From: Caldisphaera lagunensis DSM 15908
Lineage (GTDB): Archaea; Thermoproteota; Thermoprotei_A; Sulfolobales; Acidilobaceae
Length of the DNA: 64,000 bases
Assembly: GCF_000317795.1 (NCBI RefSeq)
Contig: NC_019791.1
Location: 930,001 to 994,000 of the forward strand
Direction: 5' to 3'
The translations under genes and the position numbers were made by a program. Position 1 is the first letter of the stretch; each line of letters opens with the position of its first letter. Positions 1 through 64,000 of this stretch are shown in pieces. The notes beneath the pieces are model-generated. The model did no database searches. It was given only the letters and a program-made list of their open reading frames with translations, and was not told the DNA's origin.

Positions 1-221
1 AAATGTAATTTATGTTTACTAATAATTTATTTTGAAACTATTAACAATCATTATTATGGGCTCTTTAAAATCTTTACATGATTTTTTACGATCTTCTATT
101 ATTGATGATGTATCAAGGTTAAGTTCGTATCCAAACAAATCCTTATCTCGAGATAATTATATATTTAAATTTTCAATTAAATTAAATATATATGTAAATA
201 AAGATTTTGATAAAAATTCGC

Positions 222-1249
222 CTATATTATAGAATTTAAAATGCTTTCAAATTTTTCGCCAATGTTATCAATATCAAATCTTTTAGAGAATATCATTGCA
301 TTTGCCTTCATCAAATTATATAGTTTTTCATTTTTTATCAAATTGTATATTTCATTTGCATAATCTAAAGGATCTAGCGTATTTACTTTTATACCAGTAA
401 GACCATCTATATATGCATCATCAGGTATTCCTGGTCCCGCTATAACTGGTACAAAGTTTTGTGCTTCAGCAATAGTATAAGCAAATCCTTCATATTCGTA
501 TGGTGCTAACAATAAATAAGAATTGCAATAAAGATCTAATAGTTCTTTTAAGCTTATACAACATTTAGTTTCTATATCACTAAAGGTCTTATCTATTGGC
601 CAGTTTAAAACAATCTTTAATTTTATTTGAAGATTAAACTTTTCATTCAAAATTTTTACAGCTTCGTAGGAAACTTCTGGGTGCTTTCTATAATCTGCTC
701 CTGTATGTAAGATAAACTTTTCATTTTTATCTTTACAATTATTTATTGAAAAAAGTTCAGATTTTATAGGAGGATTAACTACATGATCACAATTAATGCC
801 TTTTTTAACTGCCTCATATCTAACTTTATTTGAGACACAAACGTTTATTTTATTATTATTATAAAGAAATTTATAGATTAGAAATTTCATAGATTTTAAG
901 TTTGGAGAAAGATGATGAATAATTCCAACTTTCCTTTTATGACTAATTGGAACAATGCCATTTAATATAACAACATCGTAATTCTTAACGGCTTTGCTAC
1001 CCTTATAGTACCACGAAAGAATATCTGATGTTTTATTATTAAATTTTCCAAAACTATAAAATCTTGCCTTTTCTAAGTTTACACTAAATATCTCTTTTCC
1101 AAACCTTATTGGATCTTTTGATATAATATTAGAGATAAGCAAAACATCGTGATTTTTGTTTATAAAATATTCTGCTAAGTTATATATATATATCTATTTA
1201 CTCCGTCTATAGTTGTTAGATCTCCGTATCGTGTTATGGCTATTTTCAA
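222..1249 (-). pseudogene. Family 4-like glycosyltransferase, frameshifted in a TA tract
   Basis: A GT-B fold glycosyltransferase that would transfer a sugar from a nucleotide donor, probably to a surface glycan. The longest open frame (222-1142) has the C-terminal donor-binding half, with the typical acidic motif EYEGFAYTIAEAQ followed by PVIAGPGIP. Its apparent start is internal. Upstream, a TTG at 1249 preceded by an AGGGG ribosome binding site opens a frame reading LKIAITRYGDLTTIDGVN, the classic N-terminus of this family. That frame hits a stop just after a (TA)6 tract at 1181-1192. Removing one TA unit joins the two frames and gives NRYIYNLAEYFINKNHDVLL. The gene is therefore broken by +2 nt, by real mutation, reversible slippage or sequencing error. 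A full product would be about 341 residues. Confidence 0.8.
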
Positions 1250-1589
1250 TAGTATCCCCTAATTTGATTATTTATTTTAATATATAAATATCTATTTGAA
1301 ATATATATTATTTTGCCTATATTTTTAATAATATTAAAGATTATTGAAATAAATTTTATAATAGATTATATTGAAAAAAATTCTAGGGATTTGTAATTAT
1401 TGTAATTTGAAATTGTCATATTTAAAAATTTTTCTCTAGGTTTTATTAAAATACCTAAATCAAAAAAGGTAAGAGGTAATCAAATTTATCTGATAAGAGT
1501 ATGTCTATAAATCCATAGAATAAATACGTCAATTGAAGATTATTAAAAATATAAATAAACAAAATCATTAACATGATTCTTATTTTAAT
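1250..1589. other. AT-rich intergenic region
   Basis: Very AT-rich sequence between the end of the large minus-strand operon (1590) and the glycosyltransferase start. Apart from the TATA box near 1283, I see no open frame, repeat or RNA fold I can support. Confidence 0.5.
1275..1290 (-). promoter_or_regulatory. TATA box for the glycosyltransferase
   Basis: On the minus strand this reads as an archaeal TATA element (TATTTATATATTAAAA). It is centred about 34 nt upstream of the TTG start at 1249, which leaves room for a short leader carrying the AGGGG ribosome binding site. It supports 1249, not 1142, as the original start. Confidence 0.45.
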
Positions 1590-3281
1590 TTATCTGAATT
1601 TCCCTATTATATAAACACTTGGAGTCATCAAAATTATATTTGATTCATTCGCAACATAATTTATTGAATTTATATCATATGTTGCATTAGGGTAAAAGGC
1701 GTAAACACCATATATAAAATAAGACCAAGAAAATTCATAATAACCTGTAGAGGAATTTACATTTAAAAATGGTGGGCCAAAGTCAATATAATAATGGAAA
1801 TCAAAATTTGGTGATAAATAACTAGTTATTCCTATACCTATACCAGCTTCACCAAAAGGCTCGCTATATGGAAAAGCTACAGTTGAATAACCTGCCCAAG
1901 TTGCATATAATGAAAATATTGAGACAAAAATTATTAATGAAACACCTAAAATTTTAACACCATAATTTATATTATTTGATTTATTTTTTTTATCTTTTTT
2001 ATTATTTTCATTTTTATCTTTAATTTTATAAAATAATAGTAACGAAAAACCAAAAGAAATTAAGGGTAAAAGATCTTTAGGCAATCTATCAGCCCATCCA
2101 ACACCTCCCATGCCTAATACCTGAAATGCAGCAATTAAACCGCTAAATAACATAAACATAAATGGAATCAGGATTTCAATTTTTTTATAAATTAGGCTGA
2201 ATAATAACAAAATTATAAAGGAAATAGACAATAGCGATATATAATCATCTGCTTTAATGCTTACTGCATATGTATAAGCTGGTAAAGCTCTTATTGCCTC
2301 TGAATATAAATGAGGTAATGTCTTAACTCCAGAAGATATTTCATTTGTTACAGGAATAAAATTTTGTTGTAACAAATTTCCACTAGCATAGATTATCCTC
2401 ATTAAATATGCGACTAAAAATGATGATAGCAAATAAAATGATTTTATTCTATACCTTTTAAACATTAACAATATAATGGAAACACCTAATACGCCAAACT
2501 CTAGCCATAAAGCTATGAGTTGATGATTAAAAATAGCAAATAAAAAAGATATAAAGAACATTATATAATCGTTCTTTTCTCCGGTTTTTAATGATCTAAC
2601 AAAAAACGCAACAGATAAAGCAAAAGGTATCAATGCGTAATCATTAGAAACCACATATGAAAAACTTGGTGATAAAATCAAATATGTTATAATTGCTACC
2701 CCCGTTTCTTTTCTATTTAATCCAAAAAATCTAAACATGATAAATACAAATGGAAGCGATAATAGAACAAATATTGATGTCCACCACTTTATTATAAAAT
2801 AAAATGGTGGAGAAGTTATTGAAGAAGTTTTCCCAAAGATTTCTAGTATAAAAAAGGCTAAGGTTAACCAATAACCTGGTTGCAATGAAGAAAATGTATT
2901 TTGCTGTATATGACCATTAGTCGTTATATATGTAGCTTGCAAGTTATGATTAAAAGAATCCTCAAAATCTGTCATGTAATAGTAATTTGATATATCAGGC
3001 CATAAATACCTTAATATAATTATTATGGCTATAGAATAAATTATTATTAATGTGCTTATTTTACCTTCTTTTTTTGTTGAGATTAGAGATGCAATTAAAA
3101 GCAATGATTCCATTAAAATAAACAAGATAGATATTATAGGAAACCTAGATAGGGGACCAAAAATATCATAAATTCCATAAACCCCTTCATTCCCTGATAA
3201 AAACATGTAATAAGCATATACAATACCTATCACAGTTGAAGAAATTAAAAATGAAATCAAAACAATTTTATCCCTATTCAT
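1590..3281 (-). CDS. Polytopic membrane protein, GT-C glycosyltransferase-like
   Basis: A 563-residue protein with roughly a dozen hydrophobic segments. The first large outward loop carries acidic residues (DFEDSFNHN, near residue 105), and a long extracytoplasmic tail follows the last membrane segment. That layout resembles GT-C glycosyltransferases (PMT/ArnT/oligosaccharyltransferase type), which use lipid-linked sugars, but no family motif is decisive. A Lys/Asn-rich cytoplasmic loop (about 420-440) splits the C-terminal helices. Its start overlaps the DUF58 gene end by 8 nt, so it is the last gene of the MoxR/DUF58 operon. Family assignment is inference; membrane location is clear. Confidence 0.6.
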   Translation of the reverse strand: MNRDKIVLISFLISSTVIGIVYAYYMFLSGNEGVYGIYDIFGPLSRFPIISILFILMESLLLIASLISTKKEGKISTLIIIYSIAIIIILRYLWPDISNYYYMTDFEDSFNHNLQATYITTNGHIQQNTFSSLQPGYWLTLAFFILEIFGKTSSITSPPFYFIIKWWTSIFVLLSLPFVFIMFRFFGLNRKETGVAIITYLILSPSFSYVVSNDYALIPFALSVAFFVRSLKTGEKNDYIMFFISFLFAIFNHQLIALWLEFGVLGVSIILLMFKRYRIKSFYLLSSFLVAYLMRIIYASGNLLQQNFIPVTNEISSGVKTLPHLYSEAIRALPAYTYAVSIKADDYISLLSISFIILLLFSLIYKKIEILIPFMFMLFSGLIAAFQVLGMGGVGWADRLPKDLLPLISFGFSLLLFYKIKDKNENNKKDKKNKSNNINYGVKILGVSLIIFVSIFSLYATWAGYSTVAFPYSEPFGEAGIGIGITSYLSPNFDFHYYIDFGPPFLNVNSSTGYYEFSWSYFIYGVYAFYPNATYDINSINYVANESNIILMTPSVYIIGKFR

Positions 3282-4428
3282 TTAGTCCACCAATTTCATT
3301 AAAGCTTTTAAAAATTTCAAATCCATTATTTTTTGCATATTCATAATTAATTTCGTATCTTTTTCTTATATTATAGCTAACCTCAATATCATCTATATAA
3401 ATCCATGGCTTTGATGGCTGTATTATTATACCCATAACTTTTTCATTAAATAATTCTTTAATTTTAAAAATCAAATCACTTAAAAGCTGTGAAACTATAA
3501 TTACCTTTGTATCTCCTGAACGCATATAATCGAGATCTTTAATGTTTTCTTTTATTTTTTCAGTCTTTTTTTTATAATAATCCAATAACCTATTGTATTC
3601 GGGATAATATTTTTTTAGCATATCTAAAATTAAAAGTAAAGCATTATAAATATTTTTGTTAACGCTTTTGATTTTTTCTCCATCATAAATGTAGACTTTT
3701 GAATTCATGTAATATGAAAACCTTAAGGCATTTAAAGCCTCTGTAGCTATATCATCTGCTGAATTTTCATCTGTTGATTCCAAGTCTATTATTATACTGC
3801 TACCGCCATACAAATCCCAGTAAAATTTTTTTACCATTATTTTACCCGTTTTGGCTGTTTTCTTCCAATCAATTCTCCTTGTATCATCTCCTGACCTTAA
3901 TTCATCTGTATAGGCATATTCTTCACCTAAACCAGTTATGTTTGATGGATTTGTATATCCTATGCCTAAAGATAAAAATTCTCTAATTTTTGTTAGTGAT
4001 TTAGGATAAACAGAAAATTTTACTGGGGGGTTAACATTTACTAAAAAAGTTTTTTCGAAAAGAAATGATTTCTTTTTTACCTTTAATGAATTTAACTCAT
4101 AGATACCAGATTTATTAGGTTTTATAATCATGATAAAAGAATTTTTTGAATTATCTTCGTTAATTTTACAAAAACTAAATGGAGGTATTAATTCTTCACC
4201 TTTTCTATCGCCTTCTATATGAAGGATTAAGCTATATTCTTCCCCTCTTTTCATCTCTAGATAATTTATTAAAGGTTTTAAATAGAATCTAGGCTTTCTT
4301 ATTGATAAATAATCAATAATAGAAAATGTTAAAATTAGGGAAGAAATAACAAGAAAATCAATTATTTTAAATGAAATACCAAATGCGATCAAAAATAATG
4401 AAAAAATTAAAAAGATCTTGCCAATCAA
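3274..4428 (-). CDS. DUF58 protein, MoxR partner
   Basis: A 384-residue protein with two N-terminal membrane helices (about 1-40), a beta-rich middle and the diagnostic DUF58 core (RSGDDTRRIDWKKTAKTGK, about 178-196), followed by a von Willebrand A-like domain in which the segment IIIDLES stands for the metal-site strand. DUF58 proteins accompany MoxR ATPases and are thought to help assemble or activate membrane or secreted complexes. The TTG start at 4428 overlaps the MoxR stop (TTGA), a classic translational coupling. The vWA metal site looks incomplete (DLES, not DxSxS), which is common in DUF58. Confidence 0.85.
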   Translation of the reverse strand: MIGKIFLIFSLFLIAFGISFKIIDFLVISSLILTFSIIDYLSIRKPRFYLKPLINYLEMKRGEEYSLILHIEGDRKGEELIPPFSFCKINEDNSKNSFIMIIKPNKSGIYELNSLKVKKKSFLFEKTFLVNVNPPVKFSVYPKSLTKIREFLSLGIGYTNPSNITGLGEEYAYTDELRSGDDTRRIDWKKTAKTGKIMVKKFYWDLYGGSSIIIDLESTDENSADDIATEALNALRFSYYMNSKVYIYDGEKIKSVNKNIYNALLLILDMLKKYYPEYNRLLDYYKKKTEKIKENIKDLDYMRSGDTKVIIVSQLLSDLIFKIKELFNEKVMGIIIQPSKPWIYIDDIEVSYNIRKRYEINYEYAKNNGFEIFKSFNEIGGLNE

Positions 4429-5336
4429 ATCTTTGGCACCTTAACATTTCTTAAAGCATTTTCTATTATATTATCAGGATTAGCACTTTCACTTGATATT
4501 CTATGTCTCAAAACATGATATGAGACCTTCTTTACATCATCTGGTATAACATAATCCCTACCATCTAAAAATGCGTTTACTCTTGATAACTTAAGCACCC
4601 AGAGAGAAGATCTAACGCTCAAATTACCAAATTTCCTAACCTCATTTATTATATCCAAAATATATCCCAAAATCTCATCACTTATCTTAACATTTTTTAT
4701 GCTTTCTCTCATATCAAATATTAAGTCCTTGTTTATTATTGGCTTAATAGATGGGGTATCTAAAATATCTACCCTTCTTAATATCTCTATCTCTTCATCT
4801 CTTGAAGGTAAACTAATTACAATTTTAGATGAAAACCTATCTATTTGAGTTATTGTTAATGGAAAAATGCCTCCAGTATCATATGGGACTTGAGTTGCTA
4901 TTACCAAAAATGGGTCCGGTAATTTTATTGTATTTAGATCTATTGTTACTTGTTTTTCTTGCATTGCCTCCAATAATGCTGATTGTGTTCTTGGAGGTGC
5001 TCTGTTAAACTCGTCTATTAAAACAATGTTGCTAAATATTGGTCCCTCTCTTATCTTGAATTCCTTTTTTTCAGGATCCCATATAGATGTACCTATTATA
5101 TCAGAAGGTAGCAAATCTGATACCATTTGAATTCTTTTAAATTCAACTCCAATTGCTTGGGAAAAAAGCTTCGCGATTGTTGTCTTTCCTAATCCCTGGT
5201 ATCCTTCAAGTAATATATGTCCTCCTGAAATTAAGTTTTCAAGCATTATTTCAATAACTTCTTTTCCTCCAACATAATATTTACCTATGGTATTTATTAT
5301 TTCATTTTTTATTTTAGCTGCTCCTTCAGGCTTCAT
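4425..5336 (-). CDS. MoxR-family AAA+ ATPase
   Basis: A MoxR-type chaperone ATPase that remodels client proteins, usually a vWA-domain partner. It has Walker A (GYQGLGKTT), Walker B (VLIDEFNRAPP), the Sensor 1 region (LVIATQVP), an arginine-finger region (ITQIDRFSSK) and a C-terminal lid with RSSLWVLKLSR. An in-frame TTG at 5351 is possible, but the ATG at 5336 sits 7 nt after a strong GAGGAG site and gives a 303-residue product of usual MoxR length, so I prefer it. The gene overlaps the DUF4350 gene upstream and the DUF58 gene downstream. Confidence 0.93.
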   Translation of the reverse strand: MKPEGAAKIKNEIINTIGKYYVGGKEVIEIMLENLISGGHILLEGYQGLGKTTIAKLFSQAIGVEFKRIQMVSDLLPSDIIGTSIWDPEKKEFKIREGPIFSNIVLIDEFNRAPPRTQSALLEAMQEKQVTIDLNTIKLPDPFLVIATQVPYDTGGIFPLTITQIDRFSSKIVISLPSRDEEIEILRRVDILDTPSIKPIINKDLIFDMRESIKNVKISDEILGYILDIINEVRKFGNLSVRSSLWVLKLSRVNAFLDGRDYVIPDDVKKVSYHVLRHRISSESANPDNIIENALRNVKVPKI

Positions 5337-6234
5337 TATTTCTCTCCTCAAGTATTTTTCTCAAAATTTTCTCATCCCAATCTGGGTGCTCCCTTATCAA
5401 ATCTGCTATTTTTGGATAATTTATTTCTTTTGATGAAGGGTATATGTTGTAAATAATTGATGAAATTAAAAATAATAAGGCAAAAATTAAAACTTGAACA
5501 TAAGGGTAATTAAAAATTTCTGATATGTTCAATATTAACAATTTCATTTTATATTGAGGTAATTGTGGTAGCAGGAATGTTGCTATATAATATTTCTTTA
5601 ATTTTAATAATTCTATGTTATTGTGATTATTAATTCTAATTAAATAATTAGTAAAAAAGTATTGATCTGAAATAACTATTACTTCCCCTTTACCTATGCT
5701 TTGTTCTGATATAACTGAAAAGGGACCATATGTAACATTATTTTTTAGTTTTATATATGAAAAGAATGATGTGTTAGCTAATGTATTCCCATTTTTTAAA
5801 TATGAAGTTGAAAAAAGAACAATTTTACTTGAATTAAATATTGCTAATGGAAATAGAGGTGAATTATAGTTAAAAACATTGTCTAAAACAGTATAATTAT
5901 AAGTGTATATGCTAGATCCAATACCATTTAGCAAGTAATTTACATTTGATCCATTTCCTACTATTATTAAAGTTCCTCCTCTGTTTAAAAATGAATTTAA
6001 ATAATATAGATTTAAATTATTAGGCTTAATTTGAACAGGTAATATTAATATTCCATTAATTTTTGATAATTGAGATGGGTTATCAACAATTCCTGATGAG
6101 TTTTTATATAATAAAGAAAATCCATCCCAAGCATTATTAAATGGTGAAAATGGTTGGTATGTTGGAAAATAGATTATTAGACAAATAATTATAAAAATAG
6201 AAATAAATAAACCAATATTTAATTTGCTAATCAT
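5326..6234 (-). CDS. DUF4350-like membrane-anchored protein
   Basis: A 302-residue protein with one membrane helix near each end (about 7-25 and 245-263) and an extracytoplasmic domain between them. That domain resembles DUF4350 / GATase-like folds: the segment LNRGGTLIIVGNGSN and then GKGEVIVISDQYFFTN are typical. The short cytoplasmic tail is charged. DUF4350 genes are regular neighbours of moxR and DUF58 genes in bacteria and archaea. The ATG follows GGTGAGG and overlaps the end of the upstream gene, so all these proteins are likely made together. Molecular function is unknown. Confidence 0.75.
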   Translation of the reverse strand: MISKLNIGLFISIFIIICLIIYFPTYQPFSPFNNAWDGFSLLYKNSSGIVDNPSQLSKINGILILPVQIKPNNLNLYYLNSFLNRGGTLIIVGNGSNVNYLLNGIGSSIYTYNYTVLDNVFNYNSPLFPLAIFNSSKIVLFSTSYLKNGNTLANTSFFSYIKLKNNVTYGPFSVISEQSIGKGEVIVISDQYFFTNYLIRINNHNNIELLKLKKYYIATFLLPQLPQYKMKLLILNISEIFNYPYVQVLIFALLFLISSIIYNIYPSSKEINYPKIADLIREHPDWDEKILRKILEERNNEA

Positions 6235-8095
6235 TTAACCTCACCGATAAGAGTATTAGCAATTCGTTTCTCTCTTCTTCACTTAATCCATATCCATAAA
6301 TTTCTTTTTCTAGTAATTTGTTAATCTTATCAAACATATCTTCTTTATTCCTAACTTTATTCTTAATTAGTGAAAAATACTCCCTTAATGTCATATATTC
6401 TTCCAAATCTATTCCCAAAAAAGTTTTAACATTATTAATAAAAACATTAAATGCATTTCTAATCTCTTCTCTCTTTAAATCAATTTTGTTTTGTCTTTTT
6501 CTATTAACTTCATTTCTAATCTCTTCTCCTCTCTTCTCTTTCTTCTTCTTTCTTTCATTTTCCTTGTTTAAAGCATAGGCATACCTTGATCCTCCAAATA
6601 ATATAGTTATACCAAAGGCTATAAAAAGAGGATTAATTATAATAATTCTTTTAGTTGCATATGCAGGATTATAAATGTTCTCATTAGCTGTTGAGTTTAT
6701 TAGTATTGTTGAGTAAAAATTCATATAGTATATTGGTATTTTGATATTTAATGAAAAACTTCCATCAGGATTAGTTATGCTTGATTTATTTTCATTAAAT
6801 GCATAAACATTTATAATACCTTTTATCGGAGTTGAATTATAAAATAACTTGCCATGAATTGTTATTGTCTGGCCTGCTATTGCTATCAAAGGTGTAATTA
6901 CACTAATATTAGTAAAAAGCCTATAAACTTTTATATTTATAGATGAAGTTGATTTATAATATAATTCATGAGATGGTACAAATGCTTTTATTGTATAATT
7001 TCCATTTTCTACATTTGGAATTAATAAGTTATAGCTAAAGGTACCATTATAATTTAATCTTACCTTTATTAAATTGTTATTAAATTCTATAAACAAATAT
7101 TGTTGACCAAAGTTGCTATAAGTATTGTTTTCTGAATAATTTCCATATATCTTTATATAGGTATCTGGCAATACATTAGTATTATTTGTGTTTAAATTTA
7201 TTTTAGGCTTGAAATAATTTAGTTTAATACAAACAAATGAAGAGTTTTCTCTTAGATTTTCATATTTATAAGGAATAAAATATGCATAAATACATGTCTT
7301 ATTCTCATAAATGTAAGGTATTTTATAATTTATTGAAAAATTACCAGAATCATTTGTTGTTAAATTGGTTTCATTATTATAAAATAATATCATAACAGTA
7401 GCATTAGCTAGCCCTATATTTAAGTATGTGACATTGCCATAAATTTTTGTTGTATTTCCAAGCCATGCAGATGAAACGTTTGAGTAGAGCTTTACAGATA
7501 CATTACCTTTTGATTCATATATATCATTTTGTAATTCATATATGAAAGAAGTTAAATTCCCCTCAGACTTCTTTATTTCATTTATACCATTTGTTAAATA
7601 CGAATAAGGACCGATCGAATTTTTTAAAACAGAACCCAGATATGATAGCCATAGTGTAGAAGCGTTAGCCTTCTTCAACGTATTTAATGCTATTAATGAT
7701 AGGTTATATGAATATGATAAATTCCCTATTTCTAGGTAATGATAACCTAGAGAAATATTATTTTCTGTTTCATTAAGTTGTGTAATAATCATGTTGATAT
7801 AAGTGTTAAACCTTTTTACTAAATCATTGATTTCAGGATTATTGATGAAAGAAGTATTGCTTATTAATTTTAAAATTGATTTTGCATATGAATAATTTCC
7901 TAAATATGTTTCATGCATTACCTTATAATAAGCCAACGATAGCAATAGGTTTTGACTTGTTATTTCATAAGGATTTGCTATCTTTTCTGAATAATAAGAC
8001 CTAAAGTAAATTAAAGGATAGGCTATTGTCGCTATAATTATAGCTATCAATACTATTGTTATTATAATATCATACCTTCGGGACAGGTATACCAA
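6227..8095 (-). CDS. Large membrane protein with Ig-like repeats and DUF4129-like tail
   Basis: A 622-residue type of surface protein: an N-terminal membrane helix (about 10-30), a helical region (about 35-190), three beta-sandwich repeats of carboxypeptidase-regulatory/Ig-like type (about 195-480, each with a DGSF/DSGNFS turn), a second helix (about 488-508), a very basic Lys/Arg/Glu stretch, and a cytoplasmic end (TLREYFSLI onward) resembling the DUF4129 tail found beside MoxR/DUF58/transglutaminase genes. The outer part is full of N-x-S/T sequons. Start is TTG at 8095 after an AGGTG site. I infer it is the large exported subunit of the MoxR system. Confidence 0.6.
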   Translation of the reverse strand: MVYLSRRYDIIITIVLIAIIIATIAYPLIYFRSYYSEKIANPYEITSQNLLLSLAYYKVMHETYLGNYSYAKSILKLISNTSFINNPEINDLVKRFNTYINMIITQLNETENNISLGYHYLEIGNLSYSYNLSLIALNTLKKANASTLWLSYLGSVLKNSIGPYSYLTNGINEIKKSEGNLTSFIYELQNDIYESKGNVSVKLYSNVSSAWLGNTTKIYGNVTYLNIGLANATVMILFYNNETNLTTNDSGNFSINYKIPYIYENKTCIYAYFIPYKYENLRENSSFVCIKLNYFKPKINLNTNNTNVLPDTYIKIYGNYSENNTYSNFGQQYLFIEFNNNLIKVRLNYNGTFSYNLLIPNVENGNYTIKAFVPSHELYYKSTSSINIKVYRLFTNISVITPLIAIAGQTITIHGKLFYNSTPIKGIINVYAFNENKSSITNPDGSFSLNIKIPIYYMNFYSTILINSTANENIYNPAYATKRIIIINPLFIAFGITILFGGSRYAYALNKENERKKKKEKRGEEIRNEVNRKRQNKIDLKREEIRNAFNVFINNVKTFLGIDLEEYMTLREYFSLIKNKVRNKEDMFDKINKLLEKEIYGYGLSEEERNELLILLSVRLND

Positions 8096-8324
8096 TTAGA
8101 CTTAACACCTCTAATAAAGCTATAGAGATAAATAATAATAACAATGCTATACCTATATAATTCTTTTTAGCCCGTGGAGCTATTATACGGTATGATACCA
8201 AATATATTAGAGCATATAAACCTATATATGGTCCAAGTTCATTAACATTAAGAAATGCTAAAGATATAAACGATAAAGATATTAATATTGATATTGTTAG
8301 AATAAACTTATTAGATCTATCCAT
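8070..8324 (-). CDS. Small three-helix membrane protein
   Basis: An 84-residue protein made almost wholly of three hydrophobic helices (about 8-26, 30-47, 57-77). I do not recognise the family. It overlaps both neighbours (26 nt with the Ig-repeat gene, 8 nt with the gene before) and has a good GGGTGA site before its ATG, so it is a genuine operon member and likely a membrane subunit of the same complex. Confidence 0.7.
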   Translation of the reverse strand: MDRSNKFILTISILISLSFISLAFLNVNELGPYIGLYALIYLVSYRIIAPRAKKNYIGIALLLLFISIALLEVLSLIGIPVPKV

Positions 8325-9018
8325 TTAAAATTTCACCCTCTAATATGATACCATTTTGATTTTTTGCCTCCCTAACAAAATGTATTGGTTTCCCATAATA
8401 TTTTGATAGGGATGAAAGAGCGATGCTACTTTCTAAATGACCTAAACACTTCTCATATCTAGGTATGTTTAAATACCTTCCCTTTGGATTTATAATATTT
8501 ATTATTAATTCTGATTTATTTTCAACATCATTTTTAATTAGCTTAACATCGTCAGCTAAATCAAGATGCTCTATCAAAATTTTCTTTAAAAAAGATTCAT
8601 CTCTTTCATCACCTTCCTTATTTATTGGAGGAGTTGGAATGAAAACTGTTACACCTCTTTCATTTAATATCCTTAAAGGAGAGCTAATTATTTTATTCAC
8701 ATGATCTTTTTCAAAATACTCATTTTCTTCATAAGGTATAAACGCGATATCTCTACCTTCTTTATTTAAGTAAATTCCCTTTCCCCTTGCATCAAACTCC
8801 TCTAATATTGCCTCTATATTTAATGCTGAACTTTCTATCATTTCCCTAATTACATAAGGAAAAATATAATTATCTGATATTGAAAAAGAGGCGAGACCAA
8901 TTATGAAGATTCCCAAGAAAACATAAAATAATTCCATATAGTTAATTACAAATATGGAAAATACCATTACTGGAATTGATATTGATAATAATAAAATACC
9001 TAGTTCTTTAAGTTTCAT
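8317..9018 (-). CDS. Membrane-anchored protein of unknown function
   Basis: A 233-residue protein with two N-terminal helices (about 5-48) and a soluble alpha/beta domain of about 180 residues. The domain contains DARGKGIYL, a stretch IAFIPYEENEYFEKDH, and a C-terminal segment ending in EGEILNG. I do not recognise a catalytic motif. ATG start after GGTG, overlapping the next gene by 8 nt. Its position between the DUF1616 pair and the MoxR genes suggests a structural or regulatory subunit of the same membrane system. Confidence 0.7.
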   Translation of the reverse strand: MKLKELGILLLSISIPVMVFSIFVINYMELFYVFLGIFIIGLASFSISDNYIFPYVIREMIESSALNIEAILEEFDARGKGIYLNKEGRDIAFIPYEENEYFEKDHVNKIISSPLRILNERGVTVFIPTPPINKEGDERDESFLKKILIEHLDLADDVKLIKNDVENKSELIINIINPKGRYLNIPRYEKCLGHLESSIALSSLSKYYGKPIHFVREAKNQNGIILEGEILNG

Positions 9019-9020
9019 TA

Positions 9021-9584
9021 TTATAACACCTTCATCAAATAGTAATTAAATTTCCTATATGAAGAAAGTATTAGCATTGATAGTGAAAAAATGTATAAAG
9101 ATAAAGATACTGAAAGAACTGTTAGGCCTTGAGGTAATAAATTTAATATGAGACCTATTAAAGGTATTATAGCTAAACTTATTGCTATATATATCGCAAC
9201 TCTTTCCAATTCTCCCCAATCATTTTTATTTGGATAAATGCTTTCAACAACTCCATAACCTGGATAAAAGAAAAGAATTGGTGATACTAAAATTCCTTTA
9301 ACTAAAATATATTTATCAGGTATAAAAATTGAAGAAATCATAGATACTGATATTATTAATAAAGAAATTAATACCCAAGAGTTTCTTATACTAAAAAAAT
9401 ATGAGAGAAAATTTCTTGGATAATTAGTATACTTTATTTTATTATCTTCTATTAATTTGTATATAAACCTTGCTATATCAACATCTTTAATATTATTGTT
9501 TTTCATATTATTAATAATATCTATAATTTTTATTTTACTATTTTTCTCAATTATTTTTATTATATCTTCTTCTCTCAATCCCAT
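9021..9584 (-). CDS. DUF1616 membrane domain protein with helical N-terminus
   Basis: A 187-residue protein. Residues 1-55 form a small helical, winged-helix-like domain; residues 65-185 contain four membrane helices with the DUF1616 signature (FFYPGYGVVESIYP, then ELERVAIYIAISLAIIPLIG). In most archaea DUF1616 is one protein with this membrane part followed by an extracellular beta domain. Here the beta domain is encoded separately just upstream (9585-10058). ATG start after GGTGGGA with no gap to the neighbour, so the two are co-translated. Confidence 0.75.
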   Translation of the reverse strand: MGLREEDIIKIIEKNSKIKIIDIINNMKNNNIKDVDIARFIYKLIEDNKIKYTNYPRNFLSYFFSIRNSWVLISLLIISVSMISSIFIPDKYILVKGILVSPILFFYPGYGVVESIYPNKNDWGELERVAIYIAISLAIIPLIGLILNLLPQGLTVLSVSLSLYIFSLSMLILSSYRKFNYYLMKVL

Positions 9585-10058
9585 TTATCCCACCGTTGCA
9601 TTAACGTATAGCTGATTGTAAAGATTAGTATATTGAAAATCTGTTCCATTATAAAGGAAAAGTAGCAACGCTATCTTATATTGACCAGATTTTTCAAATG
9701 TTACATTAAATGGTATCGTTGAATTTCCATTATTGTTTATTATTGAGTATATTTTTAAATAAGGCTTTTTATGCAAATAAAATGTTGAATTAACATCTAT
9801 TGATGCATTTAAAATATAGACATTTACTTCATAAAATCCAATTTTGTTTTCATGATTTTCTATATAGGCATATAAAGTAAATGTAGAGTTTACTGGTACA
9901 TTATTAGGATATCCTCCTAATTCTTTGTTAGTATTTAGAGTTGCAAGCAAGCTATAAGGCCCAGGTTTCCAATATGTCATTAAAAAGTTCCCCAAAAATG
10001 TGATCGATATGATTATAAAGAAGCCAGATAAAATATACTTAATTTTATCGTCTATCAT
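9585..10058 (-). CDS. Separate extracellular domain of DUF1616 type
   Basis: A 157-residue protein with one N-terminal helix (about 6-25) and an outward beta-sandwich. The pattern GGYPNNVPVNSTFTLYAYIE then NHENKIGFYEVNVYI is what usually follows the membrane domain in single-chain DUF1616 proteins (a conserved N-H-E in the first strands). A longer frame begins at 10073, but the ATG at 10058 lies 4-5 nt after GGTGGAG and is the better start. The stop abuts the DUF1616 membrane gene. The two products probably assemble as one split DUF1616 protein. Confidence 0.7.
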   Translation of the reverse strand: MIDDKIKYILSGFFIIISITFLGNFLMTYWKPGPYSLLATLNTNKELGGYPNNVPVNSTFTLYAYIENHENKIGFYEVNVYILNASIDVNSTFYLHKKPYLKIYSIINNNGNSTIPFNVTFEKSGQYKIALLLFLYNGTDFQYTNLYNQLYVNATVG

Positions 10059-10509
10059 TTTTCTCCACCACATAGTTTTTATGTGATTTTATCCAAAGCT
10101 TCCAAAATATAGATGGTGAAAATTTATATAGTATAAATGAAAGCAATAAGAAAACAAAAATATAAAGAAGCCTTAATGCAACAATAAAATAATAATGACT
10201 TTCTGCTGATTTAATAATAAGGGTACCATTATTACTTATGTTTTTAGCAATATTATAAGATAAGTTGCATAGATTACTTCTATTTGAAATTAATGCACTG
10301 TTATAATAATTTAAAGATTCATTAAGCAAGGACTCATATTTAGATATATTATATCCTAAGGATGATGCCTTTGAAATATAGTTATAAGCATTTTGAATTT
10401 CATTAAAGGTTTCATTACAGCTTATATTGGATGAAAAAGATATGTTTGAAATTATCGGTATTAGCAACACCAAAAATATTACTGTTAGCAACACTAATTT
10501 AGGTTTCAA
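10045..10509 (-). CDS. Two-helix membrane protein with extracellular helical hairpin
   Basis: A 154-residue protein: N-terminal helix (about 3-22), an outward mainly helical segment of about 85 residues with many N-glycosylation sequons and two cysteines, then a C-terminal helix and short basic tail. The open frame extends upstream to 10641, but a TTG at 10509 is preceded by AGGGGGG with 5-6 nt spacing, and the longer version would run into the divergent GT2 start, so I choose 10509. It is the first gene of the operon that runs to 1590. Family not recognised. Confidence 0.65.
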   Translation of the reverse strand: MKPKLVLLTVIFLVLLIPIISNISFSSNISCNETFNEIQNAYNYISKASSLGYNISKYESLLNESLNYYNSALISNRSNLCNLSYNIAKNISNNGTLIIKSAESHYYFIVALRLLYIFVFLLLSFILYKFSPSIFWKLWIKSHKNYVVEKNDRR

Positions 10510-10615
10510 TTGTGCCCCCCTTTTATTTGATACTATTTTAAATTTAAGTTTTCTTCCTTTAAGAATTAATTTGAAAATAAATTCCCCTATACTATAATAA
10601 AAATAGGAGAAAAAG

Positions 10616-11695
10616 TTGATAATATCAACAATATTGCTCATATTAGCAATATCTATATTTATAATTCACATATCAATTCCTACATTTTATTATAGATACA
10701 TGTTAAGTAATTCTAAATGCAATCTTAAAAATAATGAAGATTTGGATTTAGATAATTACCCTTTAGTATCTATAATTATTCCAACTTACAATGAAGAAAA
10801 AACTATAGAGGAAAAAATTAAAGATATACTTAGGCAAGATTATGAAAAGGATAAAATGGAAATTATAGTTGTTGATTCAGCAAGTAATGATAATACTGTA
10901 AATATAGCAAAGAAGCTTAATGTGAAGGTTTTTCAACAAAGTGAGAGAAGAGGGAAAGCAAATGCATTAAATTATGCTTTAAAAAATGTAAATGGAGATA
11001 TTGTTATAATAACAGATGCTGATTCATCTTGGGAAACTTTAGATACAATAAAGAAAGCAGTAATCTATTTAAAAAAATTTGGAGGAGTAACATGTATTAA
11101 AAAAGTAAGAAATAACTCAATTGAAAGTACCTATAGGGATCTATATAACGTGTTAAGATTAGGAGAAAGCTGTATTTATTCAACTCCAATAGCCCATGGA
11201 GAGTTCCTTGCATTTAGAAGAGGTTTAATTGAAAGTTTTAATGAGGAAATTGGAGCAGATGATAGCAGTTCTTCTCATGAAATATCATTAAAGGGGGAAA
11301 GGTTTGTTGCTGTAAATGATATAATATGCAGCGAGCTTGTTCCCAAAGAAGGATACATTCATTGGAGGATTAGAAGGGCCAAACATTTAATTCAACACTT
11401 TTCTAGAGCAATTCGTGATATAAATAAAGTAAAGGATAAAGGTTATAAAAAAATATTGATTATTGAATATTATATTCATTTAATTAACCCATGGCTTTTA
11501 ATTATAGCTTTGTCTCTTGATTTGATATCGTCATTTTTAGGAAACATTATCTCTTTATTTTTAATATTTGCATTTTTCATTTCATTATTATCATCTCAAA
11601 TAAGAACGTGGGTTATAATGCAGTTTTTGCTAGCAATTTCACAAATTAAAAACTTCTTTAACAAGGAGATTGTATGGAAAAAAGAAAAAAAGTAA
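10616..11695 (+). CDS. Membrane-bound family 2 glycosyltransferase
   Basis: A processive-type GT2 related to cellulose/chitin/hyaluronan synthase-like enzymes. It has an N-terminal helix (about 3-24), a GT-A domain (about 47-270) with YPLVSIIIPTYNEE, the donor-site acidic motif TDADSSW and RRGKANALNYAL, and a late basic motif (IRRAKHLIQHFSR) in the place of Q/RxxRW. Two C-terminal helices follow (about 280-335). TTG start after TAGGAG. It is divergent from the MoxR operon and ends exactly where the convergent ABC ATPase gene ends. The glycan made is unknown. Confidence 0.8.
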   Translation: MIISTILLILAISIFIIHISIPTFYYRYMLSNSKCNLKNNEDLDLDNYPLVSIIIPTYNEEKTIEEKIKDILRQDYEKDKMEIIVVDSASNDNTVNIAKKLNVKVFQQSERRGKANALNYALKNVNGDIVIITDADSSWETLDTIKKAVIYLKKFGGVTCIKKVRNNSIESTYRDLYNVLRLGESCIYSTPIAHGEFLAFRRGLIESFNEEIGADDSSSSHEISLKGERFVAVNDIICSELVPKEGYIHWRIRRAKHLIQHFSRAIRDINKVKDKGYKKILIIEYYIHLINPWLLIIALSLDLISSFLGNIISLFLIFAFFISLLSSQIRTWVIMQFLLAISQIKNFFNKEIVWKKEKK

Positions 11696-12349
11696 TCAAT
11701 CTTTTTCCATTAAAATACCTTCTTTCATTATATAAATTTTATCTGCAATACCTTCAATCATGTAAGGTGATGAAAAAACTATTATTTTTTCTTTAATTTT
11801 AAGTTCTTTTAACTTTTTAATTATTATTTCTTCTCCTATATCATCTTGGTTAGAGAAAGGCTCATCAAGTATTAATACCTTGGGATCTTTAGCAATTGCT
11901 GAAGCTATTGATACCCTCTGCTTTTCACCTCCACTTAAATTATCAACAACTTCACCTTCTTTTCCTTTTAAATTCATCTCATTTATTAATTCAATAGAAA
12001 TTTTTTCGGCCTCCTTTTTATTAATTCCTTTAAGTAATAAAGGTAATGATATGCTTTCCAATACATTTAATCCCGGAATTAGTCTATATTGTTGTTCAAC
12101 ATATCCAATATAATTAAGCCTTATCTTAGACAGATTACTTTCTTTATAGTTTGTTATATTTTTATTAAAATAAATAACATTACCTTCATCTACCTTTTGA
12201 ATAAGTGATAACACCTTCAGTAAAGTGGTTTTTCCTGATCCATTTTTTCCATATATTTCAACAATTTCTCCTTTGTTTAATGTTAAATTCGCCCTTTTTA
12301 TTATTTCTTTTTTATTCTTTGATACCTTTATTTCTATAAGTTTAATCAT
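11696..12349 (-). CDS. ABC transporter ATPase, LolD/MacB type
   Basis: The 217-residue energy-providing subunit of an FtsX-type ABC system. Walker A is GKNGSGKTTLL, the signature is LSGGEKQRVSIA, and Walker B is VLILDEPF. An in-frame GTG lies at 12358, but the ATG at 12349 is 5 nt after AGGTGA and is preferred. It closes an operon with two FtsX-like half permeases and a GT-C-like membrane protein. The H-loop histidine seems replaced: FSSPYM appears where SHD is expected, which could lower turnover. LolCDE/MacB systems act mechanically or extract envelope molecules rather than import solutes. Confidence 0.88.
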   Translation of the reverse strand: MIKLIEIKVSKNKKEIIKRANLTLNKGEIVEIYGKNGSGKTTLLKVLSLIQKVDEGNVIYFNKNITNYKESNLSKIRLNYIGYVEQQYRLIPGLNVLESISLPLLLKGINKKEAEKISIELINEMNLKGKEGEVVDNLSGGEKQRVSIASAIAKDPKVLILDEPFSNQDDIGEEIIIKKLKELKIKEKIIVFSSPYMIEGIADKIYIMKEGILMEKD

Positions 12350-12354
12350 TCCTG

Positions 12355-13929
12355 TCACCTATAATATATAACATATATGTAGGGAGACCTCATTACAACA
12401 TCTGAGTTAAGGTTTATTGGAAGAATATTTAAATTATAAACATTTATAGGAGTGTAAAAACCGAGTTCAAAATTCTCTTTATATAAAATTAGAAGACCAT
12501 GCATGTTTCCGCTTAATATCATGTTTATATTAGTTAAACTATTAAATAAATAAGCAACCTTAACATCTCCATATAAAGGAAAATTTCCAGTGTTTAATTT
12601 ATATACAGTAAAGGCACTATTAACAAACCCATAAGAATACCTCCATTGGGAAGAAAGGTACCAGTGAAGGCTATATAAAAGGTTTGTTGAAATTATTGAA
12701 ATTGTTAAGATTCCCGTAATTATTGATAGAATTATTTCAGAAAAAATTAAGGATCTCCTTTTAGGTATTGTGTTAAATAATAGACCTGAAACAATGCCTC
12801 CTCCTATTATTATATAGTTTACAAACCTATATGAAATTAATTGCAAAGCAGTATTTGAAATTATTGCATATAGAAATGATGAGGTAAATACCAAAAAGAG
12901 GGAAGAAACTACTAAATGATCTTTTGGTTTAAAAAACTCAAACTCAGTCCACAAAGGTATTAAAAGTATTAATGGTAAACCTATAAGCGCTATTTGCCAA
13001 TCATATTTTTTGTTTGACAGAACTATGAAATTAAAGGTTGAGATGTAAAGTATAGATAATCCAAGAAAAATTAATAAAAAATAGTAGTAGCTTTTAAAAT
13101 ATATATGATACTTTGGCATAAAGAATATATAAGTAAAAACTATTAAAATTATATAAAATGAGAAAGTTGGAGTAATAGAGTTTACTAAATATCCTTTAAC
13201 TCCATAAACTCCATAAGAAATATAATATATTAAAAAAGAAAGTGCCAAGATTAGAGATGTAATTAATAAGAACTTATCATTATTTCTATATTTTAATAAT
13301 AATTCCTTTCTATTACCATAAATATATTTTATGCTAAATTTTAGGATAGGGATTAATAATAAGGTTGATACAAGAAAAATTGTTGGTAACGGATGTGTTA
13401 TAACTAATGTAATCGATGTTAATGAAATTAAGATTAAATCTTTAATATTTTTAGCAAAATATGATAGTAAAAGAATTGCAAAAAAGAAGGGATAAGCAAA
13501 CACTTCTTTTAATAATGATGATGTAAATATGAGAAATGGTCCAGAGAAAAAAGTAAAAGATATTGATATTAATCCATTACCTCCTAGTTTCTTTATAAAT
13601 AAATAAAAAAGCAACATTGATTCACCTATAATCAATGAATTGATTACGGAATATACATAAAACGGAGAAATTCCTGTTGCTTTCGATACAACTGATGCAA
13701 AGAGCAATACTCCAGGAATTCTATTATTATATCCTCCTAAAGCTGAATTATTCCATATCCTGACATTACTATTGCTTACTATTATGTTTGTTTCTCTTAT
13801 TAATGGCCAAACATCTGTTGATAGGGGTTCTCTTAAAATAAATAAAGGTAATAATCTGATAAATATAGCTAGAGAAATTATTAATAATAAATAATAATAT
13901 GTATCCTTTCTTTTATTTTTATTATTCAT
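12355..13929 (-). CDS. GT-C-like polytopic membrane protein inside the ABC operon
   Basis: A 524-residue protein with about 11-12 membrane helices, an acidic first outward loop (LSTDVWPLIRETN, near residue 36) and an outward C-terminal segment. This resembles GT-C membrane glycosyltransferases that use polyprenyl-phosphate sugars, but sequence motifs alone are not decisive. The ATG at 13929 follows GGTGA by 5 nt; an ATG at 13941 is less well placed. It overlaps the permease upstream by 8 nt and the ATPase start lies a few nt beyond its stop, so the exporter and this enzyme are made together. Confidence 0.6.
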   Translation of the reverse strand: MNNKNKRKDTYYYLLLIISLAIFIRLLPLFILREPLSTDVWPLIRETNIIVSNSNVRIWNNSALGGYNNRIPGVLLFASVVSKATGISPFYVYSVINSLIIGESMLLFYLFIKKLGGNGLISISFTFFSGPFLIFTSSLLKEVFAYPFFFAILLLSYFAKNIKDLILISLTSITLVITHPLPTIFLVSTLLLIPILKFSIKYIYGNRKELLLKYRNNDKFLLITSLILALSFLIYYISYGVYGVKGYLVNSITPTFSFYIILIVFTYIFFMPKYHIYFKSYYYFLLIFLGLSILYISTFNFIVLSNKKYDWQIALIGLPLILLIPLWTEFEFFKPKDHLVVSSLFLVFTSSFLYAIISNTALQLISYRFVNYIIIGGGIVSGLLFNTIPKRRSLIFSEIILSIITGILTISIISTNLLYSLHWYLSSQWRYSYGFVNSAFTVYKLNTGNFPLYGDVKVAYLFNSLTNINMILSGNMHGLLILYKENFELGFYTPINVYNLNILPINLNSDVVMRSPYIYVIYYR

Positions 13930-14992
13930 TATAATCACCATTGTTGATAATAATACTTATAGTAGAGATTACCATTATTGATATTAACGTTGATAACATA
14001 ATATAAATGTTTATTGAGGGTATTAATGGAAGACCTAATAAATTTGTTGATAATAAATACTTTATTTTATTAAAAATAAATAGAGATATAATAAAAGAAA
14101 TTAGCAATAATAAAAGGCTTATGGCAATTGAATTAAACATGATTTTCATCTTTGATATACCATAGTTATTTAATATTTCTATCCTATCCTTATCTATTAA
14201 GTTAAAAATAAGGCCAATAGTATAAGAGGCTATCGAAATTATTAATGCTGATGCTATTGCAAGAGATAAAAATGCTATTTTAGGTATTCCAAGTTTGTTA
14301 AAATATGCTTGAGATGCTTCATTAAAAAGCATCTTTTCGCCTTGGTTATTCTGAACTAATATTAAAGCAGTGTTTATTAAAGATTTTTGGACAGGAGTTA
14401 GGCTTAAAGATTTCATAGCTGATAGTTTATAGGATGAATTTTTAAAATCTATTATTGCAAGAGATGCCAAACCATAATTAATCCCTCCTCCATGAATTAA
14501 GTATGCAGTATTTATATTAACAGAAATAGCCCATGGATAAAGATTTGAAAAATTACAAACCTTAAGTATAATAGGAAAATTAGATAATGCTGGATAAACA
14601 AGAATTGTTTGGTTTATCTTTAAGTTGAGTTCATTTTTAACATAATAACTAGGATATGCACAATACGCATCACTAACATTATTATTTCCTATAAATGCAA
14701 CATCTTTTCCATTAACATAACCAAGGGAAATAACTAAAAAAGTAATATTTTCTATACCGCTTGTATTTCTTAGTTTATTTAACAAATCATTTTTATTTAT
14801 TAATGAAGTATATGGAGAAACTGAATATCCTGTTATTATTAAGCTGTTCTTACCTCCTAATGATTGTATTATGTTATATAAATTATAAACCCCCATAATT
14901 TCCCCTGATATTATTAGAGATGATGTAACTATTGAAGTAAACACTAATATTAGGAAAAGATATGTAGCCTTGTTAAATTGATATCTTATCAA
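13922..14992 (-). CDS. FtsX-like ABC permease (second half)
   Basis: A 356-residue FtsX-type permease: one N-terminal helix (about 12-35), a large outward domain (about 40-240), then three C-terminal helices with the usual LLSISIASYTIGLIF-like core. A GTG at 15001 is in frame, but the TTG at 14992, 5 nt after AGGTGA, fits the ribosome-site spacing of this genome better. It overlaps the first permease by 20 nt. With 14973-15860 it would form the heterodimeric membrane part of a LolCDE/MacB-like system. Confidence 0.75.
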   Translation of the reverse strand: MIRYQFNKATYLFLILVFTSIVTSSLIISGEIMGVYNLYNIIQSLGGKNSLIITGYSVSPYTSLINKNDLLNKLRNTSGIENITFLVISLGYVNGKDVAFIGNNNVSDAYCAYPSYYVKNELNLKINQTILVYPALSNFPIILKVCNFSNLYPWAISVNINTAYLIHGGGINYGLASLAIIDFKNSSYKLSAMKSLSLTPVQKSLINTALILVQNNQGEKMLFNEASQAYFNKLGIPKIAFLSLAIASALIISIASYTIGLIFNLIDKDRIEILNNYGISKMKIMFNSIAISLLLLLISFIISLFIFNKIKYLLSTNLLGLPLIPSINIYIMLSTLISIMVISTISIIINNGDYNE

Positions 14993-15860
14993 TTCTTTCA
15001 CCTATTGAGATTAGAGATGATAAAAGTGAGGTTAATATTGAGATAAAAAATAATAGACTAATAATTAATGGGTCTGGGATACCATAAGGCAAAACAAGGT
15101 TTAATCTAGAGAGAAAGAAGAGACCTAATTGATAAATAAATATGCCTAAAGAAATTCCATATAAAATTATTAATGATGATACTATTAAAGATGATATTAT
15201 AAAGTAAAAAATTATATTATTTTTTGATAAGCCCATGGTCTTTAGATTAGCAAATGTTGATTCCATATTATTTACCATTTTTTCATATGAAAATACTTGG
15301 GCGGGTATTGAAAAAATTAAAATTATTATAGACAGCAACAAAACCAATTTTATTAATGATAGGCTAGATCCAATTAATGCAAGGTTAACTCCATTATTGG
15401 TTAATGATATTTGAGTTGCATTAAAATTAAATGGTAATATTATTAATGTAATATTATATGGGGAAGTTATTATACCAGAAATATTGTATGCTTTGCACCC
15501 ATCATTTAAGCATAGAGAAATCGTTGAATTAACCTCTTTATTCAAATTGCCGCTAATCAATACACCTTCTTTTCCAGTTATAATATTTAAATTCAAATAG
15601 CTTAAAAGATAGCTTTCATTTTTTGATCCAAAAATCATGATATTTTTGTTATTAAATTTATATAGTTCCATTGAAATGTTTAGGTTTGTAGTCTGAATTA
15701 AATGTGTTGAATAAGAAATTGAGTAAGGTACAGATATTAATGAGCTTGATAATGCAACAGGTATAGAAAGAGTTATCATTAATAATAGGAATGATCTTGA
15801 ATATAATATAGAGATTAGCATAACATTAATAATATTTTTCATCATACCCCCATTTTGCAT
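14973..15860 (-). CDS. FtsX-like ABC permease (first half)
   Basis: A 295-residue FtsX-type permease: N-terminal helix, outward domain of about 130 residues, three C-terminal helices including IFSIPAQVFSYEKMVNNME, with the cytoplasmic MESTFANLKTMGLSK coupling segment typical of this family (methylated-type LRxxG loop: LKTMGLSKNNI). The ATG at 15860 is about 26 nt from a TATA box and could be leaderless; ATGs at 15845 and 15842 follow a GGGGG site and are alternatives. First gene of the exporter operon, divergent from rfbC. Confidence 0.75.
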   Translation of the reverse strand: MQNGGMMKNIINVMLISILYSRSFLLLMITLSIPVALSSSLISVPYSISYSTHLIQTTNLNISMELYKFNNKNIMIFGSKNESYLLSYLNLNIITGKEGVLISGNLNKEVNSTISLCLNDGCKAYNISGIITSPYNITLIILPFNFNATQISLTNNGVNLALIGSSLSLIKLVLLLSIIILIFSIPAQVFSYEKMVNNMESTFANLKTMGLSKNNIIFYFIISSLIVSSLIILYGISLGIFIYQLGLFFLSRLNLVLPYGIPDPLIISLLFFISILTSLLSSLISIGERIDKISI

Positions 15861-15912
15861 TGTGAAAACAAATAAATATATATTTTATAACACAAATTAA
15901 TTGTGGTGCAGC
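15861..15912. promoter_or_regulatory. Shared divergent promoter of exporter and rhamnose operons
   Basis: Only 52 nt separate the ATG of the FtsX-like permease (minus) and the ATG of rfbC (plus). A single AT-only TATA-like element (about 15876-15892, TATATATTTTATAA) lies near the middle, about 26-28 nt from each start codon. That is the standard distance for leaderless archaeal transcripts in both directions, so one TBP site or two overlapping ones may serve both operons. Confidence 0.6.
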
Positions 15913-16470
15913 ATGCCCTTTGAATTTATTAAAACAAGTGTTGATAACGTTTATATAATAAGACCTAAAGTATTTGAAGATAATAGAGGATATTTTATGG
16001 AAACCTTTGAGAAAAGATCTTTTAGCAATCTTGATTTTAATGTTATTCAAGAAAATCAATCATATTCAAGAAAAGGGGTTCTAAGAGGTCTTCATTTTCA
16101 AAAAGGTAAATTTGCTCAGGCAAAAATCGTTAGAGTTATTAAAGGAGAGATCTTTGATGTTGCTGTAGATATAAGGCCTGATTCAAAAACATTTAAAAAA
16201 TATGTTTCTGCAATTTTATCTGATAAAAATAAGGAAATGCTTTACATACCAAGAGGTTTTGCTCATGGATTTGAAGTTTTAAGCGATGAAGCTATAGTAG
16301 TTTATTTGGTTGACAATTTTTATTCTCCAGAAAATGAAGGGGGAATAATATGGAATGATAAAGATATAAATATAGATTGGCCAATAAAAGAACCAATATT
16401 ATCAAAAAAGGATAGCTCATGGCCAACTTTAAAACAATTTTTAGAAAATGAACGAAGTGAAAAAAGATGA
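15913..16470 (+). CDS. rfbC: dTDP-4-dehydrorhamnose 3,5-epimerase
   Basis: RmlC converts dTDP-4-keto-6-deoxy-glucose to dTDP-4-keto-L-rhamnose. The 185-residue cupin shows the family's FEDNRGYFMETF segment, the catalytic histidine motif RGLHFQKG, the substrate region IKGEIFDVAVDIR, and PRGFAHGF. A TTG 12 nt upstream is in frame, but the ATG at 15913 is about 28 nt from the TATA box and also has a GGTG 4 nt before it. It is the first of four overlapping rhamnose genes; its stop overlaps the rfbA start (ATGA). Confidence 0.93.
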   Translation: MPFEFIKTSVDNVYIIRPKVFEDNRGYFMETFEKRSFSNLDFNVIQENQSYSRKGVLRGLHFQKGKFAQAKIVRVIKGEIFDVAVDIRPDSKTFKKYVSAILSDKNKEMLYIPRGFAHGFEVLSDEAIVVYLVDNFYSPENEGGIIWNDKDINIDWPIKEPILSKKDSSWPTLKQFLENERSEKR

Positions 16471-17528
16471 AAGGCATAATTCTTCATGGCGGTAAAGGAA
16501 CTAGGCTAAGACCATTAACATTTAGCGGTCCTAAGCAATTAATTCCAATTGCTAACAAACCAATTAGCCATCATGTTTTAGATGATTTATTAAATGCAGG
16601 GATAAAAGATATAGCAATTGTTTTAGGTAATACATATCCAGAAAGCGTCGTAAATTATTATAAGGATGGAAAACAATTTAATGCAAATATAACATATATT
16701 TATCAAGGTGAAGCATTAGGGATTGCCCATGCAGTTTTAATGGCAGAAGAATTTGTTAACGAAGAGCCTTTTATTGTATATTTAGGAGATAATTTATTGC
16801 AATATGGTATATCTAAATATAGAAAAGAATTTGAGGAAAATGATTATGATGCAATGGTATTGCTAAAGGAAGTTGATGATCCAAGAAGCTTTGGAGTTGC
16901 AATAGTAAAGGATAATAAAATAATAGATCTAATAGAAAAGCCAAAGGAATTCATAAGCAAACTAGCCTTAACAGGTATCTATTTTTTAAAGCCATCGATT
17001 TTTAATATCATAAAGGGATTAAAGCCAAGTAAAAGAGGAGAATTGGAAATAACAGATGCTTTATCAACAATGTTAAAAAAAGGATACAAATTGGGTTTTA
17101 GCATAGTTGATGGATGGTGGCTAGATACTGGGAAAAAAGATGATATAATTTTAGCAAACCAATTAATTTTAGATGAAAAAATTCAAAAGAAAATTAGCAA
17201 TTCGGCTATTATAACAAATTCAAACATTGGGGGAAGAGTAGAAATTGATGAAAAAACAATTATAGAAAATTCAATAATAAGGGGTCCACTAATTATTGGA
17301 AAAAATTCAGAGATAAGAAATTCATTTATTGGATCTTATACTAGCGTAGGAAATAACGTAAAAATTGTTAATTCTGAAATTGAAAACAGTATAATATTAG
17401 ACAATACAATTATAGAAAACGTTAAAAGGATTGAAGATAGCCTAATAGGAAGAAATTCTAAAATAAAAGAAAATTCAAGGAAAGTTATTAAGTTACATGT
17501 TAGTGATTATTCTGAAATTGAGCTATAG
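16467..17528 (+). CDS. rfbA: Glucose-1-phosphate thymidylyltransferase, long archaeal form
   Basis: RmlA makes dTDP-glucose from glucose-1-phosphate and dTTP. At 353 residues it is the long type: a nucleotidyltransferase domain with GGKGTRLRPLTFSGPKQLIP at the N-terminus, IYLGDN and the DGWWLDTGKKDD segment, followed by a left-handed beta-helix of hexapeptide repeats (about 245-340). Archaeal long forms can be bifunctional sugar-phosphate acetyl- and nucleotidyltransferases, so its second activity is open. ATG overlaps the rfbC stop. Confidence 0.92.
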   Translation: MKGIILHGGKGTRLRPLTFSGPKQLIPIANKPISHHVLDDLLNAGIKDIAIVLGNTYPESVVNYYKDGKQFNANITYIYQGEALGIAHAVLMAEEFVNEEPFIVYLGDNLLQYGISKYRKEFEENDYDAMVLLKEVDDPRSFGVAIVKDNKIIDLIEKPKEFISKLALTGIYFLKPSIFNIIKGLKPSKRGELEITDALSTMLKKGYKLGFSIVDGWWLDTGKKDDIILANQLILDEKIQKKISNSAIITNSNIGGRVEIDEKTIIENSIIRGPLIIGKNSEIRNSFIGSYTSVGNNVKIVNSEIENSIILDNTIIENVKRIEDSLIGRNSKIKENSRKVIKLHVSDYSEIEL

Positions 17529-17538
17529 GTGAAATTTA

Positions 17539-18549
17539 ATGAGATACTTAATAACTGGTGGATTAGGATTTATAGGGAGCAATTTTGTTAGATATTTATT
17601 GGAAAATTATAAAGAAGAAAATAATTTAATAACAATAGTTGATTATATGGGAATAGGATCAAATATTAACAATTTAAAGGGATTAGAAGGAAAATATGAA
17701 CTAATTAATGCAGATATAGCCAATAAAAATATTATGAAAAAATTAATTGAAAACATAGATATAATAATAAATTTTGCTGCTGAGACTCATGTTGATAGAA
17801 GTATATCAAATCCAGAGCCATTTTTGCATAGCAATTTGATTGGAGTTTTTAATATTTTAGAAATAATTAGAGAAAGCAAAAGAAAAAATGAAATAAAGTT
17901 AATTCATATTTCAACTGATGAAGTATATGGGGATCTATTTAATAGTGAAGCAGACGAGAATTTCCCATTGAAACCTTCAAGCCCATATTCTGCAGCAAAA
18001 GCTTCAGCAGACTTATTTATTCTTTCTTACAATAGAACTTATGATATTAATGCAATTATATTGAGACCATCAAATAATTATGGATATTATCAATTCCCAG
18101 AAAAGCTTATTCCCAAAACTATTATAAAGGCATTAAACGATCAAAAGATTCCATTATATGGAGATGGAAATCAAGAAAGGCAATGGACTTTTGTTATAGA
18201 TACATGTAATGCAATATATGAGATTAGTAAAAAAAGCAATAAATATGGTGAGATCTATAACGTATCTAGCAATGATGTAGTGAAAAATATTGAAGTAGTA
18301 AAAAAGATTTTAAAATTATTAAATAAGGATGAAGGACTTATTGAATTTGTAGAAGATAGGCCTGGACATGATAAGAGGTATAAAACAATATCTGAGAAAA
18401 TTAAAAAATCGATTAATTGGTATCCAAAATATAATTTTGAAAAAGGAATAGAGCTAACAGTTAGATGGTATGTAAGTAATGAATGGTGGTGGAAACCATT
18501 AATCAATGAAAAAGTATTAAATAAAACACCTTGGAAGGTGAAATGGTAA
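17539..18549 (+). CDS. rfbB: dTDP-glucose 4,6-dehydratase
   Basis: RmlB, a short-chain dehydrogenase-type enzyme (336 residues) forming dTDP-4-keto-6-deoxyglucose. It has the NAD motif GGLGFIGSNF, the ETHVDRSI segment, the STDEVYGD active-site loop, the catalytic YxxxK (YSAAK) and the late RPGHDKRY. ATG follows AGGTGAAATTTA. It lies 10 nt after rfbA and its stop (TAATG) overlaps the rfbD start. Confidence 0.94.
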   Translation: MRYLITGGLGFIGSNFVRYLLENYKEENNLITIVDYMGIGSNINNLKGLEGKYELINADIANKNIMKKLIENIDIIINFAAETHVDRSISNPEPFLHSNLIGVFNILEIIRESKRKNEIKLIHISTDEVYGDLFNSEADENFPLKPSSPYSAAKASADLFILSYNRTYDINAIILRPSNNYGYYQFPEKLIPKTIIKALNDQKIPLYGDGNQERQWTFVIDTCNAIYEISKKSNKYGEIYNVSSNDVVKNIEVVKKILKLLNKDEGLIEFVEDRPGHDKRYKTISEKIKKSINWYPKYNFEKGIELTVRWYVSNEWWWKPLINEKVLNKTPWKVKW

Positions 18550-19445
18550 TGAAATTATTAATAACAGGAATAACAAGCTTACCAGGCTATAAAACGGTCA
18601 TTGAGGGTATTGAAAAAAATCATGAAATAGTTGGGATATATCATGAAAAAATTCCTGATTTAAAAATTAAATTAATTAAAGCGGATTTAACCAATAAAAT
18701 GTTAACCCAAGATATAATAATAAAAGAAAAACCTGATGCAATTATACATATAGCAGGTATGGGAGATGTTGATAACTGTGAAGTAGAAAAAGAAAAATGT
18801 TTTAATTCTAATTATTTATCAACATTAAATATAGTGAAGGTTTCAAACGCATTCAATATACACATGATCTATTTATCAACAGACTATGTATTTGATGGTC
18901 AAAAAGGTAATTATAAAGAAAATGAAACACCAAATCCAATAAATTATTATGGATTAACAAAGTTATTAGGAGAAAGTTCGGTAAAGACTTTAACTAATTA
19001 CGCCATAGTTAGAACTAGTACTATTTATGGTATAGGTATTGGAAGATCAAATTTTGCAATGTATTTAATAAATAAATTAAAAAATGGAGAAGAGATAAAG
19101 GCTGTAGTTGATCAGTTCACATCACCGACGAATACAACTCTTTTAGCCAAAGCGTTGATAGAAATAGCAGAAAAGAGATTAATAGGGGTTTTTCATGTTG
19201 GAGGTGAAAGGTTAAGCAGATACGAATTTGCCGTAAAACTAGCAGAGAAAATGGGTTTTGATACTGATTTAATTAGAAAAACATATATAAATGAAATGAA
19301 ATGGAAAGCTAAAAGGCCTATAGATTCTTCTCTTAATTTTGATAATACAAAAAAGTTTATTGATATTAATTTTTATGAGACAGAAAATGCTTTAAATATA
19401 TTGAAAAGTGAATATTATTCTTTAAAGGTAGAAAAGGATAACTAA
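18549..19445 (+). CDS. rfbD: dTDP-4-dehydrorhamnose reductase
   Basis: RmlD reduces dTDP-4-keto-L-rhamnose to dTDP-L-rhamnose. The 298-residue protein has the N-terminal Rossmann strand LLITGITSLPG, the active-site strand STDYVFDGQKGNY, YxxxK (YYGLTK) and the RTSTIYG segment. Earlier in-frame starts at 18531 and 18543 exist, but the ATG at 18549 lies 7 nt after GGTGA and shares one base with the rfbB stop, so it is preferred. The first glycine motif is weaker than usual (GITSLPG). Last gene of the operon. Confidence 0.92.
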   Translation: MKLLITGITSLPGYKTVIEGIEKNHEIVGIYHEKIPDLKIKLIKADLTNKMLTQDIIIKEKPDAIIHIAGMGDVDNCEVEKEKCFNSNYLSTLNIVKVSNAFNIHMIYLSTDYVFDGQKGNYKENETPNPINYYGLTKLLGESSVKTLTNYAIVRTSTIYGIGIGRSNFAMYLINKLKNGEEIKAVVDQFTSPTNTTLLAKALIEIAEKRLIGVFHVGGERLSRYEFAVKLAEKMGFDTDLIRKTYINEMKWKAKRPIDSSLNFDNTKKFIDINFYETENALNILKSEYYSLKVEKDN

Positions 19446-19750
19446 ATAAAAATAATTTAGTTTTTAAGTTATAGATCATAATTCATATATAGTTTACAAA
19501 GTTTTAAAAAGATTTATTTTTGATCATTTAAATAGTATAATTATAAGGAAAAAAGGCATTTTTTTAAATTATTACATTATATACTCTTCTTTGATATATT
19601 TGGGTTTATTATTTAATAAATTTAAACAATATTAATACTGCAAAATAGTAACAACCTTAACAGAATTAATACTTATAATTTTATTCAATTTTTTAGCCAT
19701 ACTAATTATATAAATACTAGTTTTTATATTACAAAATAAGGGAACTGCTA
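19446..19750. other. AT-rich spacer
   Basis: Intergenic sequence between rfbD and the broken GT2. T-rich runs near 19555-19575 could end the rfb transcript, and TATA-like stretches (19708-19730) lie before the ATG at 19751. Nothing else is visible. Confidence 0.4.
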
Positions 19751-21041
19751 ATGAACAATCAATTCATCTCAGTCATAGTTACTGCTCATAATAGAAAGAA
19801 ATATTTACCATATGCTTTGCAAAGTTTAGAAAAACAAACCTTAGATAAGGATAAGTTTGAAGTAATTGTTGTAAAAAATTTTGAAGATCAATTATCTGAT
19901 AAAATAATAGAAAGAAATAATTGGAAAAATATAGTAACAGAAGAGAACAATACATTAGGAGAAAAACTTAGTTTAGGTATAGATGAATCTAAAGGAGATA
20001 TAATAACCTTTTTGGAAGATGATACGTATAAACCAGAAAGGCTAATGTATATATATAAAAGCTTTCAAAAAATAAAAACCTAATATATATATAAGTAATA
20101 ATTTTGATGTAATTGATGAAAATAATATAATAGATAGAAAATTATATGCCGTTAAACCTTCATTTAACATAATAATGAAAAGTGATGACCCTAGATGGGA
20201 AAAAATTATTGCAAAATATGAAATTCATTTCAATAATAGTTCCATTGCTGTAAATAGAAATATAGCTGAAAATATTAAAGGTCTAAAAGGGAATTCGTTT
20301 GATACGGTTATTATGGTAATATCATCATTTAGTGAAGGTCTTTTATTCTATACAAGTAAAAGGTTAACATATTATAGAGTACATACTAATAAAAATGTAT
20401 TAAAAAATCAAAATAGCTATGAACAATTATACAATACAAATACGTCATCTACTTTTTTAGCAAATTATCAATCTTTTCAAACAGATATTTCTTTTTTTAA
20501 AAAATTTCAAAATAATTGTGAAAAATCATCAAATGTGTTTTGCGAGAAATTAGCATTAGGTTATTTAGCCAACATATGGGCTTTAAATCTTGATAGTAAA
20601 CAACTAAAATTACCTATTTCTCAATGGAGAATATTAAAATTTGCTCTATTACGTTCAATTTTATCTGGTACTAGCCTATTTAACATATTTATAAATCTTG
20701 CAAAATCATCTTTTTTTGTATTTAATAAGAATTTACCTTCAACACTTAGTTTATTCATAAAAAATATGACAGAAAAGATTAATAAATATCTTGATGATGA
20801 AGATAAACTAATCCTATATACAATAAAAAAGAATGAAGGGATTATGGATATAAATCAAATAATGATTAAAACAAATATTTATAAAAATAAATTTAATAGA
20901 AAACTATCAAAACTTATTGATTGGGGATGTTTAGAAGAAGTTCATTTTGATAGAGTAAAAAAAAAAGAATTAAATAATAATTTGATAAAGCTTTCTAAAG
21001 AATTGCAGATATTTATTAACTTTATTTCTTTTATTTCATAG
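19751..21041 (+). pseudogene. Broken twin of the GT2 gene at 36143
   Basis: A family 2 glycosyltransferase gene nearly identical to the intact gene at 36143-37393 but no longer in one frame. The first piece (19751-20083) carries VIVTAHNRKKYLPYALQSLE and the donor-site FLEDD. Compared with the intact copy it has lost one T in the run near 20073 and gained one TA unit in the tract near 20085-20095, net +1 nt, so the rest (20175-21041) is in another frame. Two in-frame codon losses are harmless. The C-terminal 30 residues also differ from the twin. The end overlaps the convergent GT4 gene by 11 nt. Confidence 0.85.
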
Positions 21042-22368
21042 TTTCTTTAAATATCTTTGCATATTGTTTAGCGACATTATCCCATGAGCTATGAATTCTT
21101 ATAAAACTTTCAGTATTATCAAAAAGATCTCTTGTATTATCTGTTTTTGAAAGCTTAATTATTTCGTTTGCAAATGATTTAAAATCAAACTCGTTTACAA
21201 TCCTAACAGGTTTAATATTTCTATATAAATAAACCAATTCAGGAATTCCATAAGTAATAACTGGTGTTTTAACTCCTAGAGATTCAAGTATCACCAAAGA
21301 ATAGCCATCTATATGTGTTGGGTAAATAAGACCCTTTGCCTTTGAATATATTTTAAATAGTTCTTCTTTATTTTTTAAAAAACCTAAAAATTTAATTTTA
21401 GGGTATATTTTCTTCAATTTATTTATATATTTAGTTGTTTCATTAGAAGAATGACCAACAAAAACAATATAATCATCGATTTTATTTTTTAATTCTTTTA
21501 ATATATAAGGCATATCATATAAACCCTTAAAAATATCTAGATGACCTGCATAAACAAAATAATTCTCTTTATCATAGCTTTCATTTGATAAAGCTAGAGG
21601 ATCAATTGCATTAGCTGGGTAAATAAAGTAATTTTTTATGTTTTTATTTAAATTCATGGAATTTCTAAATTGAAAATATGAAGCAGGATTAATCCATATA
21701 AAATTTATAGGTAAATTTAGGCTAATTAATTTATCATAATAATATTTAATGCTAGAATAGGGAGAAAAAAGACTTAATCCAACCATATTTCTAATATTGG
21801 ATATAGAATTCGTATAAAACATAGATGCAGTTTTACGTAACGCCATATACCAGTTAAAAGGATTATGGTGAATTATATTATAAATACGTTTTTTAAAAAT
21901 CTTAGCAAAATAAATAAATTCTGATGGAACTTCAGCAACAAGATTCATTATATATTGAACATCACCTACATCACTTATAATATTTTTCATAATTTTTATT
22001 TCTTCATCTCTTAATTGAGGAAAGTTCTTATAATGAATATATTTTAATTTTTCTTTAATAAATTCTTCAGCTTTGCTAAAGGAATTAGATTCAATATTAA
22101 GCCTTTTTAATATTTTATTTTTTTCTTCCAAATAGGAAAAAACTATGCTAGGAATAATAACTTTGTTTTGTTCCATAATTCTTAATGTTTTACGTAATGA
22201 ATCAACTAAGGCTTCATCGTTTAAAGCCCAAAATAATGTAGAAGGATATGGAGAATAAATAACTCTAAAACCTAAATGTGGTAATCTAATTATTATTTCT
22301 GCATTATGAATTCCACTTCCCCCTAATTTTCCATTAATATCTGCAGGTCCTATCATGAAGATTTCCAT
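21031..22368 (-). CDS. Family 4-like glycosyltransferase
   Basis: A 445-residue GT-B glycosyltransferase. The N-terminus has the acceptor-side glycine loop (GKLGGSGIHNAEIIIRL). The C-terminal half has the donor-site pattern: YVYAGHLDIFKGLYDM, then GLIYPTHIDGYSLVILESLG with the typical E-x7-E-like acidic pair, and PVITYGIPEL. About 90 extra residues sit in the N-terminal half. It probably adds a sugar to a surface glycan. It converges on the broken GT2. A T/A-rich promoter lies just upstream (about 22395-22420). Confidence 0.8.
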   Translation of the reverse strand: MEIFMIGPADINGKLGGSGIHNAEIIIRLPHLGFRVIYSPYPSTLFWALNDEALVDSLRKTLRIMEQNKVIIPSIVFSYLEEKNKILKRLNIESNSFSKAEEFIKEKLKYIHYKNFPQLRDEEIKIMKNIISDVGDVQYIMNLVAEVPSEFIYFAKIFKKRIYNIIHHNPFNWYMALRKTASMFYTNSISNIRNMVGLSLFSPYSSIKYYYDKLISLNLPINFIWINPASYFQFRNSMNLNKNIKNYFIYPANAIDPLALSNESYDKENYFVYAGHLDIFKGLYDMPYILKELKNKIDDYIVFVGHSSNETTKYINKLKKIYPKIKFLGFLKNKEELFKIYSKAKGLIYPTHIDGYSLVILESLGVKTPVITYGIPELVYLYRNIKPVRIVNEFDFKSFANEIIKLSKTDNTRDLFDNTESFIRIHSSWDNVAKQYAKIFKETMK

Positions 22369-23026
22369 TTTTAATCCTACTATAATAACTATTATAAAAA
22401 TTTAAAAGTTTTTTATAATTTGAAATTCTATAAATCAAAAATTTTTTGATAGCATTAAAAAACTAATTATAATAAATTAATATCAAAACAATATTTCAAG
22501 GAAAAAGACGGAAATAAAGATTTGATATCAGTTCCTTAGAAGAAACATAATCCTACAAATTTATGACTTGTTATATAAATTTTTTATTGTAAATCAAGGT
22601 TGTGTCATTCATGAGACATGAATAAGAATTTTTGAAATAATAATAAATGAAATCAATACTTAATTTATTTAATAATAATGCATTATCTATAATCCTTGCT
22701 AAATTTATTAATTTATAATAATTTTATTTATATTGATTATATTAAAACATAGTAAAATCAAATAGTGTGTTCATACTTTTGTATATTTTTAGAAAGTGTA
22801 ACTCAATCCAATCGCAGAAATCGTCCATGCTTTGATATTTTACATCTAGTCACCCAGAAGAGAGGTGATTTTGGTTGACTCTATATATTAAATTCTAAGC
22901 CTAAATAATTCTGTTAAATTGATATGTTTTTACATGAACTCTTATATCATGTTAAGACTTGTTTTTGTTATTATTCTTGCAGTTCAAAGGACTTTCAATC
23001 ATAAAGTAACATCTAAGGAGAGAATA

Positions 23027-23085
23027 GAGAGGAATTAAGCCATGATTCGCATACCCAATTTACTAAGTAATTGCGCTAATGTCAT
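23027..23085 (+). repeat. Degenerate 59-bp repeat, copy A
   Basis: This segment aligns without gaps to 44121-44179 with 41 of 59 bases identical; the last 19 positions differ at only two. The mismatches are spread as in diverged coding sequence; in one frame both copies keep the pattern K/E-L-S...QFT. It may be a piece of an old mobile-element gene. Confidence 0.5.
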
Positions 23086-23340
23086 CACTATGGAATATAC
23101 CAGCACTAAAGTCAACTTTAACAGTTGTTGGTAATCAAACCTTTGTTTCTAATTTATATATAAGCCATTCTTATCAGATGTTATTATTGTTTATGGCAAC
23201 TATAAGGGCTATAGCAGTTATCTACTTTAATTATCCAGAATTTTCACAAACAATAAAGAATACCATAAATATAATTTACTATAATTTCAAAGACTGGAAT
23301 AATTGCACACATATTTATTTTATCCATATATAAATAGGCT

Positions 23341-23530
23341 TGCAAATATAAATGGGATGTTTCCGTGAAAGAAGAAGTGAATGCATCCGTGAACATAGCC
23401 GATGCCTTAATAAGAGGTATGAGTAGAAGTATGTAAGCATCCCAAGGGGAGAATAAAGGTATATCATGAAGGTACTAGAAACCCCAAAGCTCCATCTGAA
23501 TCGGTAACACAAAATCTACCTTCCTTAAAA
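23341..23530 (+). pseudogene. TnpB (IS605 OrfB) C-terminal relic
   Basis: In the frame starting at 23341 the sequence reads CKYKWDVSVKEEVNASVNIA followed by DALIRGMSRS and a stop. This is the second half of the TnpB zinc ribbon (Cys, then W, then D-x-NASxNIA) that precedes the C-terminus of archaeal OrfB/TnpB proteins. After a frameshift, EGTRNPKAPSESVT follows, as at some TnpB ends. The second cysteine of CxxC is lost and there are stops, so this is a dead fragment; the main catalytic part is not recognisable upstream. Confidence 0.6.
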
Positions 23531-24499
23531 ATAAACCTATATAGTTAATAAACTTAATTTAATCTTTAACTAAACAATATTTCATTAAATATGCTATCAA
23601 TAAATAAATGAGTAGACAAGATCTTCTCTTTGTATATGGTGAATATGAAATAGATAAGCATTACTATACAGAAATACTAGAGTTCTAAACATACTTAGTT
23701 GCTGGTAAACAAAAGAAATGACTTGATTTCATTAAGATGCCTCTATGGGATTTCTTACTTTGTTACATAGATCTTATACTTGATCCTTTGGTAAATCAGT
23801 TGTGGCCCCTGGCAAAGTACTTGTTTATATTATCTTCTCCTTTCTATAAACGATTAGTCTGAACTTCATTTGCTCCTCTTTCTAATGTCTTTTGTTATTA
23901 GTTGTACATATTCCCCATCAAATTCAATATAGATTTTTACATCGCCAATTGTACTCATACGATATAGTTGAATTGTGATATAGAGTTTATTAGTTTAGCA
24001 GAATAAAAATGGGTCAAGAGTTATCAATTTTCTTGATTCAATGCTATTATTTGTTTTACTGGTTTTTTACTATATCCTCTTCACACATTCTATTTACTTG
24101 AGGGGATAACACTAATATTAGTATCTTTTCCTTATGTTTTGTTGTATAATTCTGAAAACTTTTTTCTAAACTCTCTAATCCCTCTATTGGTTTCCATACT
24201 TTCTTAACAGTGATAAAAAACAACAAGTCTCTCTATTCATGGTGGGGTAAAGTTTTTTGACTGCCCGAATACTTTAAAATGAAAGGCAATACAGTTTTGG
24301 GGAAAATTACCCTCATGGTGAGTTCAACGCGGTTTGTTCCAGTGTCCCTATATAAAACATATCTCCCTGAGTCTCGATGAAGTGGAATTGAGGGTAACGC
24401 CCCCAAATGGATAGAAGTAATATAATGAAGATCCAACCATTATATGCTGCTAGACAAATGGAGCTGAGTGAATCCCCTCCACTAGCTATGAGATGATGA

Positions 24500-24560
24500 A
24501 GATGAAAGCTATAAACCACAAACCAATAAACCCTAAGGGAATTCCTTAGCGTGGGGAAGT
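24500..24560 (+). mobile_element. IS605-type right end / omega-RNA 3' end relic
   Basis: The stretch ending in CCTTAGCGTGGGGAAGTATG and then TCAGAA resembles the conserved 3' end of archaeal IS200/IS605 tnpB elements, where a short hairpin is followed by GGGGAGGAGGTCA. In intact elements this is both the transposon right end and the 3' end of the TnpB guide-RNA scaffold. No intact tnpB precedes it. A similar end is present at 52130-52205. Confidence 0.5.
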
Positions 24561-24689
24561 ATGTCAGAATAGTACTATATATTAGATAATCAACAAAAGC
24601 AATAATTTTTTAAAATACTCGAAATAATTTATAAAATAGCTAGGTAAAACAGTAAAAATAAAAAGAGGTAATCTAATCAATATAATTGG

Positions 24690-24765
24690 GCGGCGGTAGT
24701 CTAGCCTGGATTAGGACGCTGGCCTTCCAAGCCAGAGGTCCCGGGTTCAAATCCCGGCCGCCGCA
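24690..24765 (+). tRNA. tRNA-Gly (anticodon TCC)
   Basis: A complete cloverleaf: 7-bp acceptor (GCGGCGG with CCGCCGC), D arm with CTAGCCTGGATTAGG, anticodon stem CTGGC/GCCAG enclosing loop CTTCCAA (anticodon TCC), T arm CCGGG-TTCAAAT-CCCGG, discriminator A at 24765. No CCA is encoded and there is no intron. It decodes GGA/GGG glycine codons. Confidence 0.97.
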
Positions 24766-25513
24766 TTTTATATTATAATTAAAAATTATCTTAATGATAA
24801 CCTACAAACTAACAATAGAACTACCTTCTTCAAAGGCTTGATAAAATTTTAAACATTATTAATTAACTTATCAAGAGATTAAGCTATGCAAAGCATAGTC
24901 AATCAAAGGGAATCGTAAGTACATTAACTATGAGTTTCTCTATATTTCTTATAGAGTTAATTCTTATGTTATGCTAAAAGATTGATTTAGTGTGGTTATT
25001 TCAAAACAAAATTGCTTGTTTAGAGATATTATATCGTAGAATTTATAGAATATTAAGAGAATACTGATTATAATTAAAATTAGCATTAGATTACTATAAA
25101 GATGTCATCTATTCACAAAGGCTTGATTTAGAAATTTAAGAAAAGTAGATATCTTAAGGAGTAAAGCTATGACTAAGATTATAGCTAAATTATAAACTCA
25201 GCATTGATGAAGAGAAAGCTAGAGTTTTAGGTAAAGATGTAGAAATTATTTGTTACCAACATAATCTTGATTTTTATATTCGGAAAATTAAAGAAGCTAG
25301 GTTTGTTAATAAAGAAAAGGTTTGTTAATAAAGGTTTAAGTAGGAAAGAAAGAGAAGAGGGGAGTAAAAGTAAGAAAAGAGAAGACATTAAAATAATTTA
25401 ATAGTTGTTTATATTAATGTAAATTAACCGCGTCTTTCTTTGGATGGGGTCTCTAAGAGAAAAAGAATATTTTTACATCGTAAAAATTATCAGGAAATGA
25501 TTTTTAATTTATA
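24766..25513. other. Gene-free region with two diverged repeats
   Basis: No intact gene. Two related segments of about 60 bp occur (24829-24894 and 25115-25178). After the second, a frame reads LSIDEEKARVLGKDVEIICY on to about 45 codons, then a short direct repeat (AGGTTTGTTAATAAAG twice near 25300-25335). A perfect inverted repeat CTATGC-AAA-GCATAG lies at 24884-24898. These look like remnants of small genes; I cannot name them. Confidence 0.45.
24829..25178 (+). repeat. Pair of diverged ~60-bp repeats
   Basis: Copy 1 (24829-24894) begins TTCAAAGGCTTGAT and ends ATTAAGCTATGCAAAG; copy 2 (25115-25178) begins TTCACAAAGGCTTGAT and ends GTAAAGCTATGACTAAG. The middle parts are similar but diverged. 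Both end at an ATG, copy 2 with an AAGGAG in front, so they resemble duplicated promoter-plus-start regions of small, now broken genes. Confidence 0.4.
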
Positions 25514-26995
25514 TTATATTTTTTTAATTCTCATAGCTATATCGTAAGGAAAAGGATTACCTATGGGTTCTATAATTCCTTTACCATCTATACCTCTTGG
25601 TATTTGCAATCCTAAAGAACTCAATACTGTTGGAGAAACATCATAATTAGTTAATGGTGATGATAAATTGATTTTGCCTTTTTCTTTAATACCCCTTCCA
25701 TATGCTATAAATGTACCATATATATGATGATTTGTTCTTAAATCTAATCTAAGCCTTGATAGAGAGAATGGATATCTAGAAAAGTCAAGATATGTGTCAT
25801 TAAAAAATTTAGGAATAAATAGAGCTGATGGGAAATCAGGAAAATAAATACCATTGAACAATTCCTCACATTTTTTAATATCAACATATTTGCTCACTTC
25901 ATCATTTTTTATTATTTTTATTATTTCATCTCTAATTTCATCATTTAAAAAATAGGTAGTCCATACATCGGCTGGATCATGCATATCATGGCTAAAGCCA
26001 ATCTTTTCTATTTCGCTTTCATAACCAGTAAATGCTTCTATTTGATTTAACTTATATAATTCATTTCTGTACCTCAAAAAATTAAAATATTTTCTTATTA
26101 ATGTCTTTTTTATTATTAATCTAAAAGGAATTTTTAAATAGAGGGAAAGCTTATCAACTATTGTATATGCAATTGTAAACATGTTTTTTTCATATCCATT
26201 ACCATATAATATGGGCACAAGAGGATTTGCATATTTTCTATAAGCTGCTAAACCATGATCTGATACAATAAATATGTTATCAAAATTTAAAAAAAAGGCT
26301 AATAGAGAATCTATTTCTTCCCATATATTTCTTGACCTTTTTCTAATATTTAATACCTCATCGGGATCCTTATGAAAAGCTTGATCAGGGAAGGGTAAAA
26401 TGATTGTATATAACTCATAACTTTTCTCTTCAATAATTTTTTCAAATCCTTTTATATATGAGATTGTTTTATCATAAGGATTTAATCCAGGATCAAAATA
26501 TTTCAAAAATTTTTTCAAATCATCCCTATTGGTTTCTACTCTAGGCGAGATAAGTGTATCACTTATTATATCAGAATTTGCTGTATTCCAATTTCCTTCT
26601 ATTGGCCAAGTTAATGGATAGTTTATTACTAAAGTATTTTTTCTTTTAAATGATGAAATTTCAAAAAAACGAGGAAACCTAACATCTTTGCTTGTATAGT
26701 ATCTCCATTTAGCAGTAATTTTTTTATAACTTTTTTCATTTGCATCTTTTCTTTCATCAATGATCTTTATTAATTTAGTAAAACCCCATATCCCATGCTT
26801 AGCAGGGTTTACACCAGTTGCTATACTTGTCCATTCAATTGGTGTAACAGGTGGTATTGATAATAAGCTATGGGTTTCTCCTTTTTTAATAATTTTTTCT
26901 AGATTTGGTAAATCAACTTTTTTTAATGCATTTTTTAATATTTGAGGTGATAGCCCGTCTAAACCCAATACCAATACTTTCATTTTTTCACTCAT
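25514..26995 (-). CDS. Alkaline-phosphatase-superfamily phosphodiesterase
   Basis: A 493-residue member of the type I phosphodiesterase/nucleotide pyrophosphatase group. Visible metal and nucleophile motifs in order: VLGLDGLSPQ (first Asp), PPVTPIEWTSIATG (nucleophile Thr), PDQAFHKDPDE (Asp and His), VSDHG, and a late HHIYGTF. It should hydrolyse phosphodiester or phosphomonoester bonds; the substrate is unknown. ATG at 26995; an ATG at 26983 (MKVLVLGLDG) sits about 28 nt from a TATA-like TTTTTATAAAAT (27005-27016) and could be the leaderless start. It stands alone. Confidence 0.85.
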   Translation of the reverse strand: MSEKMKVLVLGLDGLSPQILKNALKKVDLPNLEKIIKKGETHSLLSIPPVTPIEWTSIATGVNPAKHGIWGFTKLIKIIDERKDANEKSYKKITAKWRYYTSKDVRFPRFFEISSFKRKNTLVINYPLTWPIEGNWNTANSDIISDTLISPRVETNRDDLKKFLKYFDPGLNPYDKTISYIKGFEKIIEEKSYELYTIILPFPDQAFHKDPDEVLNIRKRSRNIWEEIDSLLAFFLNFDNIFIVSDHGLAAYRKYANPLVPILYGNGYEKNMFTIAYTIVDKLSLYLKIPFRLIIKKTLIRKYFNFLRYRNELYKLNQIEAFTGYESEIEKIGFSHDMHDPADVWTTYFLNDEIRDEIIKIIKNDEVSKYVDIKKCEELFNGIYFPDFPSALFIPKFFNDTYLDFSRYPFSLSRLRLDLRTNHHIYGTFIAYGRGIKEKGKINLSSPLTNYDVSPTVLSSLGLQIPRGIDGKGIIEPIGNPFPYDIAMRIKKI

Positions 26996-27673
26996 AATAA
27001 AGTATTTTTATAAAATAATTTATGTCTTTTTATATGTGATGTTCAGGGAAAACATCGCATATCAAAATAATGCTTTCAAATTAAACTATAACTGGAATTT
27101 TTAGTTATGGTATTTTTTATCTCTACTTCTAAGGAAGTAAAAAATGATAAAAAGAGAAAAATATGTTAAAATCAAATGACCTACTTCCCTAAAAGATTAC
27201 CTTAGTGTTCATTTGTTTGTGATCTATCGCCTTTATTTTCATCACTACTAGCTATTGGGATTTGTTCACAATGATTTGTTTGTCCAGCGATAGGCCATGG
27301 GTTTTTTTATTGGAGTTAATGTTGCAACATATTTATAAAAATTCAATTCTGATTCTGATGTTATGGCATTTAACAAACAAAAACCTTGCTTGCAGAAGAA
27401 ATCGATACTACAACTAGGATGACCTAGTAATATTTTATATGACTGATTTTAACAATATTTCCTATATTATCTTCATTTATTTATCTTTCTTAACTCGAAG
27501 ACAAAAAAGGAAGAGAAATAGGGAAACAGGAAATTCGAATTATTGTTTTTGTGTAGATTGTATATGTGGTAATTAAAATAGGTTTTAAATTAAATAAATT
27601 AACAAGAAATCATTATATATTATTTATTATAATTAAAATAAAAAATTTAAATAAATTTTGTGAAATGAATAAA
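26996..27673. other. Gene-free region with a decayed minus-strand frame
   Basis: Contains the promoter of the phosphodiesterase gene near 27005. On the minus strand, about 27270-27425, an open stretch reads CSIDFFCKQGFCLLNAITSE and continues to KKPMAYRWTNKS before stops, without a start or end. I do not recognise it. The remainder is AT-rich without visible structure. Confidence 0.4.
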
Positions 27674-28585
27674 CTATATACCTTTAGCTCCTCCTCCTAA
27701 AGCTGCTAAACCTCTTATAAAATACCTACCTAATAATATAAAAATTACCAAGGGAACTATTGATCCTATGACACCTGCTGCGAAAGATCTATTATAAATT
27801 ATTGCATAACCTCCTGCATATTGCCTAACTCCAATAGATAAAAGCATCAAATTTGGATTTGAAACTAATAGAATTGGTATAAAGAAATTATTCCATATTT
27901 CTAGAAATGTGAATATGAATGTTGATAAAAATCCTGGAACTAATAACGGCATCATAACTTTCCAAAAAACTATCCAATCATTACTTCCATCAATCTTTGC
28001 TGCTTCCAATAAATACTTTGGAATTGATGGCATAAATATTGACATTAATAGAGCTGCCATTGGAGTGTAGAACATAAAATAAGCAAAGATTACTCCATAA
28101 TATGTATTATATATATGTAAGCTTGAAACTATCTGAATTAATGGAACAGTAGTTGTTTCAATTGGTAAATATGTTGCAAGAGATATAATTGCAAATCCTA
28201 TAGTACTTAAAATATAATGTCTATCCATTATTATGTAGAAGAAATATGCTCCCATAGTCCCTAATAATGTAGCAAGTGCAGCAACAGGTAAAGCAATTAA
28301 TGCTTCCCTAATTAAAGGATATTCTAATCCTATTAAACCATATATACCTCCAAAGCCATGCCACACAAAATAAAATGCTTCTCCGCTTGGTTTTGATGGT
28401 GGTAATAATGCTGGAGTAGATGCTGCAGCTATATTGGATTTTAGTCCTCCTATGAATAATGCATATAAGGGTATTAACCATAAGATTACTAATGCTGCAG
28501 CTACTAATTGTAGTATTGCATATTTAATAACTCTAAAATAGTAATTTTCACTTTTATACTTTTTATCACCAATTTCAGAACCCAT
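27674..28585 (-). CDS. Sugar ABC transporter permease, MalG-like
   Basis: A 303-residue inner permease of a carbohydrate uptake ABC system (CUT1 type), with six membrane helices and the EAA coupling loop in EAAKIDGSNDWIVFWKVMMP. An in-frame GTG lies at 28594, but the ATG at 28585, 5 nt after GGTGA, is a better start. It follows the MalF-like gene directly. With the binding protein (29534-31186) and probably the ATPase at 33980 it forms one transporter. Confidence 0.92.
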   Translation of the reverse strand: MGSEIGDKKYKSENYYFRVIKYAILQLVAAALVILWLIPLYALFIGGLKSNIAAASTPALLPPSKPSGEAFYFVWHGFGGIYGLIGLEYPLIREALIALPVAALATLLGTMGAYFFYIIMDRHYILSTIGFAIISLATYLPIETTTVPLIQIVSSLHIYNTYYGVIFAYFMFYTPMAALLMSIFMPSIPKYLLEAAKIDGSNDWIVFWKVMMPLLVPGFLSTFIFTFLEIWNNFFIPILLVSNPNLMLLSIGVRQYAGGYAIIYNRSFAAGVIGSIVPLVIFILLGRYFIRGLAALGGGAKGI

Positions 28586-28590
28586 TTCTC

Positions 28591-29451
28591 TCACCTCTTA
28601 AATACCCATTTCATTAGGCCAAATATAGCAAATGGAAGTATAACTGCTGCTGCTATAATTGTAACAATTATTGCCATTGCTGCTGATGCAGAGAAATATT
28701 CTGATATAAACAAATTATAGACATACATAACATAAGTCATTAAAGTCGGTGAAGTTGCGGAACCTCCTAATACAAATGGAATTGTAAACAATCTAAATGA
28801 AAACAAAAATAGTAATGCAGTTGAAATTATAAATCCATTCATAGAATTTGGTATTAAAATTCTAAATAGTATTTTAAAATTACCAGCTTTATCTAATTTA
28901 GCTGCCTCTATAATGGATTTATCAATGCCCATAAATGCTGCTAAATAGAATAGAGCAGCTAAACCGGTATATGCCCATATTTCAATCATAACCATAGAAA
29001 GCAAAGACATATTAGGCGTACCAAGCCAATAGGGGGCTGGTAAGTGCATTAATTTCAATAACCAATCAATCCCAATAGTTGGATTTAAAAGCCATTCCCA
29101 TATCAATGCGCTTGTTGAACTTGCTATTGCTAAAGGGTATATAAAAATTGAAAGATAAATAGATCTTTGTACATTGCTTGGTATAAAATAAAGAAGCCCA
29201 GCTATAAATAAACCTAATAAATTTCCTATAGCTATCAAACCTATTGTAAATACTATTGTATGTGTTGTAGAAATTTTAAAGAAATATTGGGAAAACAAAA
29301 ACTGATAGGTAGATAATCCTACAAACTTTGGCTTATGAACAAGTATTGACCAATTTTGAAAAGACAGCCATAAATTCCACACTACTGTAACTAATAATAG
29401 TCCAGAAAAAAATAGTGTCGGTATTACCATTAGGTATGCCTGTTTCTTCAT
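28591..29451 (-). CDS. Sugar ABC transporter permease, MalF-like
   Basis: A 286-residue permease with six helices and an EAA loop (EAAKLDKAGNFKILFRILIP). Archaeal MalF-like proteins lack the long extra domain of the E. coli protein, as here. ATG after GGGGAG. It sits between the binding-protein gene and the MalG-like gene in one operon. Confidence 0.92.
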   Translation of the reverse strand: MKKQAYLMVIPTLFFSGLLLVTVVWNLWLSFQNWSILVHKPKFVGLSTYQFLFSQYFFKISTTHTIVFTIGLIAIGNLLGLFIAGLLYFIPSNVQRSIYLSIFIYPLAIASSTSALIWEWLLNPTIGIDWLLKLMHLPAPYWLGTPNMSLLSMVMIEIWAYTGLAALFYLAAFMGIDKSIIEAAKLDKAGNFKILFRILIPNSMNGFIISTALLFLFSFRLFTIPFVLGGSATSPTLMTYVMYVYNLFISEYFSASAAMAIIVTIIAAAVILPFAIFGLMKWVFKR

Positions 29452-29533
29452 AATAATTCTCCCCTATATCAAGTTTTGTATAAGCCAAGCTATAAACCTA
29501 TTTATAATAAAAAAAATTTAAAAAATAAAAAAT

Positions 29534-31186
29534 TTACCAAGTATATGAGGGGCATGTATAGTTTGACATATATGTATAAGTTGTTGGGTTAACCCATGGA
29601 GGCAAGTAATCTGCAAATGGTGAACCTTTCATACCTAAGAATCCAAAGCCATTCTGTGCTGCTGTTTGCCACTCGCTGCATTGTTGATGCATTATTGAAG
29701 CGAATTGTGAGTTAAATGTTGAAATATAAGCAGTTCCACCATTTTGTAATGCTAATGCCTGTGATATCATAGCAGAGAAAGTATCTGTAAACAAAGATTC
29801 GTCGCTCGGAGATATAGTGAATGCAGCTGGATCTGTTGCTGAAATATTCTTGAATGTTACGTAATCATACCATTGCGCTGTTGTAGGATAGAAATCTGTA
29901 CCGTTGCTCCAAACTTCTACACCTTTTCCGCTAGACGTCCATATCTCCATTCCATTATATGAATCCCAGAATTTTGCAAATGTTATAGCTAATTGTTCTG
30001 CTGGATTATAAACTGATGGTACAGCTATTGAATCCTCATTAACTACATAGTTACCCCAAGTTCCGGGGAATGGTTGCTCCATAAGTGTTACATTTGTCCA
30101 ATTTGTGTATGGAGGTACAGGCGCATAGGCATTAACATGATACCATATATATGCGTATTCTGTGACCCAATTACCATTTGTCTGGAAGAAAGCATTTCCA
30201 TTAATTATATTAGCTAGCCCAGAAGACCAAGTTCCAGTTTGCCATCCAGAATAGTCATATTTTGTAAGCAACAAAAAGTCATAATCGGTTTGATTTATCA
30301 ATGATTGTATATTAGGATCACTTAAGTTAATAACACCATACATTATTTCATTTAGAATCTTTGCTCCACCATTAGGTCCATATTCCTCAGAGGCTAATCC
30401 TAATAGTATGTTTTCCCATAAATTCAACTGATCCCAACCACCATCGCCACCTGGAACGACCCATATATTTGTTACACCTTTAGATGCTAAGTATTCTGTA
30501 TCATTTACCAATTGTTGCACGGTCATAATTGGATATGATATATTATATTTTCTTAATAATTGAGGATTATAATACAATAATATAGCTCTATGTGCTTCAA
30601 CTGGTAATGAGAACATTGTTCCATTAAACATGCCTGCCAATAATCCCTCTTTAACAGCTAAATTATAAAATCCTGTCTGTTGTGCAATTGGAGTAAAGTT
30701 AACGAAGTCCTTGGCTAATTGCGGCATTACTTCTACATATGACCACATAACTGGAGAATAATGAGCTTGGAACGAATTAGGTGGTTTGTCTGCTTCTATC
30801 ATACCTAATATAACGAATTGTGCTACTGTTCCTCCTGCACCAGGTACTGATGTATAAGATACAGTATATCCAGGATATTCTTTAGAGAAGTTACTTGCTA
30901 TCCATTCTAAACCTGGAGGATCTTCAGGACCCCACCAATTTAAAAATGAAACGGTCGTTACTGGAGCTGTTGTTGTTGATACTGTTGTTGGAACTGATGT
31001 GGTAACTGTTGTTGTGCTAACCGTTGGGACTGATGTTGTGACTGTTGTTACAGTAGGGACTGTCGTTGTAACTGGCTTTTTAGTTGCATAGTAAGCTGCG
31101 ACACCTCCCAAAACTATTACAACAATTACTATACCAATTATCCCGTACAATGCCCCTTTACTTATACCTTTTCCTCTGTCTTTCAA
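29534..31186 (-). CDS. Sugar ABC transporter solute-binding protein
   Basis: A 550-residue extracellular binding protein (family 1 type). The N-terminus has a short basic leader then a hydrophobic helix (GALYGIIGIVIVVIVLGG), like the prepilin-type class III signals of Sulfolobus sugar-binding proteins, followed by a Thr/Val-rich stalk (about 37-78) and the binding domain, which starts with SFLNWWGPEDPPGLEWIASN. The leader and the first stalk residues (AYYATKKP) match those of the unrelated binding protein at 47214. TTG start about 8 nt after AAGGTG. Substrate unknown; galTK next door points to a galactose-containing sugar. Confidence 0.88.
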   Translation of the reverse strand: MKDRGKGISKGALYGIIGIVIVVIVLGGVAAYYATKKPVTTTVPTVTTVTTSVPTVSTTTVTTSVPTTVSTTTAPVTTVSFLNWWGPEDPPGLEWIASNFSKEYPGYTVSYTSVPGAGGTVAQFVILGMIEADKPPNSFQAHYSPVMWSYVEVMPQLAKDFVNFTPIAQQTGFYNLAVKEGLLAGMFNGTMFSLPVEAHRAILLYYNPQLLRKYNISYPIMTVQQLVNDTEYLASKGVTNIWVVPGGDGGWDQLNLWENILLGLASEEYGPNGGAKILNEIMYGVINLSDPNIQSLINQTDYDFLLLTKYDYSGWQTGTWSSGLANIINGNAFFQTNGNWVTEYAYIWYHVNAYAPVPPYTNWTNVTLMEQPFPGTWGNYVVNEDSIAVPSVYNPAEQLAITFAKFWDSYNGMEIWTSSGKGVEVWSNGTDFYPTTAQWYDYVTFKNISATDPAAFTISPSDESLFTDTFSAMISQALALQNGGTAYISTFNSQFASIMHQQCSEWQTAAQNGFGFLGMKGSPFADYLPPWVNPTTYTYMSNYTCPSYTW

Positions 31187-31770
31187 AAGGAATACACCTT
31201 CTCATACTTTTTTTTCTGCTTATTACTATGTAATTTAAAGTTTTTAAGTTTTCATAATTATATAAAAAAATTAAAATATTAACTTTATAAAACATCAGAA
31301 ACTTATTATAATATTAAAATCCCCCTAATATTTGTTATTAATTATATAAATCTATTAAATATATGTTTTATAAATTATTATTTTTAACTTATATGCTATA
31401 TCAAAGGCTTTATTAATAACACCAATAATATAAATAATAAAAGATTGTTTAAATTCAACTATTAGTAATCAATTATCAAATCCTAATTTTCTATACAATA
31501 CTATTATCATTAAACAGATCATTAAATACCATAGATTAAATTATATTAATTTCTTTGACATTTTATTTTAGACTTTTTTGTTGTATACAAACTCAAATTT
31601 CCCTATTTTATATCTAACATTTTTATAACGTTATATCCTCTAAAACTCTTTTATATAACTATATAGAGTTCTTTCATTTACTCTTAATTCATTTATTCTC
31701 AACCATAATCCTAAACTTCTTTCATTTCCCATAGAATTAATATATATTAGAACAAATTATTGCATATATC
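31187..31770. promoter_or_regulatory. Divergent promoter region of sugar transporter and galT
   Basis: 584 nt of AT-rich DNA between two divergent operons. Before galT, a TATA-like AATTAATATATATT (31735-31748) is centred about 29 nt upstream of the ATG at 31771, which lacks a ribosome binding site, so galT is likely leaderless. The long spacing leaves room for regulatory sites, but I see no clear operator palindrome. Confidence 0.55.
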
Positions 31771-32766
31771 ATGGCGAGAGACTTGAGAGAGCTTAGATAT
31801 AATCCAATAACTGGCCAATGGATTATGGTATCTTCTGTAAGGAGGGAAAGGAGATGGAGACCAACGAATTACTGTCCATTTTGTCCCGGAGCAGAAGAAA
31901 CTGGATATGGATGGGATACGTTAGTTTTACTAAATAAATTTGCAGTCCTAAGCTTTGAATCTGAAGATGTAAAGAGCAAAGGATTCTATAGAAAAACAAA
32001 AGCTAATGGGGAATGTGGGGTTATTATAGAAACACCTATTCATGATATTAAAGATTTGGATGAATTTTCAATAGAGCAATTGGTTAAAGTCATTAAGCAA
32101 TGGATAAATATAACAGAAAAATATATCAAAGATAAGAGAATAATATATTTAATGATATTCAGAAATAAAGGTGAAGAAATAGGGGTTAGTTTAACACATC
32201 CTCACGGGCAATATTATGCTATGCCTTTTATTCCGCTAAGGATAAGAAACATGATACAAAATTCCAGAAATTACTTTAAAAGATATAATGAATGTATATT
32301 TTGCAAGATTATAAAAGAGGAAGCAAGAGAAAAGGTTAGAGTAATTTATGAAAATCAAAACTTTATAACTTTTTTACCATATTATGCAAGTTGGCCGTTT
32401 GAATTGCACATATATCCAAAAAATCATTTACAATATATAACTCAATTAAATGAAGACCAAATTATTGATTTTGCTGATGCATTAAAATTGTCCTTAAGTG
32501 TTTTAAACAACTTATTTAACAGAGAAATGCCATATTCGTTTGCTTTAATACAAGCACCTTTGAGGGGAAATTATCATGATATATTCCATATGCATTTAGA
32601 AATATACCCGATACTTAGAGATAAGGATAAAATAAAATATGCAGCGGGAATAGAAATGAGCACTTGGGATTTCACATATGATGGAGTACCTGAAGAAAAT
32701 GCAAAAATGCTTAAGGAAACATGCAAAAAAATTAATAAACCATATAAAGGCAAATGTGTAGATTGA
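31771..32766 (+). CDS. galT: Galactose-1-phosphate uridylyltransferase
   Basis: GalT exchanges UMP between UDP-glucose and galactose-1-phosphate in the Leloir pathway. The 331-residue HIT-superfamily protein shows the N-terminal RYNPITGQWIMVSS, the zinc-site NYCPFCPG, THPHGQ with the active-site region, CIFCKI (second CxxC), and the late HMHLEIYP. It heads a two-gene operon with galK, 9 nt apart. Start ATG is about 29 nt from a TATA box. Confidence 0.93.
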   Translation: MARDLRELRYNPITGQWIMVSSVRRERRWRPTNYCPFCPGAEETGYGWDTLVLLNKFAVLSFESEDVKSKGFYRKTKANGECGVIIETPIHDIKDLDEFSIEQLVKVIKQWINITEKYIKDKRIIYLMIFRNKGEEIGVSLTHPHGQYYAMPFIPLRIRNMIQNSRNYFKRYNECIFCKIIKEEAREKVRVIYENQNFITFLPYYASWPFELHIYPKNHLQYITQLNEDQIIDFADALKLSLSVLNNLFNREMPYSFALIQAPLRGNYHDIFHMHLEIYPILRDKDKIKYAAGIEMSTWDFTYDGVPEENAKMLKETCKKINKPYKGKCVD

Positions 32767-32775
32767 GGTGAAAAA

Positions 32776-33840
32776 ATGCCAAAGGTATTTTCTCCTGGAA
32801 GAGTAAATATAATAGGAGAGCATACAGATTATTCTTTTGGATATGTTATGCCTATGGCAATAAATTTGGGGAATTATTTTGAATATATTCCTTATAATAA
32901 AATTAAAATTCGTTCTGATGCATATAATGAAGAAATAGAATTAGATTTAAGTGAAGTTAATAAAAAACAAAACAAATGGATTGATTATGTATTAGGTATA
33001 TACAATGCGCTTTATAAAATTAACCTAAAACCTGGAGGTATTAATGGAAGAATATATGGTAACTTACCTATAAGCTCTGGGTTAAGCTCTAGTGCAAGTA
33101 TTGAATTGGCAATAATTACTGCGTTAAACTATACATACAAATTAAACCTAGATAAAATCCAAATGGCTTTGATAGGAAAAAAGGCAGAAAATGAATTTGT
33201 TGGCGTTCCTTCTGGGATACTAGATCAATTTGCAATAGAATTCGGGAAAAGAGGTTATACAATTTTTTTGGATACAGAAAATTTATTCTATGAATACATA
33301 CCATTTCCAATGGATATATCAATAATAGTTTATAATACTGGTGTAAAGAGAGAACTTGCAAAAACTGAATATACAGAAAGGAAGAGAATTGTTGAAGAAA
33401 GCTTAAAATATCTTAATAAAAAATCATCTAAGGAAATAACAGAAAAAGAATTAGAGAAATTAAACAGCTTATATAAGAAAAGGATGGGATATATAATAAG
33501 AGAAAATAGAAGAGTATTAATTGCAAGAGATGCCCTGAAAGAAAATAATCTTGATTTGCTAGGAAAAATTCTTGTAGAATCACACAAAGATATAGCTGAA
33601 AACTATGAAGTTAGCAGTAAAGAGCTTGACTTTATAGTAAATAGGGCAGTAAAATATGGTGCTCTTGGTGCTAGATTAACTGGAGCAGGATTTGGGGGGT
33701 CTGCAATAATATTGGCATATAAAGATAAGGCTGAAATTATTGCTAATAATATACATAGTGAATATATCAGGGAATTCAAATATAATTCTTTCTATAACAT
33801 AGTTGAAAGCAACGATGGATCTATGGTTGTAGAAAAATAA
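32776..33840 (+). CDS. galK: Galactokinase
   Basis: GalK phosphorylates galactose with ATP. The 354-residue GHMP kinase has the galactokinase signature GRVNIIGEHTDYSFGYVMPM, the phosphate loop LPISSGLSSSASIE and the third motif LTGAGFGGSAI. ATG after GGTGA, 9 nt beyond galT. No epimerase (galE) is visible in the window; the rfb operon draws on the same glucose-1-phosphate pool. Confidence 0.94.
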   Translation: MPKVFSPGRVNIIGEHTDYSFGYVMPMAINLGNYFEYIPYNKIKIRSDAYNEEIELDLSEVNKKQNKWIDYVLGIYNALYKINLKPGGINGRIYGNLPISSGLSSSASIELAIITALNYTYKLNLDKIQMALIGKKAENEFVGVPSGILDQFAIEFGKRGYTIFLDTENLFYEYIPFPMDISIIVYNTGVKRELAKTEYTERKRIVEESLKYLNKKSSKEITEKELEKLNSLYKKRMGYIIRENRRVLIARDALKENNLDLLGKILVESHKDIAENYEVSSKELDFIVNRAVKYGALGARLTGAGFGGSAIILAYKDKAEIIANNIHSEYIREFKYNSFYNIVESNDGSMVVEK

Positions 33841-33979
33841 AGCAATATTAATTGATGCATAATATTTCAAATTTTTAATATTTATAAATAATATTAATTT
33901 ATTATTTAATTATCTTTTTATTAAAGTCTTTAAACCGTAATTTATATGTATATATTGAAATATTAGGGGGAAATAATTA

Positions 33980-35068
33980 ATGGCAAAAGTTATCCTAAAG
34001 GAGCTCACGAAGATTTTTAAGAAAGGAAAAGCATTAATATATGCTGCAAACAAGGTTTCTCTAGAGGTAAATGATGGAGAGTCTTTTGGTATACTAGGCC
34101 CTAGCGGAGGAGGAAAAACTACACTTCTAAGGCTTATCGCTGGGTTAGAGGTACCTACAGATGGATACATATATTTTGACAATGTAATGGTTTCTGCACC
34201 TAATAAAGTTATAATAGATCCAGCTGATAGAGGAATAGCAATGGTTTTCCAGAACTGGGCCCTCTATCCAAACATGACAATTTTTGATAATATAGCATTT
34301 CCCCTAAGAAATCAAAAAGTACCTAAAGCAGAAATAAGTAAAAAAGTAAATGAAGTTGCAGAGATCTTAAATATAAAGAATGTATTAGACCATTATCCAA
34401 GAGAAGTTTCTGGAGGTCAAATGCAAAGAGCTGCTTTAGCAAGGGCTTTAGTAAAAAATCCTAAATTATTACTCCTAGACGAGCCTTTCAGTAACCTAGA
34501 TGCACAAATAAGAGATAGTGCAAGGGCTTTAGTAAAAAAGATCCAGAAAGAATTAAAGCTAACAACTATAATTGTTTCTCATGATCCAGCAGATATATTC
34601 TCTATTGCTGAACAAGTAGGAGTAATTTTTAATGGCATTTTGGTTCAAAAGGGGAATGCTTCTGAAATCTATGATAACCCAGTAAATGTAACAGTTTCAC
34701 GTTTATTAGGTGATATAAACATTATTAAAGCAGAAATAAATAATAACGCAATTAATCTAGGAAATATTATAATTCCAATAAACAATAGAAAAATAGAAAA
34801 ACAAGTTGTATATATAGGAATTAGACCTGAGGATATTAGAATATCAGATTCTAATGAGATTCCTGAGTTTGTAAATGTAGGTAAAGTTAAGGTTAAAGTT
34901 ACAAGCTATGTGGCAGGTATATTTAAGGCCGTTGTTAGTCCAATTAATGATGAATCTATTGAGTTTGACGTAAACACGGAAAGACATATAAAGGCGGGAA
35001 CTGAGATGAATTTGTTTGTTAGAACAAACAAAATAAAGATATTTGATGAAAAAGGAAATAAGATCTAA
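33980..35068 (+). CDS. Sugar ABC transporter ATPase, MalK/UgpC type
   Basis: A 362-residue ATPase with Walker A GPSGGGKTTLL, Q-loop VFQNWALYPNMT, signature VSGGQMQRAALARAL, Walker B LLLLDEPFSN, the H-loop VSHDPAD, and a C-terminal TOBE/OB regulatory region (about 245-360) as in MalK-like proteins. ATG after AGGGGG. It lies downstream of galK with its own promoter region (33841-33979) and probably powers the MalFG-like permeases encoded on the other side of galTK. Confidence 0.93.
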   Translation: MAKVILKELTKIFKKGKALIYAANKVSLEVNDGESFGILGPSGGGKTTLLRLIAGLEVPTDGYIYFDNVMVSAPNKVIIDPADRGIAMVFQNWALYPNMTIFDNIAFPLRNQKVPKAEISKKVNEVAEILNIKNVLDHYPREVSGGQMQRAALARALVKNPKLLLLDEPFSNLDAQIRDSARALVKKIQKELKLTTIIVSHDPADIFSIAEQVGVIFNGILVQKGNASEIYDNPVNVTVSRLLGDINIIKAEINNNAINLGNIIIPINNRKIEKQVVYIGIRPEDIRISDSNEIPEFVNVGKVKVKVTSYVAGIFKAVVSPINDESIEFDVNTERHIKAGTEMNLFVRTNKIKIFDEKGNKI

Positions 35069-36142
35069 TCGTATAAAATTTTTAAATAAAATTTTAAAAA
35101 TTATTATACCCTAAAACAAGCTTTGAGGGAAAATTTTTGAGACATAATAGGTAATTCTAGCATAAATAGAACATCGATAATAAAACGATTATTTTTTTTC
35201 AGAGGCAAGGATAAAGAGAAATAAAATAGAATTGGTATTTTAAATAATGAAGTCTTGCTATTAATGGGAGATTAGTAAAGTATTTTTCTTTATTTCTCGT
35301 TTGGGAACAGATATTATGAGTAATGCAAGAATTAGGGTTAAAATTCCTATAACAATTCCTCATAAACACATCCATACTAGCCTTATTATATAGATTATGA
35401 AAATGGATCGAGATCTGTTCTATCATGGAAAGAAAATAAAATAAAGAGGATCTTGTTGAGAAATTTCATGGAGAATAGTATGAAAAACTAAAGGAAATAT
35501 GTTTAAAGCCTTAACAGAAGATTGCTACAAAAATATATACTATTTTCGAATATAAGGATTGGTTAAAAATCCTAATCTTGATAGATTCCCCCTTGTAAAA
35601 ACTGTTATATTACTAGATGATAAATATCTCATAATATAAAATTTACTTTAAAGATAAAAATTATCGATAAAATATGTGAAGGAATTATAAATTAGTGTTA
35701 TCCTATAAATATTGATTTTTATAAGGAATTGGGAAACGAAGGAAGATTGACAGTAACTCGATTTTATCTAAGAAGCTAATAATATACCAAGCTAGTATAA
35801 TAAAAAATTTGAATAATATTGCTCATAAAAACTGTGATTTATTTGATATTGTTGATAAAAATCTATTAATAATTTCTTACTCTTCAAAATAATGTTAATA
35901 TTTGCAAATTGTAAGCAATAGGATTTTTTAATAGTAAAAATTAGAAAAATGAGAGGTGAAACATTTTAATTATGAAAACTTTAAAGATAATCTCCATAAA
36001 AGATCTAAATACAGTTTGAAATTGAAAAAGTATTGTGATAATTACAAAATAATAAAGGTTTTTGTATAGTTTTAAGGATCGACATTAATATTTTATCTTA
36101 TTTTTTCAATTAATCTTTTAAATCTTACTATTAATATTAATA
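35069..36142. other. Gene-free region with decayed frames
   Basis: Over 1 kb without an intact gene. On the minus strand around 35300-35400 a hydrophobic stretch (GIVIGILTLILALLIISVPK) suggests a lost membrane-protein N-terminus. On the plus strand around 35730-35900 short open pieces occur, with stops. No mobile-element end is visible. The final 30 nt hold the GT2 promoter. Confidence 0.45.
36114..36123 (+). promoter_or_regulatory. TATA box for leaderless GT2
   Basis: CTTTTAAATC is centred about 24 nt before the ATG at 36143, with no ribosome binding site between. This fits a leaderless crenarchaeal transcript. The broken twin at 19751 has a different upstream sequence, so the duplication covers only the coding part. 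Confidence 0.5.
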
Positions 36143-37393
36143 ATGGCGTATAGTATGGAATATCCAAAAATTTCGGTCATAGTTACTGCTCATAATAGAA
36201 AGAAATATTTACCATATGCTTTGCAAAGTTTAGAAAAACAAACCTTAGATAAGGATAAGTTTGAAGTAATTGTTATAAAAAATTTTGAAGATCAATTATC
36301 TGATAAAATAATAGAAAGAAATAATTGGAAAAATATAGTAATAGAAGAGAACAATACATTAGGAGAAAAACTTAGTTTAGGTATAGACGAATCTAAAGGA
36401 GATATAATAACCTTTTTGGAAGATGATGATATGTATAAACCAGAAAGGCTAATGTATATATATAAAAGCTTTCAAAAAATTAAAAACCTAATATATATAA
36501 GTAATGATGTTGATGTAATTGATGAAAACAACAATATAATAGATAAAAAATTTTTTGCCATTAAACCTTCATTTAACATAATAATGAAAAGTGATGATCC
36601 CAGATGGGAAAAAATTATTGCAAAATATGAAATTTATAGTAATAATAGTTCCATTGCTGTAAATAGAAATATAGCTGAAAATATTAAAGGTCTAAAAGGG
36701 GGTATGATTGATTTGGCTATTATGGCAATATCATCATTTAGTGAAGGTCTTTTATTCTATACGAGTAAAAGGTTAACATACTATAGAGTACATATTAATA
36801 AAAATGTATTAAAAAATCAAAATAGCTATGAACAATTATATAATACAAATACGTCATTTACCTTTTTAGCAAATTATCAATCTTTTCAAACAGATATTTC
36901 ATTTTTTAAAAAATTTCAAAGTAATTGTGAAAAATCATCAAATGTGTTTTGCGAGAAATTAGCATTTGATTATTTAGCCAACATAAGAGCTTTAAATCTT
37001 GATAGTAAACAATTAAAATTACCTATTTCTCAATGGAGATTATTAAAATTTTCTCTATTAGGTTCAATTTTATCTAATACTAGCCTATTTAACATGTTTA
37101 TAAATCTTGCAACATTATCTTTTTTTGTATTTAATAAGAATTTACCTTCGAGACTTAGTTTATTCATAACAAATATTAAAGATAAGATTAATAAATATCT
37201 TGATGATGAAGATAAACTAATCCTATATACAATAAAAAAGAATAGAGGGATTATGGATATAAATGAAATAATGATTAAAACAAATATTAATAAAAATAAA
37301 TTGAATAGAAAACTATCTAAACTTATTGATTTAGGATATTTAGAAAAAGTCTCTTTTTTGAAAGCAGAAGTATACAAAATAAAGTCTAGCTAA
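36143..37393 (+). CDS. Family 2 glycosyltransferase (intact twin)
   Basis: A 416-residue protein with a GT-A domain at the N-terminus (ISVIVTAHNRKKYLPYALQS, donor-site FLEDDDMYKPERLMYI), a middle helical region, two weak hydrophobic segments near 285-320, and a C-terminal segment of about 65 residues that looks like a small winged-helix domain (IMDINEIMIKTNINKNKLNR, then KLIDLGYLEKV). This last part is unusual for a GT2 enzyme. The gene at 19751 is a broken, near-identical copy. Acceptor and sugar are unknown. Confidence 0.78.
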   Translation: MAYSMEYPKISVIVTAHNRKKYLPYALQSLEKQTLDKDKFEVIVIKNFEDQLSDKIIERNNWKNIVIEENNTLGEKLSLGIDESKGDIITFLEDDDMYKPERLMYIYKSFQKIKNLIYISNDVDVIDENNNIIDKKFFAIKPSFNIIMKSDDPRWEKIIAKYEIYSNNSSIAVNRNIAENIKGLKGGMIDLAIMAISSFSEGLLFYTSKRLTYYRVHINKNVLKNQNSYEQLYNTNTSFTFLANYQSFQTDISFFKKFQSNCEKSSNVFCEKLAFDYLANIRALNLDSKQLKLPISQWRLLKFSLLGSILSNTSLFNMFINLATLSFFVFNKNLPSRLSLFITNIKDKINKYLDDEDKLILYTIKKNRGIMDINEIMIKTNINKNKLNRKLSKLIDLGYLEKVSFLKAEVYKIKSS

Positions 37394-38006
37394 TTTGATT
37401 GTATTATTAAAAAATATATTTGTATAATCAAAAATATTTAGTAACTTTCTTTCTAAATCTTAATAGATTAAACCTATTTAGTTATTTATTATTTAATTTA
37501 GTCATATCAAAACAATCATAATTAATAAGTATTTTTAAGGATAATTGATAAAGTATTTTTTATAAAATTAACCTATAGTATAAGATTATATTAGATTAAT
37601 TTCTAAAAATTTTTAATTAATGGAAAAAATCGAAAGACACGAATAATCCATGCACTAAAATTAAATGATATAGTTATATGTCAAGTAAATTTCCATATTA
37701 AGTTTTTATATTATTAAATTAATATGATTTTAAAAATTGTAATACAATTCTAAGAATGATATAACTGACAAACTAATATGCAATACAATTATTAATTAAA
37801 TTTATTAATAGCACAAAATTTAATGAACTTCTAAAATCATTGCCAGATAATGTATTTTCATGTTTTACCGTTTATTTAGCATTAAAAATATTATATCCAA
37901 GTTCCTGTTTGCTATCCTGAATAATCGTATTTTGTAAGCAGTAAAAGTCATTAGAGACAAATAAACTTTTAAGCTAAAACATATTATTGAAAGAATAGGA
38001 GCAAAA
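37394..38006. other. AT-rich region with a fossil of a binding-protein gene
   Basis: No intact gene. Positions 37897-37951 are a relic of a sugar-binding-protein gene (described separately). The rest is AT-rich with no feature I can support. Confidence 0.5.
37897..37951 (-). pseudogene. Fossil fragment of an ABC sugar-binding-protein gene
   Basis: This 55-nt piece matches 30227-30282, inside the sugar-binding-protein gene, at about 48 of 56 aligned positions with one gap, in the same strand sense. The matching part of the intact gene encodes LLLTKYDYSGWQTGTW. The gap puts the fossil out of frame, so it is what remains of a second copy or paralogue. Confidence 0.65.
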
Positions 38007-40096
38007 TTGTTAAGTTTTCTGAGATCTAATATAACAAAAATAATATTAATATTATCATTTGTTATTTATGTAATTTCATGGTCTTATATAGCATTAATGA
38101 GATACTATTCATTAAATGCAAATGTTGGAGATTTAGGAATAGTTTTACAATCAACATATGATTTTATGCACAGCAACTTTTTAGGAATTTTAAATTATTT
38201 GGGATCAGAAGGTGCATTAATTTTCTTTATTCCATTCTTAAAGTTTTTATACCCTATAAGATCTCAAGCATTAATAGTTTTTCAAACAATATTCTTAGCT
38301 CTTGCTGTGTTTCCATTATATGGTATTGCAAAGCATTTCTTAAAAAGCGATTTATCATCATTGTTTATATCTCTTAGCTGGCTTATATATTTTCCTTTAG
38401 CTGGAATAAACTGGTTTGATGTTCATAGACAAGCATTGTTCCCAACTTTGTTTATTTCTTCTTATTATTTTTACTTTTTTACTTAAAGAAAAAATACATT
38501 TTTTCAGGTATATTATTAATTTTAAGCGGCATAGTAAGGTTTCCATATGAGATATATCCAATAATGTTTTCAACTATAATATTATTTTCAATATTATTTG
38601 ATTATCTTAAAAAAAGAGAATTTGCTAAAAAAGAAGCAATATTTGGTTTATCTGTTTTATCTTTGTCAGTATTATTTTTACTATTTTCATTAAATTTACC
38701 AATGTTGTATATGCAGCATAATCAAATTAGCCCTATCAAATCTTCATTACAAAGTTTAGCTTCAACAGTTAGAATACAAAGCCTTGAAGAACCTTCAGCA
38801 GCTTTTTCAAAAGATAGTATATTAGCATTTTTAAAACAATTGAATGAGCAAGTTCTTCTTCCACCTCTTTTTTCTTTTCAATCTAGTGTTAGTATAATTA
38901 AAACAACATTCTTAGGTTGGGCTATTTTAACTTTAACGCTTCTCTTAGCGCCACTGTTATTTTTAACGTTATTATCATGGAGATGGTCAATATTTTTGAT
39001 ATCATATGTAATCTTAATACTATTTTCTCCATACCCATGGTATAAATATCCAACAGTATTTATCATACAATATCCATCGATTATAATTGCATTTGTTTTT
39101 CTAGGTGCAATTGAAGGTTTAAGTGTATTTAATAAGAGAAAAAATTATTCAAAAAATGAGAAAAACGTAAGAAAGAAGCATAAAGGTAAAATTAATCTAG
39201 TAATATTTATATCAGCATTGATCTTTTTAACAACATTTTCTTTTGCTTTATTTTTTGAACCATATGGTCCATTTAATTATAGAACATCAATGAATTTCTA
39301 CATGCAAGAAAGAACAAATGCAAATTTTACTGTATATAATAATTTTGTTAAGATGATTTCATTAATACCAAACAACACGAATCAATTAGCTATCCAGAAT
39401 AACATGCCAGAGTTTCTACCTAGACCTGATGGAGGAAACCTATTAGTTCAAGGAGAAACCCCTATTAGCTATGTAAATTATATTGTTGGGGATCCATGGA
39501 GTCCTTTTTGGATTTCTCAAGTAGGATCAAATATGGAAACCACAATTTATAATTTATCTCAACTATTTTATAATAATGATTTTGGTTTATTAGCAGAAGT
39601 AGATGGTATGTATATATTACAAAGAGGATATAATGGTTCATTAAAGATGTATATACCATTAAAATATAATTTTACATATAAAGATATATATCCTATTTAT
39701 TCAAATTATATAAAAAATAATTTAATAAATATTACTGATTATTATAATCAATTAAATAAAACAATACAACTAATTTTTACTACAGGATTATATGGATTAC
39801 CTCCTGGTACATATAACATAAGCTATATAGTTTATGTTAATGATATGTATAGAAATAACATAACAATAGGAGTTTATACAATAACTAATAATTCATATAC
39901 TTATTTATATGAAAAATCTTATTTTACTGATAACTTACAACAAGATAAATGGATAACTCTAAGCTTTGAAATAGTAGTTTCCAATTTTGTAAGTCCATTA
40001 AGTTTTACAATGTTATCAAATAATATAAATGGAACAATACTTATTAAGTATATTTCAATAAATCAAGTCAGTCCACCAACAGACTTCCTCCCGTGA
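38007..40096 (+). pseudogene. DUF2079 membrane protein gene, frameshifted
   Basis: A polytopic membrane protein of the DUF2079 family. The N-terminal part (38007-38486) has the typical [19 protein letters not shown] loop and [14 protein letters not shown]. It runs out of frame at a T run (38475-38480); restoring one T joins it through [12 protein letters not shown] to the second frame, which continues to 40096 and ends in an outward beta domain. The last residues (DFLP) come from a TnpB element inserted in the opposite sense. Start is TTG after AGGAGC. The family function is unknown; GT-C-like architecture is inferred. Confidence 0.75.
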
Positions 40097-40125
40097 TAGC
40101 GAGAATTCCTCTTATCAATTCGTGT
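40081..40125 (-). mobile_element. IS605-type right end
   Basis: Read on the minus strand, the sequence TCTCGCTATCACGGGAGG then AAGTC follows the TnpB relic and resembles the short hairpin plus GGGAGGAGGTC that ends archaeal IS200/IS605 elements and their TnpB guide RNA. It abuts the DUF2079 gene and supplies that gene's final codons and stop, so it marks the insertion junction. Confidence 0.5.
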
Positions 40126-40850
40126 TTACATCTCCCATATGAACACAGAAAGGATCAGAGAACACCTTCCACATAAATTCATGATGCATGATAACACACT
40201 ATCATTCTCATAAACACAAGATGAACATCTGAATCATCTATGAGAGACTTCCTTCATTACCTTCCTACATTTTGGGTAATGAGTAGAGGAATATGATGAA
40301 TCATAAATAACTTTTAGACCATGCTTGATGGTCTTCTAATCAATCCAGTATTGAACGCAGCGATATCGAATCAAATAAAGTCCGTCTCTATACTTTTTCC
40401 TATTTTCACTTTCTTAACCATATTATTTAAGTTTTCCAAAATGATAATGTTGGAATTTACTTTTAGCTACATCAACAAGCTGTTTGCCAATCTTCTTTAC
40501 AAACCATGACATTTCTAGCTTTGATTTAAAAAAATCTTTGTCCTTAAAAATATTCTTTTATTCTCCTTTCATCTTTTTTGGTACTTCTTCTATATTAGTT
40601 TAGTAAGAGTCTTATAGCTATGAGCATTCTTTAAGCGGGTTTGTATCTTTACGTAGTTTTTGTAATCTTTTCCTACAACGATGCTGCTCATGTTAACTTC
40701 AATAGCCATAGGCCAGAGAGCATGAAGCTTTCTTTTTCTTCTTTATTCTTATTCCTTCTCTCCCCATATTTATTTACAGTTATCTTTAGGAACCGCTTTT
40801 CTCCTCTCTTAATCGGGCTAGCTTCATTGACAAACCATGTTAAAATTTAA
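40126..40850 (-). pseudogene. Decayed TnpB (IS605 OrfB) gene
   Basis: TnpB is an RNA-guided nuclease carried by IS200/IS605 elements. Reading the minus strand, positions about 40320-40130 give SSYSSTHYPKCRKVMKEVSH, a stop in place of W, FRCSSCVYENDSVLSCIMNL, then CGRCSLILSVF. This matches the zinc-ribbon and C-terminus of archaeal TnpB (YSSxxCPxCG...RWFRCSxCGYENDRDVIAxxNL). The N-terminal part (about 40840-40740) reads FVNEASPIKRGEKRFLKITV. Several stops and frameshifts, and loss of zinc ligands, show it is dead. No TnpA transposase is present. Confidence 0.75.
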
Positions 40851-41109
40851 TTATTGCAAGATATTAAAAATTTTGTGGACATTTATCATCACCCTGAAGG
40901 ATTCAGGCTTTCTGCTCACTGTTAGAGTGAATTGCTTATATCAATAACTAAACATAATGAGTTTTTAATAACCATTGGCTTACTTTTTATTGCTTTCATA
41001 TTTACTATATATGGAAATTTATTCCTTTTTATTTTTCGTCAAAACTTTATTGATATATGATCTAGGAATATCGTTTAACTATTTCCTAAAAAAAGAGGTT
41101 TGAGCTAAG

Positions 41110-42270
41110 TTATCGCATTTCCAATTGCTTTATTTCTAGGGCGTAGTTAACCATTTTTAGTATATTTAATTTAAACTCTTCTCTGGAAAACTTTTTGCTA
41201 ATATTTATTGATAATTGCTTTAATGAATCATATTTTTCATATGCGTATTTTATAGAATTAGCAGCTTCATTAATTTCTTTATATCCTAAATTTTTATCAA
41301 TATTAGAGACAATATCATACCAACCTCCACCATCTTTGTATACAACAGGTACTAAGCCTGATGCCATAGCTTCAACTATGCTAATTCCAAAATGTTCAGC
41401 AAATGGTGGGTGGAGATAGATTTTTGATTCTTCCATAATTTTCAATAGTTCATTTCTTGGAAGATCAGGCATTAAAAATACGTTTTTTACGTTTTCATTT
41501 TTTATTTTATTTTTTATAGTGTTAATAACTTTATCGCTTAAAACTGGTGTAGTTGCTCCAACAATATAAAAATCAAATTCTTTCAACTGCTTTGCAATAT
41601 CAACAATCTTATCCAATCCTTTTTCTGGAGAAAAACGAGAAATAGTTATTATTTTCTTATTGTTATGGCTTCCATAAGATACTTTGCTAAAGTAATCGAG
41701 ATCAACTGGAGGATATAATATATCAGCTATTATTCCAAATTCTTTATAAATTTTATTTGCTGTCCATTTTGAATTTGTTAAAGTCCTTCCAGGTCTAGTT
41801 TTTGTTAATCCTTTTGATGCTAAAGAAACTATATCATCATATAATTTTTCAATAAAGTTTCTTTTATTTGTTGTACCAATTGTAGCTGGAAAATGTATAT
41901 ATGTAATATCTGTTGGTGTTGGAAGGTTGCTTTGTGTATCAATGATAAGATCATAATTATCTCTTAACTTATTTAAAAATTCTTTATTAAACAATTTTCT
42001 ATAAATCATAAGCCTTCTTAATCTCACAGCTTTATTTCCAGTTATATTAGCTAAAAAAATAGATAGTTTTGATTTTATATGTATAATATCGTCATTTTTA
42101 AGGCTATAGCCTAATATATTTTTAATCTTTTCTTGATCAACTTTTGTTCCTGTATAAACCTTTACATCATAGCCTCCATTAACCAAGGCATCTATTGCTG
42201 ATAATGCTAGTTTTTCTCCTCCGCCAATTTCATCAAATAGAGCATGAATTATCGCAATTTTTTCCTTCAA
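41110..42270 (-). CDS. Family 4 glycosyltransferase
   Basis: A 386-residue GT-B enzyme. N-terminal motif ALFDEIGGGEKLALSAIDAL, C-terminal ITISRFSPEKGLDKIVDIA, then HPPFAEHFGISIVEAMASG with the E-x7-E donor-site pair (E of AEHFG and E of VEAMA), and PVVYKDGGGWYDIV. Similar to Alg11/PimB-like mannosyltransferases. The frame opens at 42282 (TTG), but the TTG at 42270 has GGGAG 5 nt before it and I prefer it. Likely role in N-glycan or exopolysaccharide assembly. Confidence 0.88.
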   Translation of the reverse strand: MKEKIAIIHALFDEIGGGEKLALSAIDALVNGGYDVKVYTGTKVDQEKIKNILGYSLKNDDIIHIKSKLSIFLANITGNKAVRLRRLMIYRKLFNKEFLNKLRDNYDLIIDTQSNLPTPTDITYIHFPATIGTTNKRNFIEKLYDDIVSLASKGLTKTRPGRTLTNSKWTANKIYKEFGIIADILYPPVDLDYFSKVSYGSHNNKKIITISRFSPEKGLDKIVDIAKQLKEFDFYIVGATTPVLSDKVINTIKNKIKNENVKNVFLMPDLPRNELLKIMEESKIYLHPPFAEHFGISIVEAMASGLVPVVYKDGGGWYDIVSNIDKNLGYKEINEAANSIKYAYEKYDSLKQLSINISKKFSREEFKLNILKMVNYALEIKQLEMR

Positions 42271-42522
42271 TTTTTCTCCCAATTCTTCTTAATTGTATAA
42301 AATTAAATATTAATAGTTAGATAAAAAATTATTTAATATAAATCAATTAGATAAAAAATTAATAAGCATAAATGTTTGTATAATGAAATACAATCAATTA
42401 TATTAAAAGGCGTTACAAATATCCATCTTTTCTATTTGAAATTATGTCCTAGAAGGATGTGAGCAGTTTACTTTATTGATCTCATTATAAACTTATATCT
42501 CAGCATTATATTAAATTAACAG
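42271..42522. other. Spacer before the K+ channel relic
   Basis: AT-rich sequence with two TAGATAAAAAATTA-like direct repeats (42317 and 42348). It contains the promoter regions of the minus-strand glycosyltransferase and the plus-strand channel relic. No gene is seen. Confidence 0.4.
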
Positions 42523-43524
42523 ATGAGAATGGTTCTATTTTACTTTATTATAAAATTAATGAATTTTTTGGGAAACATATTTATATAAATAGTTATTCTG
42601 CTAATATCAATAATTATTTATAGTACCTTTTCAGAATATAATTTAGGAAGAAATGTTCTAGGTAATATTAAAACTTTTTGAAATTCAATCAATAACAACA
42701 GTAGGTTATGAAGATACACACGTTGCATCTTTTTGGATAAAATTAATTAAGTAGCAATTTTTTGGCATTGATCCTTTAACCGTATTTATTGCTAGCTTTC
42801 AGGTAAAATAGGAAGATTTAACATGACAAAAAGACTTGGTGAAACCAAAAACGATATAATTAAATCATAATATAATATGTAATTGGATCAGAATTGGTAA
42901 AGAATTTGTTAATGAAATAATAAAGTAGATAAAAAAAGATATTGTTTTAGTTGCAAATCTACAATCCTAACCGATTAAAGAAGTAGGATTTATTAGTTAA
43001 AGTTGTTTAAAAGAGAAGGATTTAAGGAAGACTAATGTAGAAAAACAATACAGGCTATTATTTAGCTTGATAAGATTGATAATAATGCAAACTCATCCTA
43101 GGTTGATACAAAGATAATTATAACAGTACTAATGATAAAGAAGTTAAACAGTAAGTTATATGATGTTGTTGAAATGCTAACTATAGATGCCATTGATTAT
43201 ACTAAGATCATTGATACATATCACATAATAATGGGGTATTTTTCAGCTAAATTACTATCAAAATTAATTAAACGATCCTATTATATCGGAAGATTGATCT
43301 TATCACAACAGCTAAATCTATAGATTAAATATATGAAAACAATTTACCTCATTCTTTGTGGAAAAAAGCAAAAAATATCAGAAAAGATTATGAATAAAAA
43401 TGCTCTGCTAATAAAAGTAAGAGATGAAAATGGAATAAAGATAAACCTAAAGACGGAATAATATAATCAGAAAGGCTCAATAATTTACATAGCAAAAGAA
43501 GGAATTAATTTAAATAAATTATAG
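42523..43524 (+). pseudogene. Decayed RCK-gated K+ channel
   Basis: A dead potassium channel of the MthK/RCK type. Pieces in different frames, in order: a first membrane helix (VILLISIIIYSTFSEY), the pore with QSITTVGYEDTH at about 42683-42725, where the selectivity filter glycine of TVGYGD has become Glu, then an RCK/TrkA-N domain including TKIIITVLMIKKLNSKLYDV and ending with MGYFSAKLL (43085-43260), and a TrkA-C end (KVRDENGIKI, KGSIIYIAKEGINLNKL). Several stops and frameshifts interrupt it. The piece at 43132-43323 alone is open but is only the middle of RCK. Confidence 0.75.
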
Positions 43525-43594
43525 AAAAAATATTAAAATTAAAGTTATTAATTTTTGTTATCTAAAAATAATGGTTTATATAGCATTATTAAAA

Positions 43595-43668
43595 AGCCGT
43601 GGCCGGGCTTTGAACCCGGGACCTCTGCCTTACCAGGGCAGCGCTCCACCAGGCTGAGCTACCACGGC
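43595..43668 (-). tRNA. tRNA-Thr (anticodon GGT)
   Basis: On the minus strand: acceptor GCCGTGG/CCACGGC, D arm TAGCTCAGCCTGGTGGAGC, anticodon stem CTGCC/GGCAG with loop CTGGTAA (anticodon GGT), T arm CCGGG-TTCAAAG-CCCGG, discriminator U at 43595 as expected for archaeal tRNA-Thr. No intron, no encoded CCA. Confidence 0.96.
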
Positions 43669-44399
43669 CCAATAATAGTTTAACGCATAGGATTAAAATA
43701 ATTTTTTGATTTCTTCCTTTTTTAATTAGCTAGTCTTAATAAGTTAAATAAAATTAATTATTTATAATCTTTGTTTCTTAATTAAATAAAACCTATTATA
43801 ACAATTAAACAGGCTGGCTTAATTCTCAAATATATTAGTATTAACCAAAATATATTATATATTTTGGACTAAACCATAACTATTCTATTGAGTAATATTA
43901 AATTAATAGGAGGTTACCCTAAATAAATTAAATTGAAATTTTTTAATATCATGTTATATTATATATCTAATTATTAATTATCTATATTTTAAATATTATT
44001 TAAATATTATAAATATAATTTTTGAATATCAATAATAAAAGATCTTTGTCTTTCTTTTATATAATTTTAATTTCCATTTTATTTATTAGGGCTTGAACCT
44101 AGATTAGATGATAAATGATAGAGAGAAGTTAAGCTACTGGTACATGCCTCAATTTACCTAGTATTTGAGCTAATGTCATAGTTAAACCAAATAAATATAA
44201 ACTGATCCAAGATGAAAATGAATCTCTGATCCGAGTTAGCCTCTGATATATGAAGAGTGAGTATTTAGGTTAACGCTCGGATTTTTACTAACTAAAGACA
44301 ACAAGCTATTATTTAAATCGAAGATCTTTTTTAAACATCAATTGCTTTACCCGCAATTATTCCATTTTAATTATCTTAATTATTATGATGTAAAGATAA
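43669..44399. other. AT-rich region with one diverged repeat
   Basis: No intact gene. Copy B of the 59-bp repeat lies at 44121-44179. The last 70 nt before the minus-strand GT2 stop are T-rich. The tRNA-Thr promoter lies just right of 43668. Confidence 0.4.
44121..44179 (+). repeat. Degenerate 59-bp repeat, copy B
   Basis: Gapless match to 23027-23085 with 41 of 59 identities. In one frame it reads KLSYWYMPQFT followed by stops. It is not flanked by any recognisable coding sequence here, so it is an isolated remnant. Confidence 0.5.
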
Positions 44400-45293
44400 T
44401 TATTTCTTATTTAAATAGCTCTTTATCCTTAATTCCATTCTTTTCAAATACATACTTAGTATTGATAGCATTAAGCTTTGAAAACCTGTTGCAGTTAATA
44501 TAAGTGCTATGATTGCCTTAACAAAGTGGTCTATATGAAGAAAAACATAATCATATACTGTATAGAAACCTATTATTAAACCCGGAATCATCAATAAAGA
44601 CCCAACAAAGAAAAATAGGGTTACAGGGTTATACCTCCAAGAAAGCCTTAACATATCAATAGCTATTTTAATTCCATGTCTTATACCAAGTTTCTTCTTA
44701 CCTTTTCTTTCTCTATAATCTATATTAACTTGAGCTATTTTGTTTCCAGTCGAAGAAATGTGGGCAGCTATTTCACTCTCAACACTAAATCCCCTCATCT
44801 CAAATAGAGCTCCTTCTAATGCCCTTTTCCTTATCATATACATACCGCTTAATACATCATTTAAATGTACACCAAATAATAAACTAAAAAAATTTGTTAG
44901 AAACCAATTACCAAACCTATAAACAATACTTTGGTTTTTTCTGTTCCTAACTCCTATAACTTCATCAACTTCTTCATCATTCATTAATATGCTATGCATT
45001 TCCTTAATATATTTAGCCGGATAAGTATAATCACCATCAATTATCAATACAATTTCTTTATTAACATGATTTAATGCCTCTTTTATTGCTTCTGCCTTTC
45101 CCTTCCCTTTTTGAATGAAAAATTTTACTCCTCTTTTTTCTACTTCATTTTTTGTGTTGTCTTTACTATTTCCATCAACAACAATTATGTTTTCTTTGTT
45201 TACATATTGTGTTATTTCATCAATAGTTAAACCAATACCATCTTCCTCATTTAATGTTGGAATAATAACGTTTAAATTATTAATTTGCTCCAT
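44400..45293 (-). CDS. Family 2 glycosyltransferase, polyprenyl-phosphate hexosyltransferase type
   Basis: A 297-residue protein of the dolichol-phosphate mannose/glucose synthase type: GT-A domain with LNVIIPTLNEEDGIGLTID, IIVVDGNSKDNT, the DxD-like IDGDYTYP, and GMYMIRKRALEG, followed by two C-terminal helices (about 232-255 and 262-286). It would load a sugar onto dolichol phosphate, the donor used by GT-C enzymes such as those suspected at 1590 and 12355. ATG follows GGTGGAAA. It stands alone. Confidence 0.85.
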   Translation of the reverse strand: MEQINNLNVIIPTLNEEDGIGLTIDEITQYVNKENIIVVDGNSKDNTKNEVEKRGVKFFIQKGKGKAEAIKEALNHVNKEIVLIIDGDYTYPAKYIKEMHSILMNDEEVDEVIGVRNRKNQSIVYRFGNWFLTNFFSLLFGVHLNDVLSGMYMIRKRALEGALFEMRGFSVESEIAAHISSTGNKIAQVNIDYRERKGKKKLGIRHGIKIAIDMLRLSWRYNPVTLFFFVGSLLMIPGLIIGFYTVYDYVFLHIDHFVKAIIALILTATGFQSLMLSILSMYLKRMELRIKSYLNKK

Positions 45294-45359
45294 TTTCCAC
45301 CAAGTTTATTAATAAAAAATTGGAATATAAACTTATTTTTTGTAAATTACGCCAAACTC

Positions 45360-47004
45360 TTAAAAGGTTAATCCCAGATTTTTTATTGGAAACAGCTATT
45401 GAGTTTGTATTAACATCAAAATTAACCTCATCCCTTCTATTAAATTTGATAGAGCCTGTTGAATAAGCCTTAACAGAAATCCTTCACCTTCAATAGCAGG
45501 TGTTTATGAATTGCTGAAAATACTTATAAAAAATATAAAACGACCTTTAATATTGATTACCCATCAGTTTTATTATATAAATGGGAATCATTTTTACATC
45601 AAACTTCGCTTTATTTTATAGGAGGTAATGTAAATATTACACATGATTTAATAGCAACTAATGAGACAATTAAGCTTTATAAGCAATTATTGCAAGAAGA
45701 TTGTAAGTATTAATTGTTCCATTTTATCATCTAATAACTATAATAGAATATGATAATGGAAGGTCGCCTGATCTTTTAATATAGCTATTAATGGTAAAAA
45801 CATGACTAAATATGTATTTGATATAAATGCAAATATGCTGCATGAACTCCAGAGCAAGCGTTTAACATGAGCATTATATGGCTATATAATGATGTGGGAA
45901 TCAATGTAACTGATGTAGATTACCAAGCATTTATACAAATGGTACCAGATTTAACTATTGTAAGTTAAAACTTAAACTTGGGACCTCATGGTATTTATTT
46001 TATACAAAACTCTGCAGGCCAAAAAATATATTAAGGGATACAAATCTATCAAATCTATTTGATTTTATTTACTTTATCCAATCACCAAAATTGACCCAAG
46101 AAGAGCTAATACAATATTTGGCTAAGATATACATGGAATATCCAGGAAGTGTTGATGTTGTTGCTTTAGATGGAGAAATGTAAGTTTAGCAAGAGAATAT
46201 TTAATTGCTTTCTCTTCATTATTAAACCAAAGCATATCACGAATTGTTCCATTATCATTCAAATATTCTCTAAATGCTAGTATAATAGGATTTAATGAGT
46301 AACTAATATGACATTGTATGCTTTGAATTATGGTAATATTCAAGAAAAGATTAATCCAATTTATATGTATTATACTCTTTGGAATTACTTATATGTAAGC
46401 GAAGGAAGCGATTTGACATTCCAAGCAGGTCCTCCAAATAATGGGCTTGTTTGGTTAGCAAAACAACCAATAATTTATGATAATGCTATTATTAATTATG
46501 TTAAAAAGCCATTTAACGATATCTTCCCAATAAATTCATCATTATTAACTGTTAATAATACCTTAATGATAAGGTTTAACAATTCTTTAACCCAAGGATT
46601 CAATATATCAGTTAAATTAAACATAGTTATTTCAAATAATACTAAAAATATTAGCAGAGAAATAGCTATAGAGCCTGAAATATCAAATGTATTTTTAAAT
46701 AACGTAAATTTGATTGCTAGCGATAATAAGCTAACTGTTTATGAGTTTTCTCCTATAAGCAATGCAGAATTAGGGGTTAGCATTATACCAATATCTAGTT
46801 ATTGACTATTGATAGGCAAATATGCTATAAGTGAGATACCAGTTAGTAATATAAGACACATTACAAAAACTTCTACAAGTCCTTCTTCAGAAAGTAGTAC
46901 CTATTCTAATACACAAGTTAAAACGACAAAATCAAATATTAGGCTATATTTATATAGCAATTATTGTTATTTTAATTGCAGCTGTAATGATTATTAAAAG
47001 ATAA
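45360..47004 (+). pseudogene. Decayed secreted family 57 glycoside hydrolase
   Basis: A broken gene of a large exported GH57-like hydrolase. Pieces in changing frames: YPSVLLYKWESFLHQTSLYF (about 45560), TPEQAFNMSIIWLYNDVGIN (about 45860), a segment LSNLFDFIYFIQSPKL leading to GSVDVVALDGEM (46040-46180; the ALDGE motif is typical of GH57), and an open piece (46308-46805) with TLWNYLYVSEGSDLTFQAGP, the late GH57 acidic motif. It ends with a Ser/Thr-rich stalk and a membrane anchor (GYIYIAIIVILIAAVMIIKR) in a third frame. Family assignment rests on motifs only. Confidence 0.6.
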
Positions 47005-47213
47005 TATACATTTAATATAAATTTTTAATTAATTAAAAATAAGAAAAATTCTTTATTATATTGTAATGCAGGATTTGAACTTATGGGATTTAATAAATGT
47101 AAAATGAAACTCCAGTAAGTTAGTAGTTCAGTTTATTTTATATGCATTTTTACCTCTCATTAATTTATATAAGTGTGTTTTTAGTACAAATTAATTAGTG
47201 GGGTGGGATAATA

Positions 47214-49964
47214 TTGGGTAGGAAAGATAGATCCTTATCTAAAGGCGCGTTATATGGAATAATAATCGTAATTATCGTGGTAATTATTGTTGGAGGAGTA
47301 GCAGCATATTATGCAACTAAAAAGCCTATAACTACAACAAGTACTACTACATCATCTACAACAACATCAACTGCTACAACCACTACAACAAGTACTACTA
47401 CATCCATAACCTCAACAACTCCAACAACATTTTCAACATTAAGTCCAGTTGCAACATCAACATATGCATCAGTAGCAGGAACACCAATTAACTTTGTATT
47501 ATCATCATTTACCCCATCAAGCAATAGATATGCATTATTCTATGCAGGTAATGGGAAAGTAATAAACACAACATCACAATACGTTAATGTAACCTATAAT
47601 TATCCAGGTCATTATTTAGTTTATTATAATGTATATCAAAGCGGTTCATTAATGGGTTCTTCATTAAGTAATTTAATAGAAATAACAGTAGCACCAAATG
47701 TACCATCAAGCCTATCAGATTTAGTTACAGTTCCAACAATTACATTTAACATAACAAGAAATCCAACAGCACCAATTTTCTCAACAGGTGAAACAGTTTA
47801 TTTATCAGGAGGATTTTTGCAACCACCATCTGGTCAAAACATGACAATATATGAATATGTATGGAACTTTGGTAATGGTCAAACAATGACTGTTATGGCA
47901 AACCAAACAACATTATTACCTGAAGAAAACCCAGTTAATGTAACTTATTCTTCACCAGGATTATATGCTGTATCATTAACAGTAATAACTAAAAACGTTT
48001 CATCTGGGAAAACATATAACTATACAACATATCAAAGCATTGCAGTATCAGGCATAAATATGGCATTTTCATTATTTGAGTTTTCAAGTAGTGTACCAAA
48101 CCCAGGTGTTATACAAGTAGCAGAAAATCAACCTGGAGGTCCTTATTCTTTAGATCCCGATATAGATTATGAAGTAGTAGGATTTGAGGTGATAGCAAAT
48201 GTTTACCAGACATTGCTATTATATAATGGATCAAACACAACATCATTTATACCATATGCTGCAGCAGAGGTTCCTACTGTACAAAATGGCTTGATAAAAA
48301 ATAATTATACTGAATATATATTTCCAATAAGATCTGGATTGTATTTCTCTAATGGAGATCCTGTAACTGCTTATGATGTATGGTATTCAATAATTAGGGC
48401 CTTATTATTTGTTGGGGGATTACCAGGAACTCCTGATTGGATAATTGCACAATATTTAATACCTAATGTAACTGCAGGTGTTCCCATAGTCTCATCACCT
48501 AATGATACCCAAGCATTTGAAGAAATAATGAATTCTGTTACTTATAATAATCAAACAAATGAAGTTATATTTCATTTATGGAGGCCTACTGCCCCTCAGG
48601 CCTTATATACCGCATTAGCTGATCCATTAAGCACTGGTATATTAGACGCTAAATGGTTAGAACAAGTTGGAGCAGGAATTAATTTCACTCCAGCTGGATT
48701 TTATCAATATGAGCAGCAAGCAAATGTTGGTAATTATAACCAAGTTGTAGAATGGAGTCCTATGGGTTCAGGACCATATATGGTTAAATCATTATCACCG
48801 GGACAAAGTATTGTTTTAGCTCCTAATCCATACTATCCAGGACTTCCTGATATACCTAAACCAAATGATACTGTTATAATATATTGGGTTAAAGATCCAA
48901 ACACTGCATATGAAATGTTTGCATCTGGACAAGCTGATATCTTAGAAGATATACCAACACAATATATACCTTTGGTTGAGCAATTAGAAAGCAAAGGACA
49001 GGCAAAGATTTACACATTCCCTGCTTTAACTGAGCTGTTTTATGTATTTAACGCTAATATAAGCCAACCAAACCTAAAAGCTTTAGGTGCACAATACTCA
49101 ATACCTTCATATTACTTTGCTAATCCATTGGTTAGAAAAGCATTTGCATATGCATTTAATTATACAGAATATCTAAATGATATATTAGGTGATGTTAAGT
49201 ATCATTTTGATTTTGGCAATTATTATTGTGGAGTTATAATACCTGGATTACCAAATTATATTCCACCAACGGAGCTAACAGGTTGTCCAACATTTAACTT
49301 AACATATGCAAAGCAATTAATGGAAGAATCTGGATTTTATAACATATCAGTAAACTTCCCAATCGTAATATTTAGTGGTGATATAACTGATTTTACTGGA
49401 GCACAGATGTGGAGCCAACTATTAAATGAAATGGATCCAAACATAAAGGCAACACCCATTTATATGCCCGGATCAACTATGATGTCTTACTGGGTACCTG
49501 GATTAAATGGACAACCTATATTTACTGGTGGATGGATAGCAGATTTCCCACTAGATTCTGATTTTACAAATGCTATGTATTTACAGGGAGGGTTCTTCCC
49601 AGCTGCTGCTGGTTGGAATGTATCATACTTTGAAAACCTAAGCAAATACTTTGCATCCCAAGGTAATTCCTATCTTGCAAATCTATTTGCTAATGAGTCT
49701 CAAGAATATGAAGAATTGAATAATTTAATAAACTTGGCAAATAATGCTGCTTTATCTGGAAATAACGCTTTGGCTGCTAAATATTATAAAGAGGCCGAAC
49801 AAATAGCAGTTAACTTATATTTATATGTCTACACTTATCAAGAGAATATGTATTGGATAATAAAACCATATATGATACCATATAAAAATCAAATAAGTTA
49901 TCAAGAAAATCCAATGATAGGAGGCGGAGGGGATTCTCTATTCTATTGGTGGTTTAAGGGATAA
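47214..49964 (+). CDS. PKD-containing family 5 solute-binding protein
   Basis: A 916-residue extracellular protein. Residues 1-36 are a basic leader plus helix (GALYGIIIVIIVVIIVGG) ending AYYATKKP, shared with the sugar-binding protein at 29534. A Thr/Ser stalk (37-72) leads to two PKD/Ig-like domains (about 80-160 and 180-285; the second has YVWNFGNGQT and the strand PGLYAVSLTV). A family 5 (oligopeptide/dipeptide-type) binding domain fills about 300-910. The usual permease and ATPase genes are absent nearby. TTG start after GGGGTGGGA. It may bind peptides or oligosaccharides, as several archaeal members do. Confidence 0.85.
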   Translation: MGRKDRSLSKGALYGIIIVIIVVIIVGGVAAYYATKKPITTTSTTTSSTTTSTATTTTTSTTTSITSTTPTTFSTLSPVATSTYASVAGTPINFVLSSFTPSSNRYALFYAGNGKVINTTSQYVNVTYNYPGHYLVYYNVYQSGSLMGSSLSNLIEITVAPNVPSSLSDLVTVPTITFNITRNPTAPIFSTGETVYLSGGFLQPPSGQNMTIYEYVWNFGNGQTMTVMANQTTLLPEENPVNVTYSSPGLYAVSLTVITKNVSSGKTYNYTTYQSIAVSGINMAFSLFEFSSSVPNPGVIQVAENQPGGPYSLDPDIDYEVVGFEVIANVYQTLLLYNGSNTTSFIPYAAAEVPTVQNGLIKNNYTEYIFPIRSGLYFSNGDPVTAYDVWYSIIRALLFVGGLPGTPDWIIAQYLIPNVTAGVPIVSSPNDTQAFEEIMNSVTYNNQTNEVIFHLWRPTAPQALYTALADPLSTGILDAKWLEQVGAGINFTPAGFYQYEQQANVGNYNQVVEWSPMGSGPYMVKSLSPGQSIVLAPNPYYPGLPDIPKPNDTVIIYWVKDPNTAYEMFASGQADILEDIPTQYIPLVEQLESKGQAKIYTFPALTELFYVFNANISQPNLKALGAQYSIPSYYFANPLVRKAFAYAFNYTEYLNDILGDVKYHFDFGNYYCGVIIPGLPNYIPPTELTGCPTFNLTYAKQLMEESGFYNISVNFPIVIFSGDITDFTGAQMWSQLLNEMDPNIKATPIYMPGSTMMSYWVPGLNGQPIFTGGWIADFPLDSDFTNAMYLQGGFFPAAAGWNVSYFENLSKYFASQGNSYLANLFANESQEYEELNNLINLANNAALSGNNALAAKYYKEAEQIAVNLYLYVYTYQENMYWIIKPYMIPYKNQISYQENPMIGGGGDSLFYWWFKG

Positions 49965-50000
49965 TATTTTTTTAATTTTTATTAAATATTTTTTAAAGGT
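49965..50000 (+). terminator. T-rich transcription terminator
   Basis: Directly after the binding-protein stop lie several T runs (ATATTTTTTTAATTTTTATT and more), the usual archaeal termination signal. No hairpin is needed or seen. Confidence 0.4.
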
Positions 50001-50082
50001 TAATTTGCATCAAAACTTATAAATTCTCTTCTCTTATGTATTTTAAGGAAATATAGGCAAAAAATATAATGCTGGTGAGATC

Positions 50083-51765
50083 ATGGAATACAAATGGAAT
50101 GTATTATCAAATACTACATTAGGGGTTTTAATTGGCATGATGAACTCTACAGTTTTATTAATAGCTTTGCCAGCAATATTTAAAGGAATAAACATAAATC
50201 CATTATTACCATCCTCTTTTTCCTATCTTCTATGGCTATTAATGGGCTATGGTGTCACTACTTCAGCCTTAGTTGTATCAATAGGAAGGCTTTCTGATAT
50301 TTATGGTAGGGTAAAGCTTTATAGATTAGGTTTCATTATATTTACCATTGGTTCAATCTTGTTATCAATTACTTTTGGCAAAGGGGATTTTGCCGCAAGC
50401 GAATTAATAGCATTTAGAGTTATTCAAGCTATTGGTGGTTCACTATTAATGGCTAACAGCACTGCATTAATTACTGATGCGTTTCCATTAACTGAAAGAG
50501 GTAAGGCATTAGGTTTAAACCAGATCTCAGGTTTATTGGGAAGCATATTAGGCTTAATCGTAGGAGGCATTTTAGCAACAATAAATTGGAGGCTAGTATT
50601 TTTAATAAGCGTTCCATTTGGGATAATAGGAACAATATGGTCATATAAATCTTTAAAAGAAATAGGCATAAGGAATAGAAATGAAAAAATTGATATAATT
50701 GGTAACATAGATTTTATCTTAGGTATAGTATTGCTTTTAACTGGAATAACCTATGCATTGGAACCATACAAAAACTATCCTTTAGGTTGGTATAATCCTA
50801 TGGTAATTGGTTTATTAATATCTGGGGCTGCTTTGCTAGCAATATTTCCATTTATTGAGATGAAAGTAAAGTATCCAATGTTTAGACTTGAATTATTTAA
50901 ATCGAGGTTATTCTCAGCAGGAATTTTTGCTGCTTTATTAGCTGGATTAGCTTATGGGGGTCTAATGATAACATTAGTTGTTTTATTGCAAGGTATCTGG
51001 TTACCATTACATGGTTATTCCTTCTCAGTAACCCCATTATGGGCAGGAATTTATATGATACCATTAATGCTAGGCTTCGTTGCATTTGGCCCTATTAGCG
51101 GAGCTTTGTCTGATAAACATGGAGCAAGAGGTTTAGCAACAGGAGGTATGATAGTAGTTTTAATTTCATTTTTATTATTGATAACTTTAAAATATGACTT
51201 TCCATACCCAGAATTTGCATTTTTCATTTTCTTAGCTGGTGCTGGAAATGGCCTTTTCGTTGCACCTAATACTGCATCAATAATGAATTCTGTTCCAGCA
51301 AATCATAGGGGCGTTGCTTCCGGTATGAGAGCGGTTATGACAAATATAGCAAATACTACAAGCATTGCATTATACTTTTCCTTATTGTTATCCGCATTTG
51401 AAGCTAAACTACCAAATACTTTATATACTGCTTTGATTTCGGCTGGTTTTCCAAATAATATAGCATATATGATATCAAAAATGCCTCCAACTGCTGCTCT
51501 ATTTGCAGCATTTCTAGGATATAATCCAATGCAGTCAGTCCTAAGTAGTTTGCCTAACTTAGCCTCTCAACTTGGAAATAGCGATCCATCTGGTTTAAGC
51601 GAAGTTCTAAGCAATACATGGTTCCCGAAGGTTATTGCTCCAGCATTTATGTATGCTCTAAGATCTGTTTTATTAATATCATCTATAATCATTATAATAG
51701 CTGCTATTGCGTCTGCATTAAGAGGAAAACATAATTTAAATAATTTAAATAACACAAATAATTAA
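50083..51765 (+). CDS. 14-TM MFS drug/multidrug transporter (DHA2 type)
   Basis: A 560-residue proton-coupled exporter. The loop motif GRLSDIYGRVKLYR (motif A) follows helix 2, and the helix 5 antiporter motif appears as GLLGSILGLIVGG. Fourteen helices fit DHA2 (EmrB/QacA-like) proteins. An outward loop between the last helices is about 110 residues long and predicted helical. ATG after GGTGAG. Its neighbour is the orphan binding protein; a functional link is not shown. Substrate unknown. Confidence 0.9.
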   Translation: MEYKWNVLSNTTLGVLIGMMNSTVLLIALPAIFKGININPLLPSSFSYLLWLLMGYGVTTSALVVSIGRLSDIYGRVKLYRLGFIIFTIGSILLSITFGKGDFAASELIAFRVIQAIGGSLLMANSTALITDAFPLTERGKALGLNQISGLLGSILGLIVGGILATINWRLVFLISVPFGIIGTIWSYKSLKEIGIRNRNEKIDIIGNIDFILGIVLLLTGITYALEPYKNYPLGWYNPMVIGLLISGAALLAIFPFIEMKVKYPMFRLELFKSRLFSAGIFAALLAGLAYGGLMITLVVLLQGIWLPLHGYSFSVTPLWAGIYMIPLMLGFVAFGPISGALSDKHGARGLATGGMIVVLISFLLLITLKYDFPYPEFAFFIFLAGAGNGLFVAPNTASIMNSVPANHRGVASGMRAVMTNIANTTSIALYFSLLLSAFEAKLPNTLYTALISAGFPNNIAYMISKMPPTAALFAAFLGYNPMQSVLSSLPNLASQLGNSDPSGLSEVLSNTWFPKVIAPAFMYALRSVLLISSIIIIIAAIASALRGKHNLNNLNNTNN

Positions 51766-52234
51766 AATTTAAATAATCAATAATTTATTGTCAAGCTTAA
51801 TAATTATCAAAATAATGAAATTATGATATCAAAAAAAGTCTTGCGTCATTCATTTAAGAGGATACGCTAAACTAATTTATATGCAATAAAAAATTTTCTT
51901 AAATGCAAATATTATAGATAACAATATTTACCTTAAATAATTTGTAATATTTTTTAAAAAAATTCTTAAATAATTTTAATACCTCTAATAATCATATAAT
52001 CTAGCATTCTTATAATACTTAAAACATATCAACAATTCTTTAATAATAAAAATATACATAAGATAAAAATATGAAAGAAAAAATTATATATTAATGATCT
52101 GATTTCGATGTAACAAATGATTTACCTTTTAGGGCTAGGTTTCTCTTAAGGTTGAAAAGAGGAACGACAAGCCTCGCCTTTTAGTGTGGAGAGGAGGTCA
52201 GAAGAGAAAGGGGATATAATAGTAGAATCTTGCA
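51766..52234. other. Intergenic region with a transposon-end relic
   Basis: AT-rich. Positions 52130-52205 resemble an IS605-type right end. Two similar words flank it: CTTGCGTCATTCATTT (51840-51855) and CTTGCATCACTTATGA (52229-52244, touching the DUF89 gene end). No gene is seen. Confidence 0.45.
52130..52205 (+). mobile_element. IS605-type right end / omega-RNA scaffold relic
   Basis: The sequence contains CCTCGCC-TTTTAGTGT-GGAGAGG followed by AGGTCAGA. The stem pairs CCTC and CC with GG and GAGG around one mismatch, then the GAGGAGGTCA end seen on archaeal IS200/IS605 tnpB elements, where it forms the transposon end and the 3' end of the TnpB guide RNA. No tnpB gene lies upstream, so this is a solitary end or a MITE-like remnant. 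Confidence 0.6.
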
Positions 52235-53053
52235 TCACTTATGAAAAGTTAAATTATTAATTTTTAAAACATTTAATAAATTTTTCCCACTTATTATTAT
52301 AGGCGTATTTTTCTTAACATTAAATCTTTCTGCTAATACTTCACACTTAGCTCTAAACAAGTGAAGGGTATCAATTTTTTTATTAGAAAATAAGTATGCC
52401 TCTAAATTAGCTATTCCTTTAGCTATGATAAATCCCTCATTTATTTTTTTAATTGGTGAATAATTGCCATCAATAATTATATCTGCATCTATTTCATCTG
52501 ATGTTACATCGATTTCATAGCTATTTTTTCTTATCACTGTTTTTACATTATATCCATTTTTTATTAAAGATTCTTTTAATAAAAGATCTATATAAACTTC
52601 TCCAGAATTATCAAAAATTAAATAAATTTCCTTTTCTTTAGGCAAATTTATTTTTTCATATACTTTTACTTCATCATGCAAAGCATCTTTTAAATCAACA
52701 TACTCATAACCTAAAACATTTATATCTATTATATTTGCTGAGGCAGAAAATTTTAATGCAAGATCTAAGTTCCAGTTGTTTTCTATAAGCTCTTTTCTTA
52801 CTATTAAAGAAGCTTCTTTACCAATTTTATTTAAATTCATTTTCAATTCTTTATATGGATCTTCATCTTTAATTAACTTCTTTATATAATTAAAACTATC
52901 AACAAACAATGAATCCCTATCCTTATTTGATTCCAATTGATAAGACAAGTCCTTTAACAAATATGGTATCTTATCTCCTCCTTTTAATCTTATTAAATCT
53001 TTGACCCTATTTTCAATTAAGCAAAGCTTACATTTCTCATCAATCATATTCAT
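52235..53053 (-). CDS. DUF89 (ARMT1-like) metal-dependent phosphatase
   Basis: A 272-residue DUF89 protein. N-terminal CxxC (CKLCLIENRVKDLIR), the metal-site motif FDNSGEVYIDLLL, then ADIIIDGN, the IIAKGIANLEAYLF segment (usual form KGxGNxE) and HLFRAKCEVLA. DUF89 enzymes are damage-control phosphatases acting on sugar and metabolite phosphates. It overlaps the aminotransferase gene by 14 nt, which is co-transcribed with serA; a role as a phosphoserine or related phosphatase is possible but only inferred. Confidence 0.82.
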   Translation of the reverse strand: MNMIDEKCKLCLIENRVKDLIRLKGGDKIPYLLKDLSYQLESNKDRDSLFVDSFNYIKKLIKDEDPYKELKMNLNKIGKEASLIVRKELIENNWNLDLALKFSASANIIDINVLGYEYVDLKDALHDEVKVYEKINLPKEKEIYLIFDNSGEVYIDLLLKESLIKNGYNVKTVIRKNSYEIDVTSDEIDADIIIDGNYSPIKKINEGFIIAKGIANLEAYLFSNKKIDTLHLFRAKCEVLAERFNVKKNTPIIISGKNLLNVLKINNLTFHK

Positions 53054-54062
53054 TAATTACCTCCGCAACGTTTTTAATATCATTAAAATCTATATCTCCC
53101 ATAAGGCCTATTCTTATTACTTTTTTTGAAAGATCTCCCATACCTGTTGCTATTGCATATCCTTTTTCTCTTAGTCTTTTAACAATTAATTCAGCATTGT
53201 TTGTGTAAAATGCTGAAACTGTATTGCTTTTAAATTCATCTTTTGCAATTGATTTTAATTTTATCAAATTATTTAAATAATCGCTTCTTTCCTTATGAAT
53301 TTCCGTATATCTATCCAAACCTATTTTTAGTATATAACTTGTTGAATAATCTAAACCATATATAACATTTATTGGGGGAGTATATGGAGTTTCGAATTTG
53401 TTTTTCATATTAATGAATTTATTTAAATCCATACTTAAGGGGAGTTTATCTAGGTTTCTTGGTTTAACATTATAAAAAATAATTGATGCACCTGGTATTG
53501 ACATAAATGCTTTATGTGATGCAGTTGCTATAACATCTATTTCTTTATCAATCCTTTCAGCTGGTATTCCTGAAACGCTATCAACTAAGAGGACTGCATC
53601 TAATGATTTAGCAATTTCTTGTATTTTTTCAACATATCTATTAGCAACACCTAGGCTCGTTTCATTATGAACCATTGCTATTGCCTTCAAATCTTTAATT
53701 TTCTTCGCATAGTCTTGCAAGACATCAGGAGGGACAACTTCTCCTAATTCACTTTTTATTACATACAACCTTGCCCCTCTTGATATAAGGGCTTCACCAA
53801 GTCTTTTGCTAAATTCACCTATATCTAATAATATAACTTCTTCTTTTGGATTAACATAATTGTATACCATAGTATCTATAGATAAGGTTCCTGTACCTGG
53901 AAAAATTATCGCATTTCCTTTAACAATTTTTTCCATCTTCTCCAAAACTGAAGAAAATATTTCTTTAAATTCATTTGATCTATGAAAATAAGGTTGTCTT
54001 TTAATATAATCCAAAACTTCGTTAGGTAATTGTATAGGTCCTGGCGTCATATATTTTATCAT
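53040..54062 (-). CDS. Class V aminotransferase (serine/phosphoserine-type)
   Basis: A 340-residue PLP enzyme with MTPGPIQLPNEVLDYI at the N-terminus, the PLP-phosphate region FPGTGTLSID, the cofactor Asp in LLVDSVSGIPAE, and the catalytic Lys in TASHKAFMSIPG. Family members act as serine-glyoxylate/alanine-glyoxylate or phosphoserine aminotransferases. Its start overlaps the serA stop by 4 nt, which favours conversion of 3-phosphohydroxypyruvate to phosphoserine, or of hydroxypyruvate to serine. ATG start. Confidence 0.9.
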   Translation of the reverse strand: MIKYMTPGPIQLPNEVLDYIKRQPYFHRSNEFKEIFSSVLEKMEKIVKGNAIIFPGTGTLSIDTMVYNYVNPKEEVILLDIGEFSKRLGEALISRGARLYVIKSELGEVVPPDVLQDYAKKIKDLKAIAMVHNETSLGVANRYVEKIQEIAKSLDAVLLVDSVSGIPAERIDKEIDVIATASHKAFMSIPGASIIFYNVKPRNLDKLPLSMDLNKFINMKNKFETPYTPPINVIYGLDYSTSYILKIGLDRYTEIHKERSDYLNNLIKLKSIAKDEFKSNTVSAFYTNNAELIVKRLREKGYAIATGMGDLSKKVIRIGLMGDIDFNDIKNVAEVINEYD

Positions 54063-54988
54063 TTCTTCTTCACCTCTTCTATTATATTCTTTGCTAATTC
54101 TTCGCTAAGCCTATCCATTGCCTCATAAGTTTCAGATCCTATATGAGATGTTACAATAACATTCTCATGTGATATCAACTCTTTAAATAAATTATCTTTA
54201 GGAGGCTCTTGCTCTAACACATCTAATCCAATACCTTTAAATTTGTTAATGTTTTCTAATAAAGCCTTTGTATCAATGACTTCCCCTCTGGCTGTATTAA
54301 TTAATATTGAATTGTTTTTTATCAATGAAATAGTATCTTTATTTATCATATGATATGTTAAAGGAGTTAGTGGAACGCTTATAGAAATTATATCGCTATT
54401 CCTTAATAAATAGTCTAAAGAAACTTGCATACCTTCAAATTTCTTAACATCATTGCTCACATCAATAATATCGTTTGCCAGTATCTTCATTCCCAATGAA
54501 TGTGCAATCTTAGCTGTTTCCCTCCCAATCCTACCAAATCCTATGATACCCAATGTTTTGCCTTCAACTTCATTACCTAATATTTTGCCTTTTGGCCATT
54601 CACCTTTTTTTACTGATTCAATTATTGTGTAGAGATGCCTTTCTAAAATAAGAATCATTGATATTATTAATTGAGCAACGCTCTTACTAGGGGAATTGGG
54701 TGCATTTATTATCTTAATACCCTTTTTCATTGCATAATCTATATCTACATTATCTAAACCAACACCAAACCTTGCTAAATATTTAAGTTTATTTGAGCTA
54801 TCAATAATTTCTTTGTCTATTTTTAATCTACTTCTAAAAACTAGAATTTCGTAATTTTTTAGAACATTTATTAAATTATCCCTTTGTAATCCAGGAACAT
54901 AGTCTACATTAATTCCACCTTGTCTTAACAAAAAAACTAGCCTATCAGGTACGTTATCAACAACGAGTGCGTCGACAATTAACACCAC
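54059..54988 (-). CDS. serA: D-3-phosphoglycerate dehydrogenase, short form
   Basis: A 309-residue D-2-hydroxyacid dehydrogenase: NAD loop GIIGFGRIGRETAK, catalytic Arg in LINTARGEVID, Glu in DVLEQEPP and His in TSHIGSETYEAM. It lacks the ACT domain of longer forms, as in many archaea, so serine feedback through ACT is not expected. Start is one of two adjacent GTGs (54988/54985) after CAG-GTG. With the aminotransferase and DUF89 genes it forms an overlapping operon for serine synthesis. Confidence 0.88.
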   Translation of the reverse strand: MVLIVDALVVDNVPDRLVFLLRQGGINVDYVPGLQRDNLINVLKNYEILVFRSRLKIDKEIIDSSNKLKYLARFGVGLDNVDIDYAMKKGIKIINAPNSPSKSVAQLIISMILILERHLYTIIESVKKGEWPKGKILGNEVEGKTLGIIGFGRIGRETAKIAHSLGMKILANDIIDVSNDVKKFEGMQVSLDYLLRNSDIISISVPLTPLTYHMINKDTISLIKNNSILINTARGEVIDTKALLENINKFKGIGLDVLEQEPPKDNLFKELISHENVIVTSHIGSETYEAMDRLSEELAKNIIEEVKKK

Positions 54989-55041
54989 CTGCGTTTAAAT
55001 TTGTTTTAACCAGTTTATAAATTTTCCCACTTATGTGATCT

Positions 55042-55692
55042 TTAAAAAATTTTTTGATTAAAATAGCTACTCGTTAATAAAATTCTGCAGCAATCCAATT
55101 CCTTGATTTCTAAATCCTTAACTGAAAACTCTTCTTTATGCAATGGACTTTTTAATACTATTGTATGATATTCCCCTTTTTCCCCCAAAGGATCTGCATT
55201 ATCTTTTTTAGCTAACTCTAAAAACCAATTTATATTATCTTTATTAATTATTTTACCAACGCTTTCCCTTAAATTTTTAGGTCTTGCTCCCAGAACTTTA
55301 AAGCTATAATTATCTTCAATATCTTTCATTAAAATTTCTAATGTATCCAAACTCCACAAAGGTTCTCTTAATTTCGCTCCAGCTTCTCTAACAAGGTTTT
55401 CCATATATTTTAGATGATCCTCTACAAATACATCTCCCGCTATTAATGTATCAGTATTAAGTTTTCTTAATAGTTCAACTGTTTCTATAAATTCCTTACC
55501 TTTATGTAACCTTTTTACAACTATGGGTACCCCTATTGCAGATGCAGAAGCAATTGTTGTCTGTAAATTAACTATATGAGGACTTGGTTCAGGAAACTCA
55601 TAAATTAGAAAGAGAAAGGCGTCAACAGGCCATTCTATTTGCGCAGCTCTTAATCCATCTTTACCCCCAGAGAACATAGCAATCCTAACCAC
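55042..55692 (-). CDS. Dph6-like ATP-pyrophosphatase
   Basis: A 216-residue N-type PP-loop protein of the Dph6/MJ0570 family (diphthine-ammonia ligase type). Visible are the PP-loop SGGKDGLRAAQ at the N-terminus and the family's late motif DPLGEKGEYHTIVL. Dph6 amidates diphthine to diphthamide on elongation factor 2. Motif FVEDHLKYMENLVREAGAK and REPLW also match. GTG start after GGGGTGAG. Single gene. Confidence 0.82.
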   Translation of the reverse strand: MVRIAMFSGGKDGLRAAQIEWPVDAFLFLIYEFPEPSPHIVNLQTTIASASAIGVPIVVKRLHKGKEFIETVELLRKLNTDTLIAGDVFVEDHLKYMENLVREAGAKLREPLWSLDTLEILMKDIEDNYSFKVLGARPKNLRESVGKIINKDNINWFLELAKKDNADPLGEKGEYHTIVLKSPLHKEEFSVKDLEIKELDCCRILLTSSYFNQKIF

Positions 55693-55807
55693 TAATTTCT
55701 CACCCCTTATAAATGAAATGAAGAAATATAAAATGTTAATTATATCAAAACATTAATTCATTAGTTTATTAAATTAAAATAACAACAGTAAACTAAAATA
55801 TTTATAC

Positions 55808-56365
55808 TTATTTTATATTCATGTATAGCTCAACGTTTTTTTCTCTTAATGCATTTAATGCAATCTTGTATATTTTTTCAAGAGGGGCTTTTCCATGATA
55901 CACATCTTCTTCAAAATCCATATTAAGCCCCATCTTTAGACCTATTTTATATGCAGGAGAATTTTCAGCATGAAAATAAGCCTCCATAATTTTAATTCCT
56001 CTTGCATATGAGCCCAAAATTAAAAAGGCTGCTACAATTGATCCTAATCCCCTTCTCCTATGATTTGGTGAAACTATAAATGCCAATTCAGCGCTTTCTA
56101 AACTATATGAAAAATTTTCGCCTAATGCTGCTATATTTCCTTTTTCATCTTCTCCAATAACCGCAAATCCATATTTATTTTTTTCACTAAAAATTTTTTC
56201 AACATGAGAAGAAAAATCTTTAAAAAAACTTAAAAATCTAAAATATATTGATTCATTATCCATTGATTCATAAAATTCTATTATTCTTTTTTTATCTTCT
56301 CTACTTGCATATCTAAAAGTGTAATTAATTCCTCCATCTCTATATTTTCCTATTATATCAACCAA
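55808..56365 (-). CDS. GNAT acetyltransferase
   Basis: A 185-residue N-acetyltransferase. The acetyl-CoA loop is HRRRGLGSIVAAFLI (R-x-x-G-x-G/A type), preceded by the beta-4 strand ELAFIVSP and followed by AENSPAYKIGLKMGL. The opening FRYASREDKKRIIEFYESM resembles GNAT domains fused to acyl-CoA synthetases, but no such fusion is present. TTG start. Substrate (small molecule or protein lysine) unknown. Confidence 0.85.
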   Translation of the reverse strand: MVDIIGKYRDGGINYTFRYASREDKKRIIEFYESMDNESIYFRFLSFFKDFSSHVEKIFSEKNKYGFAVIGEDEKGNIAALGENFSYSLESAELAFIVSPNHRRRGLGSIVAAFLILGSYARGIKIMEAYFHAENSPAYKIGLKMGLNMDFEEDVYHGKAPLEKIYKIALNALREKNVELYMNIK

Positions 56366-56428
56366 ATTTATCCCAGATTATATATAAAATTGGTTATATT
56401 TATTTTTATTCCAAAAAGTAGAATTAAT

Positions 56429-56695
56429 TTATGCTGGTTGTTGCTGTATAATCTCTTGTGAAGGTTCAGCGTGAATTATCTGTGTAGGACAACTCTGAAC
56501 AGCTGCATCAACAGCATCTTTTAGATCATCTGGAACAAATCCTTCATTTATGTTGTTCGGATCCTTTCTCCATTTTGCAATTACGTTAGATTTTCCATCA
56601 ACATCTGACATTTCAAAAACGTCTCCAGCTAGACTAACGCAAACCATATCAGCTATGCAATTTTCCCTTGGTTCTATCCAAACCCTTATGGTCAT
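56429..56695 (-). CDS. Ferredoxin with Cys-x2-Asp-x2-Cys cluster site
   Basis: An 88-residue electron carrier aligned with the single-cluster ferredoxin of Pyrococcus furiosus. The cluster site reads CIADMVC, with Asp as the second ligand, and the last ligand is in QSCPTQII. In P. furiosus two further cysteines form a disulfide; here both are replaced (SLAGDVFEM and DAVDAAVQSC). It has a Gln-rich C-terminal tail. The frame is open to 56707, but the ATG at 56695, 5 nt after GGTGA, is the likely start. Confidence 0.82.
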   Translation of the reverse strand: MTIRVWIEPRENCIADMVCVSLAGDVFEMSDVDGKSNVIAKWRKDPNNINEGFVPDDLKDAVDAAVQSCPTQIIHAEPSQEIIQQQPA

Positions 56696-57125
56696 TTTTA
56701 TCACCAACTACTTTTAATCAATAAAAGTTTTTATTTGAAAGTTAATATTTTTTAATTTTTCTGAGAAAAAACATATACAAAATTATGTGTTTCAAATATT
56801 AAAATTATAATGACAAAAAGGCTAAAAATTACCAATCTTTTTATACTCCTATGAGATAGGATATCTAGATCTATGAAATAATCATTTAATGATTCCACTA
56901 TTATCTCTTTCTATTAATTAAGTAAAGGTAACATTTAACATAATTAAAATAATAGAAAAACAACTAGAAATCATTCCCAACCTGCTTGCATTATGATACC
57001 TTCTTTCTTTATAATAAAAATCTTATGAAATCTGAAAGATAAAAATATAAATCTTATTACTGTAAAAATAGCTGTTTGACTTAAAATGTGAAAGGAATCA
57101 ATAAAAATCATAAGAGGGTGGGAGG
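56696..57125. other. Divergent promoter region
   Basis: AT-rich. A TATA-like element for the MFS gene lies near 57043-57053 (AAAATATAAAT), which would give a leader of about 50 nt ending in the G-rich tract at 57116-57131. The ferredoxin promoter lies at the left end. Nothing else recognised. Confidence 0.45.
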
Positions 57126-57131
57126 GTGGGG
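57116..57131 (+). promoter_or_regulatory. Four-run G tract (G-quadruplex motif) over the start codon
   Basis: GGGTGGGAGGGTGGGG has four runs of three or more G separated by single bases, a canonical, very stable G-quadruplex motif. The GTG start codon (57126-57128) lies inside it. It also offers several ribosome-binding-like GGGTGGG words, so it could be simply a strong Shine-Dalgarno region, or an RNA switch. Confidence 0.6.
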
Positions 57132-58391
57132 ATAAAGCTATACAAAGATAATTGGATGTATGCATTAATACCTTATAATATAGCCATGGGGCCTCTATCT
57201 ACACTTATAACATTGCAAATATTAAGATTGGGAGGGAATGTAATAGATGTTGCATATACTATTTCATTAGCAAATCTAACCAGTATTATAGGATCATTAA
57301 TATGGGGATTTGCAGCAGATTATTTTGATAGGAAAAAACAAATATTGTTAAGCCTATCTACAGTTGGGTTAACTTTAGTAGCTATCTCATATACTAAATC
57401 AATTAGTCTAATAGAAATTTTATATTCTATACTATCATTCTTAAATACTGCAAGCTCCACACCATTATCTCTACTAATAATGAGCACAGTAAGAAAAGAT
57501 TTGTGGGCGTCCAGTTATGCAAAATTAAACTATTTGTCATCAGTAGGATATTTGATAGGCCTTTTAGGGTCTTCCTTATTAGCTATATATTTTAAGCTTG
57601 ATTTTATAGTGATACTAATGGGAATACTAGTCTTAATTTCGTTTGGATTATCTTATTATTTTATACCAAAGCCAGAATTACATATTGAAAGAACAGCACT
57701 ACTTCATAACCTAGAGTCATTCTTAATTAGATTAAAACAGATACCAACCATTTTCATTCATTTTCCTTCAAAATATTCATTTAAGATATTTTCTTTATCT
57801 AGGTTAAAATCTTTAGTTTCTGCTTACGTCCCTCTTCTATACATTGGTATGTTCTTATTTTACATTGCATCAGGTATTTTCAATACAGAGTATCCAGCAG
57901 GACTAAAAGAGGGAGGACTTTCAAATAGCCTAATTTTAATAATATTTTCAATTGGCATGTTATTCCAAATAATTTCCTATTACTTATCCCCTAGATTTAT
58001 TAATAAATTAGGAAAGGCTAGAACTTCATGGATCTCATTGCTTATGAGGGGATCTTCGTATTTTATTATTGGACTCTTAACTGTTATAATAGCTAATAAG
58101 ATATCATTAATTTTATCTGGTATAATATTTTATCCTATAGCAGCAGGACTTGCATTTTCAGCATTTTATACAGCATCAAGCATAATGATATTTGAGATAG
58201 TGAAAAGCGGTAAGGAAGGTTCTACTTTAGGAGTCTATAGCACGCTAACAGGTATTGCTATGACATTAGGTTCATTCGTTTCAGGCTATATGGTTAGATA
58301 TATGGGTTTTGGATTTACTTACATAATAGCTGGTATAATATTATTATTTAATGTATATATATTTAAAACAATTGAAAGATTACCTAGATAA
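57126..58391 (+). CDS. MFS transporter (paralogue 1)
   Basis: A 421-residue, 12-helix MFS protein. The loop after helix 2 holds WGFAADYFDRKKQILLSLS (motif A, G-x3-D-x2-D-R-K type). The N-terminus KLYKDNWMYALIPYNIAMGP is closely matched by the protein at 59041 (KYNDKWMYTLIPYGMGFMP), and helix 11 EGSTLGVYSTLTGIAMTLGS also matches, so the two are tandem duplicates separated only by the SSB gene. The central loop (about 195-225) is basic. Start GTG lies within the G tract. Substrate unknown. Confidence 0.85.
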   Translation: MGIKLYKDNWMYALIPYNIAMGPLSTLITLQILRLGGNVIDVAYTISLANLTSIIGSLIWGFAADYFDRKKQILLSLSTVGLTLVAISYTKSISLIEILYSILSFLNTASSTPLSLLIMSTVRKDLWASSYAKLNYLSSVGYLIGLLGSSLLAIYFKLDFIVILMGILVLISFGLSYYFIPKPELHIERTALLHNLESFLIRLKQIPTIFIHFPSKYSFKIFSLSRLKSLVSAYVPLLYIGMFLFYIASGIFNTEYPAGLKEGGLSNSLILIIFSIGMLFQIISYYLSPRFINKLGKARTSWISLLMRGSSYFIIGLLTVIIANKISLILSGIIFYPIAAGLAFSAFYTASSIMIFEIVKSGKEGSTLGVYSTLTGIAMTLGSFVSGYMVRYMGFGFTYIIAGIILLFNVYIFKTIERLPR

Positions 58392-58429
58392 TTCCATATT
58401 AGCTTATTAACATCTGTCCCAACTAATAT

Positions 58430-58846
58430 TTGGCGAAAGAATTGAAGGTAAATGAGTTAGCGCCTAAAAGCGCTGTTGAGGAAATAAGTGTAAAGGTCAT
58501 AAAGGTATCAGAGCCAAGGAATGTTTTTGGTAAAGATGGTATGTCACACAAGGTTTCTGATGTCTTAGTTGGGGATGAAAGTGGAACAATAATTATGACT
58601 TTATGGGATAATTCGATAAACAAAGTAAAAGAAGGAGAAACAATAAACATAAAGAATGCCTTTGTTTCTACATTTAAAGGAAGCATGAGACTCTCTTTAA
58701 ATAAAAACAATGGGTCAATAACGGTTTCTGAAAAGGAAATCGAAAATGTAAATACAGGTAATAATATGTCAGACAAGGTTGTTGAAGAAGAAAGGAGAAG
58801 TTATAGCAGTTATGGTAGAAAACCATCATATAGAAAAAGATACTAA
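58430..58846 (+). CDS. ssb: Single-stranded DNA-binding protein, crenarchaeal OB fold
   Basis: A 138-residue protein matching Sulfolobus-type SSB: one OB fold (about 5-105) with VKVIKVSEPRNVFGKDGMSH, the strand VGDESGTIIMTLWDN (aromatic W), EGETINIKNAFVSTFKGSMR and LNKNNGSI, then a short flexible tail rich in Arg/Ser/Tyr. The Sulfolobus tail is acidic at its end; here it is basic (SYGRKPSYRKRY), so protein partners may differ. TTG start. It lies between two MFS paralogues. Confidence 0.93.
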   Translation: MAKELKVNELAPKSAVEEISVKVIKVSEPRNVFGKDGMSHKVSDVLVGDESGTIIMTLWDNSINKVKEGETINIKNAFVSTFKGSMRLSLNKNNGSITVSEKEIENVNTGNNMSDKVVEEERRSYSSYGRKPSYRKRY

Positions 58847-59040
58847 TAAAATTTTTATTTACAATTTTTATAAAATATTATCTTGAATTTTAATTATTTA
58901 TGATTAAGACGTAATGTAAAACGAATATTATATTTTCCTTTAAAAATTATTTTTGCAATATGTTATTTATAATATAATATTGAATTCTTATATTACCAAA
59001 TTATTAATTAAGTTAATGAGGCATAAGAAAGGGACAATAG

Positions 59041-60306
59041 ATGGAAAAAATAAAATACAATGATAAATGGATGTATACTTTAATACCATATGGCATGGGA
59101 TTTATGCCATTTTTAATAATGCTTCCCTTGCTTATTTTAAAACTAGGAGGAAATGCAATAGATATATCATATACAGCAACTTTAGGAAACATAACCTGGA
59201 TTATTGGATCTTTTGTTTGGGGATACATATCAGATTATTATGATTTGAAAAAACTAACCATATTAGGTTTATTAACAAGTGGACTATTTGTAATACCTAT
59301 GGCATATGCTAAATCTGTGGTGGAAGTTGAAATTTTATATGGCATTTGGAGTTTCTTTAATACGGCTCTTATAATCTCGTTATATTTAATAATTATAAAA
59401 ACTTTTGCAAAAGAAATGTGGGTAATTGAGAACGCTAAATTAAATTTTTTGAATACAATTGGTTATTTATTAGGCTTTCTTGGATCTTCTGCCTTAGCAA
59501 TTTATTTTAAAGTTAACTTTTTAATTTTAATGACTGGCATCTTAATGACGTTATCTTCCTTACTGTCTTATTATTTTTTACCTAAAATTGAAAATAATCA
59601 TAAAGAGTTATCATGGATTAACGTCTTAAAATCTTTCTTAATTAAAATAAGAATTATGTCTAAGATTTTTAACCCTTCATTCTTAAAGATTTCATTAAAA
59701 AAAGCCTTCGATTTCAAGAACAAAAAAATACAAAATATGCGTATCATTCTTTTATATACGGGAAATTTTTTGTTCTATTTGTCCTATGGAATTATCTTAA
59801 CTCAATATTCTGCTAGTCTAAAAATTTATGGTATATCTGATAGCATAATTTTAGCGATTTTCTCCTTGGGTACATTTTCCCAAATAATTTCTTTTTATTT
59901 TTCTCCTAGATTCATAAATACATATGGAAAAATAAGGGCTTCTTGGATTACACTATCATTAAGGGGGATTTCTTTTTTCATGATAGGGTTATCAATGTTT
60001 TTGTTTCTCAACAAAACTTATCTAATTTTATCACAATTTGTCTTTTATTCTTTAGGTGGAGGTTTAGCTTATTCCATATTTTTTACAGCAGCGAACGTAA
60101 TGGTTTTAGAAACTACTAAAACAGAAAAAGAAGGATCAACATTAGGGATTTATGAAACATTAATAGCTTTTGGCTTTACAATTGGATCTTTTATATCAGG
60201 TTATATGATTAATTATACAGGATTTCCCATAACTTTCATAATAACTGGCATTTTGATAATAATTAATTCAGCAATATTTAAGATAATGGAAGAAAAACAA
60301 AAATAG
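59041..60306 (+). CDS. MFS transporter (paralogue 2)
   Basis: A 421-residue, 12-helix MFS protein of exactly the same length as its paralogue at 57126, with motif A as WGYISDYYDLKKLTILGLL and helix 11 EGSTLGIYETLIAFGFTIGS. Divergence is greatest in the central basic loop (about 180-230). ATG with AAAGGGA upstream. The pair arose by tandem duplication or insertion of ssb between copies; substrates are unknown. Confidence 0.85.
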   Translation: MEKIKYNDKWMYTLIPYGMGFMPFLIMLPLLILKLGGNAIDISYTATLGNITWIIGSFVWGYISDYYDLKKLTILGLLTSGLFVIPMAYAKSVVEVEILYGIWSFFNTALIISLYLIIIKTFAKEMWVIENAKLNFLNTIGYLLGFLGSSALAIYFKVNFLILMTGILMTLSSLLSYYFLPKIENNHKELSWINVLKSFLIKIRIMSKIFNPSFLKISLKKAFDFKNKKIQNMRIILLYTGNFLFYLSYGIILTQYSASLKIYGISDSIILAIFSLGTFSQIISFYFSPRFINTYGKIRASWITLSLRGISFFMIGLSMFLFLNKTYLILSQFVFYSLGGGLAYSIFFTAANVMVLETTKTEKEGSTLGIYETLIAFGFTIGSFISGYMINYTGFPITFIITGILIIINSAIFKIMEEKQK

Positions 60307-60380
60307 TTTTTATTATTGAATTTTCCTTTTAAGATAAACTTATTAATTTCCAGATAATTATAAGTTCTCTTGGGGTTGGA

Positions 60381-61727
60381 TTGGAGGATAAAGTAAACAC
60401 ACTTTTATCTCTAGGTGCTGATTTTGCTGACATTAGATATATGAAAATAAAGACTTTGGTAGCTGATAGTAGTGAAATAAGAAATATAATAACAAATAAT
60501 GGTATATCTGAAGGGTATGCATTAAGGGCATTATATAAAGGAAATTTTGGATACAAGTTTACAACAAATCTTGAAAATGTAGATCTAAAAGATGTAATAT
60601 CTCTTGCAATAGGTAAAGGAGAAACTAAGGTGTATCAACTTAAAGAAAAGAAGGATAGAATTATTATTAAAGAAAAATACCCAAACTATAAGAAACCTGA
60701 AGAGATAATTTATGATATATCAAAAATAAAAGATGATATATTTAAATCAGATAAAAGAATAAAATCAGTTAACATAAGGTTTTCAGAAAACTCAATAGAA
60801 AAAAGATATGCAAGCAGTGATAACAGGTATATTGAGGTTAATTATAAGATAACCTCATTGTCTATCTCAGTTGTTGCTAAAGAAAACGATATAAATGCAA
60901 GCGCCCATATTTCTCTTTCTACATACTTAGGATATCCATTAGAAGTTTTTGATATAAATGAATCTATAGAAAAAGTATTGAATAGAGTTTCAAAGCAACT
61001 AATAGGAAAACCTGCAAAAGCTGGTGAAGCTAGAGTTATTTTATCTCCTGAAGTAAGTGGTGTATTTGCTCATGAGGCTCTTGGTCATTTAGCTGAAGCA
61101 GATTTAGCAGCTTCTGGAGTTTTAGGAAAAATGAAAGGGAAGAAAATTGCTAAAGAATTTGTAAATGTTTCCGATTCACCATTTTTAGAATATCCAACAG
61201 CTATTGGGATAACTCCTTATGATGATGAAGGAGTAGAAGGTAGGGAAGTTAAAATTATTGAGAATGGTGTTGTTAAAGAATTTATGAATAACAGAACCTA
61301 TGCTTTCTATACAAACGAATTACCATCGGGAAATGGAAGATCCGAAGATTTTAGGAGCAGTATTTTAATAAGAATGAGAAATACATATTTTAAACCAGGA
61401 AAATCAAGCTTAGAAGAAATGATGGAAGATATAAAAGAAGGATATTTAATGAGCTCGGTATTAGGAGGTCAAACTAGTTCTGATGGTACTTTTCAATTTG
61501 GCATAGAAGAAGGATATAAAATTGAAAATGGCGAAATTAAATACCCCTTAAGAAACGTTGGAATAGCAGGTTATACATTAGATACATTATCTCAAATTTC
61601 TGACATATCAAAAGATTTTGCTGTTTGGCCTGGTGTTTGTGGAAAAATGGGTCAAAGAGTCTATGTAGGTACTGGTGGTCCATATGTTAAGGTTGAAAAA
61701 ATTAAAGTTGGTGGTGTAAATGAGTGA
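60381..61727 (+). CDS. tldD: TldD metalloprotease subunit
   Basis: A 448-residue TldD protein. The zinc-binding motif HEALGHLAEAD (HExxxH) is intact near residue 232, followed by GVEGREVKIIENGVVKEFMN and the glycine-rich LGGQTSSDGTFQFGIEEGY. TldD/TldE form a heteromeric protease that degrades unfolded or modified peptides; TldD carries the active site. TTG start (60381) near GGGGTTGGA. Its end overlaps tldE by 8 nt. Confidence 0.94.
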   Translation: MEDKVNTLLSLGADFADIRYMKIKTLVADSSEIRNIITNNGISEGYALRALYKGNFGYKFTTNLENVDLKDVISLAIGKGETKVYQLKEKKDRIIIKEKYPNYKKPEEIIYDISKIKDDIFKSDKRIKSVNIRFSENSIEKRYASSDNRYIEVNYKITSLSISVVAKENDINASAHISLSTYLGYPLEVFDINESIEKVLNRVSKQLIGKPAKAGEARVILSPEVSGVFAHEALGHLAEADLAASGVLGKMKGKKIAKEFVNVSDSPFLEYPTAIGITPYDDEGVEGREVKIIENGVVKEFMNNRTYAFYTNELPSGNGRSEDFRSSILIRMRNTYFKPGKSSLEEMMEDIKEGYLMSSVLGGQTSSDGTFQFGIEEGYKIENGEIKYPLRNVGIAGYTLDTLSQISDISKDFAVWPGVCGKMGQRVYVGTGGPYVKVEKIKVGGVNE

Positions 61728-62976
61728 AGAATTAAGCTTTATTATAAAAAAGGCTTTAAATGATAAAATTGATGCTGAAATTTTTCATAGTAAAATAAAA
61801 ATATTTGAAATTGCTAATGATAAAAATGAACAACATGGTATGACATATGAAGAAGACGGTTATGGCTTAAGAATAATAAAAAATAAAAAATTAGGATTTT
61901 CTTATGGGAATAAAATTTCTGATGATTTATATGAACTTGCTGTTAGTTCATCAAATGCATCTAAAGAAGATAACGCTAATTACCTTCCAAACGAAGAAGA
62001 AGTAACAAGATTAAATGGTATATTTGATGAAGAAATATATAACCCTATTGATAAACTAAAATACTATATGGAATCTCTAGGATCTATATCAGATAAACTT
62101 AATTTTATAAACCAAAGAGCTATTGCTGGATATACAATAATAGAAATAATGAATACAAATGGGTTAAATGTCAATTCAAAGACATCATTTATATACGTAG
62201 GGGCAGTTGCTAATTATTTGGGAGATGAAGTAGGACCTGAGATTTTTGAGGGTATTTCATCAAAGCGTTTTAATGATATTAATATAGAAAAATTATTAAA
62301 TGATCTTACATTTAAGATAGATATAATGAAGAAAAGAAGGAAGTTTGAAAACAAAAAGAAGCAATACAATGTAATTTTTACTCAAAAAGCGTTAGATGAT
62401 CTTGTTGTCCCATTAATTAATCATGGAATTAGTTTAGAAAGTTATTATAGGAATAGGACGCCATTTAAATTAAATGACTATTTTGAATCAAAAGTAACTA
62501 TAGTTGATGATCCATTAAATCCTTACTTGCCTTGGTCAAGAGAAATTGATGCAGAAGGACTACCATCTATGAAAACTGAAATAATTAAGGAAGGAGTTTT
62601 CAAAAAATTCTTATCTAATACTTATTGGTCTAAGAAAGCAAACATGGATAATACACATTCAGCTTTTAGAGCATTTACTTCTTTACCTGTAATTTCTACA
62701 AGCAACTTGGTTTTTCAAGGGAAAATAATAAATGAAGATAGCGACGCAATTTATATAGATCAAGTCCAAGGAGTACATACTAGCAATTTTGAAACAGGAG
62801 ACTTTAGTGTTTCAGCAAATGTTGCATGGGATAAAGATGGAGGATTCAGAGAAATAATTGTTTCAGGAAACATAAAACAGCTCATCAATAATGTTTTAGG
62901 GTTTACAAAAGATGTATCATCATATAATAAAGTTTATTCTGGAAAGATGATAGTAACGGGGTTAAGCTTGGCATAA
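61720..62976 (+). CDS. tldE: TldE (PmbA) protease partner subunit
   Basis: A 418-residue TldE/PmbA homologue, without the HExxxH motif, as expected for the non-catalytic partner. Family segments: KNKKLGFSYGNKISDDLYEL, NVIFTQKALDDLVVPLI and the C-terminal VQGVHTSNFETGDFSVSANV followed by DKDGGFREIIVSGNI. ATG overlaps the end of tldD, so the subunits are made together. Confidence 0.92.
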   Translation: MSEELSFIIKKALNDKIDAEIFHSKIKIFEIANDKNEQHGMTYEEDGYGLRIIKNKKLGFSYGNKISDDLYELAVSSSNASKEDNANYLPNEEEVTRLNGIFDEEIYNPIDKLKYYMESLGSISDKLNFINQRAIAGYTIIEIMNTNGLNVNSKTSFIYVGAVANYLGDEVGPEIFEGISSKRFNDINIEKLLNDLTFKIDIMKKRRKFENKKKQYNVIFTQKALDDLVVPLINHGISLESYYRNRTPFKLNDYFESKVTIVDDPLNPYLPWSREIDAEGLPSMKTEIIKEGVFKKFLSNTYWSKKANMDNTHSAFRAFTSLPVISTSNLVFQGKIINEDSDAIYIDQVQGVHTSNFETGDFSVSANVAWDKDGGFREIIVSGNIKQLINNVLGFTKDVSSYNKVYSGKMIVTGLSLA

Positions 62977-63017
62977 AGCAAATAACTTTCTAATAGATAC
63001 ATTTATATGGTGAAAAT

Positions 63018-63860
63018 TTGCCTGCTAAATTTTTTATAAATGAAAAAAACATAAAATTTAATGAATCTCAAGCATTTAATGAAGAACTCATAGGGAATTT
63101 ATTTAAGGAACCTGGTTCCACATATTTATTTTTAACTCATTTAAAAGACGATGGAAATTCTATAGGTCTATATTACAAATATGAAGGTAGAGAAAATACA
63201 TATAGAAGAATTACTGGAGGGCCAAAAATAGATTTTTATGAAAATTATGTATACTTAAGTATACTAACAAATAGGGTTGAAACTCTTAAAAAAGTTAACG
63301 AAAGAGCTAAATTATTCTCAAAATGTATATCTGGAACAGAAATATATGGAGGTTTATCTATTTCTAGAGATAAAAAACTTGCTTATGGTATAACAAAAAT
63401 AGGTAATATAAGTGTAATTGAAATAATAACTAACAATAACCTAAATGATATAAAGTATTGTTTGAAAAGTAATATAAATAATGTAAATGAAGAAATGATA
63501 AATGTTATACCTAATAAATATTCCTCAGACTCGTATCTAAAGAAAAGCTGGATAAGTTATGGGAATAAAGATTATGAATTCAATTCTTCATCAAGAAATG
63601 AAGGTTTTTATGTAAACTTCTCCGCAAAATTATTAGAAAACTACATAGACAAGGTTCTAATAACTGGCAATTTTTATGCTTCTCCTCCAATGGAACCAAT
63701 AACTTCTATTTTAGCATTAGAAGGAACTCCAGTTAATGAAGTGTATTTTTATGGAATAAAGGCAAGAATTAAAAAAATTGAAATAGAAGGTATAAAAACT
63801 GAAAACATTTTATTTTCTATTGATGATTTATATAATAAATTAATAAAAAGCATCAAATGA
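63018..63860 (+). CDS. Lipoate-protein ligase-like protein
   Basis: A 280-residue protein with weak but consistent likeness to the LplA/biotin-lipoyl ligase fold: YRRITGGPKIDFYENYVYLS resembles RR-x-TGG-x6-GN of lipoate ligases, a lysine pair in ISRDKKLAYGITKIG could stand for the catalytic Lys, and a C-terminal part (GNFYASPPMEPITSILALEG) resembles the LplA accessory domain. The HxxGN part is not conserved (FYEN), so activity on lipoate is uncertain. TTG start 4 nt after GGTGA, 41 nt beyond tldE, likely in the same operon. Confidence 0.5.
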   Translation: MPAKFFINEKNIKFNESQAFNEELIGNLFKEPGSTYLFLTHLKDDGNSIGLYYKYEGRENTYRRITGGPKIDFYENYVYLSILTNRVETLKKVNERAKLFSKCISGTEIYGGLSISRDKKLAYGITKIGNISVIEIITNNNLNDIKYCLKSNINNVNEEMINVIPNKYSSDSYLKKSWISYGNKDYEFNSSSRNEGFYVNFSAKLLENYIDKVLITGNFYASPPMEPITSILALEGTPVNEVYFYGIKARIKKIEIEGIKTENILFSIDDLYNKLIKSIK

Positions 63861-64000
63861 TGTTAGATTTATTCAAATTTAATAAATATAAGATTATTCT
63901 TTTTCTTTAGGCCTCCTACCTATTTTTATAAATAAAATATTTACATTTATAGCTATTCATTATTAAAGGTTCGTTTATTAAAAGTATAATAGGAGACAAT

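Follow-up and report, generated by a model that had tools for sequence, protein, structure and literature searches.

RNA G-quadruplexes (G4s) that overlap ribosome-binding sites (RBSs) are known as synthetic constructs in E. coli, where Wieland and Hartig and Holder and Hartig placed them at or near the Shine-Dalgarno (SD) sequence and where they are expected to compete with anti-SD pairing and to lower translation. Position decides the effect: a G4 located 20 bp upstream of the start codon cuts E. coli translation, reportedly because pairing of the SD is blocked (Holder and Hartig, cited in PMC11087576), and a G4 well upstream of the RBS raises translation according to PMC11087576. Natural G4s are also on record in bacterial mRNA: PMC8191793 summarises the rG4-seq work of Shao et al., which mapped 168 sites in E. 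coli and 161 in P. aeruginosa, and describes effects of bacterial RNA G4s (rG4s) in either direction. In archaea, CD showed short-loop G4s with G4Hunter scores >1.7 to remain folded at 80 C (PMC7565180), and G4s were detected in Haloferax DNA and RNA, with Thermococcus comparable (PMC12873603). Masking of the SD and start codon in cis is familiar from RNA thermometers such as ROSE and fourU (PMC8346122). It is an open issue whether prokaryotic mRNA G4s are selected regulators or tolerated accidents, because GC-rich genomes carry thousands of candidates.

In the present study, we analysed a 64,000-nucleotide stretch of the thermoacidophilic archaeon Caldisphaera lagunensis DSM 15908 (the window; contig NC_019791.1, positions 930,001 to 994,000). 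An initial annotation of this DNA had described a perfect G4 motif at 57116-57131 with the GTG start of an MFS transporter gene inside it, and both the window sequence and ORF 57126-58391 bear this out. The tract, GGGTGGGAGGGTGGGG, spans the SD, the spacer, the GTG start (57126) and the Gly codon 2 of the gene (Table 1). Its four runs each have three or more Gs and are separated by short loops, as in the canonical motif (G3+N1-7)x4. G4Hunter scores the 16-mer at 2.69 and the best 25-nt window at 1.80. The tract is also an imperfect 8-nt tandem repeat, GGGTGGGA followed by GGGTGGGG. An RBS-occluding rG4 is one whose G-runs take in the SD and/or the start codon, as those of the tract do; by its sequence features the tract belongs to this class, with a putative function as such.

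Table 1. Coordinates of the tract, its parts and the neighbouring genes in the window.
Feature	Position	Strand	Details	Basis
G-quadruplex motif GGGTGGGAGGGTGGGG	57116..57131	+	loops T, A, T	sequence
Shine-Dalgarno (SD) part of tract, GGGTG	57116..57120	+	-10 to -6	16S 3' end, G frequency, duplex energy
GGAGG spacer, SD to start	57121..57125	+	-5..-1; G-rich where genus usually A/T	
GTG start codon and GGG (Gly) codon 2	57126..57131	+	both within tract	GTG and GGG in all three orthologues
MFS transporter, 421 aa	57126..58391	+	GTG start in tract	Pfam MFS_1 E 2.2e-23
Ssb-like OB-fold protein gene	58430..58846	+	next downstream; TTG start	Pfam PF21473 E 1.2e-15
Paralogous MFS transporter	59041..60306	+	48% identical; ordinary ATG start; no G4; internal control	

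A search of the transporter against NCBIfam returned no model up to its cut-off. The GTG at 57126 is supported as its start because an in-frame stop lies 15 nt upstream, both in the genome itself and in that of the congener G001, because the protein read from the GTG has the same length as the paralogue (59041-60306) read from its ATG, and because the residues preceding Met11 are similar in the two (YKDNW in the transporter, YNDKW in the paralogue). A wrong start codon was ruled out: the next in-frame start, ATG 57156, lies 24 nt past the tract, the residues preceding it are conserved, and the stop stands at -15. The in-frame stop in the two genomes likewise excludes an in-frame extension upstream. 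The start region of the paralogue at 59041 lacks the tract, as the initial annotation had stated.

A search of both strands of the genome (1,546,846 bp) finds no GGGNGGGNGGGNGGG other than the tract. Within the window there is one occurrence vs none in 100 dinucleotide shuffles. A third-order Markov model of both strands gives an expectation of ~0.011 per genome, and a position-specific model, which uses the base composition observed position by position at 159 starts with orthologue support and so includes the G-bias of the SD, gives ~0.0005 over 1,500 start sites. The GC content of the genome is 30.2% (464 kb sampled), and in the same 464 kb the tract is the sole place with even three G-runs at loops of 1-3. 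The earlier judgement that such a tract is extremely unlikely by chance in AT-rich DNA holds, with one per genome observed against ~0.0005-0.01 expected. Assembly error was ruled out as its source because three separately assembled genomes share the tract. Second to the tract in G4Hunter score on the plus strand of the window (1.56) is GGGGTGGGATAATATTG at 47200-47214, a GGGTGGG-type SD before a TTG start, with two adjacent runs only.

Orthologues of the transporter were found in two congeners, G004 (88% protein identity) and G001 (83%). In both, the 16-mer is identical at 16/16 positions at the same orthologous start, which is also the place of the one GGGNGGGNGGGNGGG in each of these genomes; the upstream intergenic DNA, unlike the tract, is poorly alignable between the orthologues. 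A search for the exact 16-mer in 214 genomes of the order gave no occurrence beyond the three orthologous starts. Two further congeners, one of them the more distant G003, have neither the tract nor a detectable transporter orthologue, and the homologues in other genera (~41-44% identical) have starts without the tract. Searching genome contigs for orthologues returned the same two congeners, and a search of viral contigs returned none. The conservation rests on three orthologues, all of one genus; within that genus the motif is conserved beyond expectation, and the check that the initial annotation had named, conservation in orthologues, comes out in its favour, with 16/16 in all three that are known. 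That the tract is kept at the same gene in both relatives having that gene suggests a built-in control of expression rather than an accident. This conservation cannot separate a G4 from a need for the plain sequence, because the loops are conserved too and the three sequences are identical.

How much of the tract an ordinary RBS would explain can be read from the other starts of the genus. The 16S rRNA ends 3' in ...GGATCACCTCCTTT, and G frequency around confident starts is highest at -11 to -8 (0.41-0.53; n=159). Complementarity to the 16S tail at the usual distance of the genus is found for GGGTG at -10..-6, which covers part of the tract only. The predicted duplex with the anti-SD is -9.6 kcal/mol for -14..-1 and -11.2 kcal/mol for -14..+6. 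Over -10..-1, 24 of 89 genes are identical to their counterparts in G004, and 4 of 78 to those in G001 (target included). The first G-run is unremarkable, because SD regions are often conserved in the genus and GGGTG sits at the G-frequency peak. The remainder of the tract is less ordinary. At -5..-1 the 159 confident starts have G at 0.13-0.22 and A at 0.44-0.55; spacer Gs elsewhere are kept in G001 in 23/54 cases (43%), and those of the tract are kept 4/4 in both congeners. Similarly, GGG glycine codons elsewhere are retained as GGG in 40/208 cases in G004 and 23/166 (14%) in G001, and among the five GGG codons of the transporter gene codon 2 alone is kept, the other four having changed in both relatives. 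Taking -10..-1 and codon 2 together, 11/11 start-window Gs are kept in both congeners; the average is 71%. Start 60381, second to it in G-richness among those sampled, retains 6/8 Gs in G004 and 4/8 in G001. This G-rich start of a TldD-like gene (GGGGTTGGATTGGAGG, 60369-60390), half of whose Gs are lost in G001, is a natural control. For the part outside the SD, namely the four spacer Gs and the GGG codon, the chance of such retention is ~0.005 for G001 alone, a rough figure that assumes independent sites and comes from a small sample. On these sequence comparisons, the tract is real, rare and conserved more than an RBS accounts for. The alternative offered in the initial annotation, overlapping ribosome-binding words, fits the first run, where GGGTG stands at the SD position, and does not fit the G-rich spacer and the conserved GGG codon 2.

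With G4 energies included, the minimum-energy structure that ViennaRNA predicts for each of the three orthologues is a G4, at 37 C as well as at 75 C. At 75 C the energies are -11.2, -11.2 and -11.6 kcal/mol vs 0.0 without the G4, from parameters that are crude at high temperature. The same calculation predicted no G4 at the start of the paralogue. G4 folding at 75 C is thus a prediction of the model, and the genus is described as growing at up to 85 C (PMC3654644).

The Ssb-like gene adjoins the transporter gene in G004 and G001 as well. In G003 the SSB gene is present and the transporter was not found, so that the SSB gene is not tied to the tract; there, a divergent GcvH-like ORF precedes the SSB gene in the place of the transporter (L095 973-1900). 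A GCTTATTAA-like box lies ~25 nt upstream of the SSB TTG start (window 58400-58430), with similar boxes in G003 (AGCTTATTAATTAAG) and G001, and from the sequence the SSB gene looks leaderless, with its own promoter. The order MFS, SSB, MFS paralogue and two consecutive ORFs is kept in the genus (window 57126-62976; L034 7960-13901; L045 4592-8960), with the paralogue missing in G001; the two ORFs, of ~450 and 420 aa, look like TldD/TldE. Learning a TATA motif from starts without an SD gave no convincing model, and neither a TATA box nor a transcription start site (TSS) could be placed for the transporter gene. The codons of the tract are transcribed. The first G-run might lie outside the mRNA, since the transcript 5' end could fall downstream of it.

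We tentatively favor, at slightly less than even chances, a selected tract in which the SD, spacer, start codon and codon 2 of the transporter gene together would form one three-tetrad, single-base-loop G4 that limits or gates initiation. The G4 would form in the mRNA soon after transcription, persist at growth temperature, and be in competition both with pairing to the 16S anti-SD and with binding of the initiator tRNA, so that initiation on this transporter would be held low. Translation would proceed only once a ribosome-associated factor, a helicase or a single-strand-binding protein opens the G4, or if the 30S subunit binds first. We favor a brake or gate on initiation because ViennaRNA predicts the G4, archaeal motifs of similar G4Hunter class remain folded at 80 C, and a G4 near the start reduces translation in E. 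coli; in vivo formation of the G4, its effect on translation, the direction of that effect and any regulating signal are what we infer. On the folding model, a thermosensor is less plausible than a brake that is always on or a gate that a helicase or binding protein would operate. The initial annotation had thought of a thermostable translation switch, and temperature as its signal is not supported, with about -11 kcal/mol still predicted at 75 C; the structure should remain folded throughout the growth range, which makes a thermometer unlikely. The benefit of an inhibitory structure on the transporter start is unproven. As for origin, a GGGTGGG-type SD probably underwent an 8-nt tandem duplication in the common ancestor of the three species, and the resulting tract has been retained since. 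Such an SD is seen elsewhere in the window, in GGGGTGGG at 47200-47207, the apparent SD before TTG 47214. Slippage duplication of this kind would be a simple origin, and the later conservation would need a separate cause.

The strongest rivals are constraint on the words alone and an effect at the DNA level, on the non-template strand. Under the former, which is a real possibility if a less probable one, GGGTG serves as the SD, the tandem duplication is fortuitous and the G4 potential incidental; the spacer and GGG codon would have been kept by chance, or strong anti-SD pairing along the stretch would set initiation strength. The position of GGGTG at the usual SD distance, the use of the same kind of word before the TTG at 47214 and the frequent conservation of SD regions in the genus agree with this, as does the possible pairing of the 16S tail with the later tract noted above (-11.2 kcal/mol). 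However, the start-adjacent GGAGG is too near to act as an SD, pairing there would cover the start codon, and the Gs outside the SD are retained far more than elsewhere in these genomes. Even if selection acted on the words only, the RNA would be predicted to fold as a G4. At the DNA level, a G4 or R-loop on the non-template G-strand just downstream of the promoter might alter transcription of the transporter gene or pause RNA polymerase near the start. The coding strand does carry the tract, with the divergent promoter region (56707-57126) nearby, and enhancement of transcription by a non-template G4 is reported in PMC11087576. We nevertheless consider this improbable: three of the four runs match translation landmarks (SD, start, codon 2) exactly, a DNA element would need none of these, and there is the failure to place a TATA box or TSS.

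Recognition of the linear G-rich sequence by a protein, be it one that regulates the transporter gene or the single-strand-binding protein encoded beside it, would account for the invariance of all 16 bases including the loops, and an Ssb-like OB-fold protein is encoded next to the transporter in all three species. Yet there is one such site per genome, and the SSB gene occurs also in G003, where no such transporter was found; we regard this explanation as quite unlikely. The tract additionally opens an overlapping upstream frame, GTG GGA GGG TGG GGW TAA (57118-57135; GGA as its fifth codon in the window), which might attenuate the main frame through competing initiation. All three species have this frame together with its stop, but the TAA follows necessarily from (A/T)TA AAG, which are conserved codons in the main frame, no SD precedes 57118, and the frame has five codons only. 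A role for it is very improbable, and it is probably a by-product of the tract.

Three AT-rich genomes that carry one single-base-loop G4 each, at the same start codon and in diverged surroundings, make a clean small case for the question of selection, with the tract-free paralogue as its internal control. The case bears also on how thermophiles handle structures that heat will not melt. A wider reading, which we consider possible but doubtful, is of a natural archaeal riboregulator that works above 70 C, in which the SD, start codon and codon 2 would be the core of a hyperstable G4 and translation would need active unfolding or a signal such as K+.

The tract shares with the synthetic E. coli quadruplexes the placement of a G4 by the RBS. 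Those quadruplexes are engineered, whereas the Caldisphaera tract is natural and occurs in three species of one genus of a high-temperature archaeon; it differs further in that its G4 core includes the start codon and codon 2, with an effect that is here putative. With the bacterial mRNA G4s it has in common a predicted rG4 in a prokaryotic mRNA that may affect expression, but the rG4-seq sites (PMC8191793) lie in coding regions, and the Caldisphaera tract lies over the translation initiation region. It falls in the same short-loop, parallel-type class as the archaeal G4s that persist at 80 C (PMC7565180, PMC12873603), studies that provide genome-wide motif counts and folding validation and whose main texts contain neither Caldisphaera nor the phrase 'start codon'. 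RNA thermometers are weak hairpins that melt near growth temperature, and a three-tetrad, single-base-loop G4 should not. Taken together, these comparisons point from the synthetic E. coli constructs to a candidate for a natural, genus-conserved archaeal case of an RBS-overlapping G4, which would be new.
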